The position numbers and the translations under genes were made by a program. Positions 1 to 64,000 of a stretch of DNA of 64,000 nucleotides are shown here, in pieces. Origin of the DNA: Pseudanabaena sp. ABRG5-3. Its GTDB lineage: Bacteria; Cyanobacteriota; Cyanobacteriia; Pseudanabaenales; Pseudanabaenaceae. The notes beneath the pieces are model-generated. The model was not told where the DNA came from, made no database searches, and was given only the letters and a program-made list of their open reading frames with translations. Where the stretch lies: positions 4,152,048-4,216,047 of the forward strand of contig NZ_AP017560.1 of NCBI RefSeq assembly GCF_003967015.1. Direction: 5' to 3'. Within the stretch, counting starts at the first letter, position 1, and every line of letters starts with the position of its first letter.

Positions 1-2
1 CA

Positions 3-464
3 AACACTGAACTATTAGACGGATATTTTGCTCGATTTCAGTACTGTGTATTTGGGAAGCCCTTACGGGGAACATTATTACCACCCCGACAAGTTTTGTT
101 TCGGAAAAACAAAGCTATTTATGTTGATGATGGTCATACACAGCTTCTTCAAGTACATGGCAAATCGGGAATGCTTCAAGCATATATCAGTCATGACGAT
201 CGCAAGTCCTTAAGCCGTTGGCTCTGGGCGCAAGATCGATATATGCAAATTGAAGCTAAAAAATTATTAAATACACCTTCAGCGCAACTAAGTTTGGGCG
301 ATCGCCTACGCAAACAAAAAATAATTGCCCCAGTCGTGATTTTGTTCTATTGCTTAATTCTGAAAGGAGGCATTTTTGATGGCTGGGCTGGCTGGTATTA
401 TGCTTGGCAAAGGATGCTTGCGGAAATTTTATTAGCAATTCGGCTAATTGAGTCAGATTTATAA
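3..464 (+). CDS. Glycosyltransferase family 2, C-terminal part (gene starts upstream of window)
   Basis: The frame is open from base 3 with no start codon needed, and continues to a stop at 462-464, so the window cuts the gene and about 153 C-terminal residues are visible. The tail reads like the end of a cyanobacterial family 2 glycosyltransferase: an R-rich acceptor region (KPLRGTLLPP), then YISHDDRKSLSRWLWAQDRY, and a hydrophobic stretch near the end (PVVILFYCLILKGGIFDGWAG) that could be a membrane or interfacial helix. The GT-A catalytic core lies outside the window, so the call rests on this tail only. The first ATG in frame (96) is internal. Confidence 0.6.
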   Translation, partial: NTELLDGYFARFQYCVFGKPLRGTLLPPRQVLFRKNKAIYVDDGHTQLLQVHGKSGMLQAYISHDDRKSLSRWLWAQDRYMQIEAKKLLNTPSAQLSLGDRLRKQKIIAPVVILFYCLILKGGIFDGWAGWYYAWQRMLAEILLAIRLIESDL

Positions 465-491
465 AAAAAGAACGCTTCGCGTTCTTTTTTT
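463..491. terminator. Bidirectional intrinsic terminator
   Basis: A 13-bp stem with TTC loop: A7-GAACGC, TTC, GCGTTC-T7. It sits between the converging glycosyltransferase and the minus-strand membrane protein and has a poly-T run on either strand. Confidence 0.85.
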
Positions 492-495
492 ATGA

Positions 496-1086
496 TTAAC
501 GATTGTTAGCTCTTTGTGCAGTTGTGGTTGTAGGCATTACACCATCAGTATTCGGTGAAGCAATCTCGGTAGGATCGAGGAGCTTAATCGTCATCTGATT
601 GCTCTTAATCAAACCTTGCTTTCGCAATAACATTTCTTGAGACTTACCCGAATTTAAAGTTTGGGGTAAATTTTCACGCAAAGTATTAACCCGTTGCTCA
701 ACAGAATTTACCTCTGTTGTAATTTCGTCGAGCCGCTCTCTTTGGGATGATTGATAGGGTAGTAATCTCGTAATGGCAACGATCGCCGCAAGGGACAATG
801 CCACATTCACCGCAATCACAATAATTGACTCAGTGGCTTTAGTACGGCAATATTGCTCTTTTTTTCGCTCAATAGAATTGGCAACGGCTTCACTATAGCC
901 ATTCGCAGCATTCAAAGCAGGATTAGCAGTCACTACAGGTGAAACTTTACCACTAGAGGCAGAATGGTTGCTGTGTGAACTTATGCTCACGACATCATTT
1001 CGCCCGTTCTGATCTGGCGATCGGCGTAGGTTTGGTTTTGCTACTGCTGGAGAAACACGCGGAGATAGGTTTCGCTTGGCAACCAT
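496..1086 (-). CDS. Conserved hypothetical single-pass membrane protein with coiled coil
   Basis: About 196 residues. The first third is Ser/Asn/Pro-rich and likely disordered. One transmembrane segment follows (about residues 85-108, IIVIAVNVALSLAAIVAI), then a predicted coiled coil (ERLDEITTEVNSVEQRVNTLREN) and a short polar tail. I chose the ATG at 1086 because an AGAGG sits 6 nt upstream; an in-frame TTG at 1092 would add two residues. It resembles the small septum- or envelope-associated proteins often found beside photosystem genes in cyanobacteria, but I do not recognise a named family. It lies just downstream of psaM on the same strand. Confidence 0.6.
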   Translation of the reverse strand: MVAKRNLSPRVSPAVAKPNLRRSPDQNGRNDVVSISSHSNHSASSGKVSPVVTANPALNAANGYSEAVANSIERKKEQYCRTKATESIIVIAVNVALSLAAIVAITRLLPYQSSQRERLDEITTEVNSVEQRVNTLRENLPQTLNSGKSQEMLLRKQGLIKSNQMTIKLLDPTEIASPNTDGVMPTTTTAQRANNR

Positions 1087-1124
1087 TCGCAACCTCTAGG
1101 TTGTAAAAAATAGATGAATGAGGA

Positions 1125-1223
1125 CTAGGAATTTGCAAGAGCAGAACCTAACAAAGCAGCCAATACTGCGGGAACTAGTGCGAGTACTAGTGCTGAGAAA
1201 ATTTGAGCATCTGAAAGAGCCAT
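1125..1223 (-). CDS. psaM: Photosystem I reaction centre subunit XII (PsaM)
   Basis: A 32-residue ORF missed by length cut-offs. It begins MALSDAQIFSALVLALVPAV, which matches the PsaM signature (MALSDTQ followed by one hydrophobic helix with an LxPAxLA motif). PsaM is a thylakoid single-helix subunit at the trimer interface of photosystem I. An AGGAG lies 8 nt before the ATG. The C-terminus (LLGSALANS) differs from the usual FRLSTELYK-type ending, so this is a divergent copy. The gene is followed on the same strand by the coiled-coil membrane protein, 38 nt downstream. Confidence 0.78.
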   Translation of the reverse strand: MALSDAQIFSALVLALVPAVLAALLGSALANS

Positions 1224-1346
1224 ACAATATCTCCTAAATATAATTTATATAAGTGATTATTTCGATCTTAACAATACACCGTCACATCAAAAATTGACTA
1301 GCTGTTAAAACAAATAAAAACAAAAAGTGACACTTTCTGCCATTTC

Positions 1347-1985
1347 TTAGATCACTTGATGTTCCAGTATGAACTTGCGGATGCGATCGCAGGTTTCAGG
1401 ACGAATCTCATGGGACATTGCATACTCTTCATATTCTACGTTTGCCCCTAAAGCCTCAAACAACTGCCGCGCATTACGCGCAGCCCCAATCGGAACTACG
1501 GTGTCCTCTATGCCGTGAGCAATAAAAATGGGAGGAAATGGGACATTAGCAAATTCTTGCAATTCCTCTTCGGCAATATGCAAATAGCCACTTAGGGATA
1601 TTAAACCAGCTAAGGGAAAGCCTAAGCCGACATCTAAAGTCATTGCCCCACCCTGTGAAAAACCTAATAAAAATGTCTTTTCTAAAGGGAGGCCAGTCAA
1701 TGTCGGTAAATCTTCGAGAAATTGGCTGAGTAATTCACAACTTTGGGCTAATCCCTCTGCATCAAGACTTTGGAGGTCATACCACATCTTGCCATTGGGC
1801 ATGGGATGATTAAAGGGAGCCTCAGGACAAATCCATTGATAATTGGGGAGTCCAACCAGTGGTGCGAGGGAAATTAAATCATCACAATTTGCCCCCCACC
1901 CATGCAGGGCAACGATCGCACCTTGGGTCTCAGGATTGGGTAATTGTGCAGGAAAAGCTCGGTAATTTAAGGTCATGGGCAACAT
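1347..1985 (-). CDS. Alpha/beta hydrolase, phospholipase/carboxylesterase family
   Basis: 212 residues, normal for the Abhydrolase_2 (carboxylesterase/YpfH-like) family. Visible catalytic parts: oxyanion-loop HGWGAN (28-33), nucleophile elbow GFSQGG with Ser110, acid Asp161 in HGIEDTVVP and base His192 in MSHEI. No signal peptide, so cytoplasmic. The family hydrolyses short-chain carboxylic esters or lysophospholipids; the substrate here cannot be told. An ATG three codons downstream (1976) is an alternative start. The transglutaminase-like gene lies 26 nt upstream on the same strand, so the two may be co-transcribed. Confidence 0.85.
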   Translation of the reverse strand: MLPMTLNYRAFPAQLPNPETQGAIVALHGWGANCDDLISLAPLVGLPNYQWICPEAPFNHPMPNGKMWYDLQSLDAEGLAQSCELLSQFLEDLPTLTGLPLEKTFLLGFSQGGAMTLDVGLGFPLAGLISLSGYLHIAEEELQEFANVPFPPIFIAHGIEDTVVPIGAARNARQLFEALGANVEYEEYAMSHEIRPETCDRIRKFILEHQVI

Positions 1986-2011
1986 TATATATTTATATAG
2001 CGATCACCTAT

Positions 2012-2620
2012 CTATGGCAGCAATCCATGATTTGGGGCAGCATCTAGAGATATATCTGGAAGATGACGCAGCATATCATCCCATGTAGTTTGTGCTTGCA
2101 GTGACTCTACAACTAACGGTAATGGTTCGGCAAGAATAGCAGGAAAATTTGCCTCTTCGGGAAACTGTGTTTGAAAAGCTAGTTGTTCATGGGGCGGTGT
2201 GAATTGGGCGTTGACTCCAGCTTTGTTGCCCCTAGCATCCACTCTATACCAACCAAATTCAGGTAAGTAGATGGCATTAAACCCATGCAAACTATAGGGA
2301 GCGCCTTGATCATCAATGCTTAATCTCTGATAACAAAATCCTGTGGGAATCTGGTTAGCACGGAGGAGCGCCGCGAGGAGGTGGCTCTTGGCATAGCAAT
2401 AGCCTGTTTTGTGTTTTAGGACATCTGATGCCCGCCAAGTCACAGGATTCATTTGATAGTCAAAGCTATGGCAAATTTCATCGCGTACCCATTCAAAACA
2501 AGCTTTAGCGATCGCCTCTGGTGTTTGATGCCCCAATGAGATCTGGTGGGCGCATTTAATGATTTCAGGATGTTGCCAATCGATAACTGGACTAATCTGT
2601 AAATACTCTTTCATCGGCAA
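2012..2620 (-). CDS. Transglutaminase-like domain protein
   Basis: 202 residues with the transglutaminase-core triad visible: Cys75 in GYCYAKSHLL, His112 in LHGFNAIYL and Asp128 in YRVDARGN. No signal peptide or membrane segment. Bacterial members of this superfamily usually act as cysteine proteases or peptide cyclisers/amidases rather than cross-linkers; the substrate is unknown. An ATG at residue 3 (MKEYLQ) is an equally possible start. Probably transcribed with the esterase gene immediately downstream. Confidence 0.82.
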   Translation of the reverse strand: MPMKEYLQISPVIDWQHPEIIKCAHQISLGHQTPEAIAKACFEWVRDEICHSFDYQMNPVTWRASDVLKHKTGYCYAKSHLLAALLRANQIPTGFCYQRLSIDDQGAPYSLHGFNAIYLPEFGWYRVDARGNKAGVNAQFTPPHEQLAFQTQFPEEANFPAILAEPLPLVVESLQAQTTWDDMLRHLPDISLDAAPNHGLLP

Positions 2621-2700
2621 AAGCTTGGACTCTCATCTGCGGGATTTTATGGACTTTAAAGGGGCAAATGGTAAGGCTCAACATCGCTTACAATAATGTT

Positions 2701-2792
2701 TATAGCAATCTTAAAGGGTTTGTGGAAGCGCACCCTCAAGAGGGTACACTTCCGCAAACCCAAAAATCTACAAATGATTTAGGAATGCTATA
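2701..2792. repeat. MITE-like palindromic element, family 2 copy
   Basis: 92 bp bounded by TATAGCAAT and its inverted copy ATGCTATA, with an inner palindrome at 2717-2761 (stem GGGTTTGTGGAAGCG). The arm CCTAAATCATTTGTAGATTTT recurs at 43448 and 43754. See the family 2 finding. Confidence 0.7.
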
Positions 2793-2836
2793 AACCAATA
2801 ATAAAACCTTTTAAAAATTGCTGGAGAATTGCCTGA

Positions 2837-3880
2837 ATGCAACTCGTCGCGCTTCAGAACCTACTGGATAACACTTCATTTGCTGTCCTTTTTACGACTA
2901 TGCTCGTTTTTTGGATACATGTCGCATTTCCCAATTTGCCCTATTTACGATCACTAGGAAATGCAGGCATGGCGATCGCTAATCTCTGTATTGCTGCATT
3001 ACTGGGAGCGCGTTGGATTGATGCAGGCTATTTCCCACTGAGCAATCTTTACGAATCATTGTTTTTTTTGGCATGGGGCATCACCACCATGCACATTGTC
3101 GTTGATCGTATTGGCAACAAGAGCGCTAATGATACTGCCAAGCGCTTGATCGGTGCATTTACTTCACCAATGGCAATGGGCATCACCGCCTTTGCCGCCC
3201 TTGCCTTACCCGCAGGGATGCAGGTATCAGAGCCTCTCGTACCTGCATTAAAGTCCAATTGGTTGATGATGCACGTTACGGTAATGTTGCTCAGCTATGC
3301 CGCTTTGATGACAGGTAGCATTTTAGCGATCGCCTTTTTGATCGTCACCCGTGGTCAAGATGTGGTTTTACAAGGCAGTTCCTTCGGCACAAATCTGCGT
3401 AGTGTTACCGAAGCAAAGCAGTCTAATCCCGAAACTTTTGCCGCTTTTGCCATTGAAGGGATGGGTAATGTTTTAAATTCAACAAATCTCTCCTCTGCAA
3501 ATACCGCTACGCTGGTATCGGAGAATGCAACCCAAACTAAACCCCTATCGCTGCGCCGCCTCACCTTGGGGGAAACTTTAGATAATCTCAGTTATCGAGC
3601 GATCGGATTAGGCTTCCCATTGTTGACCATTGGCATCATCGCTGGCGGCGTATGGGCAAACGAAGCATGGGGTTCCTATTGGAGTTGGGACCCTAAGGAA
3701 ACTTGGTCTTTAATTACATGGCTAGTATTTGCCGCCTATCTGCATACACGCATTACTAAGGGTTGGCAAGGACGCAAGCCTGCAATTTTAGCGAGTGTTG
3801 GCTTATTAGTAGTCTGGACTTGCTACCTTGGTGTTAACCTTCTCGGCAAAGGCTTACATAGCTACGGTTGGTTCCTATAG
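2837..3880 (+). CDS. ccsA: Cytochrome c biogenesis protein CcsA (heme-handling WWD protein)
   Basis: 347 residues, polytopic. The WWD heme-binding signature [12 protein letters not shown] is at about 279-290, followed by two further helices and the conserved terminal HSYGW. Histidines in loops (for example near residues 46 and 93) are typical of axial heme ligands. In the thylakoid membrane CcsA works with the Ccs1/ResB-like protein in system II cytochrome c maturation, moving heme to apocytochromes c such as cytochrome f and c6. NCBI sometimes names this family CcsB. A Ser/Thr/Asn-rich insertion at about 180-235 between helices is a lineage-specific loop. The partner gene is not in this window. 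Confidence 0.93.
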
Positions 3881-3890
3881 CCTCTAGCTG

Positions 3891-3931
3891 CATAAAAAAA
3901 GAGAGTCGCATAGCGACTCTCTTTTTTTATG
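3891..3931. terminator. Bidirectional terminator after ccsA
   Basis: A 19-bp perfect stem (CATAAAAAAAGAGAGTCGC) with ATA loop, poly-A on the left and poly-T on the right. It serves ccsA and the converging DUF29 gene. Confidence 0.85.
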
Positions 3932-3936
3932 CTTTT

Positions 3937-4371
3937 TTATACTTCAGGAAAAGTAGGATTAAAAATCTGTTCTTCTGTAAATGGACAAACTTCAGGTAAG
4001 TCTTGATCGATTAGTTGAGTTTCCTTAAAAAATAATTCTAACCCCAGATCATAGCCAACGGCGATCGCCTCTGATAGGTAAGACTTCAAGCTAGGATTTT
4101 GTTGAATATGTCTTTGTAGCTGTTGTCTTTGTACACGAATTGTCACCTGCCAACTGCGACTTCGCATACTGGGCTGATAAATCCACTTCAACAAATGCCC
4201 AATTAAAACCCCAAGACGATTTTCCAACTCACGTTTTTCTTGTTTGCCCAAAGATTCAATTTCCTCAACCAGATGCACAATATCCACTGACTTCCAGTCC
4301 CCAGACTGCAACAGTTGAGACTGCTCCAAAGTCCAAGCATAAAAATCTGTATCGTACAGTTTGGCTGTCAT
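3937..4371 (-). CDS. DUF29 family protein (copy 1)
   Basis: 144 residues, the usual length for DUF29. Hallmarks: YDTDFYAWTLEQSQLLQSG at the start, DIVHLVEEIESLGKQEKREL, NRLGVLIGHLLKW, and a final NPSLK plus acidic tail. All-helical, soluble; molecular function is not known, though the family is strongly expanded in cyanobacteria. I prefer the ATG at 4371, which has an AGGAG 9 nt upstream, over the TTG at 4392. Two more DUF29 genes occur at 12800 and 21611 in this window. Confidence 0.88.
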   Translation of the reverse strand: MTAKLYDTDFYAWTLEQSQLLQSGDWKSVDIVHLVEEIESLGKQEKRELENRLGVLIGHLLKWIYQPSMRSRSWQVTIRVQRQQLQRHIQQNPSLKSYLSEAIAVGYDLGLELFFKETQLIDQDLPEVCPFTEEQIFNPTFPEV

Positions 4372-4400
4372 ATCAGGTTCTCCTGCAAACAACTATGTCC

Positions 4401-5054
4401 TTAAAGTTGTTCACGCTTGATTAACTCTTGTTCTAGTTTAGGCAAACTCTCTAATTCAAATACAGTTATTTGTCCAGAATTAGCACTACCCTTACCATTT
4501 TGTAACAGCTCCACCCAATAGCCATATTTTTTACCTTGACGAAGCTCCCCCTGCAAAGCCCAGAGAATTTGTGAAGCATTCTTGCCTCGCGATCGCTGTA
4601 CCATTGCGGCGGTTGGATAGGCATAAACTCGTTTTGCGGTGGCATAGTCACGCATAATCTCAGGTCCATAAATCGAACGTAGGGACTCTTCTAGACGCGA
4701 TCGGGTCACACCATTAATGATGTCAAAAAATCGAATCTGCTCACTTCTAATCAGATTGGTATCGCTCGCCTTAATTGCGGCAATCCCTGGTAACACCACA
4801 CTGGCTTGAAATTGAAAGCGTCTTGATGGGGTATCGCTTTTTCGCACGAGCAGACGCTCACCAGCCTCTGGACGCAAAGCAGGGTTAGTTCTAATCCAAT
4901 CAATTACTTGATCGGGCTTTTGTCCTGGTAAAGCGATCGCTGAGGGTATCGATTGCCATGCTGTCGGCAAGACGATGCTGAGTATTTGCGTCAAAAGTGT
5001 CGTGGCGATCGCCGTCTTGGCACTTTTAATGTTTGTGCTTTTAAAGCAATTCAT
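4401..5054 (-). CDS. Exported hypothetical protein
   Basis: 217 residues. A long N-terminal hydrophobic segment (about 14-42, with AIATTLLTQILSIVLPTAW) followed by a small-residue site (SAIALPG) looks like a signal peptide or an N-terminal anchor. The mature part is mixed alpha/beta with no cysteines and no motif I recognise. It ends 29 nt before the DUF29 gene on the same strand, so the two may share a transcript. Probably periplasmic. Confidence 0.6.
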   Translation of the reverse strand: MNCFKSTNIKSAKTAIATTLLTQILSIVLPTAWQSIPSAIALPGQKPDQVIDWIRTNPALRPEAGERLLVRKSDTPSRRFQFQASVVLPGIAAIKASDTNLIRSEQIRFFDIINGVTRSRLEESLRSIYGPEIMRDYATAKRVYAYPTAAMVQRSRGKNASQILWALQGELRQGKKYGYWVELLQNGKGSANSGQITVFELESLPKLEQELIKREQL

Positions 5055-5195
5055 GTAAGTCCTCTACACCAATTAAATCCTAATGGACAAATTTAGCTGG
5101 CAAATAATGGCTGACAGAATATCATGGTCTGAGGGAATTGCAATGACTTTTTCAGTCTTTTTACGATATTTTGTGGCAATCAGTCTTAGTTAAGC

Positions 5196-5240
5196 CCCAA
5201 CAAATGAAGGTGGCACGAAGTGCCACCTTCATTTGTTGGG
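5196..5240. repeat. Perfect 45-bp palindrome
   Basis: Arms of 21 bp starting CCCAACAAATGAAGGTGGCAC around a GAA loop. There is no poly-T tail, so it is a palindromic element rather than a plain terminator. The core (GAAGGTGGCACGAAGTGCC) resembles the copy at 43391. Confidence 0.75.
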
Positions 5241-5285
5241 ATTTTGCATTGCTAAGTAGCTAAGCGCAATTAAATATAAAACCCC

Positions 5286-5324
5286 AAATCCCGTGGCGCA
5301 CGCTGCGCGTGCGCCACGGGATTT
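5286..5324. repeat. 39-bp palindrome, family 3 (GTGGCGCACG core)
   Basis: Two 18-bp arms (AAATCCCGTGGCGCACGC) around TGC. The core and the left flank (GCTAAGTAGCTAAGCGCAATTAA) match the element at 43856, whose flank reads GCTAAGTATCTAGGCATAATTAA. Confidence 0.75.
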
Positions 5325-5426
5325 AGCTTTAAGATATGGAAGTATAAGTCTGTTATTTAAAAACCTTATGTAGCAGTGATTTTAGGATTGCAATTGAAAA
5401 AGTTTCAAAAAATATGTTCAAAAGTA

Positions 5427-5455
5427 TTGACAAACGCTTTTTAAATCTCCATAAT
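5427..5455 (+). promoter_or_regulatory. Sigma-70 type promoter for tRNA-Asp
   Basis: TTGACA (5427-5432), 17-nt spacer, CATAAT (5450-5455). Transcription would start near 5462 and run into the tRNA at 5540. Confidence 0.75.
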
Positions 5456-5539
5456 AAGGAGCGCTTAAATAAAGAAACGCAAAAAACGAGCTGCAAAACA
5501 GCTAGTAGCAAGTGATTCTTAAGGTAAGAGCAAAAATTT

Positions 5540-5613
5540 GGGTTCGTAGTTCAATTGGTTAGAGCACCGCCCTGTCACGGCGGAAGTTGCGGGTTCGAGC
5601 CCCGTCGAACCCG
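5540..5613 (+). tRNA. trnD-GUC: tRNA-Asp (GTC)
   Basis: 74-nt cloverleaf: acceptor GGGTTCG/CGAACCC with discriminator G5613, anticodon stem CCGCC/GGCGG with GTC at 5574-5576, T-arm GCGGGTTCGAGCCCCGT. CCA is not encoded. No intron. Confidence 0.97.
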
Positions 5614-5630
5614 TTCTATAAAGAACGGAT

Positions 5631-5667
5631 AACAAACAAGGAATCGCTTAGCGATTCCTTGTTTGTT
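5631..5667. terminator. Terminator between tRNA-Asp and the J-domain gene
   Basis: 17-bp stem AACAAACAAGGAATCGC with TTA loop, preceded by a small hairpin (5611-5628, CCGTTCT/AGAACGG). It has no strong poly-T, but its position between converging genes fits termination. Confidence 0.6.
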
Positions 5668-5675
5668 TGTTGATT

Positions 5676-6338
5676 CTATTTTTTATTTTTGAGTAATTGG
5701 ACTCGTTCTAGGTCACGATTCACTTCAAACGCTAATTCCCGATTTTTAGGATCGGTGGTTAGTGCTTTATTGAGATAGATTTCTGCTTCGCGTAACTTCC
5801 CATTCAAAATTAACTCACTACTCCAACGATGATAAGTTACCGCTTGCCAATGGATAACCTCTGGCGTATTGGGGAATCTCTCGCTCATTCCTTCTACAAC
5901 GGCGATCGCTACAACATATTTTTTTTGCTTCAGCAAATCCTGCACACGCCGCAACATATCCAGCTTTAGTTTTAACTCTGGATTGCTACTAATCGGATCA
6001 ACTTTATTATTAACCTGCTTCACCTCAATTTTGATTTTGGGATGGGGTTGAGGTGGCTTACTGTAGTTTTTTGGAGGAGGAGGTGGTGGGGCAGAGTTAG
6101 CTTGCGATCGCGTAGCAACATTTTTAGAAAACAGTTCTTTTTCTAAATCTCCCTTATCCGCATCTTTGAGCATTTTGTAAGCTTCTTGGACAAGGCGAAA
6201 CTTATCGGCGGCGGTAGGATCGTTCTGATTAACGTCAGGGTGATACTTACGTGCTAAACGACGGTAGGCGACCTTAATATCATCTAAGGTTGCATTGCGG
6301 GGAACTCCTAAAAGTCGATAGCATTCGGATAGGTGCAT
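5676..6338 (-). CDS. J-domain (DnaJ-like) protein with C-terminal helical repeats
   Basis: 220 residues. An N-terminal J domain (about 4-65) has the HPD motif at 33-35, the site that stimulates Hsp70 ATPase. A Pro-rich linker with seven consecutive prolines (about 84-90) leads to a C-terminal TPR-like region (about 125-215; RVQDLLKQKKYVVAIAVVEGM, RFPNTPEVIHWQAVTYHRW, ALTTDPKNRELAFEVNRDL). No Gly/Phe or zinc-finger region, so this is a class III co-chaperone that delivers a particular client to DnaK. Monocistronic by position. Confidence 0.85.
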   Translation of the reverse strand: MHLSECYRLLGVPRNATLDDIKVAYRRLARKYHPDVNQNDPTAADKFRLVQEAYKMLKDADKGDLEKELFSKNVATRSQANSAPPPPPPKNYSKPPQPHPKIKIEVKQVNNKVDPISSNPELKLKLDMLRRVQDLLKQKKYVVAIAVVEGMSERFPNTPEVIHWQAVTYHRWSSELILNGKLREAEIYLNKALTTDPKNRELAFEVNRDLERVQLLKNKK

Positions 6339-6421
6339 GAAGTGAAATTTGACGATAAACAGCAGATCACATTTGATAGCTCGTATTAAATCACATTAAA
6401 ATTTAGAGGCGATCGCAGTTG

Positions 6422-6589
6422 CTAATCAGGCTTTTTGCGAATTGTATATTTTCCCTTACTAGTAACAGGCGAACCTTTATTAGCTTCTACAAGCTTGATG
6501 TACTTATCCAAAGCTTCCTCCTTAGTCCCATGTTCAGAAATAACATGAACCTTACGACTGCCAGCAATTTCGAGGACAACTTGGTGCAT
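6422..6589 (-). CDS. Small conserved-looking hypothetical protein (55 aa)
   Basis: 55 residues starting MHQVVLEIAGSRKVHVISEH and ending KGKYTIRKKPD. The composition is basic and soluble (16% Lys), with a plausible beta-beta-alpha-beta layout: strand, strand, helix KEEALDKYIKLVEAN, strand. It is too short for length-filtered gene callers. I saw no clear Shine-Dalgarno. It fits the gap between the J-domain gene and typA on the same strand. Function unknown. Confidence 0.6.
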   Translation of the reverse strand: MHQVVLEIAGSRKVHVISEHGTKEEALDKYIKLVEANKGSPVTSKGKYTIRKKPD

Positions 6590-6644
6590 AGCTTGGATAG
6601 AGTTTGGATAGCCCTAAATTTTTAAATAGTCTAGCAAATAACTC

Positions 6645-6679
6645 AAACTAAAAGGGGCGCAATGCGCCCCTTTTAGTTT
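6645..6679. terminator. Terminator after typA
   Basis: 16-bp stem AAACTAAAAGGGGCGC with AAT loop, immediately 3' of typA on the minus strand; symmetric on the other strand. Confidence 0.8.
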
Positions 6680-6684
6680 AGTTA

Positions 6685-8478
6685 TTAGCGCTTGGCAAAT
6701 TTCTTGGTCATTTTGCGTAAACGAATTGATTCAGGAGTGACCTCAAGAATTTCATCGGGACCAATGTATTCCAAGGCGCGTTCGAGGCTCATTTCGATCG
6801 GGGCTTGCAACTGCACAATGTCATCAGCACCAGCCGCACGCATATTAGTAAGCTGCTTGCTCTTACAGACGTTTAGTTCCATATCCTGAGGACGATTATT
6901 TTCGCCAATGATCATGCCCTTATAAACCTTCGTACCGGGTTTAATGAAGAACACACCACGATCTTCTGCATTCTTCAAGGAGAACTCAGTTGCCACGCCT
7001 TCTTCAAAGGAGATCAGTACGCCATTCCGACGAGCGCTAATCTCGCCAGCCGCAGGACGGTAATCAAGGAAGCTGTGGTTCATGATGCCAGCGCCACGGG
7101 TTGCACGCATGAAGTCACCACGGAAGCCAATCAAGCCACGAGCAGGAACGACGAATTCTAGCTGAGAGCGTCCAGTACTAGACATTTGCATATCGATCAT
7201 TTCGGCGCGACGTTGACCAAGACGCTCGATACATCCACCGACGGCATCTTCAGGCACATCCAGAACTAGAGCTTCGTAGGGTTCGCACTTTTGACCATTG
7301 ATTTCGCGGTAAATAACTTGAGGCTGAGTTACTTGGAACTCATAGCCTTCACGACGCATGGTTTCGATCAAAATACCCAAGTGCAATTCACCACGTCCAG
7401 CGACCGCAAAGCGATCAGGGGATTCAGGATCTTCGGTGACACGTAGCGCTACGTTGGTTTCGAGTTCGCGCAATAGGCGATCGCGTACTTGACGGGTGGT
7501 GACTAATTTGCCTTCTTGACCAACAAAGGGCGAGTCATTAACGCAGAAGGTCATCTGCAAAGTGGGTTCATCCACTTTGATCATTGGTAGTGCCAGAGGC
7601 TCATTAGGACAGGTAATGGTTTCGCCAATATTGGCAGTGGCAAAACCTGCAACCGCCACAATGTTACCTGCGGATGAGGTTTGCATCTCCACACGCTTTA
7701 AACCATCAAATCCTAAGAGTTTGGTGATTTTACCTTTAACGATCGAGCCATCTTCCGTGATCAGAGCAGCTTGCTGTCCCGCAGTAATCGTGCCGTTGTG
7801 GATTTTGCCGATCACAATCCGACCGAGATATTCGGAATAGTCAAGGGTGGTAACTTGCAATTGCAAAGGCTTGTCAGGATTGCCCACAGGAGGAGATACG
7901 TGATGCAGGATTGCTTCAAACAAAGGCTTCATATCTGTGCCTTCATCTTCGAGTTTCTCCTTAGCAAAGCCACCCATGCCTGAAGCAAATAGGTAAGGGA
8001 AGTCGCATTGATCATCATCTGCACCGAGTTCGAGGAATAGATCAAGAACTTTGCTGACAGCAACGTGGGGATCAGCAAATTCGCGATCGATCTTATTAAT
8101 AACGACTAAAGGTCGCAAGCCTTTTTCCAGCGCTTTTTTCAACACAAAGCGAGTTTGGGGCATAGGACCTTCGTTGGCATCAACGATCAGCAAACAACCT
8201 TCGACCATGCCAAGTACGCGCTCAACTTCGCCACCAAAGTCCGCGTGTCCGGGGGTGTCAACAATGTTGATCAGCGTATCTTTGTATTTAACCGCAGTAT
8301 TTTTAGAAAGAATGGTAATGCCGCGTTCACGCTCTAGGTCGTTGGAGTCCATCACGCATTCGACAAGGGCTTCACCTTCGCGAAAAGCGCCAGACTGTCT
8401 GAGAAGTGCGTCTACTAGAGTGGTTTTGCCGTGATCGACGTGGGCGATGATGGCGACGTTGCGGATGGGGAGAGACAT
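6685..8478 (-). CDS. typA: Ribosome-associated translational GTPase TypA/BipA
   Basis: 597 residues, the usual length. GTPase motifs: G1 AHVDHGKTT (12-20), G2 RERGITI, G3 [16 protein letters not shown]4 NKIDRE. EF-G-like domains II, III and V and the TypA-specific C-terminal domain follow ([31 protein letters not shown]). It binds ribosomes and helps 50S assembly and stress or cold adaptation. The ATG gives the canonical [17 protein letters not shown] start. It is flanked by terminators on both sides, so it is monocistronic. Confidence 0.97.
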
Positions 8479-8566
8479 GGGTGATGTATCGAGTTGATCG
8501 AAAAACTTATTATTTCTTTATCTATTATGCTTGAATTTGTCAAAAAACTTTGCATTAGTAATTGTC

Positions 8567-8605
8567 AATACAAAAAGGCGGTGCTATGCACCGCCTTTTT
8601 GTATT
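8567..8605. terminator. Terminator after rseP
   Basis: Perfect 18-bp stem AATACAAAAAGGCGGTGC with TAT loop and T-rich 3' side in both directions; lies just 3' of the minus-strand rseP gene. Confidence 0.8.
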
Positions 8606-8619
8606 TTGGATTGATTAAA

Positions 8620-9708
8620 CTACAAAGGACTTAACCCACTCTGTTGCAGCAAATTAAAGGAGTCTTTGAAAATCATCACGACACCTAATCCCAGCAGAAT
8701 TACCAAGCCGCCCTGCATGACATTATTTTGTAACTCTTCGGGTAAGGGCTTACCACCGCGCAATGCCTCGATCGCTAAAAATACTAATTGACCACCATCG
8801 AGAGCAGGTAAAGGCAAAATATTAATAATCGCGAGGTTAATACTAATGATTGCCGTGAAATCAAATAATGCGGCTGCGTCAGATTTAACTAATTCTGAAC
8901 CCATCGCCACGATCGCTACAGGACCCGATAATTGTGAAGCCGTATTTTGGAAATTGGTAGCAAGTTGTTTTAAACCTTGAACAGTCATCACAACTAAGCG
9001 CTCAAAACTTTGGGTCGCATTATCAATTGCTTCACCAATATTATGGACAGCGCGACGATGGGGCTTGCCTGTAAAGTCCAGTCTGACCCCGATTCTGCCT
9101 TTACCAGATTCACCATCAGGCAAGATGGGTACTTGCAGCATTTTGCCATCACGCATTACCTGCAAATCTACGGTTTGATTAGCATTTTTGGCAATCAAGG
9201 ACTGAAAGCGATCCAAGGTGGTCAAACTGGTGTCAAATTTTGTCCCGTTAGCCGCCAAGATAACATCGCCAGAGCGCAATCCTGAAACTGCCGCAGGTGC
9301 ATTTGGTTCGAGTATTTTAGTGATTCTTACCCCCGGTTGATCGACCGTGCCGATACCAACGCTCAGGGTCATGACTAATAAAACTAGATAGGCAAATACA
9401 AAGTTAGCGATGACCCCTGCACTGATCACGATCGCGCGATCAACGATGGGGCGATTTTTCATCAAGTTGGGATCATTAGGTGGAATATCGCTATCTTCGT
9501 CATCATCGGGAAAGCCCACATAACCACCAAGGGGAATTGCCCGCAGCGCATATTCCGTTTGCTTGCCCTGATATTTCCACAGCACGGGGCCAAAACCAAT
9601 CGAAAACCGATTTACATGAATACCCTGTACACGGGCAGCCATAAAGTGTCCGAGTTCATGAACCAATATCAGAATCGCAAGTACAGCAATTGCAGGCAAT
9701 GCAGACAT
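8620..9708 (-). CDS. rseP: Site-2 intramembrane zinc metalloprotease RseP
   Basis: 362 residues. The catalytic HELGH is at 17-21 in the first transmembrane helix; the third zinc ligand is in the LPALDGGQ motif (Asp near 304) of a later helix. A PDZ domain lies at about 125-200 (PNAPAAVSGLRSGDVILAANG). Topology is four helices as in M50B/RseP. The enzyme cleaves single-pass membrane proteins such as anti-sigma factors or signal-peptide remnants. A Glu/Asp-rich loop (PDDDEDSDIPPNDPN, about 67-81) follows the first domain. Both active-site motifs are intact, in contrast to the EGY-like protein at 48654. Confidence 0.95.
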   Translation of the reverse strand: MSALPAIAVLAILILVHELGHFMAARVQGIHVNRFSIGFGPVLWKYQGKQTEYALRAIPLGGYVGFPDDDEDSDIPPNDPNLMKNRPIVDRAIVISAGVIANFVFAYLVLLVMTLSVGIGTVDQPGVRITKILEPNAPAAVSGLRSGDVILAANGTKFDTSLTTLDRFQSLIAKNANQTVDLQVMRDGKMLQVPILPDGESGKGRIGVRLDFTGKPHRRAVHNIGEAIDNATQSFERLVVMTVQGLKQLATNFQNTASQLSGPVAIVAMGSELVKSDAAALFDFTAIISINLAIINILPLPALDGGQLVFLAIEALRGGKPLPEELQNNVMQGGLVILLGLGVVMIFKDSFNLLQQSGLSPL

Positions 9709-9939
9709 AAGCTTTGCTCTAAAAATTTACTAAGAATAATTTCAGATTACGTTGAATGTGTGGTGCAATACACAAAGATTGTTTTGCGATCGTAACACAA
9801 CCAAAAGCGAAGGAATGCCATACAAGCTTTTGCTCTTAAGTATTTTTCAGGGACTCCCCCGAAAAACTTATGTTAAGATTAATGTATATATGTCATAAAT
9901 TATTTCAATTAATTAACTTTTATTAACTGCGGTGCTGCA

Positions 9940-10470
9940 ATGAACAACACGATTCGCCTTGCTGCTTCAATTAGTCGCCTAATTCTCAGTTCAGACTCCG
10001 CGCCAATTTCTTTAACACAGGGAGCATTGCTTTTGCTGCGGGTTGTGTTGGGGACGGTCATGATCCATAACGGGTTCGATAAACTAGCAGATATTTCTGG
10101 TTTTGCCGAAGCCTATGTAGAAGTAATTGGTCTACCATTTCCGATCTTTTTTGCTTATTGTGCCGCCATTACTGAAGTTGTTGCCTCACCTTTATTAGCT
10201 TTAGGCTTTTTGACTAGACCTGCTGCTTTGGGACTATTTACAACAATGTTAGTAGCAACCTATCACCATATTTTGGTTGGTGGCTTTTCGATTCCATCGA
10301 TTGAGCTATCCTCGATTTATGCCGCATCCTTTGCTTTCTTTGTCATTTATGGTGGTGGCAAATATGCGATCGATACTTTGATTGCGAAGTTACTCGGTAA
10401 GGCATTATCAGGCGATTCAGAAGCAGATACAACTACACAAACTGTAAAAGTTACTATTTCCAACAAATAA
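9940..10470 (+). CDS. DoxX family membrane protein
   Basis: 176 residues with four transmembrane helices, at about 27-45, 63-85, 92-110 and 120-137. The DoxX pattern is clear: LLLRVVLGTVMIHNGFDKLAD, then an E-containing helix AAITEVVASPLLALGFLTRPAAL. DoxX proteins are associated with thiosulfate or quinone redox chemistry, but most members are uncharacterised. A Thr-rich polar tail (ADTTTQTVKVTISN) is extra. It has its own promoter region and is followed by a terminator, so it is monocistronic. Confidence 0.85.
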   Translation: MNNTIRLAASISRLILSSDSAPISLTQGALLLLRVVLGTVMIHNGFDKLADISGFAEAYVEVIGLPFPIFFAYCAAITEVVASPLLALGFLTRPAALGLFTTMLVATYHHILVGGFSIPSIELSSIYAASFAFFVIYGGGKYAIDTLIAKLLGKALSGDSEADTTTQTVKVTISNK

Positions 10471-10487
10471 AATATTTATTATTCACA

Positions 10488-10518
10488 GCAAAAAGCGGCA
10501 CTTTGTGCCGCTTTTTGC
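10488..10518 (+). terminator. Terminator after the DoxX gene
   Basis: 14-bp stem GCAAAAAGCGGCAC with TTT loop, 18 nt past the stop codon, ending in a T-rich arm. Confidence 0.8.
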
Positions 10519-11020
10519 TTTTAGGGAGATAAAACTACTAACAATCTTCAAGGATCTAATAGTCTCTAATAATTTCTTAAGACAGATGACAACTTGCAAA
10601 TTATTTTTCTTTTTTGATATTTTTTGGAACTAAATAAGCGATCGCAAAGTGTCTCTAAACTAAATTTATTTTAATTTATATAAAAACGTATCACACAACA
10701 CGCTTTTGTTGGAAGTTATAGAGATTAAAATCCCACTAGGCTAAGTATCCTAACAAATTTAGTGAAATTAATTGTGCATAATACTTCTAACCAAAACTTA
10801 TGCCTTAATTACTGTCTTTAATCAGATACTCAAATCATTTAGCGTAAATATTTTCAAGATAATCGAATAATTGAAGATGACTGCGCTAGAATATGTGCGG
10901 ATGAGTATTTCTAGATCGCATGTTTAGTTTCAGTATTGACAGTCGTCTTCTGTTTCATCGTGGCAGGCTTCTTTCCGAAATCTCTATCTCTACACATATC
11001 TGATTGTTGAAGCAAGTATT
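10519..11020. other. Long A/T-rich leader and promoter region of the RRM gene
   Basis: About 500 nt with no coding ORF. It is strikingly A/T-rich to about 10900, holds one HIP1-like site (10640) and a TTGACA at 10934-10939, and ends in a C/T-rich stretch before the RRM start at 11021. Long 5' untranslated regions are typical of cyanobacterial cold-induced rbp genes, so part of this may be transcribed leader. I see no riboswitch or small RNA fold that I can name. Confidence 0.5.
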
Positions 11021-11347
11021 ATGTCTATTTATGTTGGTAATCTCTCTTATGAGGTTACAGAAGATGATTTAAAAGCCGTATTTGCAGAATATGGCAAAAT
11101 CACTCGTGTTCATTTACCCATTGATCGCGAATCTGGTCGCCCACGCGGTTTCGCTTTTGTGGAAATGACTGATGAAAAAGAAGAAGATGCAGCGATCGAA
11201 GCACTCGATGAAGCAGAATGGATGGGTCGTTCACTCAAGGTGAACAAAGCTAAGCCTCGTGAAAGTTCTGACTCCTTTGGTGGCGGCAGAGGCGGCTTTA
11301 AGGGCGGCGGTGGTCGTCCTTCAGGTGGCGGCGGTCGTCGTTACTAA
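11021..11347 (+). CDS. Glycine-rich RRM RNA-binding protein (Rbp family)
   Basis: 108 residues. One RNA-recognition motif (1-80) has RNP2 IYVGNL (3-8) and RNP1 RGFAFVEM (42-49), then a Gly/Arg-rich tail (GGGRGGFKGGGGRPSGGGGRR). This is the cyanobacterial RbpA type, a cold-induced RNA chaperone; some members carry mRNAs of photosystem core proteins to the thylakoid. The long A/T-rich upstream region fits post-transcriptional cold control. Which paralogue (rbpA, B, C and so on) cannot be decided here. Confidence 0.92.
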   Translation: MSIYVGNLSYEVTEDDLKAVFAEYGKITRVHLPIDRESGRPRGFAFVEMTDEKEEDAAIEALDEAEWMGRSLKVNKAKPRESSDSFGGGRGGFKGGGGRPSGGGGRRY

Positions 11348-11349
11348 TT

Positions 11350-11384
11350 AAAAAAGAGGGGGTGTAAAGCACCCCCTCTTTTTT
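11350..11384. terminator. Bidirectional terminator between RRM and ferredoxin genes
   Basis: Perfect 15-bp stem AAAAAAGAGGGGGTG with TAAAG loop and T6 end; the A6 start gives the same on the other strand. It overlaps the last codon of the ferredoxin gene. Confidence 0.88.
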
Positions 11385-11781
11385 ATTGGTTAATGGAGCG
11401 CCTTAAGGCTGAGCCATCACCTATGATTCCTAAATTTCTGATGATTTGATTTTTTCTAGCTTCTTCTAGCTTGTTGAGGTCGTTGTAGTTAACCCAAGCA
11501 ATGCAGTCTACAGGGCAAGTATCAATCGCTTCCTGTACTAGATCTTCTTCATCGCCATCTTGGGCAATGACCCTTGCGCGTCCATATTCCTGTTCTAAAA
11601 AGAAAGTACCACTAGCTGTATGGGCGCAATGTCCACAACCGATACATACAGTTTCATCGACAAATACTGCATTTTGTCGCAACTCACCACCCAGTTCGGG
11701 TTCAAAGCCAGAGCGATCGCTAATATCTGGCTCTAAACCCGTGGATAATGGTTCTGCTGTATGAACAGGCAAATTATCCAT
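11383..11781 (-). CDS. 4Fe-4S ferredoxin of the DUF2997-ycf35-ferredoxin operon
   Basis: 132 residues. A single 4Fe-4S site is formed by C46-IG-C49-GH-C52 and C89-P in TCPVDC (C93 is an extra cysteine). The first 40 residues are an acidic, likely flexible extension and the last 30 a charged helix (DLNKLEEARKNQIIRNLG). It is an electron carrier whose partner is not known. Its ATG overlaps the ycf35 stop by 8 nt, so the two are translationally coupled. The same trio of genes is conserved in cyanobacteria and some algal plastids, which suggests one shared redox task. Confidence 0.9.
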   Translation of the reverse strand: MDNLPVHTAEPLSTGLEPDISDRSGFEPELGGELRQNAVFVDETVCIGCGHCAHTASGTFFLEQEYGRARVIAQDGDEEDLVQEAIDTCPVDCIAWVNYNDLNKLEEARKNQIIRNLGIIGDGSALRRSINQ

Positions 11782-12160
11782 TCCAACGCTGAAGAACTAA
11801 ACGTACTGAGCCATCTTCGCGTACTTGCTGCTCAGCGAGGGCAAATCCTTGATTGCTCGATTCGCTCATCACTGTGGCGATCGCATAGCGCTGAGTGACC
11901 TTTTGCAAGAAACTTTCTACAGTCCAAGGCTGTTGCCAAAACTGCATATCGGCAACTAGGGCATATTCAGAACCATTCCACTGAAAGCCAACATCATAAC
12001 CATTGTCTTGGGCGATTACCACTTCAGCCTCGGTTGTCGCACCTTGATGACCGCGCATGGGCGATGCTCCAGATTTCCAGTTGACTCCTAAATCAGTTAG
12101 AGCCTTTTGAAGCGGTTCTAAACTACGGATTTGGGTTTTTACTTGGCTAAAATGTGACAT
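11774..12160 (-). CDS. ycf35: Ycf35 / DUF1257 protein
   Basis: 128 residues starting MSHFSQVKTQIRSLEPLQKAL, the family signature. Soluble alpha/beta protein; includes GASPMRGHQGATTEAEVVI, DVGFQWNGSEYALVAD and the end motif VREDGSVRLVLQRW. Ycf35 is conserved in cyanobacteria and red-algal plastids; its function is not established. It overlaps the ferredoxin gene downstream and follows the DUF2997 gene by 94 nt. Confidence 0.92.
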   Translation of the reverse strand: MSHFSQVKTQIRSLEPLQKALTDLGVNWKSGASPMRGHQGATTEAEVVIAQDNGYDVGFQWNGSEYALVADMQFWQQPWTVESFLQKVTQRYAIATVMSESSNQGFALAEQQVREDGSVRLVLQRWNG

Positions 12161-12254
12161 AGGGTTTATCCTGACTTCGATCTAATGGGCAAATGGACGA
12201 GATTTTGAAATTTTTTTGTTTAATCTGGTGAAAACTTGGATTTTCAGGGCTTTA

Positions 12255-12488
12255 TTACCATTGACTAAATCTAGAAGCGTCCATATCTGACACGCGATCG
12301 AGTTGCGTAGCCGACTGAGATGTAAGTTGCTGCTGAGCAAAATTTTCGGAAGTTAACTCTCGATGAGCGACTATCCCTAGTTTTGCTTCGATCGCTGCTG
12401 TCACCTCAGCACAACTAGAACCGACAATGCCTGTCACACGCTCTTCGACCCGACCATCTGGGTAAATAATGAATTCCAGAGTTTCCAT
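12255..12488 (-). CDS. DUF2997 family protein
   Basis: 77 residues: METLEFIIYPDGRVEERVTG, then SCAEVTAAIEAKLG. These are the DUF2997 hallmarks (a beta hairpin built on YPDGRV and a helix after a conserved Cys). It is the first gene of the operon with ycf35 and the ferredoxin. The C-terminal 25 residues are Gln/Ser-rich and poorly conserved in type. Function unknown; the pairing with a ferredoxin suggests a redox or cluster-related role. Confidence 0.85.
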   Translation of the reverse strand: METLEFIIYPDGRVEERVTGIVGSSCAEVTAAIEAKLGIVAHRELTSENFAQQQLTSQSATQLDRVSDMDASRFSQW

Positions 12489-12799
12489 GCTGGTTCTAGC
12501 TATTGAGTTACTAGACAGTTTGACGCAAAGTTTATAGAAACGTCAAGAAGTTAACTCTGCAAAATTAACAGGCTTTTCTGATGCTTGTAATAGAGCGATC
12601 GCAATGTTTAGCAAGGATTTTCAGCTTTTTATTAATTAATTAAATTTATTTTAATTTTTTTGAATTTACCTAAACTGTGACAAGACACTCCTTAAGGAAT
12701 AGGGCAGAAATTGCTATGTTCCGCCGCAAATGCTCTAATTGTTTGGAAGCGCACCCGTTTGGGGTGCGCTTCCAAACATCATGTTAGGATCGCTATAGA
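12489..12799. other. Intergenic region with A/T-rich tract and a palindromic element
   Basis: 310 nt without a gene. It has a HIP1-like site at 12596, an A/T block at 12630-12670 likely to hold the operon promoter, and the palindromic element at 12711-12797. Confidence 0.6.
12711..12797. repeat. MITE-like palindromic element, family 2 copy
   Basis: Bounded by TTGCTATG and its inverted partner CGCTATAG. The core is a perfect palindrome at 12741-12777: arms GTTTGGAAGCGCACCC, loop GTTTG. The core GTGGAAGCG/TTGGAAGCG-type arm is shared with 2717 and 43476. Confidence 0.65.
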
Positions 12800-13306
12800 T
12801 TATTCAAACGGAAATTGTAGATCGAGGATTTGGGTGATCGCATAGGGACATTCTGTAGGCAAGTCATGCAGATCAAGGGGCGTTTCTTTTAAAACTAAGT
12901 TAATCCCTTGGCGGAATCCCTTTTGAACCGCTTCATCAAGGTAAGGCTTTAAACTCGGATTCTCTTGCAAAATTTCTAAAATCTCATCCCTTTGCTCTCG
13001 AATAGTAGCTCTCCAACTTTTACTACGCAATTCTGGTTGGTAGTCCCACTTTAATAAATGCCCTATTAAAACTCCTAGACGATTGCGGAGTTCCTGCTTT
13101 TGCTGCCTACCCAACGATAAAATCTCCTCTACCAGATTTTCAATATCTAGCCCCTGCCATTTACCTAAACGCAATAATTCTGATTGATCTTGCGTCCAAG
13201 CATAAAAATCTTGCTCATATTGATTAATAGCTTGATTGCCAGCGAGAGTATTAGAGCGATCGCCTTGCAAATTTTGCTTTAAGTCTGATTGCAGCATCAA
13301 GATCAC
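12800..13306 (-). CDS. DUF29 family protein (copy 2)
   Basis: 168 residues; DUF29 core from about residue 28: YEQDFYAWTQDQSELLRLG, DIENLVEEILSLGRQQKQEL, NRLGVLIGHLLKW, ENPSLKPYLDEAV. The N-terminal 25 residues are an extension over copy 1. The gene begins 9 nt after the stop of the membrane-protein gene upstream and may be co-transcribed with it. Molecular role unknown. Confidence 0.88.
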   Translation of the reverse strand: MILMLQSDLKQNLQGDRSNTLAGNQAINQYEQDFYAWTQDQSELLRLGKWQGLDIENLVEEILSLGRQQKQELRNRLGVLIGHLLKWDYQPELRSKSWRATIREQRDEILEILQENPSLKPYLDEAVQKGFRQGINLVLKETPLDLHDLPTECPYAITQILDLQFPFE

Positions 13307-13315
13307 CTCATCAAT

Positions 13316-13933
13316 TTAGCTACCCTCTACTACTTTGCCATACCTCATATCTATAGAGACAGCTAGCTTAGATTGGTCACGGCTTGCTTCAATGGAAAAA
13401 GTGGCGATATCACCTCGCAGAATCGGCTTTTCAAAAAAGCAAGGACAAGATAGTAAAGTCGTCGTAACTGGCAAAATCCATACCCTACGTCGGATCTCAG
13501 TGGAGTAATAATCACATTCAGTCCGACTATCAGGGGGGAAACAGGTATTTTCGTAAATGTACAGAGTTGTGGGTAAATCTGGGAACTGATACGTTGCGAC
13601 GGGATGGTAATCCAGATAGGCGATCGCTAAGTTGACTAACAAAAAAAATGGTACTGCCAGAGTAAAAATTGCTAAAAATGGAAAAAAGATAAATGGGCGA
13701 AATAAGATAACTCTTTGGTTACGCGCAGTCTGCGATCGCCACCTGAAAGCAAACCAAATAGTCATAATCAAAAATATCAAGATGGCGATCGGCTTGACTA
13801 TTTCCCAAGTAGGGATCATCTGTACAAAGCTCATCCCAACAAGTGCAGGTAGGCTAGATACAATAATTAACTGCTTGAGATATTGAGAATTTGTAAATGC
13901 TTGTTTAATTAATTCGATGAAAAAAAGCCTCAT
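13316..13933 (-). CDS. Hypothetical membrane protein
   Basis: 205 residues. Three likely transmembrane helices: about 20-40 (QLIIVSSLPALVGMSFVQMI), 44-63 (IVKPIAILIFLIMTIWFAF) and 78-107 (FRPFIFFPFLAIFTLAVPFFLLVNLAIAYL). The remaining domain of about 95 residues has four cysteines (ENTCFPPDSRTECDYY; LLSCPCFFEKP) and would face the periplasm. No family recognised. The annotated start overlaps the divergent histidine kinase start by 17 nt; neither has a clear Shine-Dalgarno, so one of the starts may be wrong. Confidence 0.6.
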   Translation of the reverse strand: MRLFFIELIKQAFTNSQYLKQLIIVSSLPALVGMSFVQMIPTWEIVKPIAILIFLIMTIWFAFRWRSQTARNQRVILFRPFIFFPFLAIFTLAVPFFLLVNLAIAYLDYHPVATYQFPDLPTTLYIYENTCFPPDSRTECDYYSTEIRRRVWILPVTTTLLSCPCFFEKPILRGDIATFSIEASRDQSKLAVSIDMRYGKVVEGS

Positions 13934-15338
13934 ACGTCTGTGGAGCCAAGCTCGAGCTCAAATTTTAGTTTGGTATTTCGTTTTAATGTCAGGTTCTACA
14001 GTAGTTGCTATTGGGGCTATTCGTCATACTTTATTTGTAGAGTTAGATGCACGAGTTAAAAACTCTATGTATCAAGAGCTAGAAGAGTTTAAACGCCTTC
14101 ATTCAGAGTATCGCCTGATAGAAGGAGATACTTTAGCTGAAAATGTAGCCACATTATTCGATGTATTCCTATCGCGCAACGTGCCAGAGGATGACGAGTT
14201 TTTTATTACGATTCTAGATGGACGCTTCTATGATGCTAGCTCAAGAGCTTTGCCTAAATTATTGCAACCTGATGGACAGTTAGTTAAACAATTGGAAAAA
14301 ATCACGCTCCAAGAGTTTAAGCAAAATGCAACTTCAGAAGGGGAAATTGTTTACTTAACTTATCCAGTCTATGTTGGAGAGAGATTTAAGGGCGTATTTG
14401 TAGTTGTACATATCACTACGGGAGAGCGAGAGGAAGTCCAAGACATGTTGGTTGCGATCACGAATATTATGCTATGGGTTCTTGTGATTGCATCTGTGAT
14501 TGCTTGGTTGACCGCAGGACGGATTTTAAAGCCTTTACAGTCGTTGACCGAAGCGGCTCGGAATATTAGCGAGTCGGACTTAACTCAGCGCATCACCACC
14601 AAAGGCAATGGGGAAGTCGTGGAACTAGCTGCTACTTTTAATGACATGATGGAGCGCCTTGATCAAGCCTTTACTAATCAGAAAGACTTCATCAATGACT
14701 TAGGGCATGAACTGCGAACACCGATTACGATTATCCGTGGACATCTTGAATTAATGGGGAGTGATCCGCAAGAACAAGATGAAACACTTGCATTGGTTAT
14801 AGATGAGTTGGATCGGATGACTATTTTGGTGAATGACTTACTCTTGCTTGCCAAATCGGAACAACCTACTTTTTTGCGATTAGAATCGATCTCCCTCAAT
14901 CTGTTGATGACTGAACTCTATGCTAAGGCTCAAGCGATCGCGCCACGGCAATGGCAACTAGATGGGCAAGATGCGATCGCAGATGGTCAAATTTATGGCG
15001 ATCGCTATCGCATTACCCAAGCAGTGATGAATTTGGTTCTCAATGCCACGCAGCATACTCATCCCAGCGATCGCATTAGCTTGGGGGCTAACATCACTAA
15101 TACAGAGGTGCAAATCTGGGTTGCAGATACAGGCGAAGGTATTGCCCCAGAAGATCAGCCACATATTTTTAAACGCTTTAGTCGGGGTAACCACCACCAA
15201 ATCCGTGGAGCCGACGGTTCTGGTTTAGGGCTAGCGATCGTCCAATCGATTGTCCAAGCTCACGGAGGCTTAATTAGACTTCAGAGCAATTTGGGAACTG
15301 GATCGACCTTCACCATCGTCTTACCCAAGAATCGCTAG
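13917..15338 (+). CDS. HAMP-domain sensor histidine kinase
   Basis: 473 residues. Two transmembrane helices (about 14-38 and 178-200) frame a periplasmic sensor domain of about 140 residues. HAMP follows at 200-252, then the HisKA dimerisation helix with phospho-acceptor His264 in GHELRTP, and a HATPase_c domain: N box VMNLVLNATQH, G1 DTGEGIAPED, F box FKRFSRG, G2 GSGLGLAIV. All catalytic boxes are intact. It is an inner-membrane kinase for the response regulator 17 nt downstream. The ligand sensed is unknown; the exported protein following the pair may be a target. Confidence 0.93.
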   Translation: MKKSLIRLWSQARAQILVWYFVLMSGSTVVAIGAIRHTLFVELDARVKNSMYQELEEFKRLHSEYRLIEGDTLAENVATLFDVFLSRNVPEDDEFFITILDGRFYDASSRALPKLLQPDGQLVKQLEKITLQEFKQNATSEGEIVYLTYPVYVGERFKGVFVVVHITTGEREEVQDMLVAITNIMLWVLVIASVIAWLTAGRILKPLQSLTEAARNISESDLTQRITTKGNGEVVELAATFNDMMERLDQAFTNQKDFINDLGHELRTPITIIRGHLELMGSDPQEQDETLALVIDELDRMTILVNDLLLLAKSEQPTFLRLESISLNLLMTELYAKAQAIAPRQWQLDGQDAIADGQIYGDRYRITQAVMNLVLNATQHTHPSDRISLGANITNTEVQIWVADTGEGIAPEDQPHIFKRFSRGNHHQIRGADGSGLGLAIVQSIVQAHGGLIRLQSNLGTGSTFTIVLPKNR

Positions 15339-15355
15339 TTGAATTTAGTTTTGCT

Positions 15356-16027
15356 ATGACTCATATATTAATTGCCGAAGATGAAACAAGGATTTCTGCT
15401 TTTATTGAAAAAGGACTGCGATCGCATGGCTTTACTACCAGTGTCGCCAAAAATGCCAATGCTGCACTTCAGCTAACTCAATATGGTGAATGCGATCTCT
15501 TGCTATTAGATCTAGGGCTACCTGGCAAAGATGGGCTAGATGTTTTAGAAGAATTACGCGGTCAGGGAGTAAATTTACCAATTATTATTCTGACGGCAAA
15601 AAACGATATTGAAGACAAAGTTGCAGGGTTAGAGAGTGGTGCTGATGACTACATGACCAAGCCTTTCCAGTTTGCTGAATTACTAGCTCGTGTGCGGTTG
15701 CGTCTCAAGAAAAAAAATAGCCATCACAATCATGAGACGACGCAACTCGTAGCTGGTCATATCACATTAGATTTACGGACTCGTAAGGCTCATATCGGCT
15801 CTCAAGAAATCGAACTACCTGGACGAGAGTTTAACTTGGCAGAAACCTTTTTTCAGCATCAAGGTCAAGTCCTGAGCCGCGCCCAATTATTAGATCGTGT
15901 CTGGGGTTACGACTATGACCCTAACTCGAACATTGTTGATGTATATGTGGGTTATCTCCGCAAAAAGCTCGGTAATGATGTCATTGAGACGATTAGAGGA
16001 ATAGGCTACCGCTTACAAGTTTCCTAA
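15356..16027 (+). CDS. OmpR/PhoB-family response regulator
   Basis: 223 residues. A receiver domain (1-115) has the acidic pocket E8/D9, phospho-acceptor Asp52 in LLLLDLGLPG, Thr80-type switch residue in LTAKND and Lys102-type residue in TKPF. The winged-helix DNA-binding domain (about 130-222) ends in DVYVGYLRKKLG and IRGIGYRLQ. It is the cognate partner of the upstream kinase by adjacency. Confidence 0.95.
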   Translation: MTHILIAEDETRISAFIEKGLRSHGFTTSVAKNANAALQLTQYGECDLLLLDLGLPGKDGLDVLEELRGQGVNLPIIILTAKNDIEDKVAGLESGADDYMTKPFQFAELLARVRLRLKKKNSHHNHETTQLVAGHITLDLRTRKAHIGSQEIELPGREFNLAETFFQHQGQVLSRAQLLDRVWGYDYDPNSNIVDVYVGYLRKKLGNDVIETIRGIGYRLQVS

Positions 16028-16160
16028 GAAATTTCTCATCTAATTCTTAAACAGCCTTCATGCACAGTCCTTATTCTATGAATTGTTGAAGTTAAGAACT
16101 TCACCTATAGCAATCAGCTATAGCAATCAGCAATTTTATTCAATCAGGATAGTTCGACAC

Positions 16161-16724
16161 ATGAAAAAACTACATTTTGCAGCGATCGCCTTGTTAACCT
16201 TTACTGGGCTGAATCTTCCTGTATCGCCTAGCATGGCTGAAGAAATTTCTTGCCAAGGAACCTTAGGAGCGATCACCGTTGATAACGTTAAAGTTCCTTC
16301 TGGTAAAACTTGCAATCTCAACGGTACTCGTGTGCAAGGAACCGTTAAGGTTGAGTCCAATGCTACATTGAATGCGCGGGGTGCGCGTATCGTTGGTGAT
16401 GTCCAAGGCGAAAATGCTGCTGCGGTCAATGTTTTGAATAACTCAACTGTGGGTGGTAGTGTGCAGGTCAAGCAAGGGCTAGCAGCTAACGTTTCTGCCT
16501 CGGCTATTAATGGCGATATCCAATTTGAATCTAATCGTGGAGCGTTAGTTGCCAACAGCAATCGCATTGGCGGCAGCTTGCAAGCTTTTCAAAACACTGG
16601 TGGTCTTCGCATTAACACCAATCGCATTAATGGAAACTTGCAATGTAAAGAGAACCGTCCTTTTCCTCTAGGTGGTGGCAATATCGTCCAAGGTAGCAAA
16701 GAAGATCAGTGTTCTGCGCTATAG
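16161..16724 (+). CDS. Exported protein with beta-helix-like repeats
   Basis: 187 residues from the ATG at 16161, which gives a clean signal peptide (MKKLHFAAIALLTFTGLNLP, cleavage after SMA). The in-frame ATG at 16083 would put 26 polar residues before it and is unlikely. The mature part has repeated short strands with Asn/Gly turns (LNARGARIVGDVQG, VNVLNNSTVGGSVQV, VNSASAING-like, LQAFQNTGGLRINTNRINGNLQ), as in bactofilin or polymer-forming beta-solenoids. Cysteines at both ends could pair. It sits 133 nt after the response regulator and may be its target. Confidence 0.6.
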   Translation: MKKLHFAAIALLTFTGLNLPVSPSMAEEISCQGTLGAITVDNVKVPSGKTCNLNGTRVQGTVKVESNATLNARGARIVGDVQGENAAAVNVLNNSTVGGSVQVKQGLAANVSASAINGDIQFESNRGALVANSNRIGGSLQAFQNTGGLRINTNRINGNLQCKENRPFPLGGGNIVQGSKEDQCSAL

Positions 16725-16730
16725 AACCTG

Positions 16731-16765
16731 AAAATGAAGGCGGCACTTTGTGCCGCCTTCATTTT
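16731..16765 (+). terminator. Terminator after the beta-helix protein
   Basis: Perfect 16-bp stem AAAATGAAGGCGGCAC with TTT loop and a T6 tail, 6 nt after the stop codon. Confidence 0.88.
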
Positions 16766-16787
16766 TTGCCTCACTTTGCGATGACAT

Positions 16788-16820
16788 AAAAAAGGCACTT
16801 GCTAAGCAAGTGCCTTTTTT
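16788..16820 (-). terminator. Terminator of tmRNA
   Basis: Perfect 15-bp stem AAAAAAGGCACTTGC with TAA loop, 11 nt beyond the tmRNA 3' end on the minus strand; the A6 run reads as U6 there. Confidence 0.88.
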
Positions 16821-16831
16821 GTTTAGGTTAA

Positions 16832-17220
16832 TGGAATCGGGCAGAGTCGAACTGCCGTCCGCACTAGCGCCTAACCTCCCAGTCATTCACAGGTTTATCC
16901 AATCTAATCCTCTTGGAGGGAACTGCTATTTATCTCTAGCAATGGGAGATGCACTGATAAAGTCTTAAGCAAAAAGCCTATCAGAGAAAGCTATTCACAG
17001 CATCCGTTGAGGGGTTGAGTGGTGCATTTAACGGAGTCATACAACACTCCTCGAAACCGAAAAGTTTGGTTCTTAGGCTGCTACTGGAGCTGCTTTACGA
17101 GAGAAAGATACAATGTTGTTCGCATGTACTTGTTTGAACCATTGATTTACGAGAGATAGTCCGCTCTCGACCTGCATCAAGGGATAGCTTCTACTAACAC
17201 GTCGAAACCCTTACGATCCC
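16832..17220 (-). ncRNA. ssrA: tmRNA (ssrA), one-piece type
   Basis: 389 nt on the minus strand. The 5' end GGGATCG pairs with the 3' CGATTCC to form the acceptor stem, with discriminator A at 16832 and no encoded CCA. The tRNA-like half has the 5' signature GGGTTTCGACGTG and the T-arm GGCAGTTCGACTCTGCC. The internal reading frame at 17073-17123 gives ANNIVSFSRKAAPVAA, a cyanobacterial-type degradation tag. The product rescues stalled ribosomes with SmpB. ORFs overlapping it on either strand are not genes. Confidence 0.97.
17073..17123 (-). other. tmRNA proteolysis-tag reading frame
   Basis: Resume codon GCG at 17121-17123, then 15 more codons and TAA at 17073-17075. Encodes ANNIVSFSRKAAPVAA; the terminal AA is the Clp protease signal. 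Confidence 0.93.
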
Positions 17221-17355
17221 AATTGCGTTAACTTCGGTCAGATAAGTATAGAGATACTACCTAAAAAAGTTGTAAATTTCAGCTTATCTATCCACTGTTA
17301 GATTAATCATAGCTTACAAAACTAATAACTGGGGCAAATTTTTGAACTTAGGCAA

Positions 17356-17390
17356 AAAAAAGAAGCGGTGCTTTGCACCGCTTCTTTTTT
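17356..17390. terminator. Terminator after vipp1
   Basis: 16-bp stem around TTT (AGAAGCGGTGC arm) flanked by A-run and T6; 7 nt past the vipp1 stop on the minus strand. Confidence 0.85.
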
Positions 17391-17397
17391 ATATAGG

Positions 17398-18165
17398 TTA
17401 GTTACCCATTTGACGACGAAGAGCTTCTAGCTCTGCATCGATCGCTGCACCAACACTTGGTCTTGCGGCATCCGATGGAGGCAATGCGCCTTGAGGTGTG
17501 GGACTACTAGAGATCATCTTTGCCTTGAGGGCGGCGAGTTCATCATCGACACCACTACCAGCTTCTAGCTGAGCAAACTGAGATTCTAGATTGTCCATAC
17601 CCAGTTCAGAACTAGCACTCGCCTTAGCTTCTGCCATTAATACACGCTCTTCCATGCGCTCAAACGTCGCAGCAGCAGAGTTGGTATTGACCTTACCCAA
17701 CATATTGTTGAGATTTTCTTGAGCCTTAGCCGATTGCAATCTTGCCTTAAGCATTTCTTTCTTGGTTTTCGCCTCAGAAATCTTGCCTTCGATCGCAATC
17801 AGATTTTTCTTGAGAGTATCTACTTGGGTTGTTTGTTGATCCAAACCAACCTTTAAAGTTGCCGCCGCATCCGCATGGGTTTTCTTGCGACTTAGCGCTT
17901 CCCTTGCTAGGTTTTCATCTCCCTTTTGGAGAGCTAGCATTGCCCGCTTTTCCCATTCTTGAGCTTGAGTTGCACTTTGATTATATTGTTGCTCTTGGCG
18001 CTTGAGGGCAGCCATTGATTGTGCGACAGCTTGGCGCAATTGCACCAAATCTTCTTGCATATCAATGATTGATTGCTCCAGAATTTTTTCTGGATCTTCA
18101 GCAGCCGTAACCATTGCATTTACATTGGACTTGACCACCATACCAATGCGATCGAGTAATCCCAT
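17398..18165 (-). CDS. vipp1: Vipp1/IM30 (PspA/ESCRT-III family) membrane-remodelling protein
   Basis: 255 residues. It starts MGLLDRIGMVVKSNVNAMV, the amphipathic helix that binds membranes, and continues as the long PspA-type coiled coil (about 25-215). A linker with Pro/Ser and a final helix (AAIDAELEALRRQMGN) form the C-terminal extension that separates Vipp1 from PspA. It oligomerises into rings and rods and maintains thylakoid membranes. One PspA-family gene in a phototroph with this extension is best called Vipp1. Monocistronic. Confidence 0.92.
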   Translation of the reverse strand: MGLLDRIGMVVKSNVNAMVTAAEDPEKILEQSIIDMQEDLVQLRQAVAQSMAALKRQEQQYNQSATQAQEWEKRAMLALQKGDENLAREALSRKKTHADAAATLKVGLDQQTTQVDTLKKNLIAIEGKISEAKTKKEMLKARLQSAKAQENLNNMLGKVNTNSAAATFERMEERVLMAEAKASASSELGMDNLESQFAQLEAGSGVDDELAALKAKMISSSPTPQGALPPSDAARPSVGAAIDAELEALRRQMGN

Positions 18166-18214
18166 AATCCTGTCCTTTGCGTTAGGGAGTAAATTGTCTA
18201 CATACTATCATGAA

Positions 18215-18254
18215 CGAAAAACATCGGCAGTGCATACACTACCGATGTTTTTCG
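18215..18254 (-). terminator. Terminator after tRNA-Met
   Basis: 18-bp stem CGAAAAACATCGG with CATA loop, 6 nt beyond the tRNA 3' end on the minus strand, ending in a T-run (read from the minus strand). Confidence 0.75.
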
Positions 18255-18260
18255 AGATTA

Positions 18261-18334
18261 TAGCAGCTCCGGGATTTGAACCCGGGACCTACGGATTATG
18301 AGACCGTCGCTCTAACCACCTGAGCCAAGCTGCC
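18261..18334 (-). tRNA. trnM-CAU: tRNA-Met (CAT), elongator type
   Basis: 74 nt: acceptor GGCAGCT/AGCTGCT with discriminator A, D-arm GGCTCAGGTGGTTAGAGC, anticodon CAT at 18298-18300 in loop CTCATAA, T-arm CCGGGTTCAAATCCCGG. The first pair is G-U, not the C-A mismatch of initiator tRNA; a tRNA-Ile with modified CAT cannot be fully excluded but the stem matches Met. Confidence 0.92.
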
Positions 18335-18427
18335 GCATTTGTTAATATAACATAGCTGATGTAAATTTTTTGCAATATTTGATTTGAATTTTTGATCAGG
18401 GCAGCAATCTATACTTGCTTAAAATCT

Positions 18428-18476
18428 AGATAAATTTCCAAAAAGCTTACTTTGCAAGCTTTTTGGAAATTTATCT
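18428..18476. repeat. 49-bp palindrome
   Basis: Arms of 23 bp (AGATAAATTTCCAAAAAGCTT...) with one mismatch around TTT. It lies directly before the next hairpin; possible bidirectional terminator or palindromic element. Confidence 0.6.
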
Positions 18477-18481
18477 GCACT

Positions 18482-18528
18482 CCCCAAAGATAAAAGGCAT
18501 CGCAAAGAGATGCCTTTTATCTTTGGGG
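18482..18528 (-). terminator. Hairpin over the 3' end of the 165-aa gene
   Basis: 20-bp stem CCCCAAAGATAAAAGGCATC with 7-nt loop. It covers the last codons and stop of the minus-strand gene. Confidence 0.6.
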
Positions 18529-19014
18529 GGATATACCGCAACACATTGTTCCTTCGTGGTGAAACTCAACACACCAACCAGTAACGGGTTCAAAAATCCA
18601 TGTATCCCAATCTTGCGCTACGATTTCCGCGATCGCATCCTTAACCAGTTGTAATGGCATTGCTAAAGTGGGCTGATGTGCTGAAAACCAGAGAATGTTG
18701 ACATTAGGGTTAATCAATTGCTGAGTTTGACAAAGCTCTGAAAAAGCTAAAGCCACATCATCACGACTAGACAAGTTTACACAAATACTTTCAGGGACAC
18801 TTTGCCAGTCGATTTGTGCATATTGCCAAGGAAAAGATTGGCTCAGCCATTGCTCTAGAGCTTGTGCGGCGGAACTATTGGGCAAGAAAATCTGGCAAGC
18901 ATCTAGTGGAATGCCTATATCCGTTAACCAATTTTGCGCTGCCTGTAACTGCGATCGCTGACGCACCGCAGCTAATTTTTGTGTTAGTTGAGACTGACTT
19001 GGTGAATCTTCCAT
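18517..19014 (-). CDS. Hypothetical protein, conserved-looking
   Basis: 165 residues, soluble. The first 60 residues are helical and Gln-rich (QLTQKLAAVRQRSQLQAAQNWL). The rest alternates strands and helices (ICVNLSSRDDVALAFSELCQ, VNILWFSAHQPTLAMPLQLV, DTWIFEPVTGWCVEFHHEG). The ending WCVEFHHEGTMCCGI with clustered Cys and His could bind a metal, but no family is recognised. It lies divergent from the ThDP enzyme gene with a 131-nt gap. Confidence 0.6.
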   Translation of the reverse strand: MEDSPSQSQLTQKLAAVRQRSQLQAAQNWLTDIGIPLDACQIFLPNSSAAQALEQWLSQSFPWQYAQIDWQSVPESICVNLSSRDDVALAFSELCQTQQLINPNVNILWFSAHQPTLAMPLQLVKDAIAEIVAQDWDTWIFEPVTGWCVEFHHEGTMCCGISPQR

Positions 19015-19145
19015 TTATTGATGACTACATGCTCTGTCACCAGTACATACTAAAATGACTCGTAGAGAAAATTTCAACATTTCTTAATCTCTACCGATCG
19101 CATAGCTAAATTTCTATTCTGGACAAATTTAAGGTCACAAAATTT

Positions 19146-21371
19146 ATGGTCGCAACCCCTAACACCACAGACGCAGCCACTCCCGCCTTTAAAGATGACT
19201 TTCGCGAAGGCATTCAGTACTTTGGCGAACCGTTGGAGGGGTTCGACGAACTCGGACGGATTCCTGTCCTCAGTCCTGATAAATCTGGTGTGACCGATCC
19301 TCGCGATCGCGCATCGATTTTTCAAACGTTACTAGCTGCCGATGCTTTGCGCTATCTCACCTTACAAATTACAGGTAGCAAAGCATCAGGACACCCCGGA
19401 GGATTTGCCAGCAGTGCTGAAGCCGTTGCTGCTTTCTATATGCTCGGTCATAAAAATATGCCGACGGAAGTAGGACACCATGCTCCCGGCTATTACAGTG
19501 CCATGTTTTTAGATCGCTCCCTCGAAGATATGGGAATTCATACCGTTACGCAAATGCGCGATCGCTATCGCGAAAAGCATGGGTTACTTGGTCACTTGTC
19601 AGGCTATATTCCCGGAATTCTTGCACCTGCGGGTCCCCTAGGACAGGGGCAGCATTTTGCAATGGCAGGTGCGTTGCTGCATCGCGATAAATTATTCCCT
19701 GTCACAATCGGTGACGGTGGACTTGGTGAACCCTATCCCATTAGCTCGATCACCCATTTCCATACCGCCTATCCTGAAGTTACCAATTTTGTACCGATTT
19801 TGGTATGGAACGGCTACAGTCAAGAGCATCACAGCATGGTTTCCACCAAAACTAATGCCGAGATGCTTGCTTTCTGGAAAGGCAATGGCTTTGATGAAGT
19901 CATCCTTGTTGATGCGAAGGATTTTGACGATCAAAATCAAACAGGTGCTTATGTCGATAGTACTGCCTTCTCTTTTAAACAACGTCTTGCCTTTACCGAA
20001 GCAGTTCTCGTTGGTGCAGATCAAGCCGCGAAACTTGCCTTTGGTGGAAAGTTGACCGTATTTATCATCAAACAACTTAAGGGAGCAGGTGTTCATGCTC
20101 GTGGCGCAAAATCCCATAACCTCTATGCCCATCACACCCTCGATAATCCCGATGTTGTCGCAGGTTTAAAATCTCGCGCCCTCAATCCTGAAGCATGGCA
20201 AACCGTCAGCACCAACTTGCAATGGGCTGGTGGTGGTTCTTCTTCTAAAACTGCCGTTACCGAATCCGTACTACCTCTAACAGATTTGGGAACCTTGCCC
20301 TTAGAAGAATATGCCGTTGGTGGAGAAGCGAAGATTGCCACAACCGCAATGGGTCGTCTAGTTGGCTATGTTGGACAAACCGATAAGCGCTTCATCGTCA
20401 CTAATGCTGATGGTAATGAAGCTTCGGGTATTGCCAATATCAACCAAGCTCTGAAAATCAATCACCCCACCACTGATGATCTCTATAACCAAGCCCCCGG
20501 TGGACAGGTTTATGAACCTCTGAACGAAGATGCCTGTGCTGGTTTAGCGGTTGGTTTAGCGCTATTTGGTAGCCGCACTCTCTGGTGTTCCTATGAATCC
20601 TTCGCGATTAATGGACTTCCCATTTGGCAAACCGTGACTCAGGCGATGGCAGAGCTACGTCGTCCTACTCCTGCAACTGTGTGTTTATTTACCGCAGGAG
20701 CTTTGGAGCAAGGTCGCAACGGTTGGACACACCAACGCCCTGAAATCGAAGGTTACTTTGCATCGATGATGCGGAATGGCAATATCTTCCCTCTCTTCCC
20801 TCTTGATGCCAATAGCATTCAAGTTTGTTATGACTGGGCATTGAAGGCGGTCAATAAAGGTGTGGTCATTACTGCGAGTAAATCACCTTTACCGATTCGG
20901 ACAACTTTTGAGCAGAATCGTCAAGCTCTGGAAACAGGCGCGATCGCTTTGCAAGAAATCGCAGGTAGCAAGAAGGTTGTCTTCGCTGTTATCGGTGACA
21001 TGATGCTATTGCCTGTATATGAAGCAGCGCAAAAGCTTGCCGAACAAGGTATTGGTTCTAAGATTGTTTCCATTGTTAGCCCCCGTCGCCTCTATCGATC
21101 AACTGATGTAGCTTGGGATACTTGCTCTGAGCCAGATGGCAAGTTCCTCAGTGATGCTGATTTTGAGGCATTGTTTGGTGGTGATGCTCTCATTGGTGTT
21201 GTCGGTGGTGCTTCGGCAATGCTTGAGCCTGTGATGCTCCGTAGCAGAAGCAAGCGCGATGTCTTCTCATGGAAGCGTGGCGAAACTACCGCTTCGGCTG
21301 GTCAGTTGTTTGATTTCAATGGCATGAATGCTCAAGCAATTAGCGATCGCGCTAAGCAGTTACTTGCCTAA
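19146..21371 (+). CDS. ThDP-dependent transketolase/phosphoketolase superfamily enzyme
   Basis: 741 residues. The ThDP and magnesium motif is visible as GDGG (about 189-192) with Asn222 in WNGY, about 30 residues on. Transketolase-like substrate motifs: TGSKASGHPGG (about 77-87), GPLGQGQ, then HARGAKSHNL. The second (pyrimidine) domain has EASGI, then NEDACAGLAVGLAL with a Glu that would activate the cofactor. The length fits phosphoketolase or transketolase more than pyruvate dehydrogenase. It resembles a cyanobacterial class often annotated as transketolase or second phosphoketolase; whether it transfers C2 units or makes acetyl phosphate cannot be read from the sequence. Monocistronic. Confidence 0.75.
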   Translation: MVATPNTTDAATPAFKDDFREGIQYFGEPLEGFDELGRIPVLSPDKSGVTDPRDRASIFQTLLAADALRYLTLQITGSKASGHPGGFASSAEAVAAFYMLGHKNMPTEVGHHAPGYYSAMFLDRSLEDMGIHTVTQMRDRYREKHGLLGHLSGYIPGILAPAGPLGQGQHFAMAGALLHRDKLFPVTIGDGGLGEPYPISSITHFHTAYPEVTNFVPILVWNGYSQEHHSMVSTKTNAEMLAFWKGNGFDEVILVDAKDFDDQNQTGAYVDSTAFSFKQRLAFTEAVLVGADQAAKLAFGGKLTVFIIKQLKGAGVHARGAKSHNLYAHHTLDNPDVVAGLKSRALNPEAWQTVSTNLQWAGGGSSSKTAVTESVLPLTDLGTLPLEEYAVGGEAKIATTAMGRLVGYVGQTDKRFIVTNADGNEASGIANINQALKINHPTTDDLYNQAPGGQVYEPLNEDACAGLAVGLALFGSRTLWCSYESFAINGLPIWQTVTQAMAELRRPTPATVCLFTAGALEQGRNGWTHQRPEIEGYFASMMRNGNIFPLFPLDANSIQVCYDWALKAVNKGVVITASKSPLPIRTTFEQNRQALETGAIALQEIAGSKKVVFAVIGDMMLLPVYEAAQKLAEQGIGSKIVSIVSPRRLYRSTDVAWDTCSEPDGKFLSDADFEALFGGDALIGVVGGASAMLEPVMLRSRSKRDVFSWKRGETTASAGQLFDFNGMNAQAISDRAKQLLA

Positions 21372-21376
21372 ACTTT

Positions 21377-21413
21377 GAATTGAGATGTTTTGCTAAGCAA
21401 AACATCTCAATTC
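21377..21413 (+). terminator. Hairpin after the ThDP enzyme gene
   Basis: Perfect 17-bp stem GAATTGAGATGTTTTGC with TAA loop, 6 nt past the stop. No T-run follows, so termination is likely but not certain. Confidence 0.55.
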
Positions 21414-21462
21414 ACATCATAAAGCGATCGCTCTTTGCTAAAAGTAAAATCATGATTAGAAG

Positions 21463-21550
21463 GGCGATCGCTTTAATGATGTAAAACAAATGCTTATTTT
21501 ATGAGATGTTTGCTAAATCCCTATGCAAATCAGGGCAGTAAAGGCGATCG
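21463..21550. repeat. Dispersed repeat R1, copy 1
   Basis: About 88 nt bounded by GCGATCGC sites, containing AAACAAATGCTTATTTTATGAG and later a short GCAAATCAGGGCAGTAAAGG. Copies at 22134-22220 and 23938-24022. Confidence 0.7.
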
Positions 21551-21610
21551 CTTATAGTTAATTTTTAAGATTAAAATAAATTGAGATGAGCGATCACAGG
21601 AGTAAACCTA

Positions 21611-22075
21611 ATGACTCAGGCAATTGCAGGAAAGACATCACTGTATGATTGCGATCTCAATCTATGGTTAGAAACAGCGATCACGCAATTGAAAACTGGC
21701 AATTTACAGGATCTTGACATTGAAAATTTAATAGAGGAGTTAGAAGGTTTGGCGGGTAGAGACAGGCGTGAGCTAAAAAATAGGCTGACCACACTTATCG
21801 AACATCTTCTAAAACGCTGTTATGTTAAGAGTGAATATGACTACGCTGGATGGCAAACCACAATCGCGAGAACACGCATTAAAATTAGGGATATTCTCAG
21901 GCAGTCACCTAGTTTAAAAAATTATGTGAATAGTCCTGAACTGTTTCAGCAAGCATTTGAAGATGCCTTGTTTATCGTGAAATCGGAAGTAGGTTATAAG
22001 TCTGTCAAATTTCCTGATAGTTGGGAATTTAATCAAGATATTGAGTCAATGCTTAGTGTAAATTTTTGGGAATAA
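21611..22075 (+). CDS. DUF29 family protein (copy 3)
   Basis: 154 residues: YDCDLNLWLETAITQLKTG, DIENLIEELEGLAGRDRREL, NRLTTLIEHLLKRCYV and RQSPSLKNYV. The usual aromatic DFYAW is replaced by DLNLW, and the last third differs from the other two copies, so it is a distinct subfamily. It lies alone between two copies of repeat R1. An AGGAG-like sequence (CACAGGAG) sits about 10 nt before the ATG. Confidence 0.85.
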   Translation: MTQAIAGKTSLYDCDLNLWLETAITQLKTGNLQDLDIENLIEELEGLAGRDRRELKNRLTTLIEHLLKRCYVKSEYDYAGWQTTIARTRIKIRDILRQSPSLKNYVNSPELFQQAFEDALFIVKSEVGYKSVKFPDSWEFNQDIESMLSVNFWE

Positions 22076-22133
22076 GGGGCGATCTCTATTCAATAAAACA
22101 TTACAAAGAGATTGCTCTTTGCTAAAAGTAAAA

Positions 22134-22220
22134 CTGCGATCGCTTTAAACGATGTTAAACAAATGCTTGGTTTATGAGATTGGGGCTAGATCACTATGCG
22201 AATTAGAGCAAGGCGATCTC
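22134..22220. repeat. Dispersed repeat R1, copy 2
   Basis: Shares ATGTTAAACAAATGCTTGGTTTATGAGAT in two segments with copies 1 and 3 and the closing AAGGCGATCTC. Abuts the stop of the nucleotidyltransferase gene. Confidence 0.7.
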
Positions 22221-22753
22221 TAATTTTGCATCCTCTCTAAAAAGTCCTGATATTTTTTCTGTTGCTTTTCCTTTATTGACCATGACTTCACTTTTTTAAA
22301 ATCTATCGGATGACGTTTTGCAACCATTACTGCTTGATCGAGACTTTGGCGATCATTCCAGTGATAGAAACTGGCAAGGCGATCCATGACACATAAAGTC
22401 GGGGTGAGGATGTGTAATTCTAATTCACCAATTTTCTGCACGGTGCATTCTTTGTAGTCAATGTACTGTTCCCCAATCATTAGGGGTGATGGAGGGAACT
22501 CGACATAATAATTTGTATTTGGATGGATGAAATATCTACCTTCTTTGGCAAATCCTATTTGAGACATTGTCTCTTCTAGCTTTTGAGAACTAGCGGGAGA
22601 AATAAAATCGAGATCGTCAGATTGATATTCATTTTCTGAGTACACCGTAACAACTCCTCCACCTGTTAGCACGGCAATAACATTGGCTTTGGTAAGCGCA
22701 GTTGAGACGATCGCAGCGATCTCAGCTAGGGATGAGGTTTTGTGTATTTCCAA
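22220..22753 (-). CDS. Nucleotidyltransferase-fold protein, putative toxin of a wHTH-NTase pair
   Basis: 177 residues. The nucleotidyltransferase active site is visible as TGGGVVTVY (30-38) and SDDLDF with Asp47 and Asp49. The remainder resembles the DUF6036/AbiEii-like group (LHILTPTLCVMDRLASFYHWNDRQSLDQAV). Such enzymes, in two-gene modules, act as toxins by adding nucleotides to RNA or protein. The start overlaps the upstream winged-helix gene by 32 nt. It belongs to the accessory stretch with other toxin-antitoxin genes. The exact family (MNT, AbiEii or other) is not certain. Confidence 0.7.
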   Translation of the reverse strand: MEIHKTSSLAEIAAIVSTALTKANVIAVLTGGGVVTVYSENEYQSDDLDFISPASSQKLEETMSQIGFAKEGRYFIHPNTNYYVEFPPSPLMIGEQYIDYKECTVQKIGELELHILTPTLCVMDRLASFYHWNDRQSLDQAVMVAKRHPIDFKKVKSWSIKEKQQKKYQDFLERMQN

Positions 22754-23078
22754 GGGTTTTATCGACTTTGCGAGGTCGGCGGCGTTGGCGGTAGTAGGTT
22801 TTGATTTCTTCGGATGGTGTGACTTTAAGGCGTTGGGCTAATAGGTTTCTAACTGGAGCTACAAATGGCGATCGCGGGTTCCATGTATAGAGGCGAGTTT
22901 TGCCGACTAAGCGACTAACTAATAAGCCTGAGTCTTCAAATTTTTGTAGTTGTTTCTGTACTGAACTCAAGGATATCTCAAAGGTATCGGCGATTGCTTT
23001 GCCGTAGCCTTCTTCATAATTTTCGAGATATAGTAAAACCTGTTCAGGTGTTTTACCGCCAAAAAGTTCTTTTAGCAT
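22722..23078 (-). CDS. Winged-helix DNA-binding protein, putative antitoxin/regulator
   Basis: 118 residues. Winged helix at about 10-70: YLENYEEGYGKAIADTFEIS, LSSVQKQLQKFEDSGLLVSR, LVGKTRLYTWNPRSP, with the recognition helix and a beta wing. The C-terminal part is basic (YRQRRRPRKVDK). It is like the MarR/ArsR-type regulators that precede nucleotidyltransferase toxins. The stop lies 32 nt inside the next gene, so expression is coupled, and it probably represses its own promoter. Confidence 0.7.
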   Translation of the reverse strand: MLKELFGGKTPEQVLLYLENYEEGYGKAIADTFEISLSSVQKQLQKFEDSGLLVSRLVGKTRLYTWNPRSPFVAPVRNLLAQRLKVTPSEEIKTYYRQRRRPRKVDKTLGNTQNLIPS

Positions 23079-23159
23079 GGGTTTTAAGTCTAATACTATC
23101 TACCTATTATAGAGGTTATATAGTTTTTATTAGAGGTAGATTTATTTGGATTGGGTTAA

Positions 23160-23203
23160 AGGCGATCGCTAGTCAAATAGCCACATCACAAGGCGATCGC
23201 TAA
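23160..23203. repeat. Dispersed repeat R1b, copy 1
   Basis: GCGATCGCTAGTCAAATAGC followed by CACATCACAAGGCGATCGC; nearly identical to 23909-23948, so the vapBC pair at 23200-23850 is framed by direct repeats. Confidence 0.75.
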
Positions 23204-23592
23204 ATGATCCAATTTTCTAACCCTAAGCCAGAAATATTGATAAAGTCTTTTGTGTTGTTCGTAACTACCCAATCGTGACGCGATCTCGCTACAGCAGCAA
23301 TCATGGCATCTAATTCACCTGTGGGTTTACCGATTTGTCTAAGTTCTGATTGGATTTTGCCAAATTCTTTAGCTGCAAATAGATCAAAACTGATAATTGG
23401 CATATCTTTGAGAAAAAGTTCAAGTGATACAAGGTTCTGTTCTACTCGTCGTGAGCAGTAAACTCCCTTATAAAGTTCGGCAACATTAATTGTGGAAATA
23501 TAGCATTCATCAGCACAGGCATTAAAGGACGAAATAACTTGAGGATTGCCTTTGAGTAGTGCGATGCAGATGTTTGTGTCGAGTAAATACAT
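23200..23592 (-). CDS. PIN-domain toxin VapC-like
   Basis: 130 residues, a full PIN domain. Acidic active-site residues: Asp5 in LLDTN, Glu39 in NVAELY, Asp95 in GELDAMIAA, Asp116 in TNNTKDF. VapC toxins are Mg-dependent endoribonucleases that cut tRNA or rRNA. The gene begins 6 nt after the stop of the antitoxin gene, on the same strand. Direct repeats R1b lie at both ends of the pair. Confidence 0.88.
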   Translation of the reverse strand: MYLLDTNICIALLKGNPQVISSFNACADECYISTINVAELYKGVYCSRRVEQNLVSLELFLKDMPIISFDLFAAKEFGKIQSELRQIGKPTGELDAMIAAVARSRHDWVVTNNTKDFINISGLGLENWII

Positions 23593-23598
23593 GGATAA

Positions 23599-23850
23599 TT
23601 AGAAGTCGAAGGAGTCAATATTTCTGCCATAGTGCCGATGGCGTTGTGTGTCAACATCAGCAAATATTAGATCAATGTCGGGCTGATTACGCCATGCACC
23701 GAATACAGAGTTTAGTCTTGCTAGTCTTGCGCTTTTATCGCTGGGTTTGTCTGCTTCAATTTCTAGAAATACTGTTCCATCAGGAATATTAACTATATCT
23801 AACAGTTGAATCGTTTGTCCTGTTTTAATGCCTTGAATTTGTAGTTTCAT
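23599..23850 (-). CDS. Antitoxin of the VapC pair
   Basis: 83 residues. A beta-rich N-terminus (MKLQIQGIKTGQTIQLLDIV, then IPDGTVFLEIEAD) resembles an AbrB/SpoVT-like or DUF104-type antitoxin fold, followed by a helical, toxin-binding part (SARLARLNSVFGAWRNQPD). The C-terminus is His/Arg-rich and flexible. It sits directly upstream of vapC, the classical antitoxin position. The family was not recognised with certainty. Confidence 0.7.
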   Translation of the reverse strand: MKLQIQGIKTGQTIQLLDIVNIPDGTVFLEIEADKPSDKSARLARLNSVFGAWRNQPDIDLIFADVDTQRHRHYGRNIDSFDF

Positions 23851-23908
23851 AGTTTTGTAGCACCAGTAACGTATTGCTAGAGTAACATAACTGTCTTTAA
23901 TGGTTAGG

Positions 23909-23948
23909 GCGATCGCTAGTCAAATAACCACATCACAAGGCGATTGCT
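23909..23948. repeat. Dispersed repeat R1b, copy 2
   Basis: Near-identical to 23160-23203 and continues without a break into R1 copy 3 at 23938. Confidence 0.75.
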
Positions 23949-24022
23949 TTAATGTTAAACAAATGCTCGGTTTATGAGATTTTAGCTAAATCGCTATTTG
24001 AATAAGTGCAGTAAAGGCGATC
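23938..24022. repeat. Dispersed repeat R1, copy 3
   Basis: Contains TTAAACAAATGCTCGGTTTA and GTGCAGTAAAGGCGATCTC, matching copies 1 and 2. It ends at the stop of the SMC-like gene. Confidence 0.7.
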
Positions 24023-26044
24023 TCATTCAATGGGTGCAATAATCCTTTCATCAAACTGACGTAGTGTGTGTGGAATATTCTCAAGATGTGCTTCAAGAAC
24101 GTCTCTACTTTCACTTGTAGCGATTATTACCTGTTGGTTATATTGCAGTGAATTACTTGCTCTTCTTAAAAATGCCTCAATGCTAGTCTCACGAGCGCTT
24201 TGTTGACGTGGTTCATCTAAGATAAGCAACCCAAGATGATTAGTTTGATGGCTTCTAGAAACTTCCAATAAACCTAGTAAATAAGCCCAAAAAATTCTAA
24301 TGTAGTCACTCGCGGACAGATCAAATCTCAAATCAAATCCTTCGTATTCGGGGAAATATGAAGTGTTAGATATTTTGACTTCACTGATATTTAAACTACT
24401 AAAATTATACTCAGTAAGTTGTTGTTGGAAACATACTTCTAAATCCCTAATTTTAGCTGTGTCTTCATTAGATAGTATTCCTTTTGGAAGCCTTCTAATC
24501 ATTTCTTGAACTTCATTCCAATCATCTGATAATGGTTCAAAACTACCAAGCAATACATCAATTTGTTCACGAACTGACTTAGTATGTCGAATTTTATCTT
24601 TAAGTCTAATTCTTTCTTCTATAGCAAAATAAGATGGCGAATTATTAGGAGAAGTTAAAGTTGTTTTAAGAGATCTAATTTCTTCTCTAATATCTGCTAC
24701 ACGACTATTGATTGCATTAAGCTGTCTCCTTTTAATCTCAAGGGTTTGCATTTCACTTTGACGCATTGCTTTAAATATTTTGAGCTGCTCTTCAATGAAT
24801 TCCACATTTTGATCTATTGTCATTGGGTTGCTAACTTCTTGAGGTGCAATCAGTGAATCGCTAATATGTTGATGACAAGTTGGACAAGTTCCAGAATTAA
24901 CTTGTAGATCAGTTACTGAACCGAGATTTGATAATGTTTGAAGATCTTTATGTTTAGACAATTCTTCTTCTAAAGAAAAAATTCTAGATTGAAGAGAATC
25001 AACGCTAATTGTAGAATTTTCAATTTCTTCAAATTTAATTCGTAATTGCATCTCAATATTTAATTTCTCTATATTTTTCTGCTCCAATTGCTCATTAACA
25101 ATTTCGGAAATTTCATTAACAACAGGAATTTCTTGGGCTTCCAAAGACGCAAGTTGTTGTTCAAAATCTAAAATAGCTTGCCCTATACTTATCCAATCGT
25201 TAGCATAAGATACTAAAACTGCTGGTTGAATAGTCGGCGGCCAAATTGATATTGGTTGTGATGGTAAATTATCGATAGTTGCATTAATGCTTGCAGCCAG
25301 ACGATTACATTCTGAGACTTTGTTAGACCAATGAGATTTTAAATTTGCTTCTTGTTGTTTAAGCAGTACTTTTTGAGTAGCAATTTCTTGAGCATCTAAG
25401 TTAAAAATAAACTCAAATGCTCTTTTATTCAAATCTTTTATCCGAAAATAAGTTGGAAATCTATTGCGTAAATTTGACCATCCATGTTTTTGTTCAACAA
25501 ATAGGAATGGAAATATTGTCTCAATATAAAGTGTGATTTCAGTTTCGTCATAGGTTGGTACTGTTGGAAGTTGCCATCCAATAAATTCTGCTAAAAAATG
25601 GTGAAATCCTCTTTCTCTAGAAGCTGATCCACTTCGCCTCACAAAATAGTCAGTGGAAAGACAAGAAATATTAGGTTGAGACAATATTGCATCTTCCCAA
25701 ACAGTAATTAAATGAATATTTTGATTGCCTTTTATTTGGCGACGTATTGTTATATTTTTAGAACCATTTGACACTTCAAGTAACACCTCAGATTCCAAAA
25801 CTGGATATCTTACATTTTGATATTCCAGAAGATCAGTAACTACTGAAGGTAAAGGAATATTATGTTGTGGACTAATCATGCCTTCTAGACCTAAAGCATA
25901 AATAATCGACTGTAGACAAGTTGATTTTCCCGAAGTATTATCAGCATGTAGAACAAAAAGCCCCTCACGAAAAGGTATGTCTACACCAAATAGACCTGCT
26001 GGTGTAAAAACTCGTATACGAAGATATCGAATTTGTAAAGACAT
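24023..26044 (-). CDS. SMC/Rad50-like ABC ATPase with zinc hook (ABC-3C/Lamassu-type)
   Basis: 673 residues. N-terminal Walker A ADNTSGKST (34-42). Two long coiled-coil arms (about 210-385 and 395-520) flank a zinc hook CPTCHQ (C about 386 and 389). The C-terminal lobe has the Walker B LGLLILDEP (about 603-611) after the signature-region motif DLSASDYIRIF, then a His-containing switch area. It is much shorter than Rad50 and lies in an operon with a small middle protein and a nuclease-like effector, the arrangement of ABC three-component (ABC-3C) and Lamassu/DdmABC defence systems. In those, the SMC dimer senses foreign DNA ends or structures and releases the effector. The gene starts 3 nt after the middle component. 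Confidence 0.82.
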   Translation of the reverse strand: MSLQIRYLRIRVFTPAGLFGVDIPFREGLFVLHADNTSGKSTCLQSIIYALGLEGMISPQHNIPLPSVVTDLLEYQNVRYPVLESEVLLEVSNGSKNITIRRQIKGNQNIHLITVWEDAILSQPNISCLSTDYFVRRSGSASRERGFHHFLAEFIGWQLPTVPTYDETEITLYIETIFPFLFVEQKHGWSNLRNRFPTYFRIKDLNKRAFEFIFNLDAQEIATQKVLLKQQEANLKSHWSNKVSECNRLAASINATIDNLPSQPISIWPPTIQPAVLVSYANDWISIGQAILDFEQQLASLEAQEIPVVNEISEIVNEQLEQKNIEKLNIEMQLRIKFEEIENSTISVDSLQSRIFSLEEELSKHKDLQTLSNLGSVTDLQVNSGTCPTCHQHISDSLIAPQEVSNPMTIDQNVEFIEEQLKIFKAMRQSEMQTLEIKRRQLNAINSRVADIREEIRSLKTTLTSPNNSPSYFAIEERIRLKDKIRHTKSVREQIDVLLGSFEPLSDDWNEVQEMIRRLPKGILSNEDTAKIRDLEVCFQQQLTEYNFSSLNISEVKISNTSYFPEYEGFDLRFDLSASDYIRIFWAYLLGLLEVSRSHQTNHLGLLILDEPRQQSARETSIEAFLRRASNSLQYNQQVIIATSESRDVLEAHLENIPHTLRQFDERIIAPIE

Positions 26045-26047
26045 ATA

Positions 26048-26569
26048 TTAAGAAAGTTTAAATAGACTTTTTGATAGCTCAGCAGTGATTAGTTTACCCT
26101 TTTGTTTAAGAAATTTTTTCTCTTCTTCTAAACAGTTGTTTGTAGCAATTATCTCTTTCGCGAATTTCTTGCCCTTTGCAGTTAAAGATATAGGCTTATT
26201 AGTAGCATTATTCTTTATTTCTACTAGTCCATCAGCAATAGCATATTCAATCGCTCTGGTGAATCCAGGATCGTATTTAATAAACTCAGCAACAGGTGAT
26301 GATCTATTTTCTATTAGTTGAGACATTCGCTCCCGATTCTCATTGCTTCGGATTGCCCAATTCAAAAGGTGTAGACGACTAAGTGGACTTGTTTGAGCTT
26401 TACTACCAATTTCCAAAATTAAAACTAATATTGATAACCCCCAAATCACTCTGTATTGGGGAGATAAAGGCGTGGGTCGTTGCTGAAAAGAAAATGGAAT
26501 ATCTAGATACTCTAATAACTCTTGTATTTCCATGATTTTGAACTGTTTACTTAGAAATCTAAAGGACAT
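26048..26569 (-). CDS. Middle component of the ABC-3C/Lamassu-like operon
   Basis: 173 residues, all-helical with one hydrophobic helix (YRVIWGLSILVLILEIG, about 44-60) and a winged-helix-like end (IEYAIADGLVEIKNNATNKPISLTAKGKKFAKEI). This size and position fit the middle component that links effector to SMC ATPase (LmuC/DdmB or ABC-3C MC type). The start at 26569 overlaps the effector gene by 19 nt; ATG 26533 (MEIQELLEY) is an alternative that would avoid the overlap. By itself the sequence would not be recognised; context carries the call. Confidence 0.65.
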   Translation of the reverse strand: MSFRFLSKQFKIMEIQELLEYLDIPFSFQQRPTPLSPQYRVIWGLSILVLILEIGSKAQTSPLSRLHLLNWAIRSNENRERMSQLIENRSSPVAEFIKYDPGFTRAIEYAIADGLVEIKNNATNKPISLTAKGKKFAKEIIATNNCLEEEKKFLKQKGKLITAELSKSLFKLS

Positions 26570-27474
26570 CTCATCAACCAGTCTGAAATCGCTTCTAAAG
26601 AAAGTTTTTTGATTATTGTGCTTGATAAATTAGGAGTAACATTTTTAATATTTTGCTCATATTCCTTATGTGTTTTGCTAAAAAATTGATTTGATGGAGC
26701 ATCATTAATCAAACTAGTCATAAACAATTCTTTTTCATATGTAAGTTTGTAGTTGCTCAGACTAGCATACAAGTCAGGATAGTTATTGCTTAATTGATTT
26801 AATAAATTTTGTCCACTTAAATACTGATCTATTATTAAACGCTTAAAGCTTTCAAGCTTGTCATCGGGAGCAAGGCTAAGAATTTTTTGCCCCTTAGTGT
26901 CCAAATTTTTAACTAGACCATCATTTAAATTTAGCCACTCTTCACGATTTTCAGAATTAATTTCTGCATCTGGAACGTCAATATCTATAACTCCTACATT
27001 AGCAAGTTCATTTCTTTCTTTAGCAAAATGGTCATCTCTCACAATAAGTATTTTAAAGTCATTTGAAACATATGGAAGATTTAAGTCTAATACCTCTTTA
27101 GCTTTTTTGGATGCATGTTGTGCTAACAAAGCGCTATCAAAAACTGGTACGATTAGAATCCATCGATTGATAACTGTATTACCGAAAAGCTTTATGAATT
27201 CAGCTTTGTTCTTTATAAATTTGCCAATATCGGTGGTGATTTTATCTCGTTGGGCTTCATATCTCTGATTTGTTTCATAAGCCTCAGTTGCATAACATTG
27301 AAAAACAGCCCCACAACTTGAATAACCTTCAATCCCAAAATCACCTTTATGCTTTGCTGGTACTTCTTGATAATTCAGTTTGTAGTGTCTTTTGAGTAAT
27401 AGTTGAATATAAGCTTCCCATTCTTCTCCCTCGTAAAAGCGCATATTTTTTGAAGAACTCATACTATCTCGCAC
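26551..27474 (-). CDS. Putative restriction-endonuclease-fold effector of the ABC-3C/Lamassu-like operon
   Basis: 307 residues. The N-terminal domain (about 11-170) has the order of a PD-(D/E)xK nuclease: helix EGEEWEAYIQLLLKRHY with Glu19-type residue, then GDFGIEGY with Asp45, then AVFQCYA with Gln59. The usual lysine after Q/E is replaced by Tyr61, so catalysis may be altered or use another lysine. The C-terminal half (about 180-307) is helical with no known motif and may contact the middle component. First gene of the operon. GTG at 27474 is the longest start; ATG at 27462 or 27444 (MRFYEGEEW) are possible and put the nuclease domain at the very N-terminus. Confidence 0.65.
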   Translation of the reverse strand: MRDSMSSSKNMRFYEGEEWEAYIQLLLKRHYKLNYQEVPAKHKGDFGIEGYSSCGAVFQCYATEAYETNQRYEAQRDKITTDIGKFIKNKAEFIKLFGNTVINRWILIVPVFDSALLAQHASKKAKEVLDLNLPYVSNDFKILIVRDDHFAKERNELANVGVIDIDVPDAEINSENREEWLNLNDGLVKNLDTKGQKILSLAPDDKLESFKRLIIDQYLSGQNLLNQLSNNYPDLYASLSNYKLTYEKELFMTSLINDAPSNQFFSKTHKEYEQNIKNVTPNLSSTIIKKLSLEAISDWLMRCPLDF

Positions 27475-27579
27475 AAATACTTAACTGATTACTCAAACTT
27501 GAATTGTTTAAGTTTAGCTTAATTTTATCTAAAATATGATCGCCATTTACTTTCACAGAGATTAAAGAGGCGATCGCGC

Positions 27580-27894
27580 CTAAACAAGCACAGACTCAGA
27601 TTTTCTTACTTCAGCATTTTCTTGATACCTACCGCGAATCTGCACATACTCATCTTCCAATAGAAAATCTTTTACCTTCTCATAGTCTCGCGCCGAATAA
27701 ACCATTTGATACCCCTCAGTTGGATCATAAAGTGTATAGCTTCCATCCACATCACCAACTAACATCAACACATAGGGCAGATCCGAACTAGGATCGACCC
27801 ACATTTCAATAAACTTCCAGTTAGATAACTTCGCTTGGTTTTGTGCATTGATTCCTCTCGGTGGTTTATGTTTGTCACCATCCTCTAGCGGCAT
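27580..27894 (-). CDS. Hypothetical protein
   Basis: 104 residues, acidic and soluble. A charged N-terminus (EDGDKHKPPRG) precedes strands with aromatic residues (WKFIEMWVDP, YVLMLVGDVDGSYTLYDP, QMVYSARDYEKVKDFLLEDEYVQIRGR). This looks like a small immunity or adaptor protein, but there is no clear family. It follows DUF2442 by 5 nt, so it is probably co-transcribed. Confidence 0.5.
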   Translation of the reverse strand: MPLEDGDKHKPPRGINAQNQAKLSNWKFIEMWVDPSSDLPYVLMLVGDVDGSYTLYDPTEGYQMVYSARDYEKVKDFLLEDEYVQIRGRYQENAEVRKSESVLV

Positions 27895-27899
27895 AAATT

Positions 27900-28181
27900 T
27901 TAAATTACCCTTGATTTTCTCGGAGCAGGCGCACCACGCAACATACCTTCAGTACTCAGATCCTCATCAAGATCTTCCCAATGAATACCATAACCACCAC
28001 CGCAGACTTCCCACCTAGCAAGCTGCTCAATAGTTCCATTCAATAACCTCGGATACCACACTAACGGAACTACAATTGTCCGCCCATCCATCAAATCAAC
28101 ACTGATCGTATCTTCAGTAAAGCTAACATTCTTAACTCTCTCATCGGTCTTAATCGCCAAAGTACTCATACCAAGCCTCAA
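27900..28181 (-). CDS. DUF2442 protein
   Basis: 93 residues; KNVSFTEDTISVDLMDGRTIVVPLVWYPRLLNG and WEDLDEDLSTEGMLRG are the DUF2442 core, residues 18-85. DUF2442 is regularly paired with DUF4160 and behaves like a small toxin-antitoxin or regulatory module in context. ATG at 28169 (MSTLAIKTDERV) may be the real start; both starts lie within the DUF4160 reading frame, overlapping it out of phase. Confidence 0.82.
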   Translation of the reverse strand: MRLGMSTLAIKTDERVKNVSFTEDTISVDLMDGRTIVVPLVWYPRLLNGTIEQLARWEVCGGGYGIHWEDLDEDLSTEGMLRGAPAPRKSRVI

Positions 28182-28386
28182 GTAACTGTGTTTGATTTTC
28201 GATCACCATAGATTACAGTTTCCTTAACTCTTTAGCGGGAAACCCAATATTTTGAGCTAAGCTAACTGACTGCAACCAAAACTTAGCTGTCAAGTTATCG
28301 CGATCAATATGAATATGTGGTGGTTCATTTGGTTCGTGACTGTAAAAATAAAAACGATATGCACCAATCCTTAAAATCGTTGGCAT
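28150..28386 (-). pseudogene. DUF4160 gene broken by an in-frame stop
   Basis: Reading from ATG 28386 gives MPTILRIGAYRFYFYSHEPN, then PPHIHIDRDNLTAKFWL, the DUF4160 core with the metal-like HxH. At codon 58 there is a TAA (28213-28215). The same frame resumes without a shift as SMVIENQTQLLEAWYEYFGD and stops at 28150-28152. That second part is the usual DUF4160 C-terminus (a helix ending LLEAWxEYFG). A single substitution would restore a 78-residue protein. As it stands a 57-residue product is made. It overlaps the start of DUF2442, as intact pairs do. Confidence 0.82.
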
Positions 28387-28463
28387 GACTTAAAAATAAC
28401 ACAGCGTAATTCTTGGCTAATTAAAATATATCAATACGCGATCGCGCCCTACTTTTACGGATA

Positions 28464-29144
28464 TCAAAGAGGCGATCGCCTCATGGCGTATTTTTGGTTT
28501 GAGGTAATTCTTGCTGCACCACGTAACTGGCGGGAATACCATTGGGAAACTTGGTCTGATCCTGAAAGATCACTGATGGCAATACCATTATGTCCATGTT
28601 CTTTACCAGAGCTATGAATATAGCTGCGATCGCCAATATATATGCCCACATGAGTAGCCTTAACAGGTGTACCAAAAAAAATCAGATCACCGATTTGCAA
28701 CTCATCTAAAGAGACGGGTTCACCGAAGGCTTCCTGTTGATAGGCATCACGGGGAATCAAAATCCCAACCGAGGCAAAGGCAGCTTGCATTAATCCTGAA
28801 CAGTCATAATTTGGTGCAACTGTGCCACCCCAGAGATATTCATTCGGTACTGCCATGGCTTGTTGAATAAAAGCAATTACTTGTGGCAAGCGATCGCGGA
28901 TTTCGGCAGCACTTAATGCTGGGGGTAAATTATCAATAAAACTTTGGCGATCGCTGGGTTCTAATTTTTCTAAATCTTGGCGATCAAGCAGCCCCTCATA
29001 GTCATCTTCGAGTAGCTGGATTTTTAGAAAACTTGGCTCAGACTCTAATACCTGTAAATATCTACCCTTAGCCATCTGGGTTGCTAGGCGATCAAGTGTT
29101 GGCGAATCGTAAATATTAATGTCAGCTAAACTGCGATAAATCAT
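28464..29144 (-). CDS. NlpC/P60 family cell-wall hydrolase with N-terminal SH3-like domain
   Basis: 226 residues. An SH3b-like N-terminal domain (about 1-60; YLQVLESEPSFLKIQLLEDDYEGLLDR) binds cell-wall peptides. The NlpC/P60 domain (80-215) has Cys115 in YDCSGLMQ, His165 in THVGIYIGD and His177 in YIHSSG. The enzyme family cleaves peptidoglycan stem peptides (D-Glu-gamma-diaminopimelate bond). There is no signal peptide, as in related cyanobacterial amidases thought to act on recycling or after non-classical export. Monocistronic, divergent from the sigma-like gene. Confidence 0.92.
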   Translation of the reverse strand: MIYRSLADINIYDSPTLDRLATQMAKGRYLQVLESEPSFLKIQLLEDDYEGLLDRQDLEKLEPSDRQSFIDNLPPALSAAEIRDRLPQVIAFIQQAMAVPNEYLWGGTVAPNYDCSGLMQAAFASVGILIPRDAYQQEAFGEPVSLDELQIGDLIFFGTPVKATHVGIYIGDRSYIHSSGKEHGHNGIAISDLSGSDQVSQWYSRQLRGAARITSNQKYAMRRSPL

Positions 29145-29283
29145 AAACTCTACTTTTCAGAGATATAGACATCTCGCCACACTCTGAAATGATTTAGTAC
29201 GAACTACGGGTTGCATTATCATACTTTGCTGCTAGTATGTGTGCATCAAAAATGAAAACCTATAAAGTGAGCTAGCAATAGCC

Positions 29284-29910
29284 GTGACCGTGCAGCTTCC
29301 CCCCCTTCCCGAAATTCATCACCCTAAGATTCAGGCGCTTTTCCAGAAAAGCGATCGCGAACTCGTGACACTATTTCAAAGGCATCCTGAAGAGGGTCAA
29401 TATTTTGCGGCAATTTTTTGTCGCTACGGACAAGTGCTGTATACCTTGATTAGCACCGCAACGCGATCGCCAGTGCAATCAGACTATTTATTTGTCAAAA
29501 CCTGGGAATATATCTACCACGAAATGCGGGTGCTAGACCTGCGGGTGACTACGCCGCGCCTATCCTTGCAAAGTTGGCTGATCAATATTGCCGCGATGAT
29601 GATTAATCGTGCCGAAGTACCTCCCGTTGAAGAAATTCAATATTCCCTCAAGGATACTCCCCCTGTATTTTGGTGCTACCTTAATCAAGCCCTAAATCAA
29701 ATGGCAGGCAACCTGCGTCTGGTACTATTGTTATCTCAAACTTTTCAATGGAGCCATACACGCATCGCCGCCTACTTACATGCTGAGGGCGAAAGCATTT
29801 CTGCTAGCGATGTAAAACAGCTTCTAGTCAGAGCCTATCAAGCTCTAGAAGATGCCCTACCCGAAGATATCCGAGACATTTACCTAGCTCAACCCGCCGT
29901 TACTGCCTGA
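29284..29910 (+). CDS. Sigma-70/ECF-like factor
   Basis: 208 residues from GTG 29284. Helical: a region-2-like part (about 25-105; QYFAAIFCRYGQVLYTLIST, VKTWEYIYHEMRVLDL, LQSWLINIAAMMINR) and a region-4-like helix-turn-helix (about 135-195; NLRLVLLLSQTFQWSHTRIAAYLHAEGESISASDVKQLLVRAYQAL). The match to standard ECF sigma is weak; it is a cyanobacterial type with a degraded -10 region. The downstream SPOR-protein gene starts 11 nt after the stop, with GAGGT overlapping this gene's stop, so the two are coupled. Confidence 0.6.
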   Translation: MTVQLPPLPEIHHPKIQALFQKSDRELVTLFQRHPEEGQYFAAIFCRYGQVLYTLISTATRSPVQSDYLFVKTWEYIYHEMRVLDLRVTTPRLSLQSWLINIAAMMINRAEVPPVEEIQYSLKDTPPVFWCYLNQALNQMAGNLRLVLLLSQTFQWSHTRIAAYLHAEGESISASDVKQLLVRAYQALEDALPEDIRDIYLAQPAVTA

Positions 29911-29921
29911 GGTAAAGAATT

Positions 29922-31514
29922 ATGCAAACATTGAGTCCTACCATCTCCCCAACCATATCACCCAAAATCTCTCAAACTAACCCAAGGGTCACTGACGCAG
30001 AGACTGATTTTTTACCCGCGATCGCTCAATCATCAGTCTTGCAAACAGCGTTGGCTGGTTTGGATGCGAGCCTCAATGATGAGCTGGATCGCTACCGCCA
30101 TTGGCAAGAAAATGGTCAAACCATTTCCTATCTCAATCCTTTTAGACCTCGCGCTGTATCTACCCAATCGATTTGGACATCGCCCAGTTTATCGGAGGTC
30201 TTGTCGCCTCTCACGCCTCCCATTGATATCAATAGCGATCGCCGCACGATTCAAATGCCTGTAATGCCGTCAATGGGGGCAAATGCGCCTACAGCCGATG
30301 CGGTCAATATTGCCAACGCAGAGCTTCATCAATATAGGGGACTAGATCTCGATAGCTTAGATAATCCTCGTCATAGTGATATCAATGCCGACTTAGATAG
30401 AGCAGTTGCGTATGCTCAAAGTTTGCATGGCTATGGTGGTGACGCATCAATGGGCATCAATTCGCCAAGTGATGCGCCCAATATTGAGCCAACGATGGCA
30501 CAGGTTCCTGCCCCTGATGATGATGAAATTCTGCAAAGTTTCGCCAATGATTACGCCAATAACTACGCAGATAATTATCAAGACTCAGTTAATCAAGAAT
30601 ATCCATATCCTGCTCCACCAGACGAAAAGAGCGCTCTCCGCAGTTTGATGAATCCTGTGGGCATAATTTCATTATTATTACTCCTCTGCTCTAGTGCGGC
30701 GATCGGTTATTTGATGGTTGATCCTTCGGGGGTGATGAAACTATTTAAACCAGAGCAAAAAAACAAAGCAGCCCAAACTAGCAGTAGTAATGAAGATTTG
30801 GGCAAGGATATTAATTTACAAAATCAGCAGAAATCTAATGATTTACCCTTTGTGCCTTTTGCGGGGGATAAAACTCAAGTTAATGTTGATAACCTCGCGA
30901 AAAATAGTAAGGCGATCGCTGATCCTACTTTCGTTAATAAAAACAAAAATAGTACATCAACTAAAAACTCATCGGTCTTTGCTCCCAATAGTGCTTTTGT
31001 ACCAAGTGTGCCATTGCGAACAGTACCATCCACAAACTTCCCTGCTCTATCGGTTGCACCACTGCCACCCGCTTTAGCGCCTTTGGAGAGGAATTATACG
31101 ACTGCACCTGCGCCTAGAAACGAAACACCTGTACCTACACGTTCCTATAGTGAGCCTGCACCTAGCCGTACTAGTAGCTCTAGCTCTTCTTCTGCACCCA
31201 AGCCATCACGGAATACCCCAGTAGTAGTACCAACAACGCCTGCTCCCGTTCCTGAATATGTTGCGCCTCGTAGTAACACGGCTGTGAAATACGCAGCCCC
31301 TCTATCATCTACCCCAACAACTCCACCAGCCCAAAGTAGCTATCGAGTTGTTGTTGAAAATAGCTATGCAGCTAGCGCTCAACAGATCGAACGCGATGCC
31401 TATGTACGCCCCAGTGATGGACAAGTACAGGTTGGCTCCTATCGCGATCCTAATGTGGCTCAACAACGCATCGAGCAATTGCGTCGTCAGGGTATTCCTG
31501 CCAGAATTGAGTAG
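29922..31514 (+). CDS. Single-pass membrane protein with C-terminal SPOR domain
   Basis: 530 residues. A long polar N-terminal part (about 1-243), one transmembrane helix (about 245-263, NPVGIISLLLLLCSSAAIGYL), then a Ser/Pro/Thr/Asn-rich linker of about 200 residues and a final SPOR domain (about 470-530; YRVVVENSY, ...VQVGSYRDPNVAQQRIEQL, IPARIE). SPOR domains bind glycan strands lacking stem peptides at division sites. The N-side faces the cytoplasm. Coupled to the sigma-like gene, it may act as its membrane partner; that is inference. Confidence 0.65.
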   Translation: MQTLSPTISPTISPKISQTNPRVTDAETDFLPAIAQSSVLQTALAGLDASLNDELDRYRHWQENGQTISYLNPFRPRAVSTQSIWTSPSLSEVLSPLTPPIDINSDRRTIQMPVMPSMGANAPTADAVNIANAELHQYRGLDLDSLDNPRHSDINADLDRAVAYAQSLHGYGGDASMGINSPSDAPNIEPTMAQVPAPDDDEILQSFANDYANNYADNYQDSVNQEYPYPAPPDEKSALRSLMNPVGIISLLLLLCSSAAIGYLMVDPSGVMKLFKPEQKNKAAQTSSSNEDLGKDINLQNQQKSNDLPFVPFAGDKTQVNVDNLAKNSKAIADPTFVNKNKNSTSTKNSSVFAPNSAFVPSVPLRTVPSTNFPALSVAPLPPALAPLERNYTTAPAPRNETPVPTRSYSEPAPSRTSSSSSSSAPKPSRNTPVVVPTTPAPVPEYVAPRSNTAVKYAAPLSSTPTTPPAQSSYRVVVENSYAASAQQIERDAYVRPSDGQVQVGSYRDPNVAQQRIEQLRRQGIPARIE

Positions 31515-31592
31515 CAATTGATTTTGGGCGGCGAATCCGCCCAAAATCATTATTGCAGTCTCTTTTGAATTAGTTTCACGCTGTGAAAATAT

Positions 31593-31943
31593 ATGCAATT
31601 TCTTACTGATGCGATCGCCTGTGGTTTATTGGCAGGGCTAACTTGGTTAGGCTTGGTCTGGATGTCGCCCGATCGCCCCATTGAATCGGGTAAAGCATGG
31701 GTACAGGGTATCGGTGCTGTAGCGATCGCCAATATCTTGATTTGGCTTGCTCTAGCTATTATCAATTTACGATTGATTCCCCTCTGGGCAATTGTCTTTT
31801 TAATTGTGAATGCAGCGATCGCCCGTTTAGTATTTCCCCTTTGCGATGGCATCAAGATTCCCACTATTTGGGCTTTGGTAATTCATCCAATTGCGATCGC
31901 AGGGATGAGTGTATTACTAGGTGGAGCAGTCGGCTTTTTATAA
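31593..31943 (+). CDS. Small hypothetical membrane protein
   Basis: 116 residues, four hydrophobic helices: about 5-25, 39-60, 64-82 and 91-113. Little polar sequence besides MSPDRPIESGKAW and DGIKIP. No family recognised. The stop is followed by hairpins, so it is probably monocistronic. Confidence 0.6.
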   Translation: MQFLTDAIACGLLAGLTWLGLVWMSPDRPIESGKAWVQGIGAVAIANILIWLALAIINLRLIPLWAIVFLIVNAAIARLVFPLCDGIKIPTIWALVIHPIAIAGMSVLLGGAVGFL

Positions 31944-31952
31944 TTTTTTTTA

Positions 31953-31981
31953 GATGGTGCGGGGCTTTGCCCCGCACCATC
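31953..31981. terminator. Hairpin after the small membrane protein
   Basis: 13-bp stem GATGGTGCGGGGC with TTT loop, in the 3' region of the 116-aa gene, followed by a second hairpin. Confidence 0.6.
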
Positions 31982-31991
31982 AATTTTAGAT

Positions 31992-32024
31992 AAAGAATGG
32001 CGGCGCTTCGCGCCGCCATTCTTT
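31992..32024. terminator. Second hairpin between converging genes
   Basis: Perfect 15-bp stem AAAGAATGGCGGCGC with TTC loop; lies 3' of the minus-strand 77-aa gene too. Confidence 0.6.
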
Positions 32025-32039
32025 TGTAAAGGTAGATTT

Positions 32040-32273
32040 TTAGGAAGCATGAAGCGAAAAATTAAGAAATATGAGCATGATGCCAAAGGCTAACATTCCC
32101 ACAGCAAAAACTGACAATGCGTTGGTGATTTGCTCAGAAAACTGCATTACTTCTGCGGCAATTACCTCTGGAGTTTTGTAGCGATCGGCCCACCAGAAAT
32201 AACTGAGCATAAATGCTACTCCTAAAAATAGGATCATAAACAGCGTGAAACCAATCAAAGGGGTATACACCAT
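32040..32273 (-). CDS. Small hypothetical membrane protein (77 aa)
   Basis: 77 residues with two transmembrane helices (about 7-27, FTLFMILFLGVAFMLSYFWW; about 52-72, ALSVFAVGMLAFGIMLIFLNF) joined by a polar loop with Glu/Gln (KTPEVIAAEVMQFSEQITN). No recognised family. A longer minus-strand ORF at 32134-32622 overlaps it in another frame and looks spurious. Confidence 0.6.
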   Translation of the reverse strand: MVYTPLIGFTLFMILFLGVAFMLSYFWWADRYKTPEVIAAEVMQFSEQITNALSVFAVGMLAFGIMLIFLNFSLHAS

Positions 32274-32289
32274 ATATCCTCCAACTCCT

Positions 32290-32390
32290 CATAGTGTAAA
32301 GATTTAAAAGGGGCAGAACCTCTTTTAAATTGTGGTTGAGCCTGTGTAGATTTAAAAGGGTTTTTGCCGCTTTCAAATTGTTATTTAGTC
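32290..32390. repeat. Imperfect tandem duplication upstream of the 77-aa gene
   Basis: Two related segments: GTAAAGATTTAAAAGGGGCAG...TTTTAAATTGTGG and GTGTAGATTTAAAAGGGTTT...TTTCAAATTGTTA. Each can form a weak hairpin (AAAAG...CTTTTAAAT). Confidence 0.5.
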
Positions 32391-32524
32391 TAGGCAAGGT
32401 ATAAGTTTTGATGGTAGCGATCGCTACGAGTTGGCTTTCTATCTCGTTGCCTATACTTGTTCCCATTATCGCTTTCCCATCTCCATTTTGGTTTGAGCTA
32501 TATTTGACGATTTGTAACAAAGTT

Positions 32525-32569
32525 CTCAATAAATAAAGGCGGCGCGAAGCACCGCCTTTATTTATTGAG
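32525..32569. terminator. Hairpin over the 3' end of prmA
   Basis: 21-bp stem CTCAATAAATAAAGGCGGCGC with GAA loop and one wobble; overlaps the prmA stop codon. Confidence 0.6.
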
Positions 32570-33518
32570 AGCTTTGATAGAAAGCGATCGCTATCCATTC
32601 GTCGATTTGGGCGCGATCGCATTCCACAAAACCTACCTCAGCCATAGCTGAAGATACATTCTCAGAGCGATCGCTGGTATATCCTGCGGTGATTAAGATC
32701 CCTGAGTGGGTGGAAGTCGAACGTAACGCTTTGTAAAATTCAGGGGCAAGGGAAATATGAACTCGCGCAAAAATATTAGCAACGATGAGATCGAATTGGG
32801 CGTTAGATGCAATTGCAGGGACGGACTCAATGCTATCCCCACCCATCCAATGCCCCAGTTGACTAGCACTGCCAAGGCTTGCCTCTTTGACTATTACCTG
32901 CTGTGTGACTTGGTTCCGTTCCACTGCATCTTGAGTTGCCGATACCGCAATGGGATCATTATCGATCGCCAACACCTTTGCGCCTAACTTCGCCATAGCG
33001 ACACTGAGAATCCCTGAACCTGAGCCAAGATCTAGGGTGTCAAGATTGGGCTTAACATGGCGTTCTAGTAAGCGTAGACTGAGAATAGTTGCGGGATGTA
33101 GTCCACTGCCAAAGGCAAGGCTATTTTGCAATCGCAGCACAACCTCTTGGGGCTGCGATTGATAATCGGAATCAGCCGATAGAACCACAAAGCGATCGCC
33201 TATTTTTCTAATTAAAGAACTTGCCGCATGAGATGCCGATGCGATGTGGATGGGCTTATGGTCAAGGATAAAGGTTTGTAAGCCACTGGTCATACCTGTA
33301 CGATGCAGTGGCGTGAGAATCTTCTCAATCTCATCAATCCGTTGATGAATGCGTGCATCCTCAGGTAAGTACATTTGGATCGTAAATGTCCATTGTGATG
33401 ATTCTTCCTGATATTCGCTGATCTGCATATCTTCGACTGCGATCACTTTGGCAAGCAAGGTACAGACCCAATCTACTGCTTCATTAGTAGTATCAATACT
33501 TAGTTCTATCCATGACAT
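32562..33518 (-). CDS. prmA: Ribosomal protein L11 methyltransferase PrmA
   Basis: 318 residues. The N-terminal L11-recognition domain starts MSWIELSIDTTNEAVDWVCTLLAK. The class I SAM fold has motif I LDLGSGSGILSVAMAKLG and motif II AIDNDPIAV; LALGSGLHP-type FGSGLHPATILSLRLLE precedes it, and the catalytic FDLIVANIFARVHISL motif follows, then LITAGYTSDR. It trimethylates several amino groups of L11. The last 10 residues overlap a hairpin. No disruption is visible. Confidence 0.95.
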   Translation of the reverse strand: MSWIELSIDTTNEAVDWVCTLLAKVIAVEDMQISEYQEESSQWTFTIQMYLPEDARIHQRIDEIEKILTPLHRTGMTSGLQTFILDHKPIHIASASHAASSLIRKIGDRFVVLSADSDYQSQPQEVVLRLQNSLAFGSGLHPATILSLRLLERHVKPNLDTLDLGSGSGILSVAMAKLGAKVLAIDNDPIAVSATQDAVERNQVTQQVIVKEASLGSASQLGHWMGGDSIESVPAIASNAQFDLIVANIFARVHISLAPEFYKALRSTSTHSGILITAGYTSDRSENVSSAMAEVGFVECDRAQIDEWIAIAFYQSSQ

Positions 33519-33572
33519 AATTCTTTCTCAATATTAAAAACACAGCACTATGCGCTAATTTGAAACCTAGAA

Positions 33573-33613
33573 AAATTTTTGAAAGCGCCGCTTCGCGGCG
33601 CTTTCAAAAATTT
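33573..33613. terminator. Hairpin between prmA and agmatine deiminase genes
   Basis: Perfect 19-bp stem AAATTTTTGAAAGCGCCGC with TTC loop; likely the terminator of aguA on the minus strand. Confidence 0.7.
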
Positions 33614-33623
33614 GCTGAATCTT

Positions 33624-34637
33624 TTATTGGGGTTGATGGCAGGTGATGCAATGGAATGCGCCGCCGCCTAAGAGAATATGTTTTGCCGAAAGCCCGATCG
33701 CTTTGCGGGTTGGGAAATGCTTGGCGATCGCTTCCACTGCAAGTTGATCATTAGGAGAACCGTAAATGGGAACAATCACACTATCGTTAGAGATATAGAA
33801 ATTGAGATAACTAGCAGGCATGATTTCGTCTTCGTCATCGAGTACGAGATTTGGTGAAGGAATCTTGACTACATCTATTTTCCTACCCTTTGCATCGGTC
33901 ATGGTTTCTAATTGAGAAGCAATATCCTTGAGAACTTGATAATTAGGATTATCTTCAGAAGTTGGTTCCATGCACATGATCGTATGCGGTGCAATGAAAC
34001 GCGCGATCGTGTCGATATGTCCATCGGTATGATCATTGAGCAGACCTTCTTCAATCCAAAGCACCTTCTCTACCCCCAAAGCTGCTTTTAAGCCAGACTC
34101 GATCGCTTCTTGATCGAGGTGGGGATTGCGATTAGGATTGAGTAGACATTGCTTGGTAGTCAAACAGGTTCCTTCGCCATCGACTTCGATCGCGCCGCCT
34201 TCGAGTACCCAGTCAAATTCAAATTTAGGAATATCAAGGGTTTGCAGAATATTAGCGGCTACGCGATCGTCATGTTCGAGCATATATTTGCCACCCCAGC
34301 CGTTCCATTGAAAGCGCAAGGCTCCCAATTTCCCATCGGCATTTTTGATATAAATCGGCGTGATATCGCGCATCCAGATATCACCAAAGGGAATTTGATG
34401 GAAGCGCACAGGTAAGTCCCTAAGCAATTGCTTAGCAAGTTCGGCGGTTTCCTCTAGTACCAAGATTTCTAGCTGCTCGGATGTGGCGATCGCTGTGGCA
34501 AGGGCAACAAATTCCGCTTGGACGATATCGAGATATTCTAACCACAGGTCGCGATGGCTGGGAAAGGCTAGCCAACAGGCGCTGTGGGGTTGCCATTCGG
34601 CTGGCTGAGCATAGCCCAAGTTTTTGGGGTTTTCCAT
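33624..34637 (-). CDS. aguA: Agmatine deiminase
   Basis: 337 residues, typical length. The pentein fold motifs: GDIWMRDITPIY, FQWNGWGGKY, EGGAIEVDGEGT, NDHTDGHIDTIARF and the C-terminal catalytic Cys330 in GGGAFHCITCHQPQ. The enzyme converts agmatine to N-carbamoylputrescine plus ammonia in polyamine synthesis from arginine. A partner N-carbamoylputrescine amidase is not in the window. Monocistronic. Confidence 0.95.
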   Translation of the reverse strand: MENPKNLGYAQPAEWQPHSACWLAFPSHRDLWLEYLDIVQAEFVALATAIATSEQLEILVLEETAELAKQLLRDLPVRFHQIPFGDIWMRDITPIYIKNADGKLGALRFQWNGWGGKYMLEHDDRVAANILQTLDIPKFEFDWVLEGGAIEVDGEGTCLTTKQCLLNPNRNPHLDQEAIESGLKAALGVEKVLWIEEGLLNDHTDGHIDTIARFIAPHTIMCMEPTSEDNPNYQVLKDIASQLETMTDAKGRKIDVVKIPSPNLVLDDEDEIMPASYLNFYISNDSVIVPIYGSPNDQLAVEAIAKHFPTRKAIGLSAKHILLGGGAFHCITCHQPQ

Positions 34638-34760
34638 GACTGCGGTATTGTTGATGCTGTTAACTGTCCATCGGAAATCCTACCTTTATTTGGGGCTATT
34701 TGGGTGATCTCTTCTAGTTGCTGGTTTACTGATTTTGGTAAGTTGCTTAATGTTTATCTG

Positions 34761-34810
34761 ATTAGCGATCGCTTTTTACTTGCTGATAGGTTTATGCGTG
34801 TGGCGATCAC
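34761..34810. repeat. Dispersed repeat R3, copy 1
   Basis: GATTAGCGATCGCTTTTTAC then TTGCTGATAGGTTTATGCG and TGTGGCGATCA. The second copy is at 35411-35459, on the other side of the broken vapBC module. Confidence 0.7.
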
Positions 34811-34849
34811 TTGATGGTAGTGGCTAAAATGTTAACTAGATGAATCTAC

Positions 34850-34982
34850 CTAAGACCAATCTTCAATTGGCAAGTTTTGAATTTGTCCAAAATCTTTTGC
34901 ATTGCGGGTTACTACAGTGGCGTTGAGTATTTCCTTTGAGAAATAAAGAAGCATGATCGGTATCGAGTATCAATAGACTCAA
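34850..34982 (-). pseudogene. VapC toxin remnant (large internal deletion)
   Basis: Starts TTG at 34982, overlapping the antitoxin stop, and reads LSLLILDTDHASLFLKG, the N-terminal PIN strand with the first Asp. It then switches frame to NATVVTRNAKDFGQIQNLPIEDWS, the typical end of a VapC (TRNxxDF...LxxEDW), stopping at 34850-34852. Some 90-100 codons of the middle are gone. The remaining DNA is 133 nt. The antitoxin upstream is intact. Confidence 0.78.
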
Positions 34983-35335
34983 GCGATTTTTTCCTCTTGA
35001 TAGTCAATTGCGGTCTGTGAATCTAGTTCACAACGATGAGATTCAATGTTGGTTAGTACGGAGTCAAATAGCTGACTATTTTTATAAATTCCTGCGAACT
35101 TTCGCCAAGGATGTTCGTGTTTGGGAATTTCTAGTTCCAGAGATACGACTTCATTCTCTGATAAATTTGCAGTAATTAATCGATCTAATTCAGAAATAGC
35201 TGATTTGCGATCGCTGCTAGTAACGCTATATTCAGGCAGTCCTAATACTCTAGCGCTGACTCTGCCATCTTTTTCATTTTTGACTAAGACGTTAATAGAT
35301 AGCTTAGTTTGTCCATTAATCAGTTTGGCATTCAT
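34979..35335 (-). CDS. Orphan antitoxin of the broken VapC
   Basis: 118 residues from ATG 35335, which follows AAAGGT by 7 nt; an upstream in-frame ATG (35359) lacks that support. N-terminal beta part (LINGQTKLSINVLVKNEKDGRVSARVLGLPEYSVTSSDRKSAISEL) is like an antitoxin of the HicB-like/DUF1902 or VapB type, with a helical C-terminus (NSQLFDSVLTNIESHRCEL). Its stop codon overlaps the start of the toxin remnant, the classical layout. Confidence 0.65.
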   Translation of the reverse strand: MNAKLINGQTKLSINVLVKNEKDGRVSARVLGLPEYSVTSSDRKSAISELDRLITANLSENEVVSLELEIPKHEHPWRKFAGIYKNSQLFDSVLTNIESHRCELDSQTAIDYQEEKIA

Positions 35336-35410
35336 AAAATTTACCTTTGGCGATCGCATTGGTTACGATGCTTCATATTATGGCACTGCTTAATGATTCT
35401 CGGCATAGGC

Positions 35411-35459
35411 GACTGATCGCCTTTTACTTGCTGACAGGTTTATGAGTGTGCGATCGCTC
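35411..35459. repeat. Dispersed repeat R3, copy 2
   Basis: GACTGATCGCCTTTTACTTG then CTGACAGGTTTATGAGTGTG and CGATCGC, a close match to 34761-34810. Confidence 0.7.
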
Positions 35460-35489
35460 AAACCTAATTCGCCAAATCCTTTAGACGAT

Positions 35490-35518
35490 TTGACTAATTA
35501 TATAAAATTTTATATAAT
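35490..35518 (+). promoter_or_regulatory. Promoter with overlapping perfect palindrome (autoregulatory operator)
   Basis: TTGACT (35490-35495), 17-nt spacer, TATAAT (35513-35518). A perfect 22-bp palindrome ATTATATAAAATTTTATATAAT fills 35497-35518, so a bound dimer would block both spacer and -10 box. It lies 24 nt before the XRE protein gene, its probable regulator. Confidence 0.8.
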
Positions 35519-35542
35519 CTCAATAAAGTTGAATATCAAATT

Positions 35543-35866
35543 ATGGCAATTAAGTTTTACGAGAGTCCTTTTCATGCGATCGAGGAGCCTGAAGTTGCGA
35601 GTAAGTCGGTTTTAAAGGCTGACTTGACGATCATGATTCGAGACATAATTGAGAATAGAGGGTGGACTCAGAAAGAGGCGGCTGAAAGGTTGGCGGTTAC
35701 TCAGCCTCGTGTATCGGACATTGTGAATGGAAAAATTGATAAGTTTACTTTGGATATGTTGTTTTCAATGTTAGATAAGCTGGGATTTAGGACTGAGTTT
35801 ACTTTTAGTAATTTAGAAAGTGCTTCTATTAAAATCCAAACAAGGGATTTATCGAAAGTTTCTTAG
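35543..35866 (+). CDS. XRE-family HTH protein (HigA-like antitoxin), no toxin partner
   Basis: 107 residues. The helix-turn-helix (about 32-80) reads WTQKEAAERLAVTQPRVSDIVNGKIDKFTLDMLFSML, typical of antitoxins in HigBA-type modules. The N-terminal extension (KFYESPFHAIEEPEVASKSVLKADL) is the part that usually contacts the toxin. No RelE/HigB-like gene lies before or after it, so it is orphan or a stand-alone regulator. Its promoter has a perfect palindromic operator. Confidence 0.82.
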   Translation: MAIKFYESPFHAIEEPEVASKSVLKADLTIMIRDIIENRGWTQKEAAERLAVTQPRVSDIVNGKIDKFTLDMLFSMLDKLGFRTEFTFSNLESASIKIQTRDLSKVS

Positions 35867-35939
35867 TTATTTTTGGATGGTAGCGATCGAAATATCAATA
35901 GTTTATAGAATATTAAATATATCTAAATATCACAAATTT

Positions 35940-36158
35940 ATGTTTAGAGACTCAAAGTTTATTAGTAGCTCGACCGATGTTATGGGTGGTACGACTATAT
36001 TTACAAATACTAGAGTTCCCGTGCAGACACTTTTGGATTATCTCAAGGCGGGAGAATCGATTGATGATTTTTTGGATGGTTTCCCAACTGTGACTAGGGA
36101 ACAGGTTATTTGTTTTCTGGAAGAGTTAGGAAGAAGCTTGTTAAGTGTGGCGGCATGA
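35940..36158 (+). CDS. DUF433 protein (antitoxin-type HTH), copy 1
   Basis: 72 residues from ATG 35940, which begins the DUF433 core SKFISSSTDVMGGTTIFTNTRVPVQTLLDYLKAGESIDDFLDGFPTVTREQV. An in-frame start at 35820 would prepend unrelated residues. DUF433 proteins are the antitoxin-like partners of DUF5615 PIN-fold toxins. The expected partner follows at 36160 but is only a stub. Confidence 0.85.
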   Translation: MFRDSKFISSSTDVMGGTTIFTNTRVPVQTLLDYLKAGESIDDFLDGFPTVTREQVICFLEELGRSLLSVAA

Positions 36159-36159
36159 T

Positions 36160-36195
36160 ATGAGGATTCTTCTAGATGAAGGTATCGATCAATAA
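36160..36195 (+). pseudogene. DUF5615 toxin stub (first 11 codons)
   Basis: ATG 36160 reads MRILLDEGIDQ then TAA. MRILLDE is the standard start of DUF5615 PIN-like proteins, with the first active-site Asp. The rest is missing and the sequence runs directly into the restriction-modification gene. Confidence 0.72.
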
Positions 36196-38698
36196 TTTGC
36201 GAGAGAAATTAATATCAAGTTGCAATTGTTACAAAATGAATTTTCTTACTGAATCTACTGATATAAATAGAATTCATTTATCCTTGGAGATAGATACAGA
36301 AAAACGTAGCCAGTTAGGACAGTTTCTAACACCTGCTCCAATTGCCCGTTTTATGGCAAGACAATTTAATAATCTATCGGGACATATTAGTTTGCTTGAT
36401 GCTGGTGCTGGCGTTGGAGCATTAAGTGCAGCTTTTGTAGAGCAATTGTTAGTTAGCACTAATCCAATAGAAAGTTGTTTTATAACTGCCTATGAGATCG
36501 AACCAAGTCTTATCCCATGCTTAAAACAGCGATTGATCGAATGCTGTGGTGCTTTAGAACACAAAGGAATTAAGTCAGATTTTTATTTACATGAAAAGAA
36601 CTTTATAGAAGATTTTGCTGGAGTAAATTTGCCACATCTGACTGAACATAAAGGCTTGTTTAGTCATGCAATTCTAAATCCACCTTATAAAAAAATTAAT
36701 AGTCAGTCATCTGAAAAAAAGGCTCTTATAAACCTTGGTATTGATACAGTTAATCTTTACAGTGCCTTTGTCTGGCTTGCAATGTTAAAACTTGCAGAAG
36801 ATGGGGAGATGGTCGCTATCACCCCAAGAAGTTTTTGTAACGGGATGTATTTTCGTCCTTTTCGTAAAGCAATTTTACAAGATATGGGAATTCATAAAAT
36901 CCATATTTTTAAGAGCCGTTCAAATAATTTTGTCGATGACAATGTATTACAAGAAAATATTATTTTCCATGCTACAAAAACAAAACTTAAACCTGATTTT
37001 ATAGAAGTTACTAATCATACTGGAAATACTTTATATGAATTCTCAGAAATAAGGAAAGTTCCCTATAATCAAGTAATTGATATAAACGATTGTGAGCAAT
37101 TTATTTACATTAACAGTAATTCTCTAGAAGATGCATTAAGAATACAAATGCATAAAATGCCATGTAACTTAGATGCACTTGGTTTAGATATATCAACTGG
37201 TCCAGTTGTTGATTTTCGGCTCAAGGCTAATTTGAGAAGCTACTTAGATCATAAAAATATTCCTCTGCTTTATCCAGAATCGATCAAAGCAGGTATGGTT
37301 GACTTCCCTCCAAAAAAACCTCGCAAAGCGATCGCCATTGAACATAATTCCACAACTCAGAAATGGCTAGTTCCCCAAGGCTGGTACGTTGTGATAAAGA
37401 GATTTTCAGCTAAGGAAGAAAAACGCCGCGTTACGGCTGCTGTCTGTTCTCCTATGGATGAACCGCTATTAGGTATAGAAAATCACCTTAACTACATTCA
37501 TGCTAAAGGAAGAGGTTTACATCCTGATCTTGCAAGAGGTTTAACGGCTTTTCTAAATTCAACATTATTTGATCACTATTTTCGACAATTTAGCGGTCAT
37601 ACACAAGTTAACGCAACAGATTTGCGTAGAATAAAATATCCTTGTAAAAATACTTTGATGTCTTTAGGGAGTCAAATTAATGGCTCTATACTCGATCAAA
37701 AATCTCTTGATCATCTTGTCCATAAAACTCTATCAATTATGAGCGAAGTAACTAATGCTATTCAAGCTAGTCAGCGTATCGAAGAAGCTCTTGCTATTCT
37801 CAAAAATATTTCTGCGCCTAAAGAACAGCAAAATGAACGTTCAGCGCTTTGCTTACTAGCCTTAGCAAATATTCGCCCCGATAATCTTTGGAGTCAAGCA
37901 ACTGCACCAAGCCGCAGAATTACTGAAATGATGGATTGGTTTCGTGATTACTACGGTAAACAATATGCACCTAACACAAGGGAAACCGTAAGAAGACAAA
38001 CAATGCATCAGTTTGTACAAATGGGGATGGTAATAGAGAATCCAGATCGTCCAGACAGACCAATTAATAGCCCTAAGTGGTGTTACCAATTGCATCCACA
38101 AGCTCTTTATCTCTTACAATCATATGGCTCTGATCAGTGGGAAGAATCTCGGCTAAATTATGCTATTTCAGTCAAAAATATATTGCAGGAGAAGGAACGA
38201 AATATATCAATGATTCCAGCTATATTGCCTGATGGTAGTTCAATTCAGCTTTCGGCAGGTGGACAAAATTTATTAATAAAAGATATTTTAGAAAAGTTCT
38301 GCCCTAGATTTACGCCTAAAGGGATAGTTTTATACGTTGGTGATGCGGGAGATAAATTGATTGTTAATGAGACTCAAAGATTTAAAGAACTTGGTCTTGA
38401 ACTCGATCCCCACGGTAAAATTCCAGACTTAGTAGTGCATTATGAAGATAAAGGTTGGCTTGTATTAATAGAAGCTGTAACTAGCCACGGTGCTGTCAAT
38501 CTGAAACGTCGAAATGAATTAAAGCAAATTTTTCAAGCTAGTCAAGAGGGATTAGTTTTTGTTACTGCATTTCCAAGTCGCAAGGAAATGACAAAATATT
38601 TAGCCGAAATTTCTTGGGAAACAGAGGTTTGGGTAGCTGATCAACCAGACCATATGATTCATTTCAACGGAGAGAGGTTTCTAGGTCCTTATGAATAA
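36176..38698 (+). CDS. Single-chain restriction-modification enzyme: N6-adenine methyltransferase fused to BsuBI/PstI endonuclease
   Basis: 840 residues. Methyltransferase part (about 40-330): QLGQFLTPAPIARFMA, SAM motif I LLDAGAGVGALSAA (about 80), catalytic NPPY in AILNPPYKKI (about 170). A middle region (about 330-580) may hold the DNA-recognition domain. A winged-helix N-domain of BsuBI/PstI type follows (about 580-665; RRITEMMDWFRDYYGKQY), then the nuclease domain (about 690-840): LYVGDAGDKLI, GKIPDL (about 747-752), LIEAVTSHGAV with Glu about 765, VTAFPSRKEM and the family end HMIHFNGERFLGPYE. PstI-type enzymes cut CTGCAG, but the specificity here is unknown. ATG 36176 has GAGGA upstream; ATG 36236 (MNFLTEST) is an alternative. 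Confidence 0.85.
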   Translation: MKVSINNLREKLISSCNCYKMNFLTESTDINRIHLSLEIDTEKRSQLGQFLTPAPIARFMARQFNNLSGHISLLDAGAGVGALSAAFVEQLLVSTNPIESCFITAYEIEPSLIPCLKQRLIECCGALEHKGIKSDFYLHEKNFIEDFAGVNLPHLTEHKGLFSHAILNPPYKKINSQSSEKKALINLGIDTVNLYSAFVWLAMLKLAEDGEMVAITPRSFCNGMYFRPFRKAILQDMGIHKIHIFKSRSNNFVDDNVLQENIIFHATKTKLKPDFIEVTNHTGNTLYEFSEIRKVPYNQVIDINDCEQFIYINSNSLEDALRIQMHKMPCNLDALGLDISTGPVVDFRLKANLRSYLDHKNIPLLYPESIKAGMVDFPPKKPRKAIAIEHNSTTQKWLVPQGWYVVIKRFSAKEEKRRVTAAVCSPMDEPLLGIENHLNYIHAKGRGLHPDLARGLTAFLNSTLFDHYFRQFSGHTQVNATDLRRIKYPCKNTLMSLGSQINGSILDQKSLDHLVHKTLSIMSEVTNAIQASQRIEEALAILKNISAPKEQQNERSALCLLALANIRPDNLWSQATAPSRRITEMMDWFRDYYGKQYAPNTRETVRRQTMHQFVQMGMVIENPDRPDRPINSPKWCYQLHPQALYLLQSYGSDQWEESRLNYAISVKNILQEKERNISMIPAILPDGSSIQLSAGGQNLLIKDILEKFCPRFTPKGIVLYVGDAGDKLIVNETQRFKELGLELDPHGKIPDLVVHYEDKGWLVLIEAVTSHGAVNLKRRNELKQIFQASQEGLVFVTAFPSRKEMTKYLAEISWETEVWVADQPDHMIHFNGERFLGPYE

Positions 38699-38770
38699 CT
38701 AAAAAATCTTGCTAGCTTATATGGCTATTTCTATTGATCGTAGCCATTGACGTTTTCTCATTAGTCTCAG

Positions 38771-38836
38771 ATATTTGGGAAGAGTTGAAGAGAAAGGGAG
38801 AAAATGCGATCGCTTTTACTACTTGCGAGACTTAGC
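38771..38836. repeat. Dispersed repeat R2, copy 1
   Basis: ATATTTGGGAAGAGTTGAAG, then GATCGCTTTTACTACTTGCG. Four copies of this 65-70-bp repeat lie at 38771, 39600, 40380 and 41167, each beside a toxin-antitoxin module. Confidence 0.75.
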
Positions 38837-38953
38837 CATCTGAATTGTCAATATGAGGATTAAATGAGCGATCGGTGAGTATCATAGATTTACATTTTCT
38901 GAAAATGGTAAAATCATCTCATCCTTTTAAAATCTCCTAACCAGAGTAAAACT

Positions 38954-39181
38954 ATGCTGTTACAAGAACTTAAAAATCAGGCAAATAAATTACCTGTAAA
39001 TGATCGGCTAGAACTTGTGCGCTCTATCATCGATTCGATCCAAGAAATTCCAAGTTCAAAACCTACGCGAACCCAAGCAATTAACCGCATGAAAGGTTTA
39101 CTCAAAACTAGTCAGCCATCCCCAACCGATGCTGAAGTCGAATCAATGTTAGAACAGCATCGCATGGAAAAGTATCTCTAA
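38954..39181 (+). CDS. Antitoxin of the frameshifted PIN toxin
   Basis: 75 residues, helical and charged. The N-terminus (LLQELKNQANKLPVNDRLELVRSIIDSIQEI) resembles the Prevent-host-death-free small antitoxins that pair with PIN toxins; the C-terminus is disordered (KTSQPSPTDAEVESMLEQHRMEKYL). Its stop TAA overlaps the toxin ATG (TAATG), the usual coupling. Confidence 0.75.
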   Translation: MLLQELKNQANKLPVNDRLELVRSIIDSIQEIPSSKPTRTQAINRMKGLLKTSQPSPTDAEVESMLEQHRMEKYL

Positions 39182-39592
39182 TGAAAGTTCTTGTTGACAC
39201 AAATGTTCTACTAGATTTTTTGTTGGAAAGAGAACCTTTTAAAAAAGATGCAGAAGAACTGTTTGCAGCGATCGACTCTGGACAAATCATTGGCTATGTA
39301 ACCGCTACAACCCTAACCGATATCTTCTACATTGCGCGTAAACATACTCGCAGTCTAGAACTCGCAAGAGAAGCAGTTTCCAGTACATTAGAAACCATGA
39401 CTATTTGTCCAATCAATCGAAATGTCTTAGAGTCAGCATTTACATCTGGCTTAACAGATTTTGAAGATGCTTTCTCAGATTTATAGTGCGATCACTCAAA
39501 ACTTAGATGCAATAGTAACTCGTGATACTAAAGGATTTGTAAGTTCTCCTATACCCGTATACGCTGTTCAAGAACTATTAGAAAAATTGTAA
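39181..39592 (+). pseudogene. PIN-domain toxin (VapC) with a +1 frameshift
   Basis: Reads MKVLVDTNVLLDFLLEREPF... to TDFEDAFSDL and stops at 39484-39486. Dropping one T from the TTT at 39471-39473 restores TDFEDASQIYSAITQNLDA, then IVTRDTKGFVSSPIPVYAVQ to a stop at 39590-39592. That restores both C-terminal acidic motifs of the PIN fold (DFEDA and TRDxxGF). The product without it (101 residues) lacks the last active-site Asp. It may be a mutation, a phase-variable tract or a sequencing error. Confidence 0.82.
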
Positions 39593-39599
39593 AAGTCCA

Positions 39600-39669
39600 A
39601 TATTTGGGAAGAGGTAAGGGTGATGGATAAAAAGGCGATCGCTTTTAATTATTTGAGAGACTTACCAAT
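39600..39669. repeat. Dispersed repeat R2, copy 2
   Basis: TATTTGGGAAGAGGTAAGGG, GTGATGGATAAAAAGGCG, ATCGCTTTTAATTATTTGAGAGA in order; between the PIN module and the DUF433-DUF5615 module. Confidence 0.75.
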
Positions 39670-39687
39670 AGAACAAGGAGACATCAC

Positions 39688-40014
39688 ATGACACTCAAAG
39701 AACTACAACCACAACTATTAGCCCTAACCCCCGAAGAAAAATCTCAAGCAATCCAAATTTTAGTACAAAGCCTCAGCAACAAATGGCAAGGCATCGAAAA
39801 AAATCCTAGAGTCATAGGCGGCGATGCCTGCATTCGACAAACCCGCATACCCGTATGGCTATTAGTGAGCCTCCAACGACAAGGCGCAAGCGAAGCCTAC
39901 ATCCTTGAAGACTATCCTACCCTCTCCGCAACAGACCTAGTAAACGCATGGCGCTATGCTGAAACACACATTGATGAGATAGAAGCAGCAATTCATCGGC
40001 AAGAGGCAGCTTAA
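39688..40014 (+). CDS. DUF433 antitoxin-like protein, copy 2
   Basis: 108 residues. DUF433 core at about 38-100: NPRVIGGDACIRQTRIPVWLLVSLQRQGASEAYILEDYPTLSATDLVNAWRYA, a compact helix-turn-helix. The N-terminal 30 residues (ELQPQLLALTPEEKSQAIQILV) form an added helix. It precedes the DUF5615 gene by 1 nt and is its antitoxin partner. This pair is complete, unlike 35940/36160. Confidence 0.88.
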   Translation: MTLKELQPQLLALTPEEKSQAIQILVQSLSNKWQGIEKNPRVIGGDACIRQTRIPVWLLVSLQRQGASEAYILEDYPTLSATDLVNAWRYAETHIDEIEAAIHRQEAA

Positions 40015-40015
40015 C

Positions 40016-40357
40016 ATGGCACGTCTCTACGCCGATGAGCAATTCCCTAGAATTGTCGTCAAACTACTACGCGCACTAGATCATGATATTCTGACAGTCC
40101 AAGAAGCAGGAAAAGCCAACCAAAGAATCCCCGATGAAGATGTATTAGCCTTTGCGATCGCTGACAACCGTGCTGTGTTAACGATTAATCGAAGTGACTT
40201 CATTCGACTGCATAACCTACAACCTATTCATGCAGGTATTATCGTTTGTACAGAAGACCTCAATAGACAAAGACTAGCTAACCAAATTCATGAAGCAATC
40301 ACCAATGCAGGCGATCTAACCAACACACTAATTCGGATAAATCGCCCCAGTAAATAA
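40016..40357 (+). CDS. DUF5615 PIN-like toxin
   Basis: 113 residues: MARLYADEQFPRIVVKLLRALDHDILTVQEAGKANQRIPDEDVLAFAIADNRAVLTINRSDF is the family core, with the PIN acidic residues in LYADE (Asp7), PDEDVL and NRSDF. A predicted Mg-dependent ribonuclease, toxin of the pair with the DUF433 protein. The DUF433 gene stops 1 nt before its ATG. Confidence 0.87.
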   Translation: MARLYADEQFPRIVVKLLRALDHDILTVQEAGKANQRIPDEDVLAFAIADNRAVLTINRSDFIRLHNLQPIHAGIIVCTEDLNRQRLANQIHEAITNAGDLTNTLIRINRPSK

Positions 40358-40379
40358 AGCTTTCTTCACCATTGGCGGG

Positions 40380-40449
40380 ATATTTGAGAAGAGATAAGAG
40401 TGATGGAGGAAAAGGCGATCGCTTTTATTATTTACGAGATTTATCGATT
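40380..40449. repeat. Dispersed repeat R2, copy 3
   Basis: TATTTGAGAAGAGATAAGAG, TGATGGAGGAAAAGGCG, ATCGCTTTTATTATTTACGAG; between the DUF5615 gene and the aspartyl protease gene. Confidence 0.75.
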
Positions 40450-40856
40450 TGACGAATATCAAAAGAAGCTTGTGAAGCATAGAAGCAAACATCAAACTCA
40501 TAGAAAAAATTTGAACGTCCAAGAATAAGAGGAATATCATTAGAAAGAGTCCATGCGAACGCCAATCGCACAATCTCAAAATCACTCACCTTCGCTGACA
40601 AAACTAAACCTCGCGCTTTCAACAAAGCAAGATTTCCGCCTAAAACAATTTCAGTGGTTTGATTTTCCCAAATTGCTCCAAGTTGCACACCCAAATCATA
40701 CGGCAAGACATTTACGCTTGAACCAGTATCCAACAAACCAGAAACCTCAAGTGATGACTCTTTATACATGAGTCGTAATGGTAAATATGGCAAGCGATCG
40801 ACCACACCATATCGATCTTCCTGCCTAACAAACGCAAACCTTTTAGCTTCAAGCAT
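40428..40856 (-). CDS. Retroviral-type aspartyl protease family protein
   Basis: 142 residues with one aspartyl-protease motif LLDTGSSVNVLP (catalytic Asp at about 43), the flap-like VLGGN and the second-half hydrophobic LGRSNFFYEFDV. Such single-DTG proteins dimerise to form the active site. In bacteria they are mostly uncharacterised and often paired with a small protein. The partner gene ends 2 nt upstream. It lies in the toxin-antitoxin stretch, so it may be part of a two-gene module. Confidence 0.78.
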   Translation of the reverse strand: MLEAKRFAFVRQEDRYGVVDRLPYLPLRLMYKESSLEVSGLLDTGSSVNVLPYDLGVQLGAIWENQTTEIVLGGNLALLKARGLVLSAKVSDFEIVRLAFAWTLSNDIPLILGRSNFFYEFDVCFYASQASFDIRQIDKSRK

Positions 40857-40858
40857 GA

Positions 40859-41089
40859 TTATCCTGCGCTACTAACCGAATCTTCTTCTAGAAGTTGCAT
40901 TAACTGGTGAGCAGCTTGATGACTATCATAGGGCGACCAAACAGGATAGACAGCGTTATTCTGAAAAGACTCTGACAAATTTTCTATACCTTCCTCTTTA
41001 GACAAATCAGCTACCAGAAACTGCATAACTAGAAACTTATCTGCACGGGATAATTTTTGAAGATTTGGCAATAACTCAGTAACAGACAT
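40859..41089 (-). CDS. Small hypothetical protein upstream of the aspartyl protease
   Basis: 76 residues from ATG 41089: MSVTELLPNLQKLSRADKFL, then VMQFLVADLSKEEGI and a polar tail VYPVWSPYDSHQAAHQLMQLLEEDSV. Helical N-terminus, acidic C-terminus. An in-frame ORF continues upstream to 41233 but that part crosses repeat R2, so I take the internal start. Its stop is 2 nt before the protease ATG, which supports a functional pair. Confidence 0.65.
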   Translation of the reverse strand: MSVTELLPNLQKLSRADKFLVMQFLVADLSKEEGIENLSESFQNNAVYPVWSPYDSHQAAHQLMQLLEEDSVSSAG

Positions 41090-41166
41090 ATGCTTATATA
41101 TGTTGAGATATAAAATTAGTTTATCATTTAAACTTATTGAATTGTAATTTCTGCACTGTTGACTGG

Positions 41167-41233
41167 ATATTTGGGAAGAGATAAGAGCGATGGGAAAAAG
41201 GCGATCGCTTCTACTTTTTAAGAGATTTACCAA
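41167..41233. repeat. Dispersed repeat R2, copy 4
   Basis: ATATTTGGGAAGAGATAAGA, GCGATGGGAAAAAGGCGATC, CTACTTTTTAAGAGATTTACC; upstream of the aspartyl protease pair. Confidence 0.75.
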
Positions 41234-41733
41234 GTTAATATACTTCTAAGAAAATATTAATAGAAAGAATCATCAATACCGATACCGCTTTATGACAAGT
41301 CATTAAACCCAAAAACCTGTAGCTCATGCTGCGCTTGCACTACAGGTTTTATTTCTGGCTTTTAATTATGCCAAGCTACTTCTTTGGAGAATTTATAGAT
41401 TTTGCTCAATTCTCCTTGCAATGATGGAGCGCTCGCCTGTGAATGATGATTAAGGGCAATCGATAACATCAAATTTTCGGGAATAGAGAAAGCGAGCGCG
41501 TTATCTATTTTTTGATGTATTGGTTTTTATGTCTTAATACAAGTGGCTATAGCGATAACCATCAAATTAGGGCAAAATAACAGAGATGTGGTGCGACGGA
41601 TAAGGACAAACTCTTCTAAAAAACGAGTTTTTAATGCTCAACTGAATGGGCAAGTTTGCTGCTCTTTTCATTTCTGCTTTTGCCAACTCATTAATTTTTC
41701 ATGGCAGAAACAAGCTATAAGCACTGTATAACT
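41234..41733. other. Intergenic region with palindromic remnants
   Basis: About 500 nt with no gene. It holds an imperfect palindrome at 41312-41350 (AAAACCTGTAG/CTACAGGTTTT) and at 41525-41552 a lone end of the family 1 element (GTCTTAATACAAGTGGCTATAGC). Two GAGCG/CGAGCGC blocks near 41430 and 41495 are of unknown meaning. Confidence 0.6.
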
Positions 41734-43284
41734 ATGATCAAAACCGCAATTACGAAGATCTCAATAGTAGGAATTTTCCCGCTAATGTGTAGTCTCGCTC
41801 CTGCTCTAGATACGATCGCCTTAGCCCAAACCTTGCCTACCGCAACGAGTAAGATTGCTCAGAGTACTCCACTGGCAAACACACCAATTAAGCTGGTAGA
41901 ACGGGCAAATTCTCTAAGGGAGCAAAATCAACTTGATCGCGCCTTGGCTTTATATCGCCAAGCGATCGCCACAAGTCCAGAGTTTGTACCTGCCTACTAT
42001 GGTTTGGGAGTAACTTTGCGCCAAAAGGGGGACATTCAAGGTGCTATCGAAGCCCATCGCCAAGCAATTACCATTGATAAAAACTATACGCCTGCCTATT
42101 ACGGGTTAGGGATTGCGCTATATCAGAAAGGGGATACGAGTGGCGCGATCGAGGCCTATAACCAATTTATTCAACTTAGCAAAGCGGACACCAATCTGGC
42201 TCCTGTGTATTACAACTTGGGGCTTGCCCATGAGCGACGCAATAATATTGATGGGGCAATCGGCGCTTTTCGGAAGGCAATAGAATTTGATCCTAAATAT
42301 GCCCTTGCCCATAACGGTTTAGGTACAGTGCTACGTCGGCAAGGGAATCGTCAAGAAGCGATCGCCGCCTATCGTCGGGCAATCGAGCTTGCTCCACAGT
42401 ATGCCGTGGCTCATTTTGCTTTGGGTATTTCTCTGTATGAAGAAAGAGACTATGCAGGCTCAATTGATGCTTATAAACGGGTAGTCGCCATCGATCCTAA
42501 TTTCCCTAATGTTTATTACAATCTGGGGCTAACCTATAACCAATTAGGCGATCGCCAAAGTGCCATAGCTACTTTTCGCAAAGCTCTGGAGCAAGATCCT
42601 CGCAATGCTGATATTTATGCCGCATTGGGTAGCGCTCTGTTGCGGGAAGAAAATATCCCTGAAGCGGCGGAAGCTTTTAAACGGAGTACCGAAATTAATC
42701 CAAAGGTGGCGAGTAATTTCAATGGCTTAGGTTTAGCCCTACGTCGCCAAGGTGATCTTGAAGGAGCGATCGCTGCCTATGAGCAATCTATTGCCATTAA
42801 TCCCAGCTATGCGGCTGCCTATAATAATCTTGGTCGCGCTCTGTCCGATCAAAATCGCAATAATGAAGCAATTGCTGCATTTCGTCGAGCGATCACCCTT
42901 GACACCAAAAACGCCGTTGCCTATAGCAATCTGGGCAATCTTTTGCGCTCTCAAGGCAATATCGATGAAGCGATCGAGGCTTTCCAAAAAACCATTGCGA
43001 TCGGCAAAGAAGATTTATGGGTGGACTATACCAGCTTGGGGCTTGCCTATGCCGATCGCGGTAAGTTAGGAGATGCCCAAACAGCCTATCTCAAGGCTCT
43101 AGATTTAAATCCCAAATTTGCTAAGGCTTATTTTGGTTTAGGTGCTTTGTATACCCTTAGGGGTGAAGTGAGTAATGCCATTCGCTCCTATCAAGAGGCT
43201 CTGAAGCTATACGAAGAAACACGCGAGGCTGAATGGATTAAGCGTACTCAGCAAGCAATTCAAGCATTGCAAGGAATTACCTAA
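41734..43284 (+). CDS. Exported TPR-repeat protein
   Basis: 516 residues from ATG 41734 (MIKTAITKISIVGIFPLM, a signal peptide); ATG 41701 would add 11 residues that spoil it. About 13 TPR repeats of 34 residues (for example PAYYGLGVTLRQKGDIQGAIEAHRQAI, and again AYNNLGRALSDQNRNNEAIAAFRRAI) fill residues 55-516. TPR solenoids hold protein partners; many cyanobacterial ones act in photosystem or envelope assembly. Which complex is served here cannot be told. Monocistronic. Confidence 0.82.
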   Translation: MIKTAITKISIVGIFPLMCSLAPALDTIALAQTLPTATSKIAQSTPLANTPIKLVERANSLREQNQLDRALALYRQAIATSPEFVPAYYGLGVTLRQKGDIQGAIEAHRQAITIDKNYTPAYYGLGIALYQKGDTSGAIEAYNQFIQLSKADTNLAPVYYNLGLAHERRNNIDGAIGAFRKAIEFDPKYALAHNGLGTVLRRQGNRQEAIAAYRRAIELAPQYAVAHFALGISLYEERDYAGSIDAYKRVVAIDPNFPNVYYNLGLTYNQLGDRQSAIATFRKALEQDPRNADIYAALGSALLREENIPEAAEAFKRSTEINPKVASNFNGLGLALRRQGDLEGAIAAYEQSIAINPSYAAAYNNLGRALSDQNRNNEAIAAFRRAITLDTKNAVAYSNLGNLLRSQGNIDEAIEAFQKTIAIGKEDLWVDYTSLGLAYADRGKLGDAQTAYLKALDLNPKFAKAYFGLGALYTLRGEVSNAIRSYQEALKLYEETREAEWIKRTQQAIQALQGIT

Positions 43285-43390
43285 AGAAAATAACTTAGGG
43301 CATCATCAAACATTGCCCTAAGTCATTTTCTTTAGGCATGTTACACGATTTATCAAGTATAGCAATGTAAGAGATAGCTAGGACAAATCA

Positions 43391-43443
43391 AAACCCAAAT
43401 AAGTGAAGGCGGCACGAAGTGCCGCCTTCACTTATTTGGGTTT
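43391..43443. repeat. MITE-like palindrome, family 1 copy A
   Basis: Perfect 25-bp arms (AAACCCAAATAAGTGAAGG...) around GAA. Left outer flank TAGCTAGGACAAATC matches the family 1 ends at 48301 and 52980; element extent about 43358-43455. Confidence 0.75.
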
Positions 43444-43475
43444 GCAGTCCTAAATCATTTGTAAATTTTTGGGTT

Positions 43476-43510
43476 TGTGGAAGCGTAACCCGAAGGGTTA
43501 CGCTTCCACA
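43476..43510. repeat. Palindrome, family 2 copy
   Basis: Perfect 16-bp arms TGTGGAAGCGTAACCC around GAA. Left arm CCTAAATCATTTGTAAATTT and right end GGATTGCTATA match family 2. It abuts copy A, so the two share a border. Confidence 0.75.
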
Positions 43511-43536
43511 GGATTGCTATAAACGCCAACAGGAAC

Positions 43537-43701
43537 TTAACGAATTTCTACAAGTTCACCTATACCAACACAGGCAATCCGATCTTGTTCTGGAATAAAC
43601 AAATAAGCATCTTTGCCAGAAATATTCACACAGTAGCCAATCCATCTCATGCTGATATGGCGAAATTTTCGGTTATTTACATACGGATTATTAACATTCA
43701 A
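43537..43701 (-). CDS. Small hypothetical protein (54 aa, TTG start)
   Basis: Between two palindromic elements. From TTG 43701 the frame reads LNVNNPYVNNRKFRHISMRW, then IGYCVNISGKDAYLFIPEQD and ends GELVEIR. The codon use and the pattern of hydrophobic residues (IACVGIGELVEI) look coding. An AGAGGT lies about 8 nt before the TTG, supporting that start. The in-frame ATG at MRWIGY is the fallback. Its size escapes most gene callers. Function unknown. Confidence 0.55.
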   Translation of the reverse strand: MNVNNPYVNNRKFRHISMRWIGYCVNISGKDAYLFIPEQDRIACVGIGELVEIR

Positions 43702-43741
43702 AGCGATTACCTCTTCATTAATAAAAAGCTAGTTATATTGC

Positions 43742-43832
43742 TATAGAAGTCCTAATTCATTTGTAGACTTTTGAGTTTGAAAAACGTACCGAAGGGACGC
43801 TTTTTTGCAATCTATTGAGGATTGCTAAGTAT
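43742..43832. repeat. MITE-like element, family 2 copy with degenerate core
   Basis: Left end GCTATAGAAGTCCTAATTCA matches the family 2 arm (CCTAAATCATTTGTAGATTTT); right end GAGGATTGCTAAG. The core palindrome is imperfect (AAAAACGTACC/GGGACGCTTTTTT). Confidence 0.55.
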
Positions 43833-43855
43833 CTAGGCATAATTAAGAAACAGAA

Positions 43856-43898
43856 CCAAAAACTGTGGCGCACTCTGCGCGTGCGCCACAGTTTTTGG
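43856..43898. repeat. Palindrome, family 3 (GTGGCGCAC core)
   Basis: 18-bp arms CCAAAAACTGTGGCGCAC around a 7-nt loop. Flank and core match 5286-5324. Confidence 0.75.
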
Positions 43899-44122
43899 GG
43901 TTTTATATTTACAAGATATATCAAACACAGTTTGAGAACTCTTAAATGAAGTAGGAGTTTTAAAAAATGGTAAGACTTAGCTAGCTTTTAAGTGTTTGGG
44001 TATTTTAGAGAATGCGGTCTTCTCAATATTTATGTATAAGGATTAATCTTAATAGTTCTAACTTTCTTCGGAAAAATTTGCTGTTCTCTTAGTGGAGTTT
44101 ATGTCCTAATACACTTATCGAT

Positions 44123-44189
44123 AAATATAAAGAACCGATTTTTTGTGGTGCTGCTTCGCAGCACCACAAAAAATCGGTTCTTTATATTT
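44123..44189. repeat. 67-bp perfect palindrome, family 1-like
   Basis: Arms of 32 bp (AAATATAAAGAACCGATTTT...) around TTC. Its left flank TATGTCCTAATACACTTATC contains the family 1 outer end (GTCCTAATACAAGTG). Confidence 0.75.
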
Positions 44190-44285
44190 GTCGCACAACC
44201 CTAACTGTAGCGATCGCGCTTTGAGATTGTTATAAGCTTACATAGTTGATGGATTGTGCTGCCCAAAGCAAAGTACAAACCATAA

Positions 44286-45062
<777 letters not shown>

Positions 45063-45063
45063 A

Positions 45064-45095
45064 TTAGAGAAGGGTGCAAAAGCACCCTTCTCTAA
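45064..45095 (+). terminator. Terminator after fabG
   Basis: 14-bp stem TTAGAGAAGGGTGC with AAAA loop, overlapping 2 nt past the stop; A/T-rich sequence follows. Confidence 0.7.
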
Positions 45096-45119
45096 ATTTA
45101 TGGAATTAAGAGGGATCTT

Positions 45120-45605
45120 ATGCGTCGCACCTTGAAAATTTTGCTAATTGGCATATTGGGGATTTTGTGTATGGTTATTAGTCCCAATTTCGCGATCGCT
45201 TCACCAGTCAGCACAACTGCCAAACTAGCCTCGATTGATTTCACGAAGCAACAGGCGATCGCAGTTAATGTCAGTCTCAGTAATGCCGCTAACGAATTAA
45301 AATTTACCCCTGATCGCTTTACCTTTAGCGCAGGCAAGCGTTACAAACTGTTGCTGAGTAATCCTAGCGGCATGAAACATTATTTCACTAGTAAAGATTT
45401 TGCTGATGCGGTCTGGACACAAAATGTTGTGGCTGGCAACGTGGAGATTAAAGGCAATATCCGCGAATTAGAACTAAAGCCTAATGCCACTGCTGAATGG
45501 ACTTTTGTACCAATTAAATCAGGAATCTATGAATTGCATTGTGCGATCGCAGGGCACACCGAAGCAGGAATGCGTGGCAGCATCACGATTCAACCAAGCG
45601 TTTAG
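45120..45605 (+). CDS. Exported cupredoxin-fold protein with type 1 copper ligands
   Basis: 161 residues with a signal peptide (about 1-28; LIGILGILCMVIS, cleavage after AIA). The ligand set of a type 1 copper site is in order: His87 in KHYFTS, Cys141 and His146 in HCAIAGHTEAGM, Met151. Strands fit the cupredoxin barrel. This is a blue-copper-like periplasmic or lumenal electron carrier or copper chaperone; it lacks the usual plastocyanin sequence. Monocistronic. Confidence 0.82.
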   Translation: MRRTLKILLIGILGILCMVISPNFAIASPVSTTAKLASIDFTKQQAIAVNVSLSNAANELKFTPDRFTFSAGKRYKLLLSNPSGMKHYFTSKDFADAVWTQNVVAGNVEIKGNIRELELKPNATAEWTFVPIKSGIYELHCAIAGHTEAGMRGSITIQPSV

Positions 45606-45651
45606 AATAGGGAACGAACCCGCATTTGTTTCACTACAGGATTAAATCCTC

Positions 45652-46467
45652 ATGCGTTCGATATTTGCAATTTTTCTTACTTTATTTTTATTTTTTCATC
45701 CCGCAGCGATCGCACCAGTACAGGCGCAACTAAATATTACAGAGGCAGAATCCAATCAGATGGATGACCTCGTTAAAAAGGCTTTTGCTGCAACGGATGC
45801 AGGTGAATTTCCAAAGGCTGAATGGTATTGGACAGATTTAATCAAGCTCTATCCCAATAATGCCGCAGGTTGGAGCAATCGGGGCAACTCGAAAATGAGT
45901 CAAAATCGCCCACAGGAAGCCCTCGAAGATTACAACAAGTCCGTAGAGCTTGCACCAAATTTTCCTGATCCTTACCTCAATCGTGGGGCAGCTTTAGAAA
46001 GTTTGGGCAAATGGGAGGAGGCGATCGCCGATTATGATCGTGTGTTAGCAATCGATCCCCAAGATGCGGCTGCCTATAACAATCGTGGTAATGCTAAGGC
46101 TGGGTTAGGTAAATGGCAAGAGGCGATCGCTGATTATCAAACCGCAATGCAGGTAAATTCGCGATTTAGTACTGCCTTTGGTAATAATGCGATCGCCTTG
46201 TATGAGGTCGGCGTTCAAACTGGCAATACTGATACCGCAATCAAGGCAATGAAAAATATCCTACGCAAATACCCCAATTTTACGGATGTGCGGGCGGCTC
46301 TCACTGCGGCACTCTGGGCTGACAAGAAACAGGGCGAAGCGGAAAGCAATTGGGTATCTGTAGAAAATCTCGATCCACGCTACCGAGATATTAATTGGGT
46401 TAAAAATATCCGTCGCTGGCCCCCGTCACTAGTTACTGCCCTCGAAAAATTTCTCACTTTAAAATAA
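45652..46467 (+). CDS. Exported TPR-repeat protein
   Basis: 271 residues. Signal peptide (MRSIFAIFLTLFLFFHPAAI, cleavage after VQA). Four TPR repeats follow: NNAAGWSNRGNSKMSQNRPQEALEDYNKSVE, FPDPYLNRGAALESLGKWEEAIADYDRVLA, DAAAYNNRGNAKAGLGKWQEAIADYQTAM and one more (about 165-205). The C-terminal part has ENLDPRYRDINWVKNIRRWPP. Periplasmic or lumenal protein-binding scaffold of unknown partner. It lies 46 nt after the cupredoxin gene on the same strand and may be co-transcribed. Confidence 0.82.
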   Translation: MRSIFAIFLTLFLFFHPAAIAPVQAQLNITEAESNQMDDLVKKAFAATDAGEFPKAEWYWTDLIKLYPNNAAGWSNRGNSKMSQNRPQEALEDYNKSVELAPNFPDPYLNRGAALESLGKWEEAIADYDRVLAIDPQDAAAYNNRGNAKAGLGKWQEAIADYQTAMQVNSRFSTAFGNNAIALYEVGVQTGNTDTAIKAMKNILRKYPNFTDVRAALTAALWADKKQGEAESNWVSVENLDPRYRDINWVKNIRRWPPSLVTALEKFLTLK

Positions 46468-46504
46468 ATAAAAAAGCGACGCTATGCGCCGCTTTTTTAT
46501 TTAT
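46464..46504. terminator. Bidirectional terminator
   Basis: Stem AAATAAATAAAAAAGCG with TAT-type loop and matching CGCTTTTTTATTTAT, between converging genes; overlaps both stop regions. Confidence 0.8.
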
Positions 46505-46830
46505 GGATTACTTGCGGGAATAGAAAACTTAACTTCACGACGTTGTTGGTTTTTAAAACTAGAAACAGCTTCATCGAAAGACTCAGCTTGATCAGCTCTA
46601 AACTTTTCAGGAGAACGACCTCCAGCGAGATTAATGTTATTTATCAACTGAAGTAAGTTGAGATTACTACCACCGATATTAAGGGAGCCTTTTTCTTGCT
46701 GTTGAGCTTCCCGCAAGGTTTGCTCCGATAATGTCGTTGCCGTATTTACTTGGGCGATCGCACCAGCCGAGGCAAATATTGTTGCTGAGACTAGACTAGT
46801 CGCAACTAGAGAAACTGTTTTGCCAATCAT
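46501..46830 (-). CDS. Exported hypothetical protein
   Basis: 109 residues with a signal peptide (MIGKTVSLVATSLVSATIFA, cleavage after AIA). The mature part is Asn/Gln-rich (EQTLREAQQQEKGSLNIGGSNLNLLQLINNINLAGG) then a basic tail (FKNQQRREVKFSIP). Low complexity suggests an extended or aggregation-prone envelope protein. No family known. Confidence 0.6.
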   Translation of the reverse strand: MIGKTVSLVATSLVSATIFASAGAIAQVNTATTLSEQTLREAQQQEKGSLNIGGSNLNLLQLINNINLAGGRSPEKFRADQAESFDEAVSSFKNQQRREVKFSIPASNP

Positions 46831-46895
46831 AGTTTTAGCTCCTTGATAACATCTATTTACTAGTCTATATCAAATTTTTGGGGCAAAGTAGAACC

Positions 46896-47044
46896 TATAG
46901 AGGGAGTCCAGCAATTCTCAGTATCAAAATTGTTTTTTTGAAAGCCTACGGTAGGCTTTCAAAAAAACAATTTTTGGGTTTCCAGCGCCAAAGGCGCTGG
47001 AAACCCAAAAATTGTTTTCATAATGAGAATTGCTATAGGGAGTC
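46896..47044. repeat. Composite element of two abutting palindromes with outer inverted ends
   Basis: Palindrome 46927-46973 (23-bp arms) and palindrome 46969-47013 (21-bp arms, AAA loop) overlap by 5 nt. Outer inverted ends AGCAATTCTCA (46910) and TGAGAATTGCT (47024), and a near-duplicate CTATAGAGGGAGTC / CTATAGGGAGTC just outside, suggest a mobilised unit. Confidence 0.65.
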
Positions 47045-47096
47045 AGTTCGGCGAAAGTAGAAAATGGCGTAAATGGCTATATTGAACTCATATTAA

Positions 47097-48122
47097 TTAG
47101 ATTGAATAGTCTAACGAGAAGGATTTGGTGTCCTTGGGTTCAATATAAACATTTTGCTGTGGTTGTAAATTTAACTCATTAAAACGTTCACGGGTGAGGT
47201 GAGCAGTTAATACCTGTCCATCATCTAGCACTAGCTCAGCTTGAACTTCCCAACCAAGGTTAATGATTCTATTGATCCTTGCTGCTATAGAAGTACTAGT
47301 TGGCTCAATCTCAATCAGAATATCGCGAGGACGAATATAAAGATCACCTTTACCATTCTGTTCGTGAGTTTGCTGGAATTTGCTAACTTGCTCGCTTTTA
47401 ACTGGCAATACATTCACAGGTCCAATAAAGCTCATCACAAAAGGCGTAGCGGGATTGTCATAAACTTCCGCAGGTGTGCCAATCTGCTCAATTTTGCCTT
47501 GATTCATCACCACGATTTGATCGGATACTTCCATCGCTTCTTCTTGATCGTGGGTCACAAATACGCTGGTGACATGGACTTCATCATGGAGACGACGTAA
47601 CCATGCACGCAATTCCTTACGGACTTTAGCATCTAGCGCTCCAAATGGCTCATCAAGCAACAATACGCTAGGTTGTACAGCAAGGGCGCGGGCAAGGGAG
47701 ACTCTTTGGCGTTGTCCACCCGATAGTTGTGAGGGATAGCGGTTGCCAAGTCCTTTGAGTTGAATGAGTTCGAGTAGCTCCTCTACGCGATCAGCAATTT
47801 TTGCCTTAGGTAGTTTGCGGACTTCTAGCCCGAAGCCAATATTTTGGCGAATATTCATGTGCTTAAACAGTGCATAATGCTGAAACACAAAACCAATATT
47901 GCGATCGCGGACATCTTGATCGGTTGCGTCTTTACCTGTAAGGAAAATTTTGCCACTATCGGGAGATTCTAACCCTGCAATTACTCGCAATAATGTGGAT
48001 TTACCAGAGCCAGAAGGTCCTAATAGCGCGACGAGTGAGCCAGTCTTGACCTCAAGATTAATATTATCGAGGGCTACATAATCGCCAAACTTCTTATTTA
48101 CATTTTCTACAACAATGCCCAC
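47097..48122 (-). CDS. cysA: Sulfate ABC transporter ATP-binding protein CysA
   Basis: 341 residues. Walker [11 protein letters not shown]-loop FVFQHYALF, signature [15 protein letters not shown], Walker [14 protein letters not shown]-loop and His switch [10 protein letters not shown]. The C-terminal 100 residues are the TOBE-type domain of sulfate/thiosulfate importers ([31 protein letters not shown]-like). The enzyme powers CysTW sulfate import. The permease and binding-protein genes are not adjacent, so it is a lone copy or split locus. Confidence 0.9.
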
Positions 48123-48280
48123 GTTGCACTTGCCTCAAATTGTCTTGAAATGACCGACGGTATAGCTTTTAAGAAAGTATAGGTTATACAAATCTACAGT
48201 TATCCTGTGAGTTTACCGTTGATTAGGTGTATTCATATATTACAGCACTTCTTGTGGATCGCAAACCCAAAAACTAAATA

Positions 48281-48397
48281 TATAGCTATCGCCAAGTGTA
48301 CTAGGACATAAAACCCAAGAATTGATTGGCGGCGCTCCGCGCCGCCAATCAATTCTTGGGTTTTGATTTGTCCTAAGACAAGTGACTGTAGCTATAG
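48281..48397. repeat. MITE-like palindrome, family 1 copy B (full unit)
   Basis: Core 48311-48363: perfect 25-bp arms (AAACCCAAGAATTGATTGGC...) with TCC loop. Outer ends TATAGCTATCGCCAAGTGTA and the inverse TGTCCTAAGACAAGTGACTG, then CTATAG. This defines the unit at about 117 bp. Confidence 0.8.
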
Positions 48398-48406
48398 TTG
48401 TAGTCA

Positions 48407-48469
48407 CTCTCAAAACTCAAAAGAGCGTTACAGCGCTTCATACTACAACGCTCTTTTGAGTTTTGAGAG
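48407..48469. repeat. 63-bp long hairpin
   Basis: Perfect 23-bp arms (CTCTCAAAACTCAAAAGAGC...) around a 17-nt loop. It abuts copy B. Confidence 0.7.
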
Positions 48470-48485
48470 CGCTATAATATTTTCA

Positions 48486-48510
48486 AAGAGGGGCGCAATG
48501 CGCCCCTCTT
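48486..48510. terminator. Short hairpin upstream of the protease gene
   Basis: 11-bp stem AAGAGGGGCGC with AAT loop and a CTGTTTTG tail; it could end transcription from the left. Confidence 0.5.
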
Positions 48511-48653
48511 CTGTTTTGCAAGTAAATATTAAGGGGCATGACAGTAGATTACTGTTTGTCGCTAAAGTGGATACACAAAACACCGCCAAACCATCAAGAA
48601 ATTGTGAGGAATTTTGGACTGCTTTCGAGAATTCCTGTAATTTCCTGTAATTT

Positions 48654-50228
48654 ATGTTTATGAGATCAACTCCGTTTATTCCTATTGCCGTATTTATACT
48701 TACCCTTGCCTTGCTCGGTTGGGGATATGTTCGTTCCCGTCAGTTTGGCAAGCTAGGGCTACTTTCTTGGTTGCAGTTCGTAGCGCTGATGTCGCCTTGG
48801 TTAATTTACTTTGGTCTATTTGTCTCTGGTGTTTTTATTAATTTCACAACCCTATTATTTTTATTGCTTGGTTCCACGATCGCCTATGTAGCGATTAGCA
48901 ATCAGTTGCGTAAGATTGTGACCGTAGAAAGATCAGAGATCGAGAAGAAGCTCAAACGGGATCTTGAAACCAGTAGCGATCGCGCCAATTTGCAGCCAGA
49001 TAATTCATCTAATCCCCCCACCCCAAATCAGTCTGTAAATACCCCCATTGCTGTAGCCATGTCTCAGGGCAAGACCCAGCTCAAACTGTTTAAGGCAGTG
49101 CCTGCGGAAGATATGAAACTGATGCAGGGCATTTTTGGGATCGAAACCTACTACCTCACCGAGACAATCCCCTATCAAGAGGGCGCGATTTTTAAAGGTA
49201 ATTTGCGTGGTGAGCCAGATGTGGTACATGAACGGCTATCCAAATCTTTGCGCGATCGCCTTGGCGATAAATACAATTTGTTTTTGGTAGAGGGGCAAGA
49301 CCGTAAGCCTGTGGTAATTGTGCTGCCCAATCGGGATCTATCTATTGATAACAACACGATTCCGCAAAGAGTCTTGATTGCGGTGTTGATTGTGGCTAAT
49401 GGCTATACGGCTTTGAGTTTAGGAGCGCAGGTAGCAGGTATTCCCTCTATTCAAACGGCTCAAGACTATTTAGCAGGATTACCCTTTGCTCTTGGCATTG
49501 CCGCAATTTTGGGCTTGCGAGAATTAGCGATGCGTCTAATGGCCCGCAAATATAAAGTCAAAATGAGTTTGCCATTTCTCCTACCTTCCTCACAACTAGG
49601 TTCCTTTGGTGCATTTAGTCGCATTTTTTCGCCCTTGCCTAATCGTGTAGCCCTATTTGACATTGCGATCGCTCCAGCAGTTGCCAGTGGCTTGTTGTCT
49701 TTGATCGTGTTGATTGTGGGCTTATATCTATCTGCGATCGGTATGGGCAGTATTGACATTCCTAGCCAAATTTTCCAAGCGTCAGTATTAGCAGGAACCT
49801 TAGCCAAGTTATTGCTTGGTGATGCTTTACATAATAATTTGGTCTCAATTCATCCCCTCGTAATTCTGGGATGGCTCGGCTCAGCAATTACTGCTCTAAA
49901 TTTAATGCCTGCGGGACAGTTAGATGGTGGACGCATTGTCCAGTCTGTTTATGGGCGAAGAGTTGCAAGTTGGACGACCGTATTGACGCTGATTTTCTTG
50001 GTAATTGCAACGGTGATCAATCCATTAGCCCTCTATTGGGGTGGGATTATCTTGATCCTCTTGCGCGATCTCGAACGTCCGATGCTGAATGAACTGTCAG
50101 AATTAGATGGCGATCGCGAGGCTTTGGGTGTTGTTGCTCTGTTTTGGATGGTAGTCACTTTATTACCCCTTACCTCTGGCGTGGCGGAACGTTTAGGTAT
50201 AGGTAGTGGTGGCGGACTAATTCCTTAA
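48654..50228 (+). CDS. EGY3-like inactive site-2 protease homologue
   Basis: 524 residues with N-terminal helices (about 6-30, 40-75), a soluble domain (about 80-240, containing GNLRGEPDVVHERL) and a C-terminal M50-type bundle. Where HELGH is expected, the helix reads GLRELAMRLMARKY (His to Arg at 289, His to Met at 293), so zinc cannot bind there; the later Asp in NLMPAGQLDGG (about 424) is kept. Plant EGY3 shows the same loss and acts non-proteolytically. Length and arrangement fit EGY proteins. Start ATG 48654 gives MFMRSTPF; ATG 48660 is possible. Confidence 0.8.
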   Translation: MFMRSTPFIPIAVFILTLALLGWGYVRSRQFGKLGLLSWLQFVALMSPWLIYFGLFVSGVFINFTTLLFLLLGSTIAYVAISNQLRKIVTVERSEIEKKLKRDLETSSDRANLQPDNSSNPPTPNQSVNTPIAVAMSQGKTQLKLFKAVPAEDMKLMQGIFGIETYYLTETIPYQEGAIFKGNLRGEPDVVHERLSKSLRDRLGDKYNLFLVEGQDRKPVVIVLPNRDLSIDNNTIPQRVLIAVLIVANGYTALSLGAQVAGIPSIQTAQDYLAGLPFALGIAAILGLRELAMRLMARKYKVKMSLPFLLPSSQLGSFGAFSRIFSPLPNRVALFDIAIAPAVASGLLSLIVLIVGLYLSAIGMGSIDIPSQIFQASVLAGTLAKLLLGDALHNNLVSIHPLVILGWLGSAITALNLMPAGQLDGGRIVQSVYGRRVASWTTVLTLIFLVIATVINPLALYWGGIILILLRDLERPMLNELSELDGDREALGVVALFWMVVTLLPLTSGVAERLGIGSGGGLIP

Positions 50229-50260
50229 GTTTTATTTTGCCGTAGGCAAAATAAAACTTA
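50226..50260. terminator. Hairpin at the end of the EGY-like gene
   Basis: Perfect 16-bp stem TAAGTTTTATTTTGCC with GTA loop that includes the stop codon. Confidence 0.6.
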
Positions 50261-50282
50261 AAAATCTTATGAAAACTGCTAT

Positions 50283-50314
50283 CAAGAAGCGCACTCTAAG
50301 GGTGCGCTTCTTTG
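50283..50314. repeat. Short hairpin
   Basis: CAAGAAGCGCAC and GTGCGCTTCTTTG, similar in core to the AAGCGCACCC arms of family 2. Confidence 0.5.
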
Positions 50315-50388
50315 ATTGAACCATTTGCTTAGGAAGATTGTCTAAATAGGTATGAATTAACAAATTCCCCTAAATAATGGTCAAAATT

Positions 50389-50826
50389 ATGAAAATTACA
50401 ACTGTAGCGCTACTTTTTGCCACTTTAATCGGATCTGTGGCTTTTAATCCAGCCAAAGCATCGGCATTAGAAATAGATGTTCACTTGAATAATCAACAAA
50501 ACCGTACTTCTGTGGTGGATCGCGATCGCGAAATCATCCGCCAAAGAAACCTAGAACAACAACGCCTTGCCGATCAAAGGGCAAGAGAACAACAGCAACG
50601 CCTCGCCCAACAGAGAGCGCATGAACAGCAACAACGTCTTGCCGATCAAAGAGCAAGAGAGCAACAACAACGCCTCGCCCAACAGAGAGCGCATGAACAG
50701 CAACAACGTCTTGCTGATCAAAGAGCAAGAGAGCAACAACAACGCCTTGCCCAACAAAGAGCGAATGAATTAAGGCAACGCGAACTGAGACAACAACAAG
50801 ATCGCTATGCCCAAAACCATCACTAA
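50389..50826 (+). CDS. Exported low-complexity Gln/Arg/Ala repeat protein
   Basis: 145 residues from ATG 50389 (signal peptide MKITTVALLFATLIGSVAF, cleavage after AKA); ATG 50377 adds four residues. The mature part is a tandem array of QRLADQRAREQ and QRLAQQRAHEQ segments. The DNA repeats with a 72-bp period, about three full units at 50540-50755. A long, highly charged single alpha helix is expected. Repeat number is likely variable between strains. Function unknown. Confidence 0.7.
   Translation: MKITTVALLFATLIGSVAFNPAKASALEIDVHLNNQQNRTSVVDRDREIIRQRNLEQQRLADQRAREQQQRLAQQRAHEQQQRLADQRAREQQQRLAQQRAHEQQQRLADQRAREQQQRLAQQRANELRQRELRQQQDRYAQNHH
50538..50760. repeat. 72-bp tandem DNA repeat inside the exported protein gene
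   Basis: About three copies of a 24-codon unit with near-identical DNA (CAACAACGCCTTGCC, GATCAAAGGGCAAGAG, AACAGAGAGCGCATGAACAG segments recur). Reading frame is kept across the units. Confidence 0.85.
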
Positions 50827-50830
50827 ATTT

Positions 50831-50862
50831 AATTCCCTGAAGTGTGACGATGCTTTAGGGAA
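50831..50862. terminator. Hairpin after the repeat protein
   Basis: AATTCCCT and AGGGAATT with a long loop, 5 nt past the stop; weak terminator candidate. Confidence 0.4.
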
Positions 50863-50890
50863 TTGCAAACTAAACCCCAAATTATGCCTC

Positions 50891-51958
50891 TTACAAGTTA
50901 TCCAAATCTAAATCATTATCATTATCTTTAGGCCCTTCGGGCTGATTTGGTGGGTGGGTTGGCTCTGCCTTCTCTTTACTTGTTGGCGTTCGGAAAGGTT
51001 TTACTTCAGGCAAGTTGCGTAACGCTGGGGGAATATTACTACTTTCACCAAAGGGTTTCTTGGCGATCGCCTCAGCAATCTTGTTATCGGTCATTGCTAG
51101 CAAAGATTGAATTGCCCCTGGGAGCGATTGCGGATCCATAAACAAAACTTTGCTACTGGGACTTTGCCCGATCGCCTGTCCCATTTCTAAATATTTTTGC
51201 GCTAATAAATACTGCACTGCATCCTGTCCGTGGGGATGATTGGCGATCGCTTCAGCAATGCGTTCTATGGATAAAGCCATTGCCTCAGTCTGTTCTAAAC
51301 GTACTTGGCGCTCTGATTCGGCAAGTACCTTATTGGACAGGGCAACGGCTTCAGCCTTTTTAATTTCTGAAGTTTTTTCCCCCTCAGACAGAGAAATCAT
51401 GGCTTTTTTCTCAATTTCTGCTGCTTTTTGTTTTTCCATCGACAGCAGTACCGATGTGGGAATTGTGATTTCGCCTAGTCTCACACGCAATACCCTAATT
51501 CCCCAGTCTTTAGTATCACTAGAGATGCCCTGCAAGATCTCTTCGTTGATACGTTCTTGTCCACCAATAATATTATCGAGATCACAGCGTCCTATCTGCG
51601 TTTGAATCTGAGTAGCTAGGGACACACTCAAGGATTTATCAACATTCTCAATGTTATATTTTGCCTGTTTGAGATCAGTAACTTGCCAATACATCACCCC
51701 ACTCACACTGACGCTGACACTATCAGACGTTGTACAGGGCTGGGGCGACATTTCTAAAACCTGTTCACGGGAGCTTTGAATTAAAGCAACACGATCAAGA
51801 AATGGTAAAACGATATTAATCCCCGGTTCCATCGTTTTTTGATATTTACCAAATCTCTCAACTAGCGCAATCTGTCCTTCTTCAATAATCTGAAAGGAGC
51901 GATAAATATAAGTGCCACTTAAAAGAGCAAAAACAATGCTGAAAATTGTTGCTTCCAT
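50891..51958 (-). CDS. SPFH/Band 7 (stomatin/paraslipin-like) membrane protein
   Basis: 355 residues from ATG 51958, which has AGAGGT about 6 nt upstream; the ORF continues to 52012 without such support. N-terminal transmembrane segment (TIFSIVFALLSGTYIYRSF), SPFH domain (about 25-200; ALVERFGKYQKTMEPGINIVLPFLDRV), then a coiled coil (about 190-260) with Glu/Ala repeats, and a Pro-rich acidic tail ending DNDLDLDNL. It forms ring-like cages on membranes and affects membrane protein turnover. ftrV lies 59 nt upstream. Confidence 0.88.
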   Translation of the reverse strand: MEATIFSIVFALLSGTYIYRSFQIIEEGQIALVERFGKYQKTMEPGINIVLPFLDRVALIQSSREQVLEMSPQPCTTSDSVSVSVSGVMYWQVTDLKQAKYNIENVDKSLSVSLATQIQTQIGRCDLDNIIGGQERINEEILQGISSDTKDWGIRVLRVRLGEITIPTSVLLSMEKQKAAEIEKKAMISLSEGEKTSEIKKAEAVALSNKVLAESERQVRLEQTEAMALSIERIAEAIANHPHGQDAVQYLLAQKYLEMGQAIGQSPSSKVLFMDPQSLPGAIQSLLAMTDNKIAEAIAKKPFGESSNIPPALRNLPEVKPFRTPTSKEKAEPTHPPNQPEGPKDNDNDLDLDNL

Positions 51959-52017
51959 TGGTGAACCTCTTGTCGTAAAAGGTCTGCACATTGAGCAGAC
52001 CCTTTTCAGCACTAAAT

Positions 52018-52242
52018 TTAGTTGGCTAATTCTATTTCATGATCACCTAAATGAGTCACAAATCTAGGCGTAAACCTAATTTCGTAGGGATAGTTGGGGC
52101 TGATCGGGCGACCATGCCACTCCGTATGTATACGCACAATTTCTCCTTCTAATCCTGTAATATCAAAGGCTTTACCCTTATGTTCAGGATGATGGAAGAC
52201 ACTTAACGGTGTCTTGACACGAATGCGATCGCCAATCTTCAT
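52018..52242 (-). CDS. ftrV: Ferredoxin-thioredoxin reductase, variable chain
   Basis: 74 residues: MKIGDRIRVKTPLSVFHHPE, then FDITGLEGEIVRI, and RPISPNYPYEIRFTPRFVTHL. These are the SH3-like variable subunit motifs. It sits on the catalytic FtrC chain, which carries the 4Fe-4S cluster and disulfide and passes electrons from ferredoxin to thioredoxin for light regulation of the Calvin cycle. ftrC is not in the window. Confidence 0.95.
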   Translation of the reverse strand: MKIGDRIRVKTPLSVFHHPEHKGKAFDITGLEGEIVRIHTEWHGRPISPNYPYEIRFTPRFVTHLGDHEIELAN

Positions 52243-52352
52243 AAATTTTGATGTATCTAAATGTAAACGATATTTACCAATTATCGCTTGTCTAGGGTGA
52301 ATTAATAAAGATGTGGCACAAAGCGCTGCATCTTTAATTGCATCTTTATTGA

Positions 52353-52772
52353 CTATTCAGCAACAGGTAAAACAACTTCTAGTTTTGGTGCATGTCCCCA
52401 GAATGCCTCTAGGTCATAATATTCACGTTCTTGAGCCATCATCGCATGGACAATCACATCGCCGTAGTCCAGCAAAATCCATGAGCCATCTTGCTCACCA
52501 GCAATATTTCTAGGCTTACGTCCAAATTTTTCTTTGATCGTCTCTTCGGTAGCACCAGCGATCGCCCTTACCTGCGCCTTAGAAAATCCCGATGCAATTA
52601 CAAAATACTCCGCCAGACTAGAAACTTCACCGATCGCTAGTAAAACGATATTCTCTCCCTTGCGATCGTCAGCAGCGAGTACGGCAGCCTGTGCTATTTG
52701 ATAGCTTGGTTCTTGCTCTCTTTGACTAAGATTTAGATCTGGGGATGTAGGGATATCGGTTGCGATGGTCAT
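52353..52772 (-). CDS. rsfS: Ribosome silencing factor RsfS
   Basis: 139 residues. RsfS core (about 27-130): DDRKGENIVLLAIGEVSSLAEYFVIASG, KAQVRAIAGATEETIKEKFGRKPRNIAGEQDGSWILLDYGDVIVHAM, and the closing REYYDLEAFWGHAP. It binds L14 of the large ribosomal subunit and blocks subunit joining in starvation. The first 26 residues are an added tail. The region between it and ftrV holds a small hairpin of ATAAAGATG. Confidence 0.95.
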   Translation of the reverse strand: MTIATDIPTSPDLNLSQREQEPSYQIAQAAVLAADDRKGENIVLLAIGEVSSLAEYFVIASGFSKAQVRAIAGATEETIKEKFGRKPRNIAGEQDGSWILLDYGDVIVHAMMAQEREYYDLEAFWGHAPKLEVVLPVAE

Positions 52773-52908
52773 AGTGGGCAGATGTACTCCTGATTGATGA
52801 ACTGGCGTAAATTATTTCAGTACATCAATATTGTAACTTGATCTCAAATTCTGGTGTTCTTTTTCAAATGAAGGAGTCACAAAGCAAGGACTTCATTTTT
52901 TAACAAGC

Positions 52909-53009
52909 TATAGCTTGTTAGGATACAAAACCAGAAGACGAGTTGCGGCGCGAAGCGCCGCAACTCGTCTTCTGGTTTTGATTTTGTCCTAATACAGGCG
53001 CGGCTATAT
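52909..53009. repeat. MITE-like palindrome, family 1 copy C
   Basis: Core 52927-52979: perfect 25-bp arms (AAAACCAGAAGACGAGTTGC...) with GAA loop. Outer ends TATAGCTTGTTAGGATACA and TTTTGTCCTAATACAGGCGC-GGCTATA. Confidence 0.8.
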
Positions 53010-53037
53010 TTACGCCATGCTTTGCATTGCATAAATA

Positions 53038-53070
53038 GCGCAAAAGCTTCCCTTTGCAAAGCTTTTGCGC
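53038..53070. terminator. Hairpin upstream of the acetyltransferase 3' end
   Basis: GCGCAAAAGCTT / AAGCTTTTGCGC around CCCTTTGCA; followed by TTTCG. Lies between element C and the minus-strand GNAT gene. Confidence 0.55.
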
Positions 53071-53089
53071 TTTCGTCAAACTGATGTTT

Positions 53090-53680
53090 TTAAAAATTTT
53101 TTTGCAATAAAAATCTACGGGGATGACCTAGTAGCCAATGATTTAAGGAATTTTCTTGGTCATGGAGCCGATAGCCGATGTCATCATAGAGACTACGCGC
53201 AGGCTGATTATCTTCTAGTACATGCATGTATAAATGCGAAAATCCCCATTGCTTTACCGTTTTCTCGGCGGCTAGCAATAGTTGCTTGGCGACACCACGT
53301 CGTCGCCATTGGGGATGTACTGCTAAGTTAAAAATATAGGGGTATTGCTGCATAGTACGACCTAGCCAAAATTGATGGTGGGGCTTGGTAGGCACATAGC
53401 GCATACAAATTTCTAGTGAGGCGATCGCTTGGGACTTGTTGGTAGCATGAGTAGCTACGAGGCAGGCATAGCAAGGGGTTTGTTCACTAAAGCGGCTGTT
53501 GAGATCGAGCATAATCCCGTAGCGCAAAAGTGGATATACCAAATCTGTAAAGCAGCGCAGTAACCAGTTAACTTTGCGATCGTGACTACGATAAAAGCTC
53601 TCAGTTAAGATGTCTGACACATGCCCAACATCTCTAGAACTAGCGTGGCGAATGATAAACGAAGAAGATTGTCTTTGCAC
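53090..53680 (-). CDS. GNAT-family N-acetyltransferase
   Basis: 196 residues. Acetyl-CoA motif A NLAVHPQWRRRGVAKQLLLAA (about 117-137), then WGFSHLYMHVLEDNQPARSLYDDIGYR (motif B, about 145-171). The N-terminal part is longer than the average GNAT (FRYGIMLDL-like segment; LRCFTDLVYPLLRYGIML). Substrate unknown. Monocistronic; ends 20 nt from the hairpin at 53038-53070. Confidence 0.88.
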   Translation of the reverse strand: MQRQSSSFIIRHASSRDVGHVSDILTESFYRSHDRKVNWLLRCFTDLVYPLLRYGIMLDLNSRFSEQTPCYACLVATHATNKSQAIASLEICMRYVPTKPHHQFWLGRTMQQYPYIFNLAVHPQWRRRGVAKQLLLAAEKTVKQWGFSHLYMHVLEDNQPARSLYDDIGYRLHDQENSLNHWLLGHPRRFLLQKNF

Positions 53681-53793
53681 ATCTAGCGCTAACAGCTTAG
53701 CAATAATAATTTAGCGAACATATTTTAGGGATAATAACGTAAGTAAATCATTTTAAGAAGCAATTTCTCGCAATATTTTAACCAGCGATCGCA

Positions 53794-54621
53794 ATGACCA
53801 ATCTCGATAAACCCGTCTATAGCTCCAGCAAAATCCGTCCACGCAAACAATTTGGGCAACATTGGTTGCGAAGTGATGCAGTCCTGAACAAAATTTTGCG
53901 CGCGGGGCAATTGCAGCAAAGCGATCGCATTTTAGAAATTGGGCCTGGAACTGGCAATCTCACCCGTTTATTACTGCCCTTTGTGGAATCCCTCACCGCC
54001 GTAGAAATTGATCGCGATCTTTGTGAGAAACTTCGCAAAACCATGAATCAACCTAACTTCCAGCTAATCGAAGGTAGTATTCTCGATATTCCACTTCCCA
54101 CTGGAACTAATAAAGTCATTGCCAATATTCCCTACAACATCACAGGCGAAATCCTCAAAAAGCTATTGGGAACTCTGGCAGAACCTATCCAACAGTTTGA
54201 ACAAATCGTTTTATTAGTCCAAAAAGAAATTGGCGATCGCCTTGCGGCAAAAGCTGGTCACAAAGCCTACAATGCCCTCAGTGTAAAGATTCAATATCTT
54301 GCCGATTGTCAATTTATTTGTGATGTCCCTGCCGCCGCTTTCTATCCACCCCCAAAAGTTAATTCCGCCGTTGTTCGCATTATTCCCCGCCCACCACTCA
54401 CTCCCGTTAGCGATCCTAAATTCTTAGATCGGCTAATCACTCTTGGTTTTGCAACTAAACGGAAGATGTTACGCAACAATCTCATCTCCGAAATAGATCG
54501 CGATCGCCTAGTTCTAATCCTAGAATCAATGGGAATCAATGCACAAGTACGCGCCGAAGATCTCGATGTTGCTCAATGGGTCGCCCTATGCGAAGAAGTG
54601 ATCAAGGTAAAATCATCATGA
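53794..54621 (+). CDS. ksgA: 16S rRNA dimethyladenosine transferase KsgA/RsmA
   Basis: 275 residues. N-terminal RPRKQFGQHWLRSDAVLNKI, SAM motif ILEIGPGTGNLT, catalytic NIPYNITGEILKKLL, and the C-terminal RNA-binding helices (RDRLVLILESMGINAQVRAEDL). It dimethylates two adjacent adenines in helix 45 of 16S rRNA, a late step of 30S assembly. Divergent from the GNAT gene with a 113-nt promoter region. Confidence 0.95.
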   Translation: MTNLDKPVYSSSKIRPRKQFGQHWLRSDAVLNKILRAGQLQQSDRILEIGPGTGNLTRLLLPFVESLTAVEIDRDLCEKLRKTMNQPNFQLIEGSILDIPLPTGTNKVIANIPYNITGEILKKLLGTLAEPIQQFEQIVLLVQKEIGDRLAAKAGHKAYNALSVKIQYLADCQFICDVPAAAFYPPPKVNSAVVRIIPRPPLTPVSDPKFLDRLITLGFATKRKMLRNNLISEIDRDRLVLILESMGINAQVRAEDLDVAQWVALCEEVIKVKSS

Positions 54622-54701
54622 TTACTTAGGGTATAAAAGTTTTTGAGAGATATATAGCTATTGAGTATGAAGAGTCAAAATTTAATCAAAATAGCTATGC
54701 C

Positions 54702-54755
54702 AACTAAAATAACTTTAATTAATTAAAACGTTAATTAATTAAAGTTATTTTAGTT
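54702..54755. terminator. Bidirectional hairpin between ksgA and carotenoid oxygenase gene
   Basis: Near-perfect 25-bp arms AACTAAAATAACTTTAATTA... around AACG; overlaps the last codons of the minus-strand gene. Confidence 0.65.
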
Positions 54756-56987
54756 TTGTTCTTTATAAAGCTCTGTTTCAAAAGTTGTTTCAAGAGTTTG
54801 CTCAATGAAATTAGGATAGATAATTGTGTCAAACAATTCTCTCAGAATTTCTTTTCTCTCTCCCTTGATACTGTCAAGGATATTTTCATAGTCTTGTTTG
54901 ACAAATTTTTCTCTAGCAGCCCTTCTTTCTGCCAGTGAAAGTTGGTGTATGCGTTCTTTATCTTCAGGTTTAAGATAAATACCCTTTAGCCATGTTGTAT
55001 GTAGAGCTAGAGCTAAATTTAAAGGATTTGGATGATCTGCAGAGCGTAGACGGAGAGGTGCTTTCTTAAGGTCATTAGCATCAAAAATCCAAAATTCATC
55101 TTTAGCATGTTGGTGATTTTCTAGATCGTCATCAGCAATCACAATACAAGCAATAAATCCATGAACTGAAGGATCTCGTTCAGATGGGCAAGGTAGTGAA
55201 CTTGGAATAAATTGTGGTGAACAAGCAAAGTATCCTGCGGGAAAAGCATATTGATCTACAATCTTCATTGCTTGCGTATCAAGTCTCAGGAGTGTAACAG
55301 ATTTATTGTCTTCTGGTAGATCCTCAAAACAAACAACTCTGCGCTTTCTTTCCTTGAATTCTTTATAAATTCGTTCAGGAATTAATTCCCAAGAAAATCC
55401 CCAAGACATCCAGTAGATATTTTTGACGGTAGTTTCTGATAATTTCTCTGGATCGTCTCGGCACAAATCTTGGTGGGTATAAACAGTTGGCGACCATGTA
55501 GCATTCCAGTCAATGACATGCTGAGATTCTTCAATTTCGTTTGTTTGAGTATTAATCACATAGCGACCAAAACATCCTAAATCAAGAGTTCCAACCATCA
55601 TCCCTTCAAGTTCATCTGGTTGATTTCGCAGGTGTGGTTTTGATGGGACATTGGAATCATAACGAGTGATCCATTCGGTTACATCCCAGCCAACGCTATG
55701 ACCAATGTGTAATGTAATTTTATCGTCGGAATCAATATAGTCCGCCGCAAAGTGAGAGATCTCTAAAGGGATTTTTACTTGTTGAACTGTTAGAGGCTTT
55801 GGCGCATCTATTGTTCCACCATTGTCTTTCAACTGATCTCGTTTGGCAATATAAAGATTGTTAAAAAGCATGGGGGGAGTGGGTTTCAAGAAAACTGATT
55901 GAATCAATGAGCCTACCCATTTAAAGTAATTCTTATTAAATATTGACAGTTTGAGAAATCCAAAGAAGAAGGGGGCGAAAATCTGAGAAAATTCCATCCG
56001 AAATGAAATGTCCGCCATGATGATGTGATTTTCTGTGATCGCAAGCTGATGTAGAGACTGTTGAACAATGACAGGGTTTCCATCGGGTAGCTGTAGCCGC
56101 CAGCGTTCAAGTGTCTTTTGATTTGGGCAATATCGAAGAAGATCAGTATATCGCCCAAACATCTGTTTTTTTTCTGTTTCTTTAGTGGCACGACGCTTTG
56201 ACAATTTGTCAAGCCATTGATTAACGGTTTTATTACCCCAACCGTTATATCCCGTAGAATAGTTGGTTGTGTAGATCTCTTGGTCTTTTGATTTGCTATC
56301 TAATTTTGACAGATCTACGGCTGGATGCGCTGAGTTGATATGTGCATCAAAGATAGTTTTACTTGAATTAATAGGAAAAATACCTAACCAATCTTTAATT
56401 AAACCCATTGGTTCTATTAATTCCAGAGAATCAGGATCGATTTCGTGGGGACGACCTCCGTCAATCGTGACCCAGAGGCGATCGCCTACACGCAAAAAAG
56501 CTGTATTTAATTGATTACGAGCGCCAAGAGTTAAGCTAGATCTAGCTTGTCCTCCATTACGAAAAGATTCCCAATAGCTAAAAAAAGGATACTTTTTGGC
56601 AAACCAACTTTGTGGCACTTGATAGTTCTCCGAACAATAATGCTGAATAGCAAGATCAGCATAGTAGCAAGGCGTTTTCATAATGCGTGTTTTAAGTATG
56701 GCTCGCCCGTTCTCAAAACCCAAGCGATAAACCATGCCATCGCCCGTATATAGCTGTGTGCCGTATTCCTTCGGCTTATTTTCACTTTGAAACAGTGCCC
56801 CTACAAAAAAAACATAACCATGTAAACCCTCAAATCCCTCGGGGAATTTCTCATTCTGATAAGGAGAATTGTATTTGCTAGGATTATACAGATCGGCTGG
56901 ATTGTGCTGACAGAAATCTAATTGTATTTCTTGCTCAACTCTGCTAGTTTTTGTAGCGGAGTTGGGTACATGGGGGATTTTCGTCAT
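54750..56987 (-). CDS. Carotenoid oxygenase (RPE65/CCD family)
   Basis: 745 residues, longer than the usual 480-550. The four iron-binding His of the seven-bladed propeller can be placed: NSAHPAV (about 221), LHQLAITENH (about 313), HIGHSVGW (about 424-427) and ALHTTW (about 662). The family cleaves carotenoids or stilbenes at a double bond with molecular oxygen. A Glu/Lys insert (about 250-300; RRATKETEKKQMFGRYTDLLRY) and the length are unusual. The start is 1 nt after the stop of the STAND gene, so it is translationally coupled to it. Confidence 0.82.
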   Translation of the reverse strand: MTKIPHVPNSATKTSRVEQEIQLDFCQHNPADLYNPSKYNSPYQNEKFPEGFEGLHGYVFFVGALFQSENKPKEYGTQLYTGDGMVYRLGFENGRAILKTRIMKTPCYYADLAIQHYCSENYQVPQSWFAKKYPFFSYWESFRNGGQARSSLTLGARNQLNTAFLRVGDRLWVTIDGGRPHEIDPDSLELIEPMGLIKDWLGIFPINSSKTIFDAHINSAHPAVDLSKLDSKSKDQEIYTTNYSTGYNGWGNKTVNQWLDKLSKRRATKETEKKQMFGRYTDLLRYCPNQKTLERWRLQLPDGNPVIVQQSLHQLAITENHIIMADISFRMEFSQIFAPFFFGFLKLSIFNKNYFKWVGSLIQSVFLKPTPPMLFNNLYIAKRDQLKDNGGTIDAPKPLTVQQVKIPLEISHFAADYIDSDDKITLHIGHSVGWDVTEWITRYDSNVPSKPHLRNQPDELEGMMVGTLDLGCFGRYVINTQTNEIEESQHVIDWNATWSPTVYTHQDLCRDDPEKLSETTVKNIYWMSWGFSWELIPERIYKEFKERKRRVVCFEDLPEDNKSVTLLRLDTQAMKIVDQYAFPAGYFACSPQFIPSSLPCPSERDPSVHGFIACIVIADDDLENHQHAKDEFWIFDANDLKKAPLRLRSADHPNPLNLALALHTTWLKGIYLKPEDKERIHQLSLAERRAAREKFVKQDYENILDSIKGERKEILRELFDTIIYPNFIEQTLETTFETELYKEQN

Positions 56988-56988
56988 G

Positions 56989-59900
56989 TCATAAAGCTCC
57001 TAGACTTCTCAGCATATCTCTTTGGGCGGAAGTTATTCCAGTGGCTCCTGTCAGCCTCATACCTTCATAAGCGCGGGGGACTCGTAATGTTAGATTACAG
57101 GTTTCTTGAGCAATATTCCATACCTTAACAGTTTCATCTTCGCTAGCACTTACGAGAAATTGGCTATCAGGACTAAAACGTACTTGTAAAACCCAATTTT
57201 CATGTCCCTGTATAGTTTTGTAACAAAGCCAAGACTCTGTATACCATAGCTTGATCATGCGATCGCATCCACAACTAGCCAACCATTTTCCATCAGGGCT
57301 AAATGCTAAGGAAAGAACCCATCCAGTATGTCCAGATAATTGATGAATTTGCTTACCTGTTTCATCCCAAATAATTATTAAGTTATCTAATCCACCTGTA
57401 GCAATATTGCCACTATGAGGATGAATAGCAACAGAAGTGATTCGATTGGTATGTCCTGTTAATGTTTGTATGCATTTACCCAGTTTAATGTCCCAGATCT
57501 TTGCAGTCTTATCTTCACTAACACTGACAAGTAATGATTGTTGTGGATGAAATGCGATCGCGCCGATTCTATCCGTGTGATCTTGAAAAGTATTTACTAG
57601 TTCACCAGTTTCGGCTTTCCAGATTTTAATAGTATGATCAAAGCTGCTACTGGCAATTATCTGTGCGTCATTACTATAAGCTAAGGCATTTACGCGATCG
57701 CTATGTCCTTTCAACAGATGTATACATTGTAATGTGTCAAGTTGCCAAATCCGAATTGTGCCATCCTGTCCTCCACTAGCTAGTAGAGCCTGTTTAGGAT
57801 GGAAAGTAGTAGCCGTAACTCCGCGTTGTTCGTGAAAGAGTTTATGGAGGCACTTAGAAGTCTGAGCATTCCAAATCCGCACATACCCATCAATGTGTCC
57901 AGTAGCAACTGTTGTTCCATCAGGTGAGAACATAGCGGCAAAAATAGGATTGGCATAGCCCAAAATTGTTTGGACACATTTTCCGCTATTGATATCCCAC
58001 AACTTTACTGTTTGATCTTCACTAGCACTAGCGACTGTCTGGCTATCAGGACTAATCGAGATCGACCAAATACGATGTTGATGTTCCGCAATTGTACAAA
58101 TACACTTTTCGTTGGCATAATCCCATATCTTGATTGTACGATCCTCGCTACAACTAGCAACCCATTTGCCGTCAGGACTAAAAATCGCGATCCATATCCA
58201 ACCTTCATGTCCATGTAGTGTGGTAAGACATTCACCATCTTGAGAGTGCCACAAACGGATAGTGCGGTCAAAACTGCTACTTAACACTAAGCTTCCATCA
58301 GGGCTAAATGTTGCAGGAATAACCCAACTTTTATGTCCTCTTAGAACCTGTACGCATTCTCTCTTTTCCAAGTCCCAGAGCCGAATTGTACAATCACTAC
58401 TCCCACTAGCCAAAAGCTTTCCATCAGGATGAAAACAAGCACCCATTACCCAATTCTCATGCCCTTGTAATGTATATAGCTGACAGCCATCTTCTAGTCT
58501 CCGAATTTGGATCTCTTGTTCACTAGTAGTAACTAGAAGTTGTCCATTTGGACTAAAACACATAGAACGCAAATTATCTCCAAGCACATAAAGACAATTA
58601 CTATTCTGCCAATCCCAAAGTCTTACTGTCCCATCATCAGAACCACTTGCAAGTAAGCTCCCATCAGGACTAAAAACCAACCCTCGCACCCAATTTGTAT
58701 GTCCACATAGTTTACCAATTTGTTGTCCATCGGTGATCCGCCAAAGATAAATTTCACAGTTTACATTTCCTGTAGCCAAGATAGAACCTTCAGGATGATA
58801 AACCACTGACAGAACCATGCCAAAAGCCTGTGTGAAGACAACCTCTTCAAAATTTGCTGAGGTAAAATTAGTGTTTTGAAGATTTACGGATTGTAAATAA
58901 GCTTGTCGAATGTGGAGATATGAAAAATCATAGCCATCCAAATCAAAATTAAGATGAGAAAGTAAATTGATTAAGTTGCCTGCTAAGTAACCACGTTGCG
59001 TAGGTGCTGCTTTACGTTGTTTCGCAAGTAAGTCTTGAATTCGGGTTTCTATGATAGATTTATCGCCTAATTCGAGTAGTAGTCGATCGCTAATCGCTTC
59101 AAGGATAGATCGTACTTGGGCTTGCCGAACATAGTCTTTGCTTTGGGCTTTTATGAGTGCATAATGTTCCAGAAAATCTGGTTGTAAACTAATTAACTCA
59201 CGCACGACCTTCTGTACAAACTTATCAGTGACAAATTCCATCATCACTGGTTGTAATGACCAAAGCCCACTATTTCCCTCAATCAAGCTTCTTCTTTTTA
59301 AGGATTGCACTGCTGTAAGCAATTGCTTTTTGATAGATTCAGAAACAATATTGGACTCTAATTGCGCGATCACTACTGGTTCCCGCTCAATTGCTAACCA
59401 GTACATCACGCATTGTTCAGGTACAGACAATCGGGAAAACTGTTTTTCTAAGAGGTCTTGAATTCTTTCGATCTGAAATCCACTTTTTGGGGCTAAAGCT
59501 AAAAAACTAGAAATATCTCCAGCAAAAAGCTCTTGCGTCTCCGAAGCTAATATCTTCAGGGCAAAAGGACTACCACTACAATAGTTAAAAATCTCTTGCC
59601 ACTCTGCATCACTACTGCTAAAACATTGGCTATCCGTTAAGATTGGCAAGCCTTCAGATCGGCTTAGTCCACATAGAGAAAGCGATCGCACCCGTTTACT
59701 TTCACCGATACCAGTAATCTCTTTAGGAGCCTCTCGACTAGTTAGCACTAAGCAACTTTGATGATCCACCTCACTAAATCTCGATAGCAAGTGTCCATAG
59801 ATTTCATAGCCATCTCGATATTGACCAGCACGAGTTCCACTCTGAAATACTGATTCAAAATTGTCGAAGATCAATAAGCATTTCGATTGGCGTACATACT

Positions 59901-60534
59901 CTAAAAGCTTGGCAACTTGCTGCTCTGGCACATCGGGTAATCTTGCTTCAACTTGATTAGAGAGGATACTTACAAGTTCGGTCAGTATTTCCGAAAGGGG
60001 AGGAGCATCACGTAGCGATCGCCAAATTACATAATCAAACCCTTGACCTATTTGATGTGTAGTTTGAAGAGCGATCGAACTCTTCCCCATACCACCCATG
60101 CCCACGATCGCCACTAATCGACATTGCTCTGTGACAATCCATTGCTCTAAGGTCGCAATTTCCTCTGCTCTACCGTAAAAAATATCGCGATCGGGTAAAC
60201 CTAACCAAGTTTTGCGATCGGAAACTGTCTTATGATCATCGCTTGCAAAAAGTTCAGGGTGTGCTTGATAGTATCTGTCTAGTGCAGCTTTAAAATTAGT
60301 TTTGCTAACTGCTTCACCTAAAGCCTCTGAGAGTAATTTCCAGAATTTTGGACCAATATCCCGAGCAAAATATGTAGGTGAGCGAAAATACTTGTCAGCC
60401 ATTTTTTCGTAAGTCAAACCCTCTAAAGTTCCTCTAAGCAAATCCTTTTGCCGATCTTTTAGTTCTCTGCCCAATTTTGCTTTTAAGGCAACATTGGCAA
60501 TATTGATAGCAAACTCAATATCTTTCTTGTCCAT
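56989..60534 (-). CDS. STAND NTPase with NB-ARC-like domain and 14 WD40 repeats
   Basis: 1181 residues. N-terminal helical/HTH effector-associated region (1-110; GLTYEKMADKYFRSPTYFARDIGPKFW), then an NB-ARC/AP-ATPase-like module with P-loop GMGGMGKSS (about 145-153), Walker B LLIFDNFE (about 218) and a sensor/winged-helix part to about 440. A pentapeptide-like stretch (DFSYLHIRQAYLQSVNLQNTNFTSANF) leads into 14 WD40 repeats (about 570-1160), likely two 7-bladed propellers. STAND proteins are signalling switches that oligomerise when they bind a ligand. The carotenoid oxygenase gene follows 1 nt after the stop. Confidence 0.9.
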   Translation of the reverse strand: MDKKDIEFAINIANVALKAKLGRELKDRQKDLLRGTLEGLTYEKMADKYFRSPTYFARDIGPKFWKLLSEALGEAVSKTNFKAALDRYYQAHPELFASDDHKTVSDRKTWLGLPDRDIFYGRAEEIATLEQWIVTEQCRLVAIVGMGGMGKSSIALQTTHQIGQGFDYVIWRSLRDAPPLSEILTELVSILSNQVEARLPDVPEQQVAKLLEYVRQSKCLLIFDNFESVFQSGTRAGQYRDGYEIYGHLLSRFSEVDHQSCLVLTSREAPKEITGIGESKRVRSLSLCGLSRSEGLPILTDSQCFSSSDAEWQEIFNYCSGSPFALKILASETQELFAGDISSFLALAPKSGFQIERIQDLLEKQFSRLSVPEQCVMYWLAIEREPVVIAQLESNIVSESIKKQLLTAVQSLKRRSLIEGNSGLWSLQPVMMEFVTDKFVQKVVRELISLQPDFLEHYALIKAQSKDYVRQAQVRSILEAISDRLLLELGDKSIIETRIQDLLAKQRKAAPTQRGYLAGNLINLLSHLNFDLDGYDFSYLHIRQAYLQSVNLQNTNFTSANFEEVVFTQAFGMVLSVVYHPEGSILATGNVNCEIYLWRITDGQQIGKLCGHTNWVRGLVFSPDGSLLASGSDDGTVRLWDWQNSNCLYVLGDNLRSMCFSPNGQLLVTTSEQEIQIRRLEDGCQLYTLQGHENWVMGACFHPDGKLLASGSSDCTIRLWDLEKRECVQVLRGHKSWVIPATFSPDGSLVLSSSFDRTIRLWHSQDGECLTTLHGHEGWIWIAIFSPDGKWVASCSEDRTIKIWDYANEKCICTIAEHQHRIWSISISPDSQTVASASEDQTVKLWDINSGKCVQTILGYANPIFAAMFSPDGTTVATGHIDGYVRIWNAQTSKCLHKLFHEQRGVTATTFHPKQALLASGGQDGTIRIWQLDTLQCIHLLKGHSDRVNALAYSNDAQIIASSSFDHTIKIWKAETGELVNTFQDHTDRIGAIAFHPQQSLLVSVSEDKTAKIWDIKLGKCIQTLTGHTNRITSVAIHPHSGNIATGGLDNLIIIWDETGKQIHQLSGHTGWVLSLAFSPDGKWLASCGCDRMIKLWYTESWLCYKTIQGHENWVLQVRFSPDSQFLVSASEDETVKVWNIAQETCNLTLRVPRAYEGMRLTGATGITSAQRDMLRSLGAL

Positions 60535-60697
60535 GAGGCTTAGTGTCAGGGTATACAGGGTTTCAATAGTGTACCTGAACTTACCTGAATTTTTCTTACC
60601 TTTTTACCTTACTAACTACTGAACTTATCCCCATCGTCAGGTTTCAGAAAACTTGCAATTATTGATGACGTTGATATAGAAAAGGAAATAGAAAGTC

Positions 60698-61228
60698 ATG
60701 AACTTTTCAAAGTATCTTGCCCCTGTTGGAATTGTTGCTGTCATGGCAAGCGCAGCAGTAGTAGCTTCCCCTAATGACGCTTCTGCTTATCACAAAACCA
60801 ACAAATGGGAAAGAAGGGCTAATCTAGAAAATGGTTGGGTAGTCTTTTATTCCAAAGAGATTAGCCATGCAGAAGAGCTAAAAATCGCTGCCGCTCTAAT
60901 TGCAGATGCAACTGTTTCAGGCGGTGGAGCAACTGCGGCTTATTTCGCTAATTTTGCATCTGAATCTTTGTCACAGTTGTTGAGTGAAGCTCGTAAAAAG
61001 TCACCACAGACATTTCAAGCTTTTAAAAACAATCTAACCCACAAGAAGCTCTTATCTTCTATCCGTACTTCTTTTCGCAGTGGTGAGATAAAGATGAACA
61101 TTGCTGGATTGACCGTAGCTGTGGGTAAAGAGACCTACAATCGTGCAGAATGTTTAAAGGTTTTCGGGAAAGAGAGATGTACTTCTACTCCTAATACCTT
61201 CCAACCTTACATTCGTATTAAGAAGTAA
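60698..61228 (+). CDS. Exported hypothetical protein
   Basis: 176 residues with a signal peptide (MNFSKYLAPVGIVAVMASAAVVA, cleavage after SAYH-region Ala). Mature part: HKTNKWERRANLENGWVVFY, then an alpha-helical stretch with GGGATAAYFANFASESLSQLL and a C-terminal pair of Cys (RAECLKVFGKERCTSTP). Glycine-rich centre could insert in a membrane. It is divergent from the STAND gene, 163 nt away. No known family. Confidence 0.6.
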   Translation: MNFSKYLAPVGIVAVMASAAVVASPNDASAYHKTNKWERRANLENGWVVFYSKEISHAEELKIAAALIADATVSGGGATAAYFANFASESLSQLLSEARKKSPQTFQAFKNNLTHKKLLSSIRTSFRSGEIKMNIAGLTVAVGKETYNRAECLKVFGKERCTSTPNTFQPYIRIKK

Positions 61229-61422
61229 CCCTAGTTTTTAGTATCTCTATTGTCAGTAAAGTTTAATGGCAGACTTGAATTATTTTTCATATTTAGCCTT
61301 AGCTTTACTGACTCCTCTTCATCTTACTGCTTGCTTTTTAGAGATTTGACACATCAATGACTTGAATAGATTTAAAGAGTCTATTTTGCATTACAAACTT
61401 AATCATTACAGGGATTCGTACC

Positions 61423-61935
61423 ATGAGTTTCAATCTAATTCGCCGTTCATTTTCTACGATATTTGTTATCTCCATCATTTCATCTACAGGCTCTGCTTTT
61501 GCTTACACACCTATTCAAGACGGATACCCTAGTCCCAATCCGAAAACATGCAGTTGCCCACAGCCCTCAATCGGGAAAACAAAAACCCCAAAAACTATCT
61601 ACTGTCCTCAAAGACTTTGCCCTGATTTTGAAACAAGTTCTTTACAGACGTTTATCCAACTTGAAAACACTTCTGAACCTACTACTGACAGGACTTATGG
61701 TCTAATTGCAGGGGTGGGGCGTGCCGAGGATGGTGGAAGTTGGGGCGTACCTGTGGCAAATCCAATAGGATCGCAACCTGCCCCTGGTGAAACTATTGAT
61801 GCGTTTCTAAAACGCACTGGCAGACCTGACGGTCGTGATAGACCTGATAGACCTGCTGGTGCAGGTGGAAAGGATGCTGAACAGAGAGAAAGAAACCAAG
61901 AAAGTGGACATAAAGGACATGGTGGACCTCAATAA
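61423..61935 (+). CDS. Exported hypothetical protein, YxPIQDxYP family member 1
   Basis: 170 residues. Signal peptide MSFNLIRRSFSTIFVISIISS, cleavage after AFA. Mature start YTPIQDGYPSPNP, then a Cys-pair region (CSCPQPSIGK, CPQRLCPDF), SSLQTFIQLENTSEP, LIAG, and a low-complexity RPDGRDRPDRPAGAGGK...HKGHGGPQ tail. Shares order and motifs with the protein at 62083. Four Cys could form two disulfides. Function unknown. Confidence 0.6.
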   Translation: MSFNLIRRSFSTIFVISIISSTGSAFAYTPIQDGYPSPNPKTCSCPQPSIGKTKTPKTIYCPQRLCPDFETSSLQTFIQLENTSEPTTDRTYGLIAGVGRAEDGGSWGVPVANPIGSQPAPGETIDAFLKRTGRPDGRDRPDRPAGAGGKDAEQRERNQESGHKGHGGPQ

Positions 61936-62082
61936 CTAGATAGTAAATGCGGTATGACTTCCCATTTAGAGATTCTTTTCTGCTTCTCTAAAAATCTCCT
62001 CCTGTCATACCGCAACTTTTCTCGAAAGTTAGCCCTATCTAAATTCAACATTACACACTAAATCATTGCATGGAGATCATTC

Positions 62083-62490
62083 ATGAATTTCACTTCAATT
62101 AGACGCTCATTTGCTACAACCCTACTGTTCTCAATCATCACTTCTACTGGCTCAGCTTCCGCATACAGACCTATCCAAGACTGGTATCCAAACCCACCAA
62201 AGTTTCCTGAGCCTCTTAAGTGTTCATGCAACGGTAAACCTGTACCACCAAGATTATGCCCTGTAATTCGCTGCATTGATGAATTCAAGTCAAGTTCATT
62301 ACACACGATTCTTCAAGTTGGTGGAGTTTCTAGAACTGACGCAGCTAAGACTAATGATTTGATTGCTGGACGTTATCAGACACGTGGACCAGGTGCTGGT
62401 ATTGGACGAGGAATTTCTGCAAACAATGCTGATGTAACTACTCTCGTTGCTGAGAAATACCCCACTTCTTGTACAGGCTTGATTCTGTAG
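62083..62490 (+). CDS. Exported hypothetical protein, YxPIQDxYP family member 2
   Basis: 135 residues. Signal peptide MNFTSIRRSFATTLLFSIIT, cleavage after ASA. Mature YRPIQDWYPNPPKFP, then CSCNGKPVPPRLCP, SSLHTILQVG and LIAGRY match the 61423 protein, so the two are paralogues. The Gly-rich middle (RGPGAGIGRGIS) replaces the Arg/Asp repeat tail. GGAG lies 10 nt before the ATG. Confidence 0.6.
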   Translation: MNFTSIRRSFATTLLFSIITSTGSASAYRPIQDWYPNPPKFPEPLKCSCNGKPVPPRLCPVIRCIDEFKSSSLHTILQVGGVSRTDAAKTNDLIAGRYQTRGPGAGIGRGISANNADVTTLVAEKYPTSCTGLIL

Positions 62491-62580
62491 AAATATGAAG
62501 ACATGCTGCACTTCCTGCGGTGTGTCTTCTCTAAAACAAATTCTAATTTTAATAATTTGAACATTACAAGGACAAAATCC

Positions 62581-62665
62581 ATGTACAGCTTTGCACAGAA
62601 AAGATTTGCACTTTTTCCATTTGTAGTTTTTGCCATTATTCCCATTACAGGTTTAATCAGCATAC
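62581..62665 (+). pseudogene. 5' part of a gene interrupted by an insertion sequence
   Basis: ATG 62581 gives MYSFAQKRFALFPFVVFAII, then PITGLISI, a signal-peptide-like segment, and is cut at the left target duplication 62657-62665. If the IS and one target copy are removed, the frame continues without a break at 63817 (QLSTKSQSLDQSLKLAITRIG), so both parts are one gene. The fragment lies downstream of the two YxPIQDxYP genes on the same strand. Confidence 0.85.
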
Positions 62666-63807
62666 CTAGGTACAGGACAAAAAGTTGCCAAAGTATAGAG
62701 AAAGGGGTTTTATAAAAGATAACCACATCTAACCATAAAACCCCTATCAAAGAGATTAACCTATTCCGAGAAATGTTGCAGCAGCATCTGCAATGGAATG
62801 CAGCAAGACTCGCATTTGTGTGCACATTTCTGATCGCGCTAATACGAGTAAAGACAGTAAACCTAGCCGAAATCGCGACGGGATTTAGCGGCAAAGCCAA
62901 AGTAGAATCGCACTATAAAAGACTACAAAGATTCTTCCGAGACTTTGAATTAGACTATGAAAGCATTGCCCTCACTGTCGTCAAAGTAATGCAAATACCC
63001 GAACCATGGGTAATCTCAATCGACCGCACCGATTGGCAGTTTGGCAAGACCGTTTTCAACGTGCTGACTCTAGGAGTAGTGCATCATGGAATCGCTTTCC
63101 CGTTGGTATGGATAATGCTGGATAAAAAAGGCAACTCTAACACCCGCGAACGATGTGAACTGTGGAATCGATTTCTAGAAATATTTGCAGCCCGTAAAAT
63201 CGACTTTTTGACCGCAGACCGTGAATTTGTGGGAGAAGAGTGGTTTGACTATTTGCTGTGTGAACCACGCACCCCGTTTAGAATCCGCATTCGTAAAAAT
63301 ACCGTACTCAAGGATGGACAAAAACAACTACGTGCTGACATTTGTTTTCAAGATCTCCAAGTTGGTGAATTTAGGGTGTTGTCTAAACGCAGACATATTT
63401 TCGGACATTGGCTGTATGTGGCTGCCATGCGTTTGGAGGATGGCGATTTGTTGATTGTCGCTACTGACCATGCTCCTTATACTGCTATTACTGACTATGC
63501 CAAGCGTTGGGGCATTGAGACTTTATTTGGTTGTTTTAAATCCCGTGGCTTTTGTTTAGAATCCACACATCTTCAGGACTCGCAACGGCTTTCTAAACTC
63601 ATTGCTTTACTTACTCTTGCTTTGTGTTGGTGTTTTTCTTCTGGTTTATGGCAATTCTTACTCAATCCTCTCAAGCCGAAAAAGCATGGTCGCTTGCCTA
63701 AGAGTATTTTTCGTCTTGGTTTTGATTTCCTTCGTCATATCATCTTTGACTTACAACTCAATTCTGTTACCTTTTTTAACTCCATTAAATTTTTGTCCTG
63801 TACTTAG
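62666..63807 (+). mobile_element. IS4-type insertion sequence, 1142 bp
   Basis: Inverted ends: left CTAGGTACAGGACAAAAAGT, right (inverted) CTAAGTACAGGACAAAAATT, 18 of 20 match. A 9-bp direct repeat TCAGCATAC at 62657-62665 and 63808-63816 is the target duplication. It contains one transposase gene and no passenger. Intact ORF and ends suggest recent insertion. Confidence 0.92.
62773..63807 (+). CDS. IS4-family (DDE) transposase
   Basis: 344 residues. DDE triad candidates: Asp in SIDRTDWQFG (about 84-88), Asp in LTADREFVG (about 141-145), Glu in AKRWGIETLFGCFKSRGFCLE, which is the YREK-like motif of IS4. N-terminal helices contain RVKTVNLAEIATGFSGKAKVESHYKRLQRFF, the DNA-binding region. The gene fills most of the element and its stop codon lies inside the right inverted end. 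Two overlapping ORFs (63221 and 63602) are shadows. Confidence 0.9.
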   Translation: MLQQHLQWNAARLAFVCTFLIALIRVKTVNLAEIATGFSGKAKVESHYKRLQRFFRDFELDYESIALTVVKVMQIPEPWVISIDRTDWQFGKTVFNVLTLGVVHHGIAFPLVWIMLDKKGNSNTRERCELWNRFLEIFAARKIDFLTADREFVGEEWFDYLLCEPRTPFRIRIRKNTVLKDGQKQLRADICFQDLQVGEFRVLSKRRHIFGHWLYVAAMRLEDGDLLIVATDHAPYTAITDYAKRWGIETLFGCFKSRGFCLESTHLQDSQRLSKLIALLTLALCWCFSSGLWQFLLNPLKPKKHGRLPKSIFRLGFDFLRHIIFDLQLNSVTFFNSIKFLSCT

Positions 63808-64000
63808 TCAGCATACAACTTTCAACTAAATCTCAATCTTTGGATCAGTCATTAAAACTTGCAATTACTAGAATTGGCAATGCAAAAACTCCTCTCAATG
63901 TTGAAACAAGAACAGCCCCTAATTCAGCCAAATTATTTGCTGCTAGAGGTTTCACCTTCCCGTATGCATTTGAGCCAATCAAGTTGTCTTCACTTCTTAT
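63808..64000 (+). pseudogene. 3' part of the IS-interrupted gene (runs off the window)
   Basis: In frame with the 5' part after IS removal: STKSQSLDQSLKLAITRIGN, AKTPLNVETRTAPNSAKLFA, ARGFTFPYAFEPIKLSSLL. It is soluble and polar, like a mature exported domain. No stop before base 64000. Confidence 0.8.

What the first reader, a model, noticed from the sequence alone, without database searches (positions are those of the whole stretch)
28150..28386. DUF4160 with one in-frame stop and a perfectly preserved tail
Seen: after TAA at codon 58 the same frame continues as SMVIENQTQLLEAWYEYFGD and ends normally, overlapping the DUF2442 start exactly as in intact pairs. No frameshift and no other decay. 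Either a very recent nonsense change, or stop readthrough/suppression, or a sequencing error.
Basis: partly seen in the sequence, partly recalled or inferred. Interest (0 to 1): 0.5.

Follow-up and report, generated by a model that had tools for sequence, protein, structure and literature searches.

The report
Nonsense-broken toxin beside intact antitoxin
One base change has put a stop inside the toxin gene of a cyanobacterial toxin-antitoxin pair while its antitoxin stays whole, an ordinary way for such pairs to die that recurs across this gene family.

Summary
The minus-strand DUF4160 gene (28386-28150) has TAA at codon 58 (28215-28213). The frame continues unbroken for 20 codons, ends normally, and overlaps the intact DUF2442 gene by 20 nt. 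DUF4160/DUF2442 is the published toxin-first type II system dhiTA (Dickeya; Thermus "PEM"), so the broken gene is the toxin. All 6 distinct close orthologues from other genomes of the genus have a Gln codon there: the stop is private, one C-to-T transition. The lost tail holds W72, invariant in 43 intact relatives. No stop-reading tRNA was recognised (two atypical matches unassigned). In-frame stops recur in this family on the toxin side: 10 of 53 cyanobacterial pairs and 2 of 29 pairs of a second group, against 0 antitoxins after checking, at many codons and with all three stops. That fits toxin loss, not recoding. The preserved tail needs no translation to explain it: its DNA carries the antitoxin's start codon and probable ribosome-binding site, and 7 of 9 partial toxin remnants keep this end. 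Best reading: a recent loss-of-function mutation of DhiT. A base-calling error cannot be excluded without reads.

The parts
28150..28386 (-). DUF4160 (DhiT-like toxin) gene with in-frame TAA; 57-aa truncated product
28213..28215 (-). premature TAA, codon 58; Gln codon in 6 of 6 distinct close orthologues
28150..28212 (-). preserved tail: 20 sense codons plus normal stop; in intact relatives it encodes the end of helix 51-63 and all of helix 65-76, incl. W72, invariant in the 43 aligned
28176..28179 (-). GAGG, probable Shine-Dalgarno of the antitoxin, inside toxin codons 70-71, 6 nt before its ATG (read by eye)
   Evidence: sequence printed
27900..28169 (-). DUF2442 (DhiA-like antitoxin), intact, 89 aa, start inside toxin tail

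Best explanation
The locus is a dhiTA-type (DUF4160/DUF2442) toxin-antitoxin operon whose toxin gene has been inactivated by one recent nonsense mutation, a Gln codon turned into TAA, while the downstream antitoxin remains intact and translatable from its own start inside the toxin's tail. Shown: the stop, its absence in close relatives, the intact antitoxin, the conserved residues that are lost, and the recurrence of toxin-only stops across the family. Inferred: that the 57-aa product is non-toxic, that the antitoxin is still made, and that the tail persists because the event is recent and its DNA doubles as the antitoxin's translation-initiation region.
For: Private single transition: of 6 distinct orthologues above 93% identity, 5 have CAA and 1 CAG at codon 58 (protein level). 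Apart from that codon, 10 of 63 pairwise codon differences counted are missense, the rest synonymous, so the gene is otherwise constrained. W72 (invariant) and E70 and F76 (90% or more) in 43 intact relatives chosen from the loci lie in the lost part. In the model of an intact relative (mean pLDDT 94.4) the stop falls inside helix 51-63 and removes helix 65-76. Family pattern: of 53 adjacent pairs found in 386 cyanobacterial genomes, 10 toxins have an in-frame stop and no antitoxin does once two false flags are removed (checked in 31, 35, 37, 40; binomial p=0.002). A second sample of 29 pairs in 369 genomes gives 2 versus 0. The roles of the two genes come from experiments in PMC8198452 and PMC12724237 (passages read).
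Against: No reads, RNA or protein data, so a base-calling error is possible. Loss of toxicity of the 57-residue product is not measured. Several stop-bearing toxins elsewhere also look otherwise intact, which taken alone could hint at tolerated readthrough, and codon 65 is hit in five loci (two clean, three otherwise damaged), so positions are not perfectly scattered. The signal on this branch (0 missense, at most 2 synonymous private codons) is too small to date the event. One of the ten toxin stops (G118:C33) may be a frameshift. Some unpaired antitoxins are decayed too (8 of 24 flagged). Anchoring on the antitoxin favours intact antitoxins; the pair counts do not depend on it.
Confidence: 0.8

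Rival explanations
1. Base-calling or assembly error: the genome really has the sense codon and an intact dhiTA pair.
For: Only one substitution, in an otherwise undamaged gene, private to this genome; no reads available.
Against: Of 26 ORFs of 120 aa or more from a G022 stretch that match the window above 60% identity (8223 aa, some of them overlapping shadow frames), 25 align in one frame. The exceptions are o7, near 62-64 kb, with two frames and one stop, and one stop in o28, which lies antisense to o18 (ORFs without such a match were not counted). Completeness is 99.81%. Toxin-only stops occur in other genomes too.
Confidence: 0.13
2. Stop readthrough or suppression: ribosomes insert an amino acid at codon 58 and make some full-length toxin.
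For: The tail is preserved and in frame; the closing stop and overlap match intact pairs.
Against: The stop is absent from 6 of 6 close orthologues. ARAGORN, run on stretches covering all 52 RF00005 matches of the genome, called no TTA, CTA or TCA anticodon; two matches were not called by ARAGORN, one a truncated tRNA with a UAC-like loop (read by eye) and one with a 65-nt insert whose anticodon I could not assign. The same gene ends with TAA. Stops in other members lie at other codons and use all three stop codons. TAA followed by T is recalled (no call) as a strong termination context in E. coli.
Confidence: 0.04
3. A split toxin: a 57-aa part plus a 19-aa part restarted at ATG 28209-28207, three bases after the stop, complementing each other or keeping ribosomes moving to the antitoxin start.
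For: An ATG lies just after the TAA, with an AAGGAA upstream (read by eye from the sequence).
Against: The break falls inside a helix; no relative is split there; no independent support.
Confidence: 0.03

Closest known systems
dhiTA of Dickeya dadantii 3937 (DUF4160/DUF2442)
   Same: Same two Pfam domains, toxin gene first, short overlap (-3 in Table 1 of PMC8198452); in the paper dhiT overexpression inhibits growth, the pair together does not, and the pair represses its own promoter (passages).
   Different: Here the toxin frame is interrupted at codon 58; the overlap is 20 nt; a cyanobacterium.
Thermus thermophilus plasmid 'persistence enhancing module' (DUF4160/DUF2442)
   Same: Same domains and order; a vector lacking the second ORF gave no Thermus transformants, one lacking the first did (PMC12724237, passages).
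   Different: Plasmid-borne and intact; this one is on a 4.8-Mb contig with a broken toxin. That paper saw no effect of either single ORF on E. coli.
Degenerating chromosomal type II toxin-antitoxin loci of E. coli
   Same: Decay by deletion or nonsense mutations is described there (review PMC7167474, passage read).
   Different: Different families; here, in the pairs examined, the in-frame stops lie on the toxin side.

Membership tests
dhiTA-type toxin-antitoxin system | Upstream gene encodes a DUF4160 protein | tested here: met
   PF13711, 56.6 bits for the 57 aa alone, 72.4 bits read through
dhiTA-type toxin-antitoxin system | Toxin reading frame complete | tested here: not met
   TAA at codon 58 of 78; 6 of 6 distinct close orthologues complete. 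The toxin is therefore filed as a pseudogene, not as a working DhiT.
dhiTA-type toxin-antitoxin system | Downstream, overlapping intact DUF2442 gene | tested here: met
   PF10387 92.2 bits, open frame, 20-nt overlap
dhiTA-type toxin-antitoxin system | Toxin inhibits growth and antitoxin neutralises it | not testable with these tools
   Reported for Dickeya and Thermus members (PMC8198452, PMC12724237, passages read)
Programmed stop-codon recoding | In-frame stop conserved among relatives | tested here: not met
   0 of 6 distinct close orthologues have it; stops elsewhere are at other codons
Programmed stop-codon recoding | Dedicated suppressor tRNA | tested here: inconclusive
   No TTA/CTA/TCA anticodon called over the stretches of 52 tRNA matches, but two atypical matches were not called

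The most novel reading that the evidence does not exclude
Toxin-dead, antitoxin-live dhiTA loci are not merely dying modules but a recurrent, selected state in cyanobacteria: the retained DUF2442 antitoxin protects against DhiT toxins brought in by plasmids or other elements (anti-addiction) or acts as a regulator, so nonsense hits in the toxin are repeatedly fixed while the antitoxin and its start region are kept.
Probability: 0.15. Interest if true: 0.45.

Novelty: new member of a known kind. Interest (0 to 1): 0.2.

Why it matters
As a single locus it is ordinary: a decaying toxin-antitoxin pair. Its value lies in the pattern it led to. In 82 adjacent pairs from two bacterial groups, in-frame stops were found in DUF4160 12 times and in DUF2442 never. 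This is genome-scale support, outside the two systems tested in the papers I saw, for DUF4160 being the toxin and DUF2442 the antitoxin. It also shows that a preserved 3' tail in a broken upstream gene can reflect the downstream gene's start region rather than readthrough.

Tried and rejected
Readthrough was tested by codon conservation, a tRNA survey and the positions of stops in relatives, and rejected as unsupported. A fold-based function for DhiT: the AlphaFold2 model of an intact relative gave no Foldseek match at E<=0.001 among 237 at E<=10; VIA-align gave a best Z of 5.5, rmsd 3.2 over 77 residues, to a chain described as a p32 homologue, within the range the tool warns is common. Neither the fold nor the biochemical target is assigned. 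The model of the truncated 57-aa window protein alone (pTM 0.37) is too poor to use. Sequence search of solved structures: one hit at E=0.61 for DUF4160; two hits for DUF2442, an uncharacterised protein at E=4e-8 and CV0863 at E=0.005. PADLOC and NCBIfam listed nothing for the toxin, antitoxin or the 104-aa neighbour at E<=0.001. Literature: 6 papers hold DUF4160 and 4 hold DUF2442; I read passages of three of these. Searches on decayed or orphan toxins and antitoxins gave 61 papers with 12 listed, 0 papers and 9 papers with 8 listed, of which I read passages of two more; this is no claim that the pattern is unpublished. Searches on dhiT and dhiTA returned mostly unrelated words. The tool's flag of one in-frame stop in antitoxins of G327, G146 and G569 was rejected: in each the stop is the normal end of the gene. 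My first locus classification was superseded by the profile-based one. One search translated a wrong frame and is not used.

Full report
What is there. On the minus strand, 28386 to 28150 encodes a DUF4160 protein. The frame runs 57 codons, meets TAA at 28215-28213, continues in the same frame for 20 codons and ends with a normal TAA. The profile match runs through the stop from position 2 to 64 of 65. Downstream, an intact DUF2442 gene has an ATG at 28169 inside the tail. A GAGG six bases before this ATG lies in toxin codons 70-71 (read by eye from the sequence). It is the only DUF4160 match in its genome at E<=0.001. The closest named relatives are Pseudanabaena; the genus of the window is inferred.

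What the pair is. [quoted passage not shown] In Dickeya dadantii, overexpressed dhiT inhibits growth, the pair together does not, and the pair represses its own promoter (PMC8198452, passages and a table row read). In Thermus, a vector lacking the DUF2442 ORF gave no transformants, while one lacking the DUF4160 ORF did; both were stable in E. coli (PMC12724237, passages read). That paper's predicted complex changes the toxin markedly at its C-terminus. A marine survey also lists a DUF4160/DUF2442 pair (PMC12654330, table passage). So the broken gene is the toxin.

The stop is private and simple. Six distinct orthologous sequences above 93% identity, all from genomes of the same genus, were compared (L031-L034 repeat four of them). 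Five have CAA and one CAG at codon 58. The window gene differs from all six at only two other codons, 43 and 67, both synonymous; there is no private missense change. Over the six comparisons, leaving out codon 58, 10 of 63 codon differences are missense (counted), so the gene has been constrained until recently. The locus is orthologous to that of G022: the same NlpC/P60 gene and the two genes beyond it follow at 91-99% identity. Of 26 genomes of the genus examined, this one included, 19 have some DUF4160 match and 7 none.

Consequence. In an alignment of 43 intact DUF4160 proteins, chosen by me from the loci, W72 is invariant, and E70 and F76 are kept in 90% or more; all lie in the lost tail. 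In the model of an intact relative the stop falls inside helix 51-63 and the whole of helix 65-76 is lost. Loss of function is therefore very likely but not measured.

Is it recoded? The stop is not conserved. The gene's own terminator is also TAA. Infernal found 52 tRNA matches in the genome. ARAGORN on stretches covering them called no TTA, CTA or TCA anticodon. Two matches were not called: a truncated one with a UAC-like loop and one with a 65-nt insert whose anticodon I could not assign. Other members of the family carry stops at codons 6, 10, 15, 18, 29, 35, 37 and 65, among others, with TAA, TAG and TGA. Codon 65 is hit in five loci, of which two are otherwise clean and three damaged, so the scatter is not perfect. 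On balance this argues for independent losses rather than a programme.

A family pattern. I searched 386 cyanobacterial genomes with a toxin and then with an antitoxin query; both searches report 386 genomes with recurring handles, and stops are read through in both. They form 53 adjacent pairs. Ten toxins carry in-frame stops, each checked by translation. One of these (G118:C33) may instead be a frameshift followed by a stop, one (G327) has two stops, one (G118:C25) lacks a matching N-terminus, and one (G178) lacks the first ATG. Two antitoxins were flagged, but their stop is the normal end, so the count is 10 versus 0 (binomial p=0.002); the other 51 antitoxins rest on the tool's flag. Sixteen toxins and 24 antitoxins were unpaired and left out of this count; 1 and 8 of them bear flagged stops, so some unpaired antitoxins are decayed too. 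A second sample, 369 genomes of the class of G408 (titled Methylobacter; that this is Gammaproteobacteria is recalled), gave 29 pairs out of 29 toxins, with 2 toxin stops and, after the same check, 0 antitoxin stops. There the rate is lower, and by itself it shows nothing.

Anchored on antitoxins, 80 loci (the best 80 of 236) gave 50 with both genes intact; 23 with an open antitoxin and a toxin that is not found (11), stopped (6), fragmentary (5) or frameshifted (1); 1 with an intact toxin and a broken antitoxin; 2 with both damaged; and 4 cut by a contig edge. This set is biased towards intact antitoxins.

Why the tail is preserved. Of the 9 partial toxin matches in that set, 7 keep the 3' end and 2 the 5' end. 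The 3' end holds the antitoxin's start and probable ribosome-binding site. In the 6 orthologues, codons 72-78 show no difference from the window gene. So a clean tail is expected for a recent hit, and its last part is expected even without translation as toxin. It is not evidence for readthrough. In another toxin-first system, mqsRA, promoters specific to the antitoxin are reported (PMC6918082, abstract passage), so an antitoxin made without its toxin has a parallel.

Sequencing error. I compared ORFs of 120 aa or more from 57 kb of G022 with the window; 26 match above 60% identity (8223 aa, some of them overlapping shadow frames). In 25 the match lies in one frame. The exceptions are one ORF near 62-64 kb (two frames, one stop) and one stop in an ORF that lies antisense to another ORF. 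The sequence therefore looks clean, but one miscalled base cannot be excluded.

Verdict. The most likely reading (0.8) is a recent nonsense inactivation of the toxin of a dhiTA pair. Decay of chromosomal toxin-antitoxin loci by nonsense mutation is known in E. coli (review PMC7167474, passage read). What is added is the toxin-side bias in this family.

Noticed in passing
window 24023-27474 (-): Three genes just downstream of the pair match the anti-phage system Lamassu (LmuA, LmuC, LmuB). They were not found in the 17-kb stretch around the orthologous pair in G022, so this flank looks like a variable defence region.
   Followed up: partly
window 27580-27894 (-): A 104-aa protein without Pfam, PADLOC or NCBIfam match lies directly downstream of the antitoxin; a homologue in two pieces lies directly upstream of the toxin in L009 and L034.
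   Followed up: no
L068 1799-2026 and 2549-2776: Two copies of the toxin gene with identical translation lie in tandem 750 bp apart (the same spacing in G319).
   Followed up: no
L201 (G000:C1:3031000-3032800): A cluster of seven tRNA genes (Arg, Thr, Met, Pro, Leu, Asn, Phe) in 1.5 kb, additional to tRNAs with the same anticodons elsewhere in the genome.
   Followed up: no
L215 118-239 (G000:C1:3020917-3021038): A tRNA-like match with good acceptor, D and T arms but a 65-nt insert at the anticodon arm; identity not assigned.
   Followed up: partly
L103 2001-2218: Pseudanabaena mucicola FACHB-723 has a frame-broken DUF2442 remnant and no recognised DUF4160: a later stage of decay of the pair.
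   Followed up: partly
L261 1501-1725: A second truncation in the tail: a TGA falls at the invariant Trp (codon 72) of a DUF4160 gene next to an intact DUF2442.
   Followed up: partly
codon 65 of DUF4160 in L041, L044, L137, L152, L218: The same codon carries a stop in five loci (TAA in four, TGA in one), three of them with further damage; a mutation-prone codon or a tolerated C-terminal cut, not resolved.
   Followed up: no
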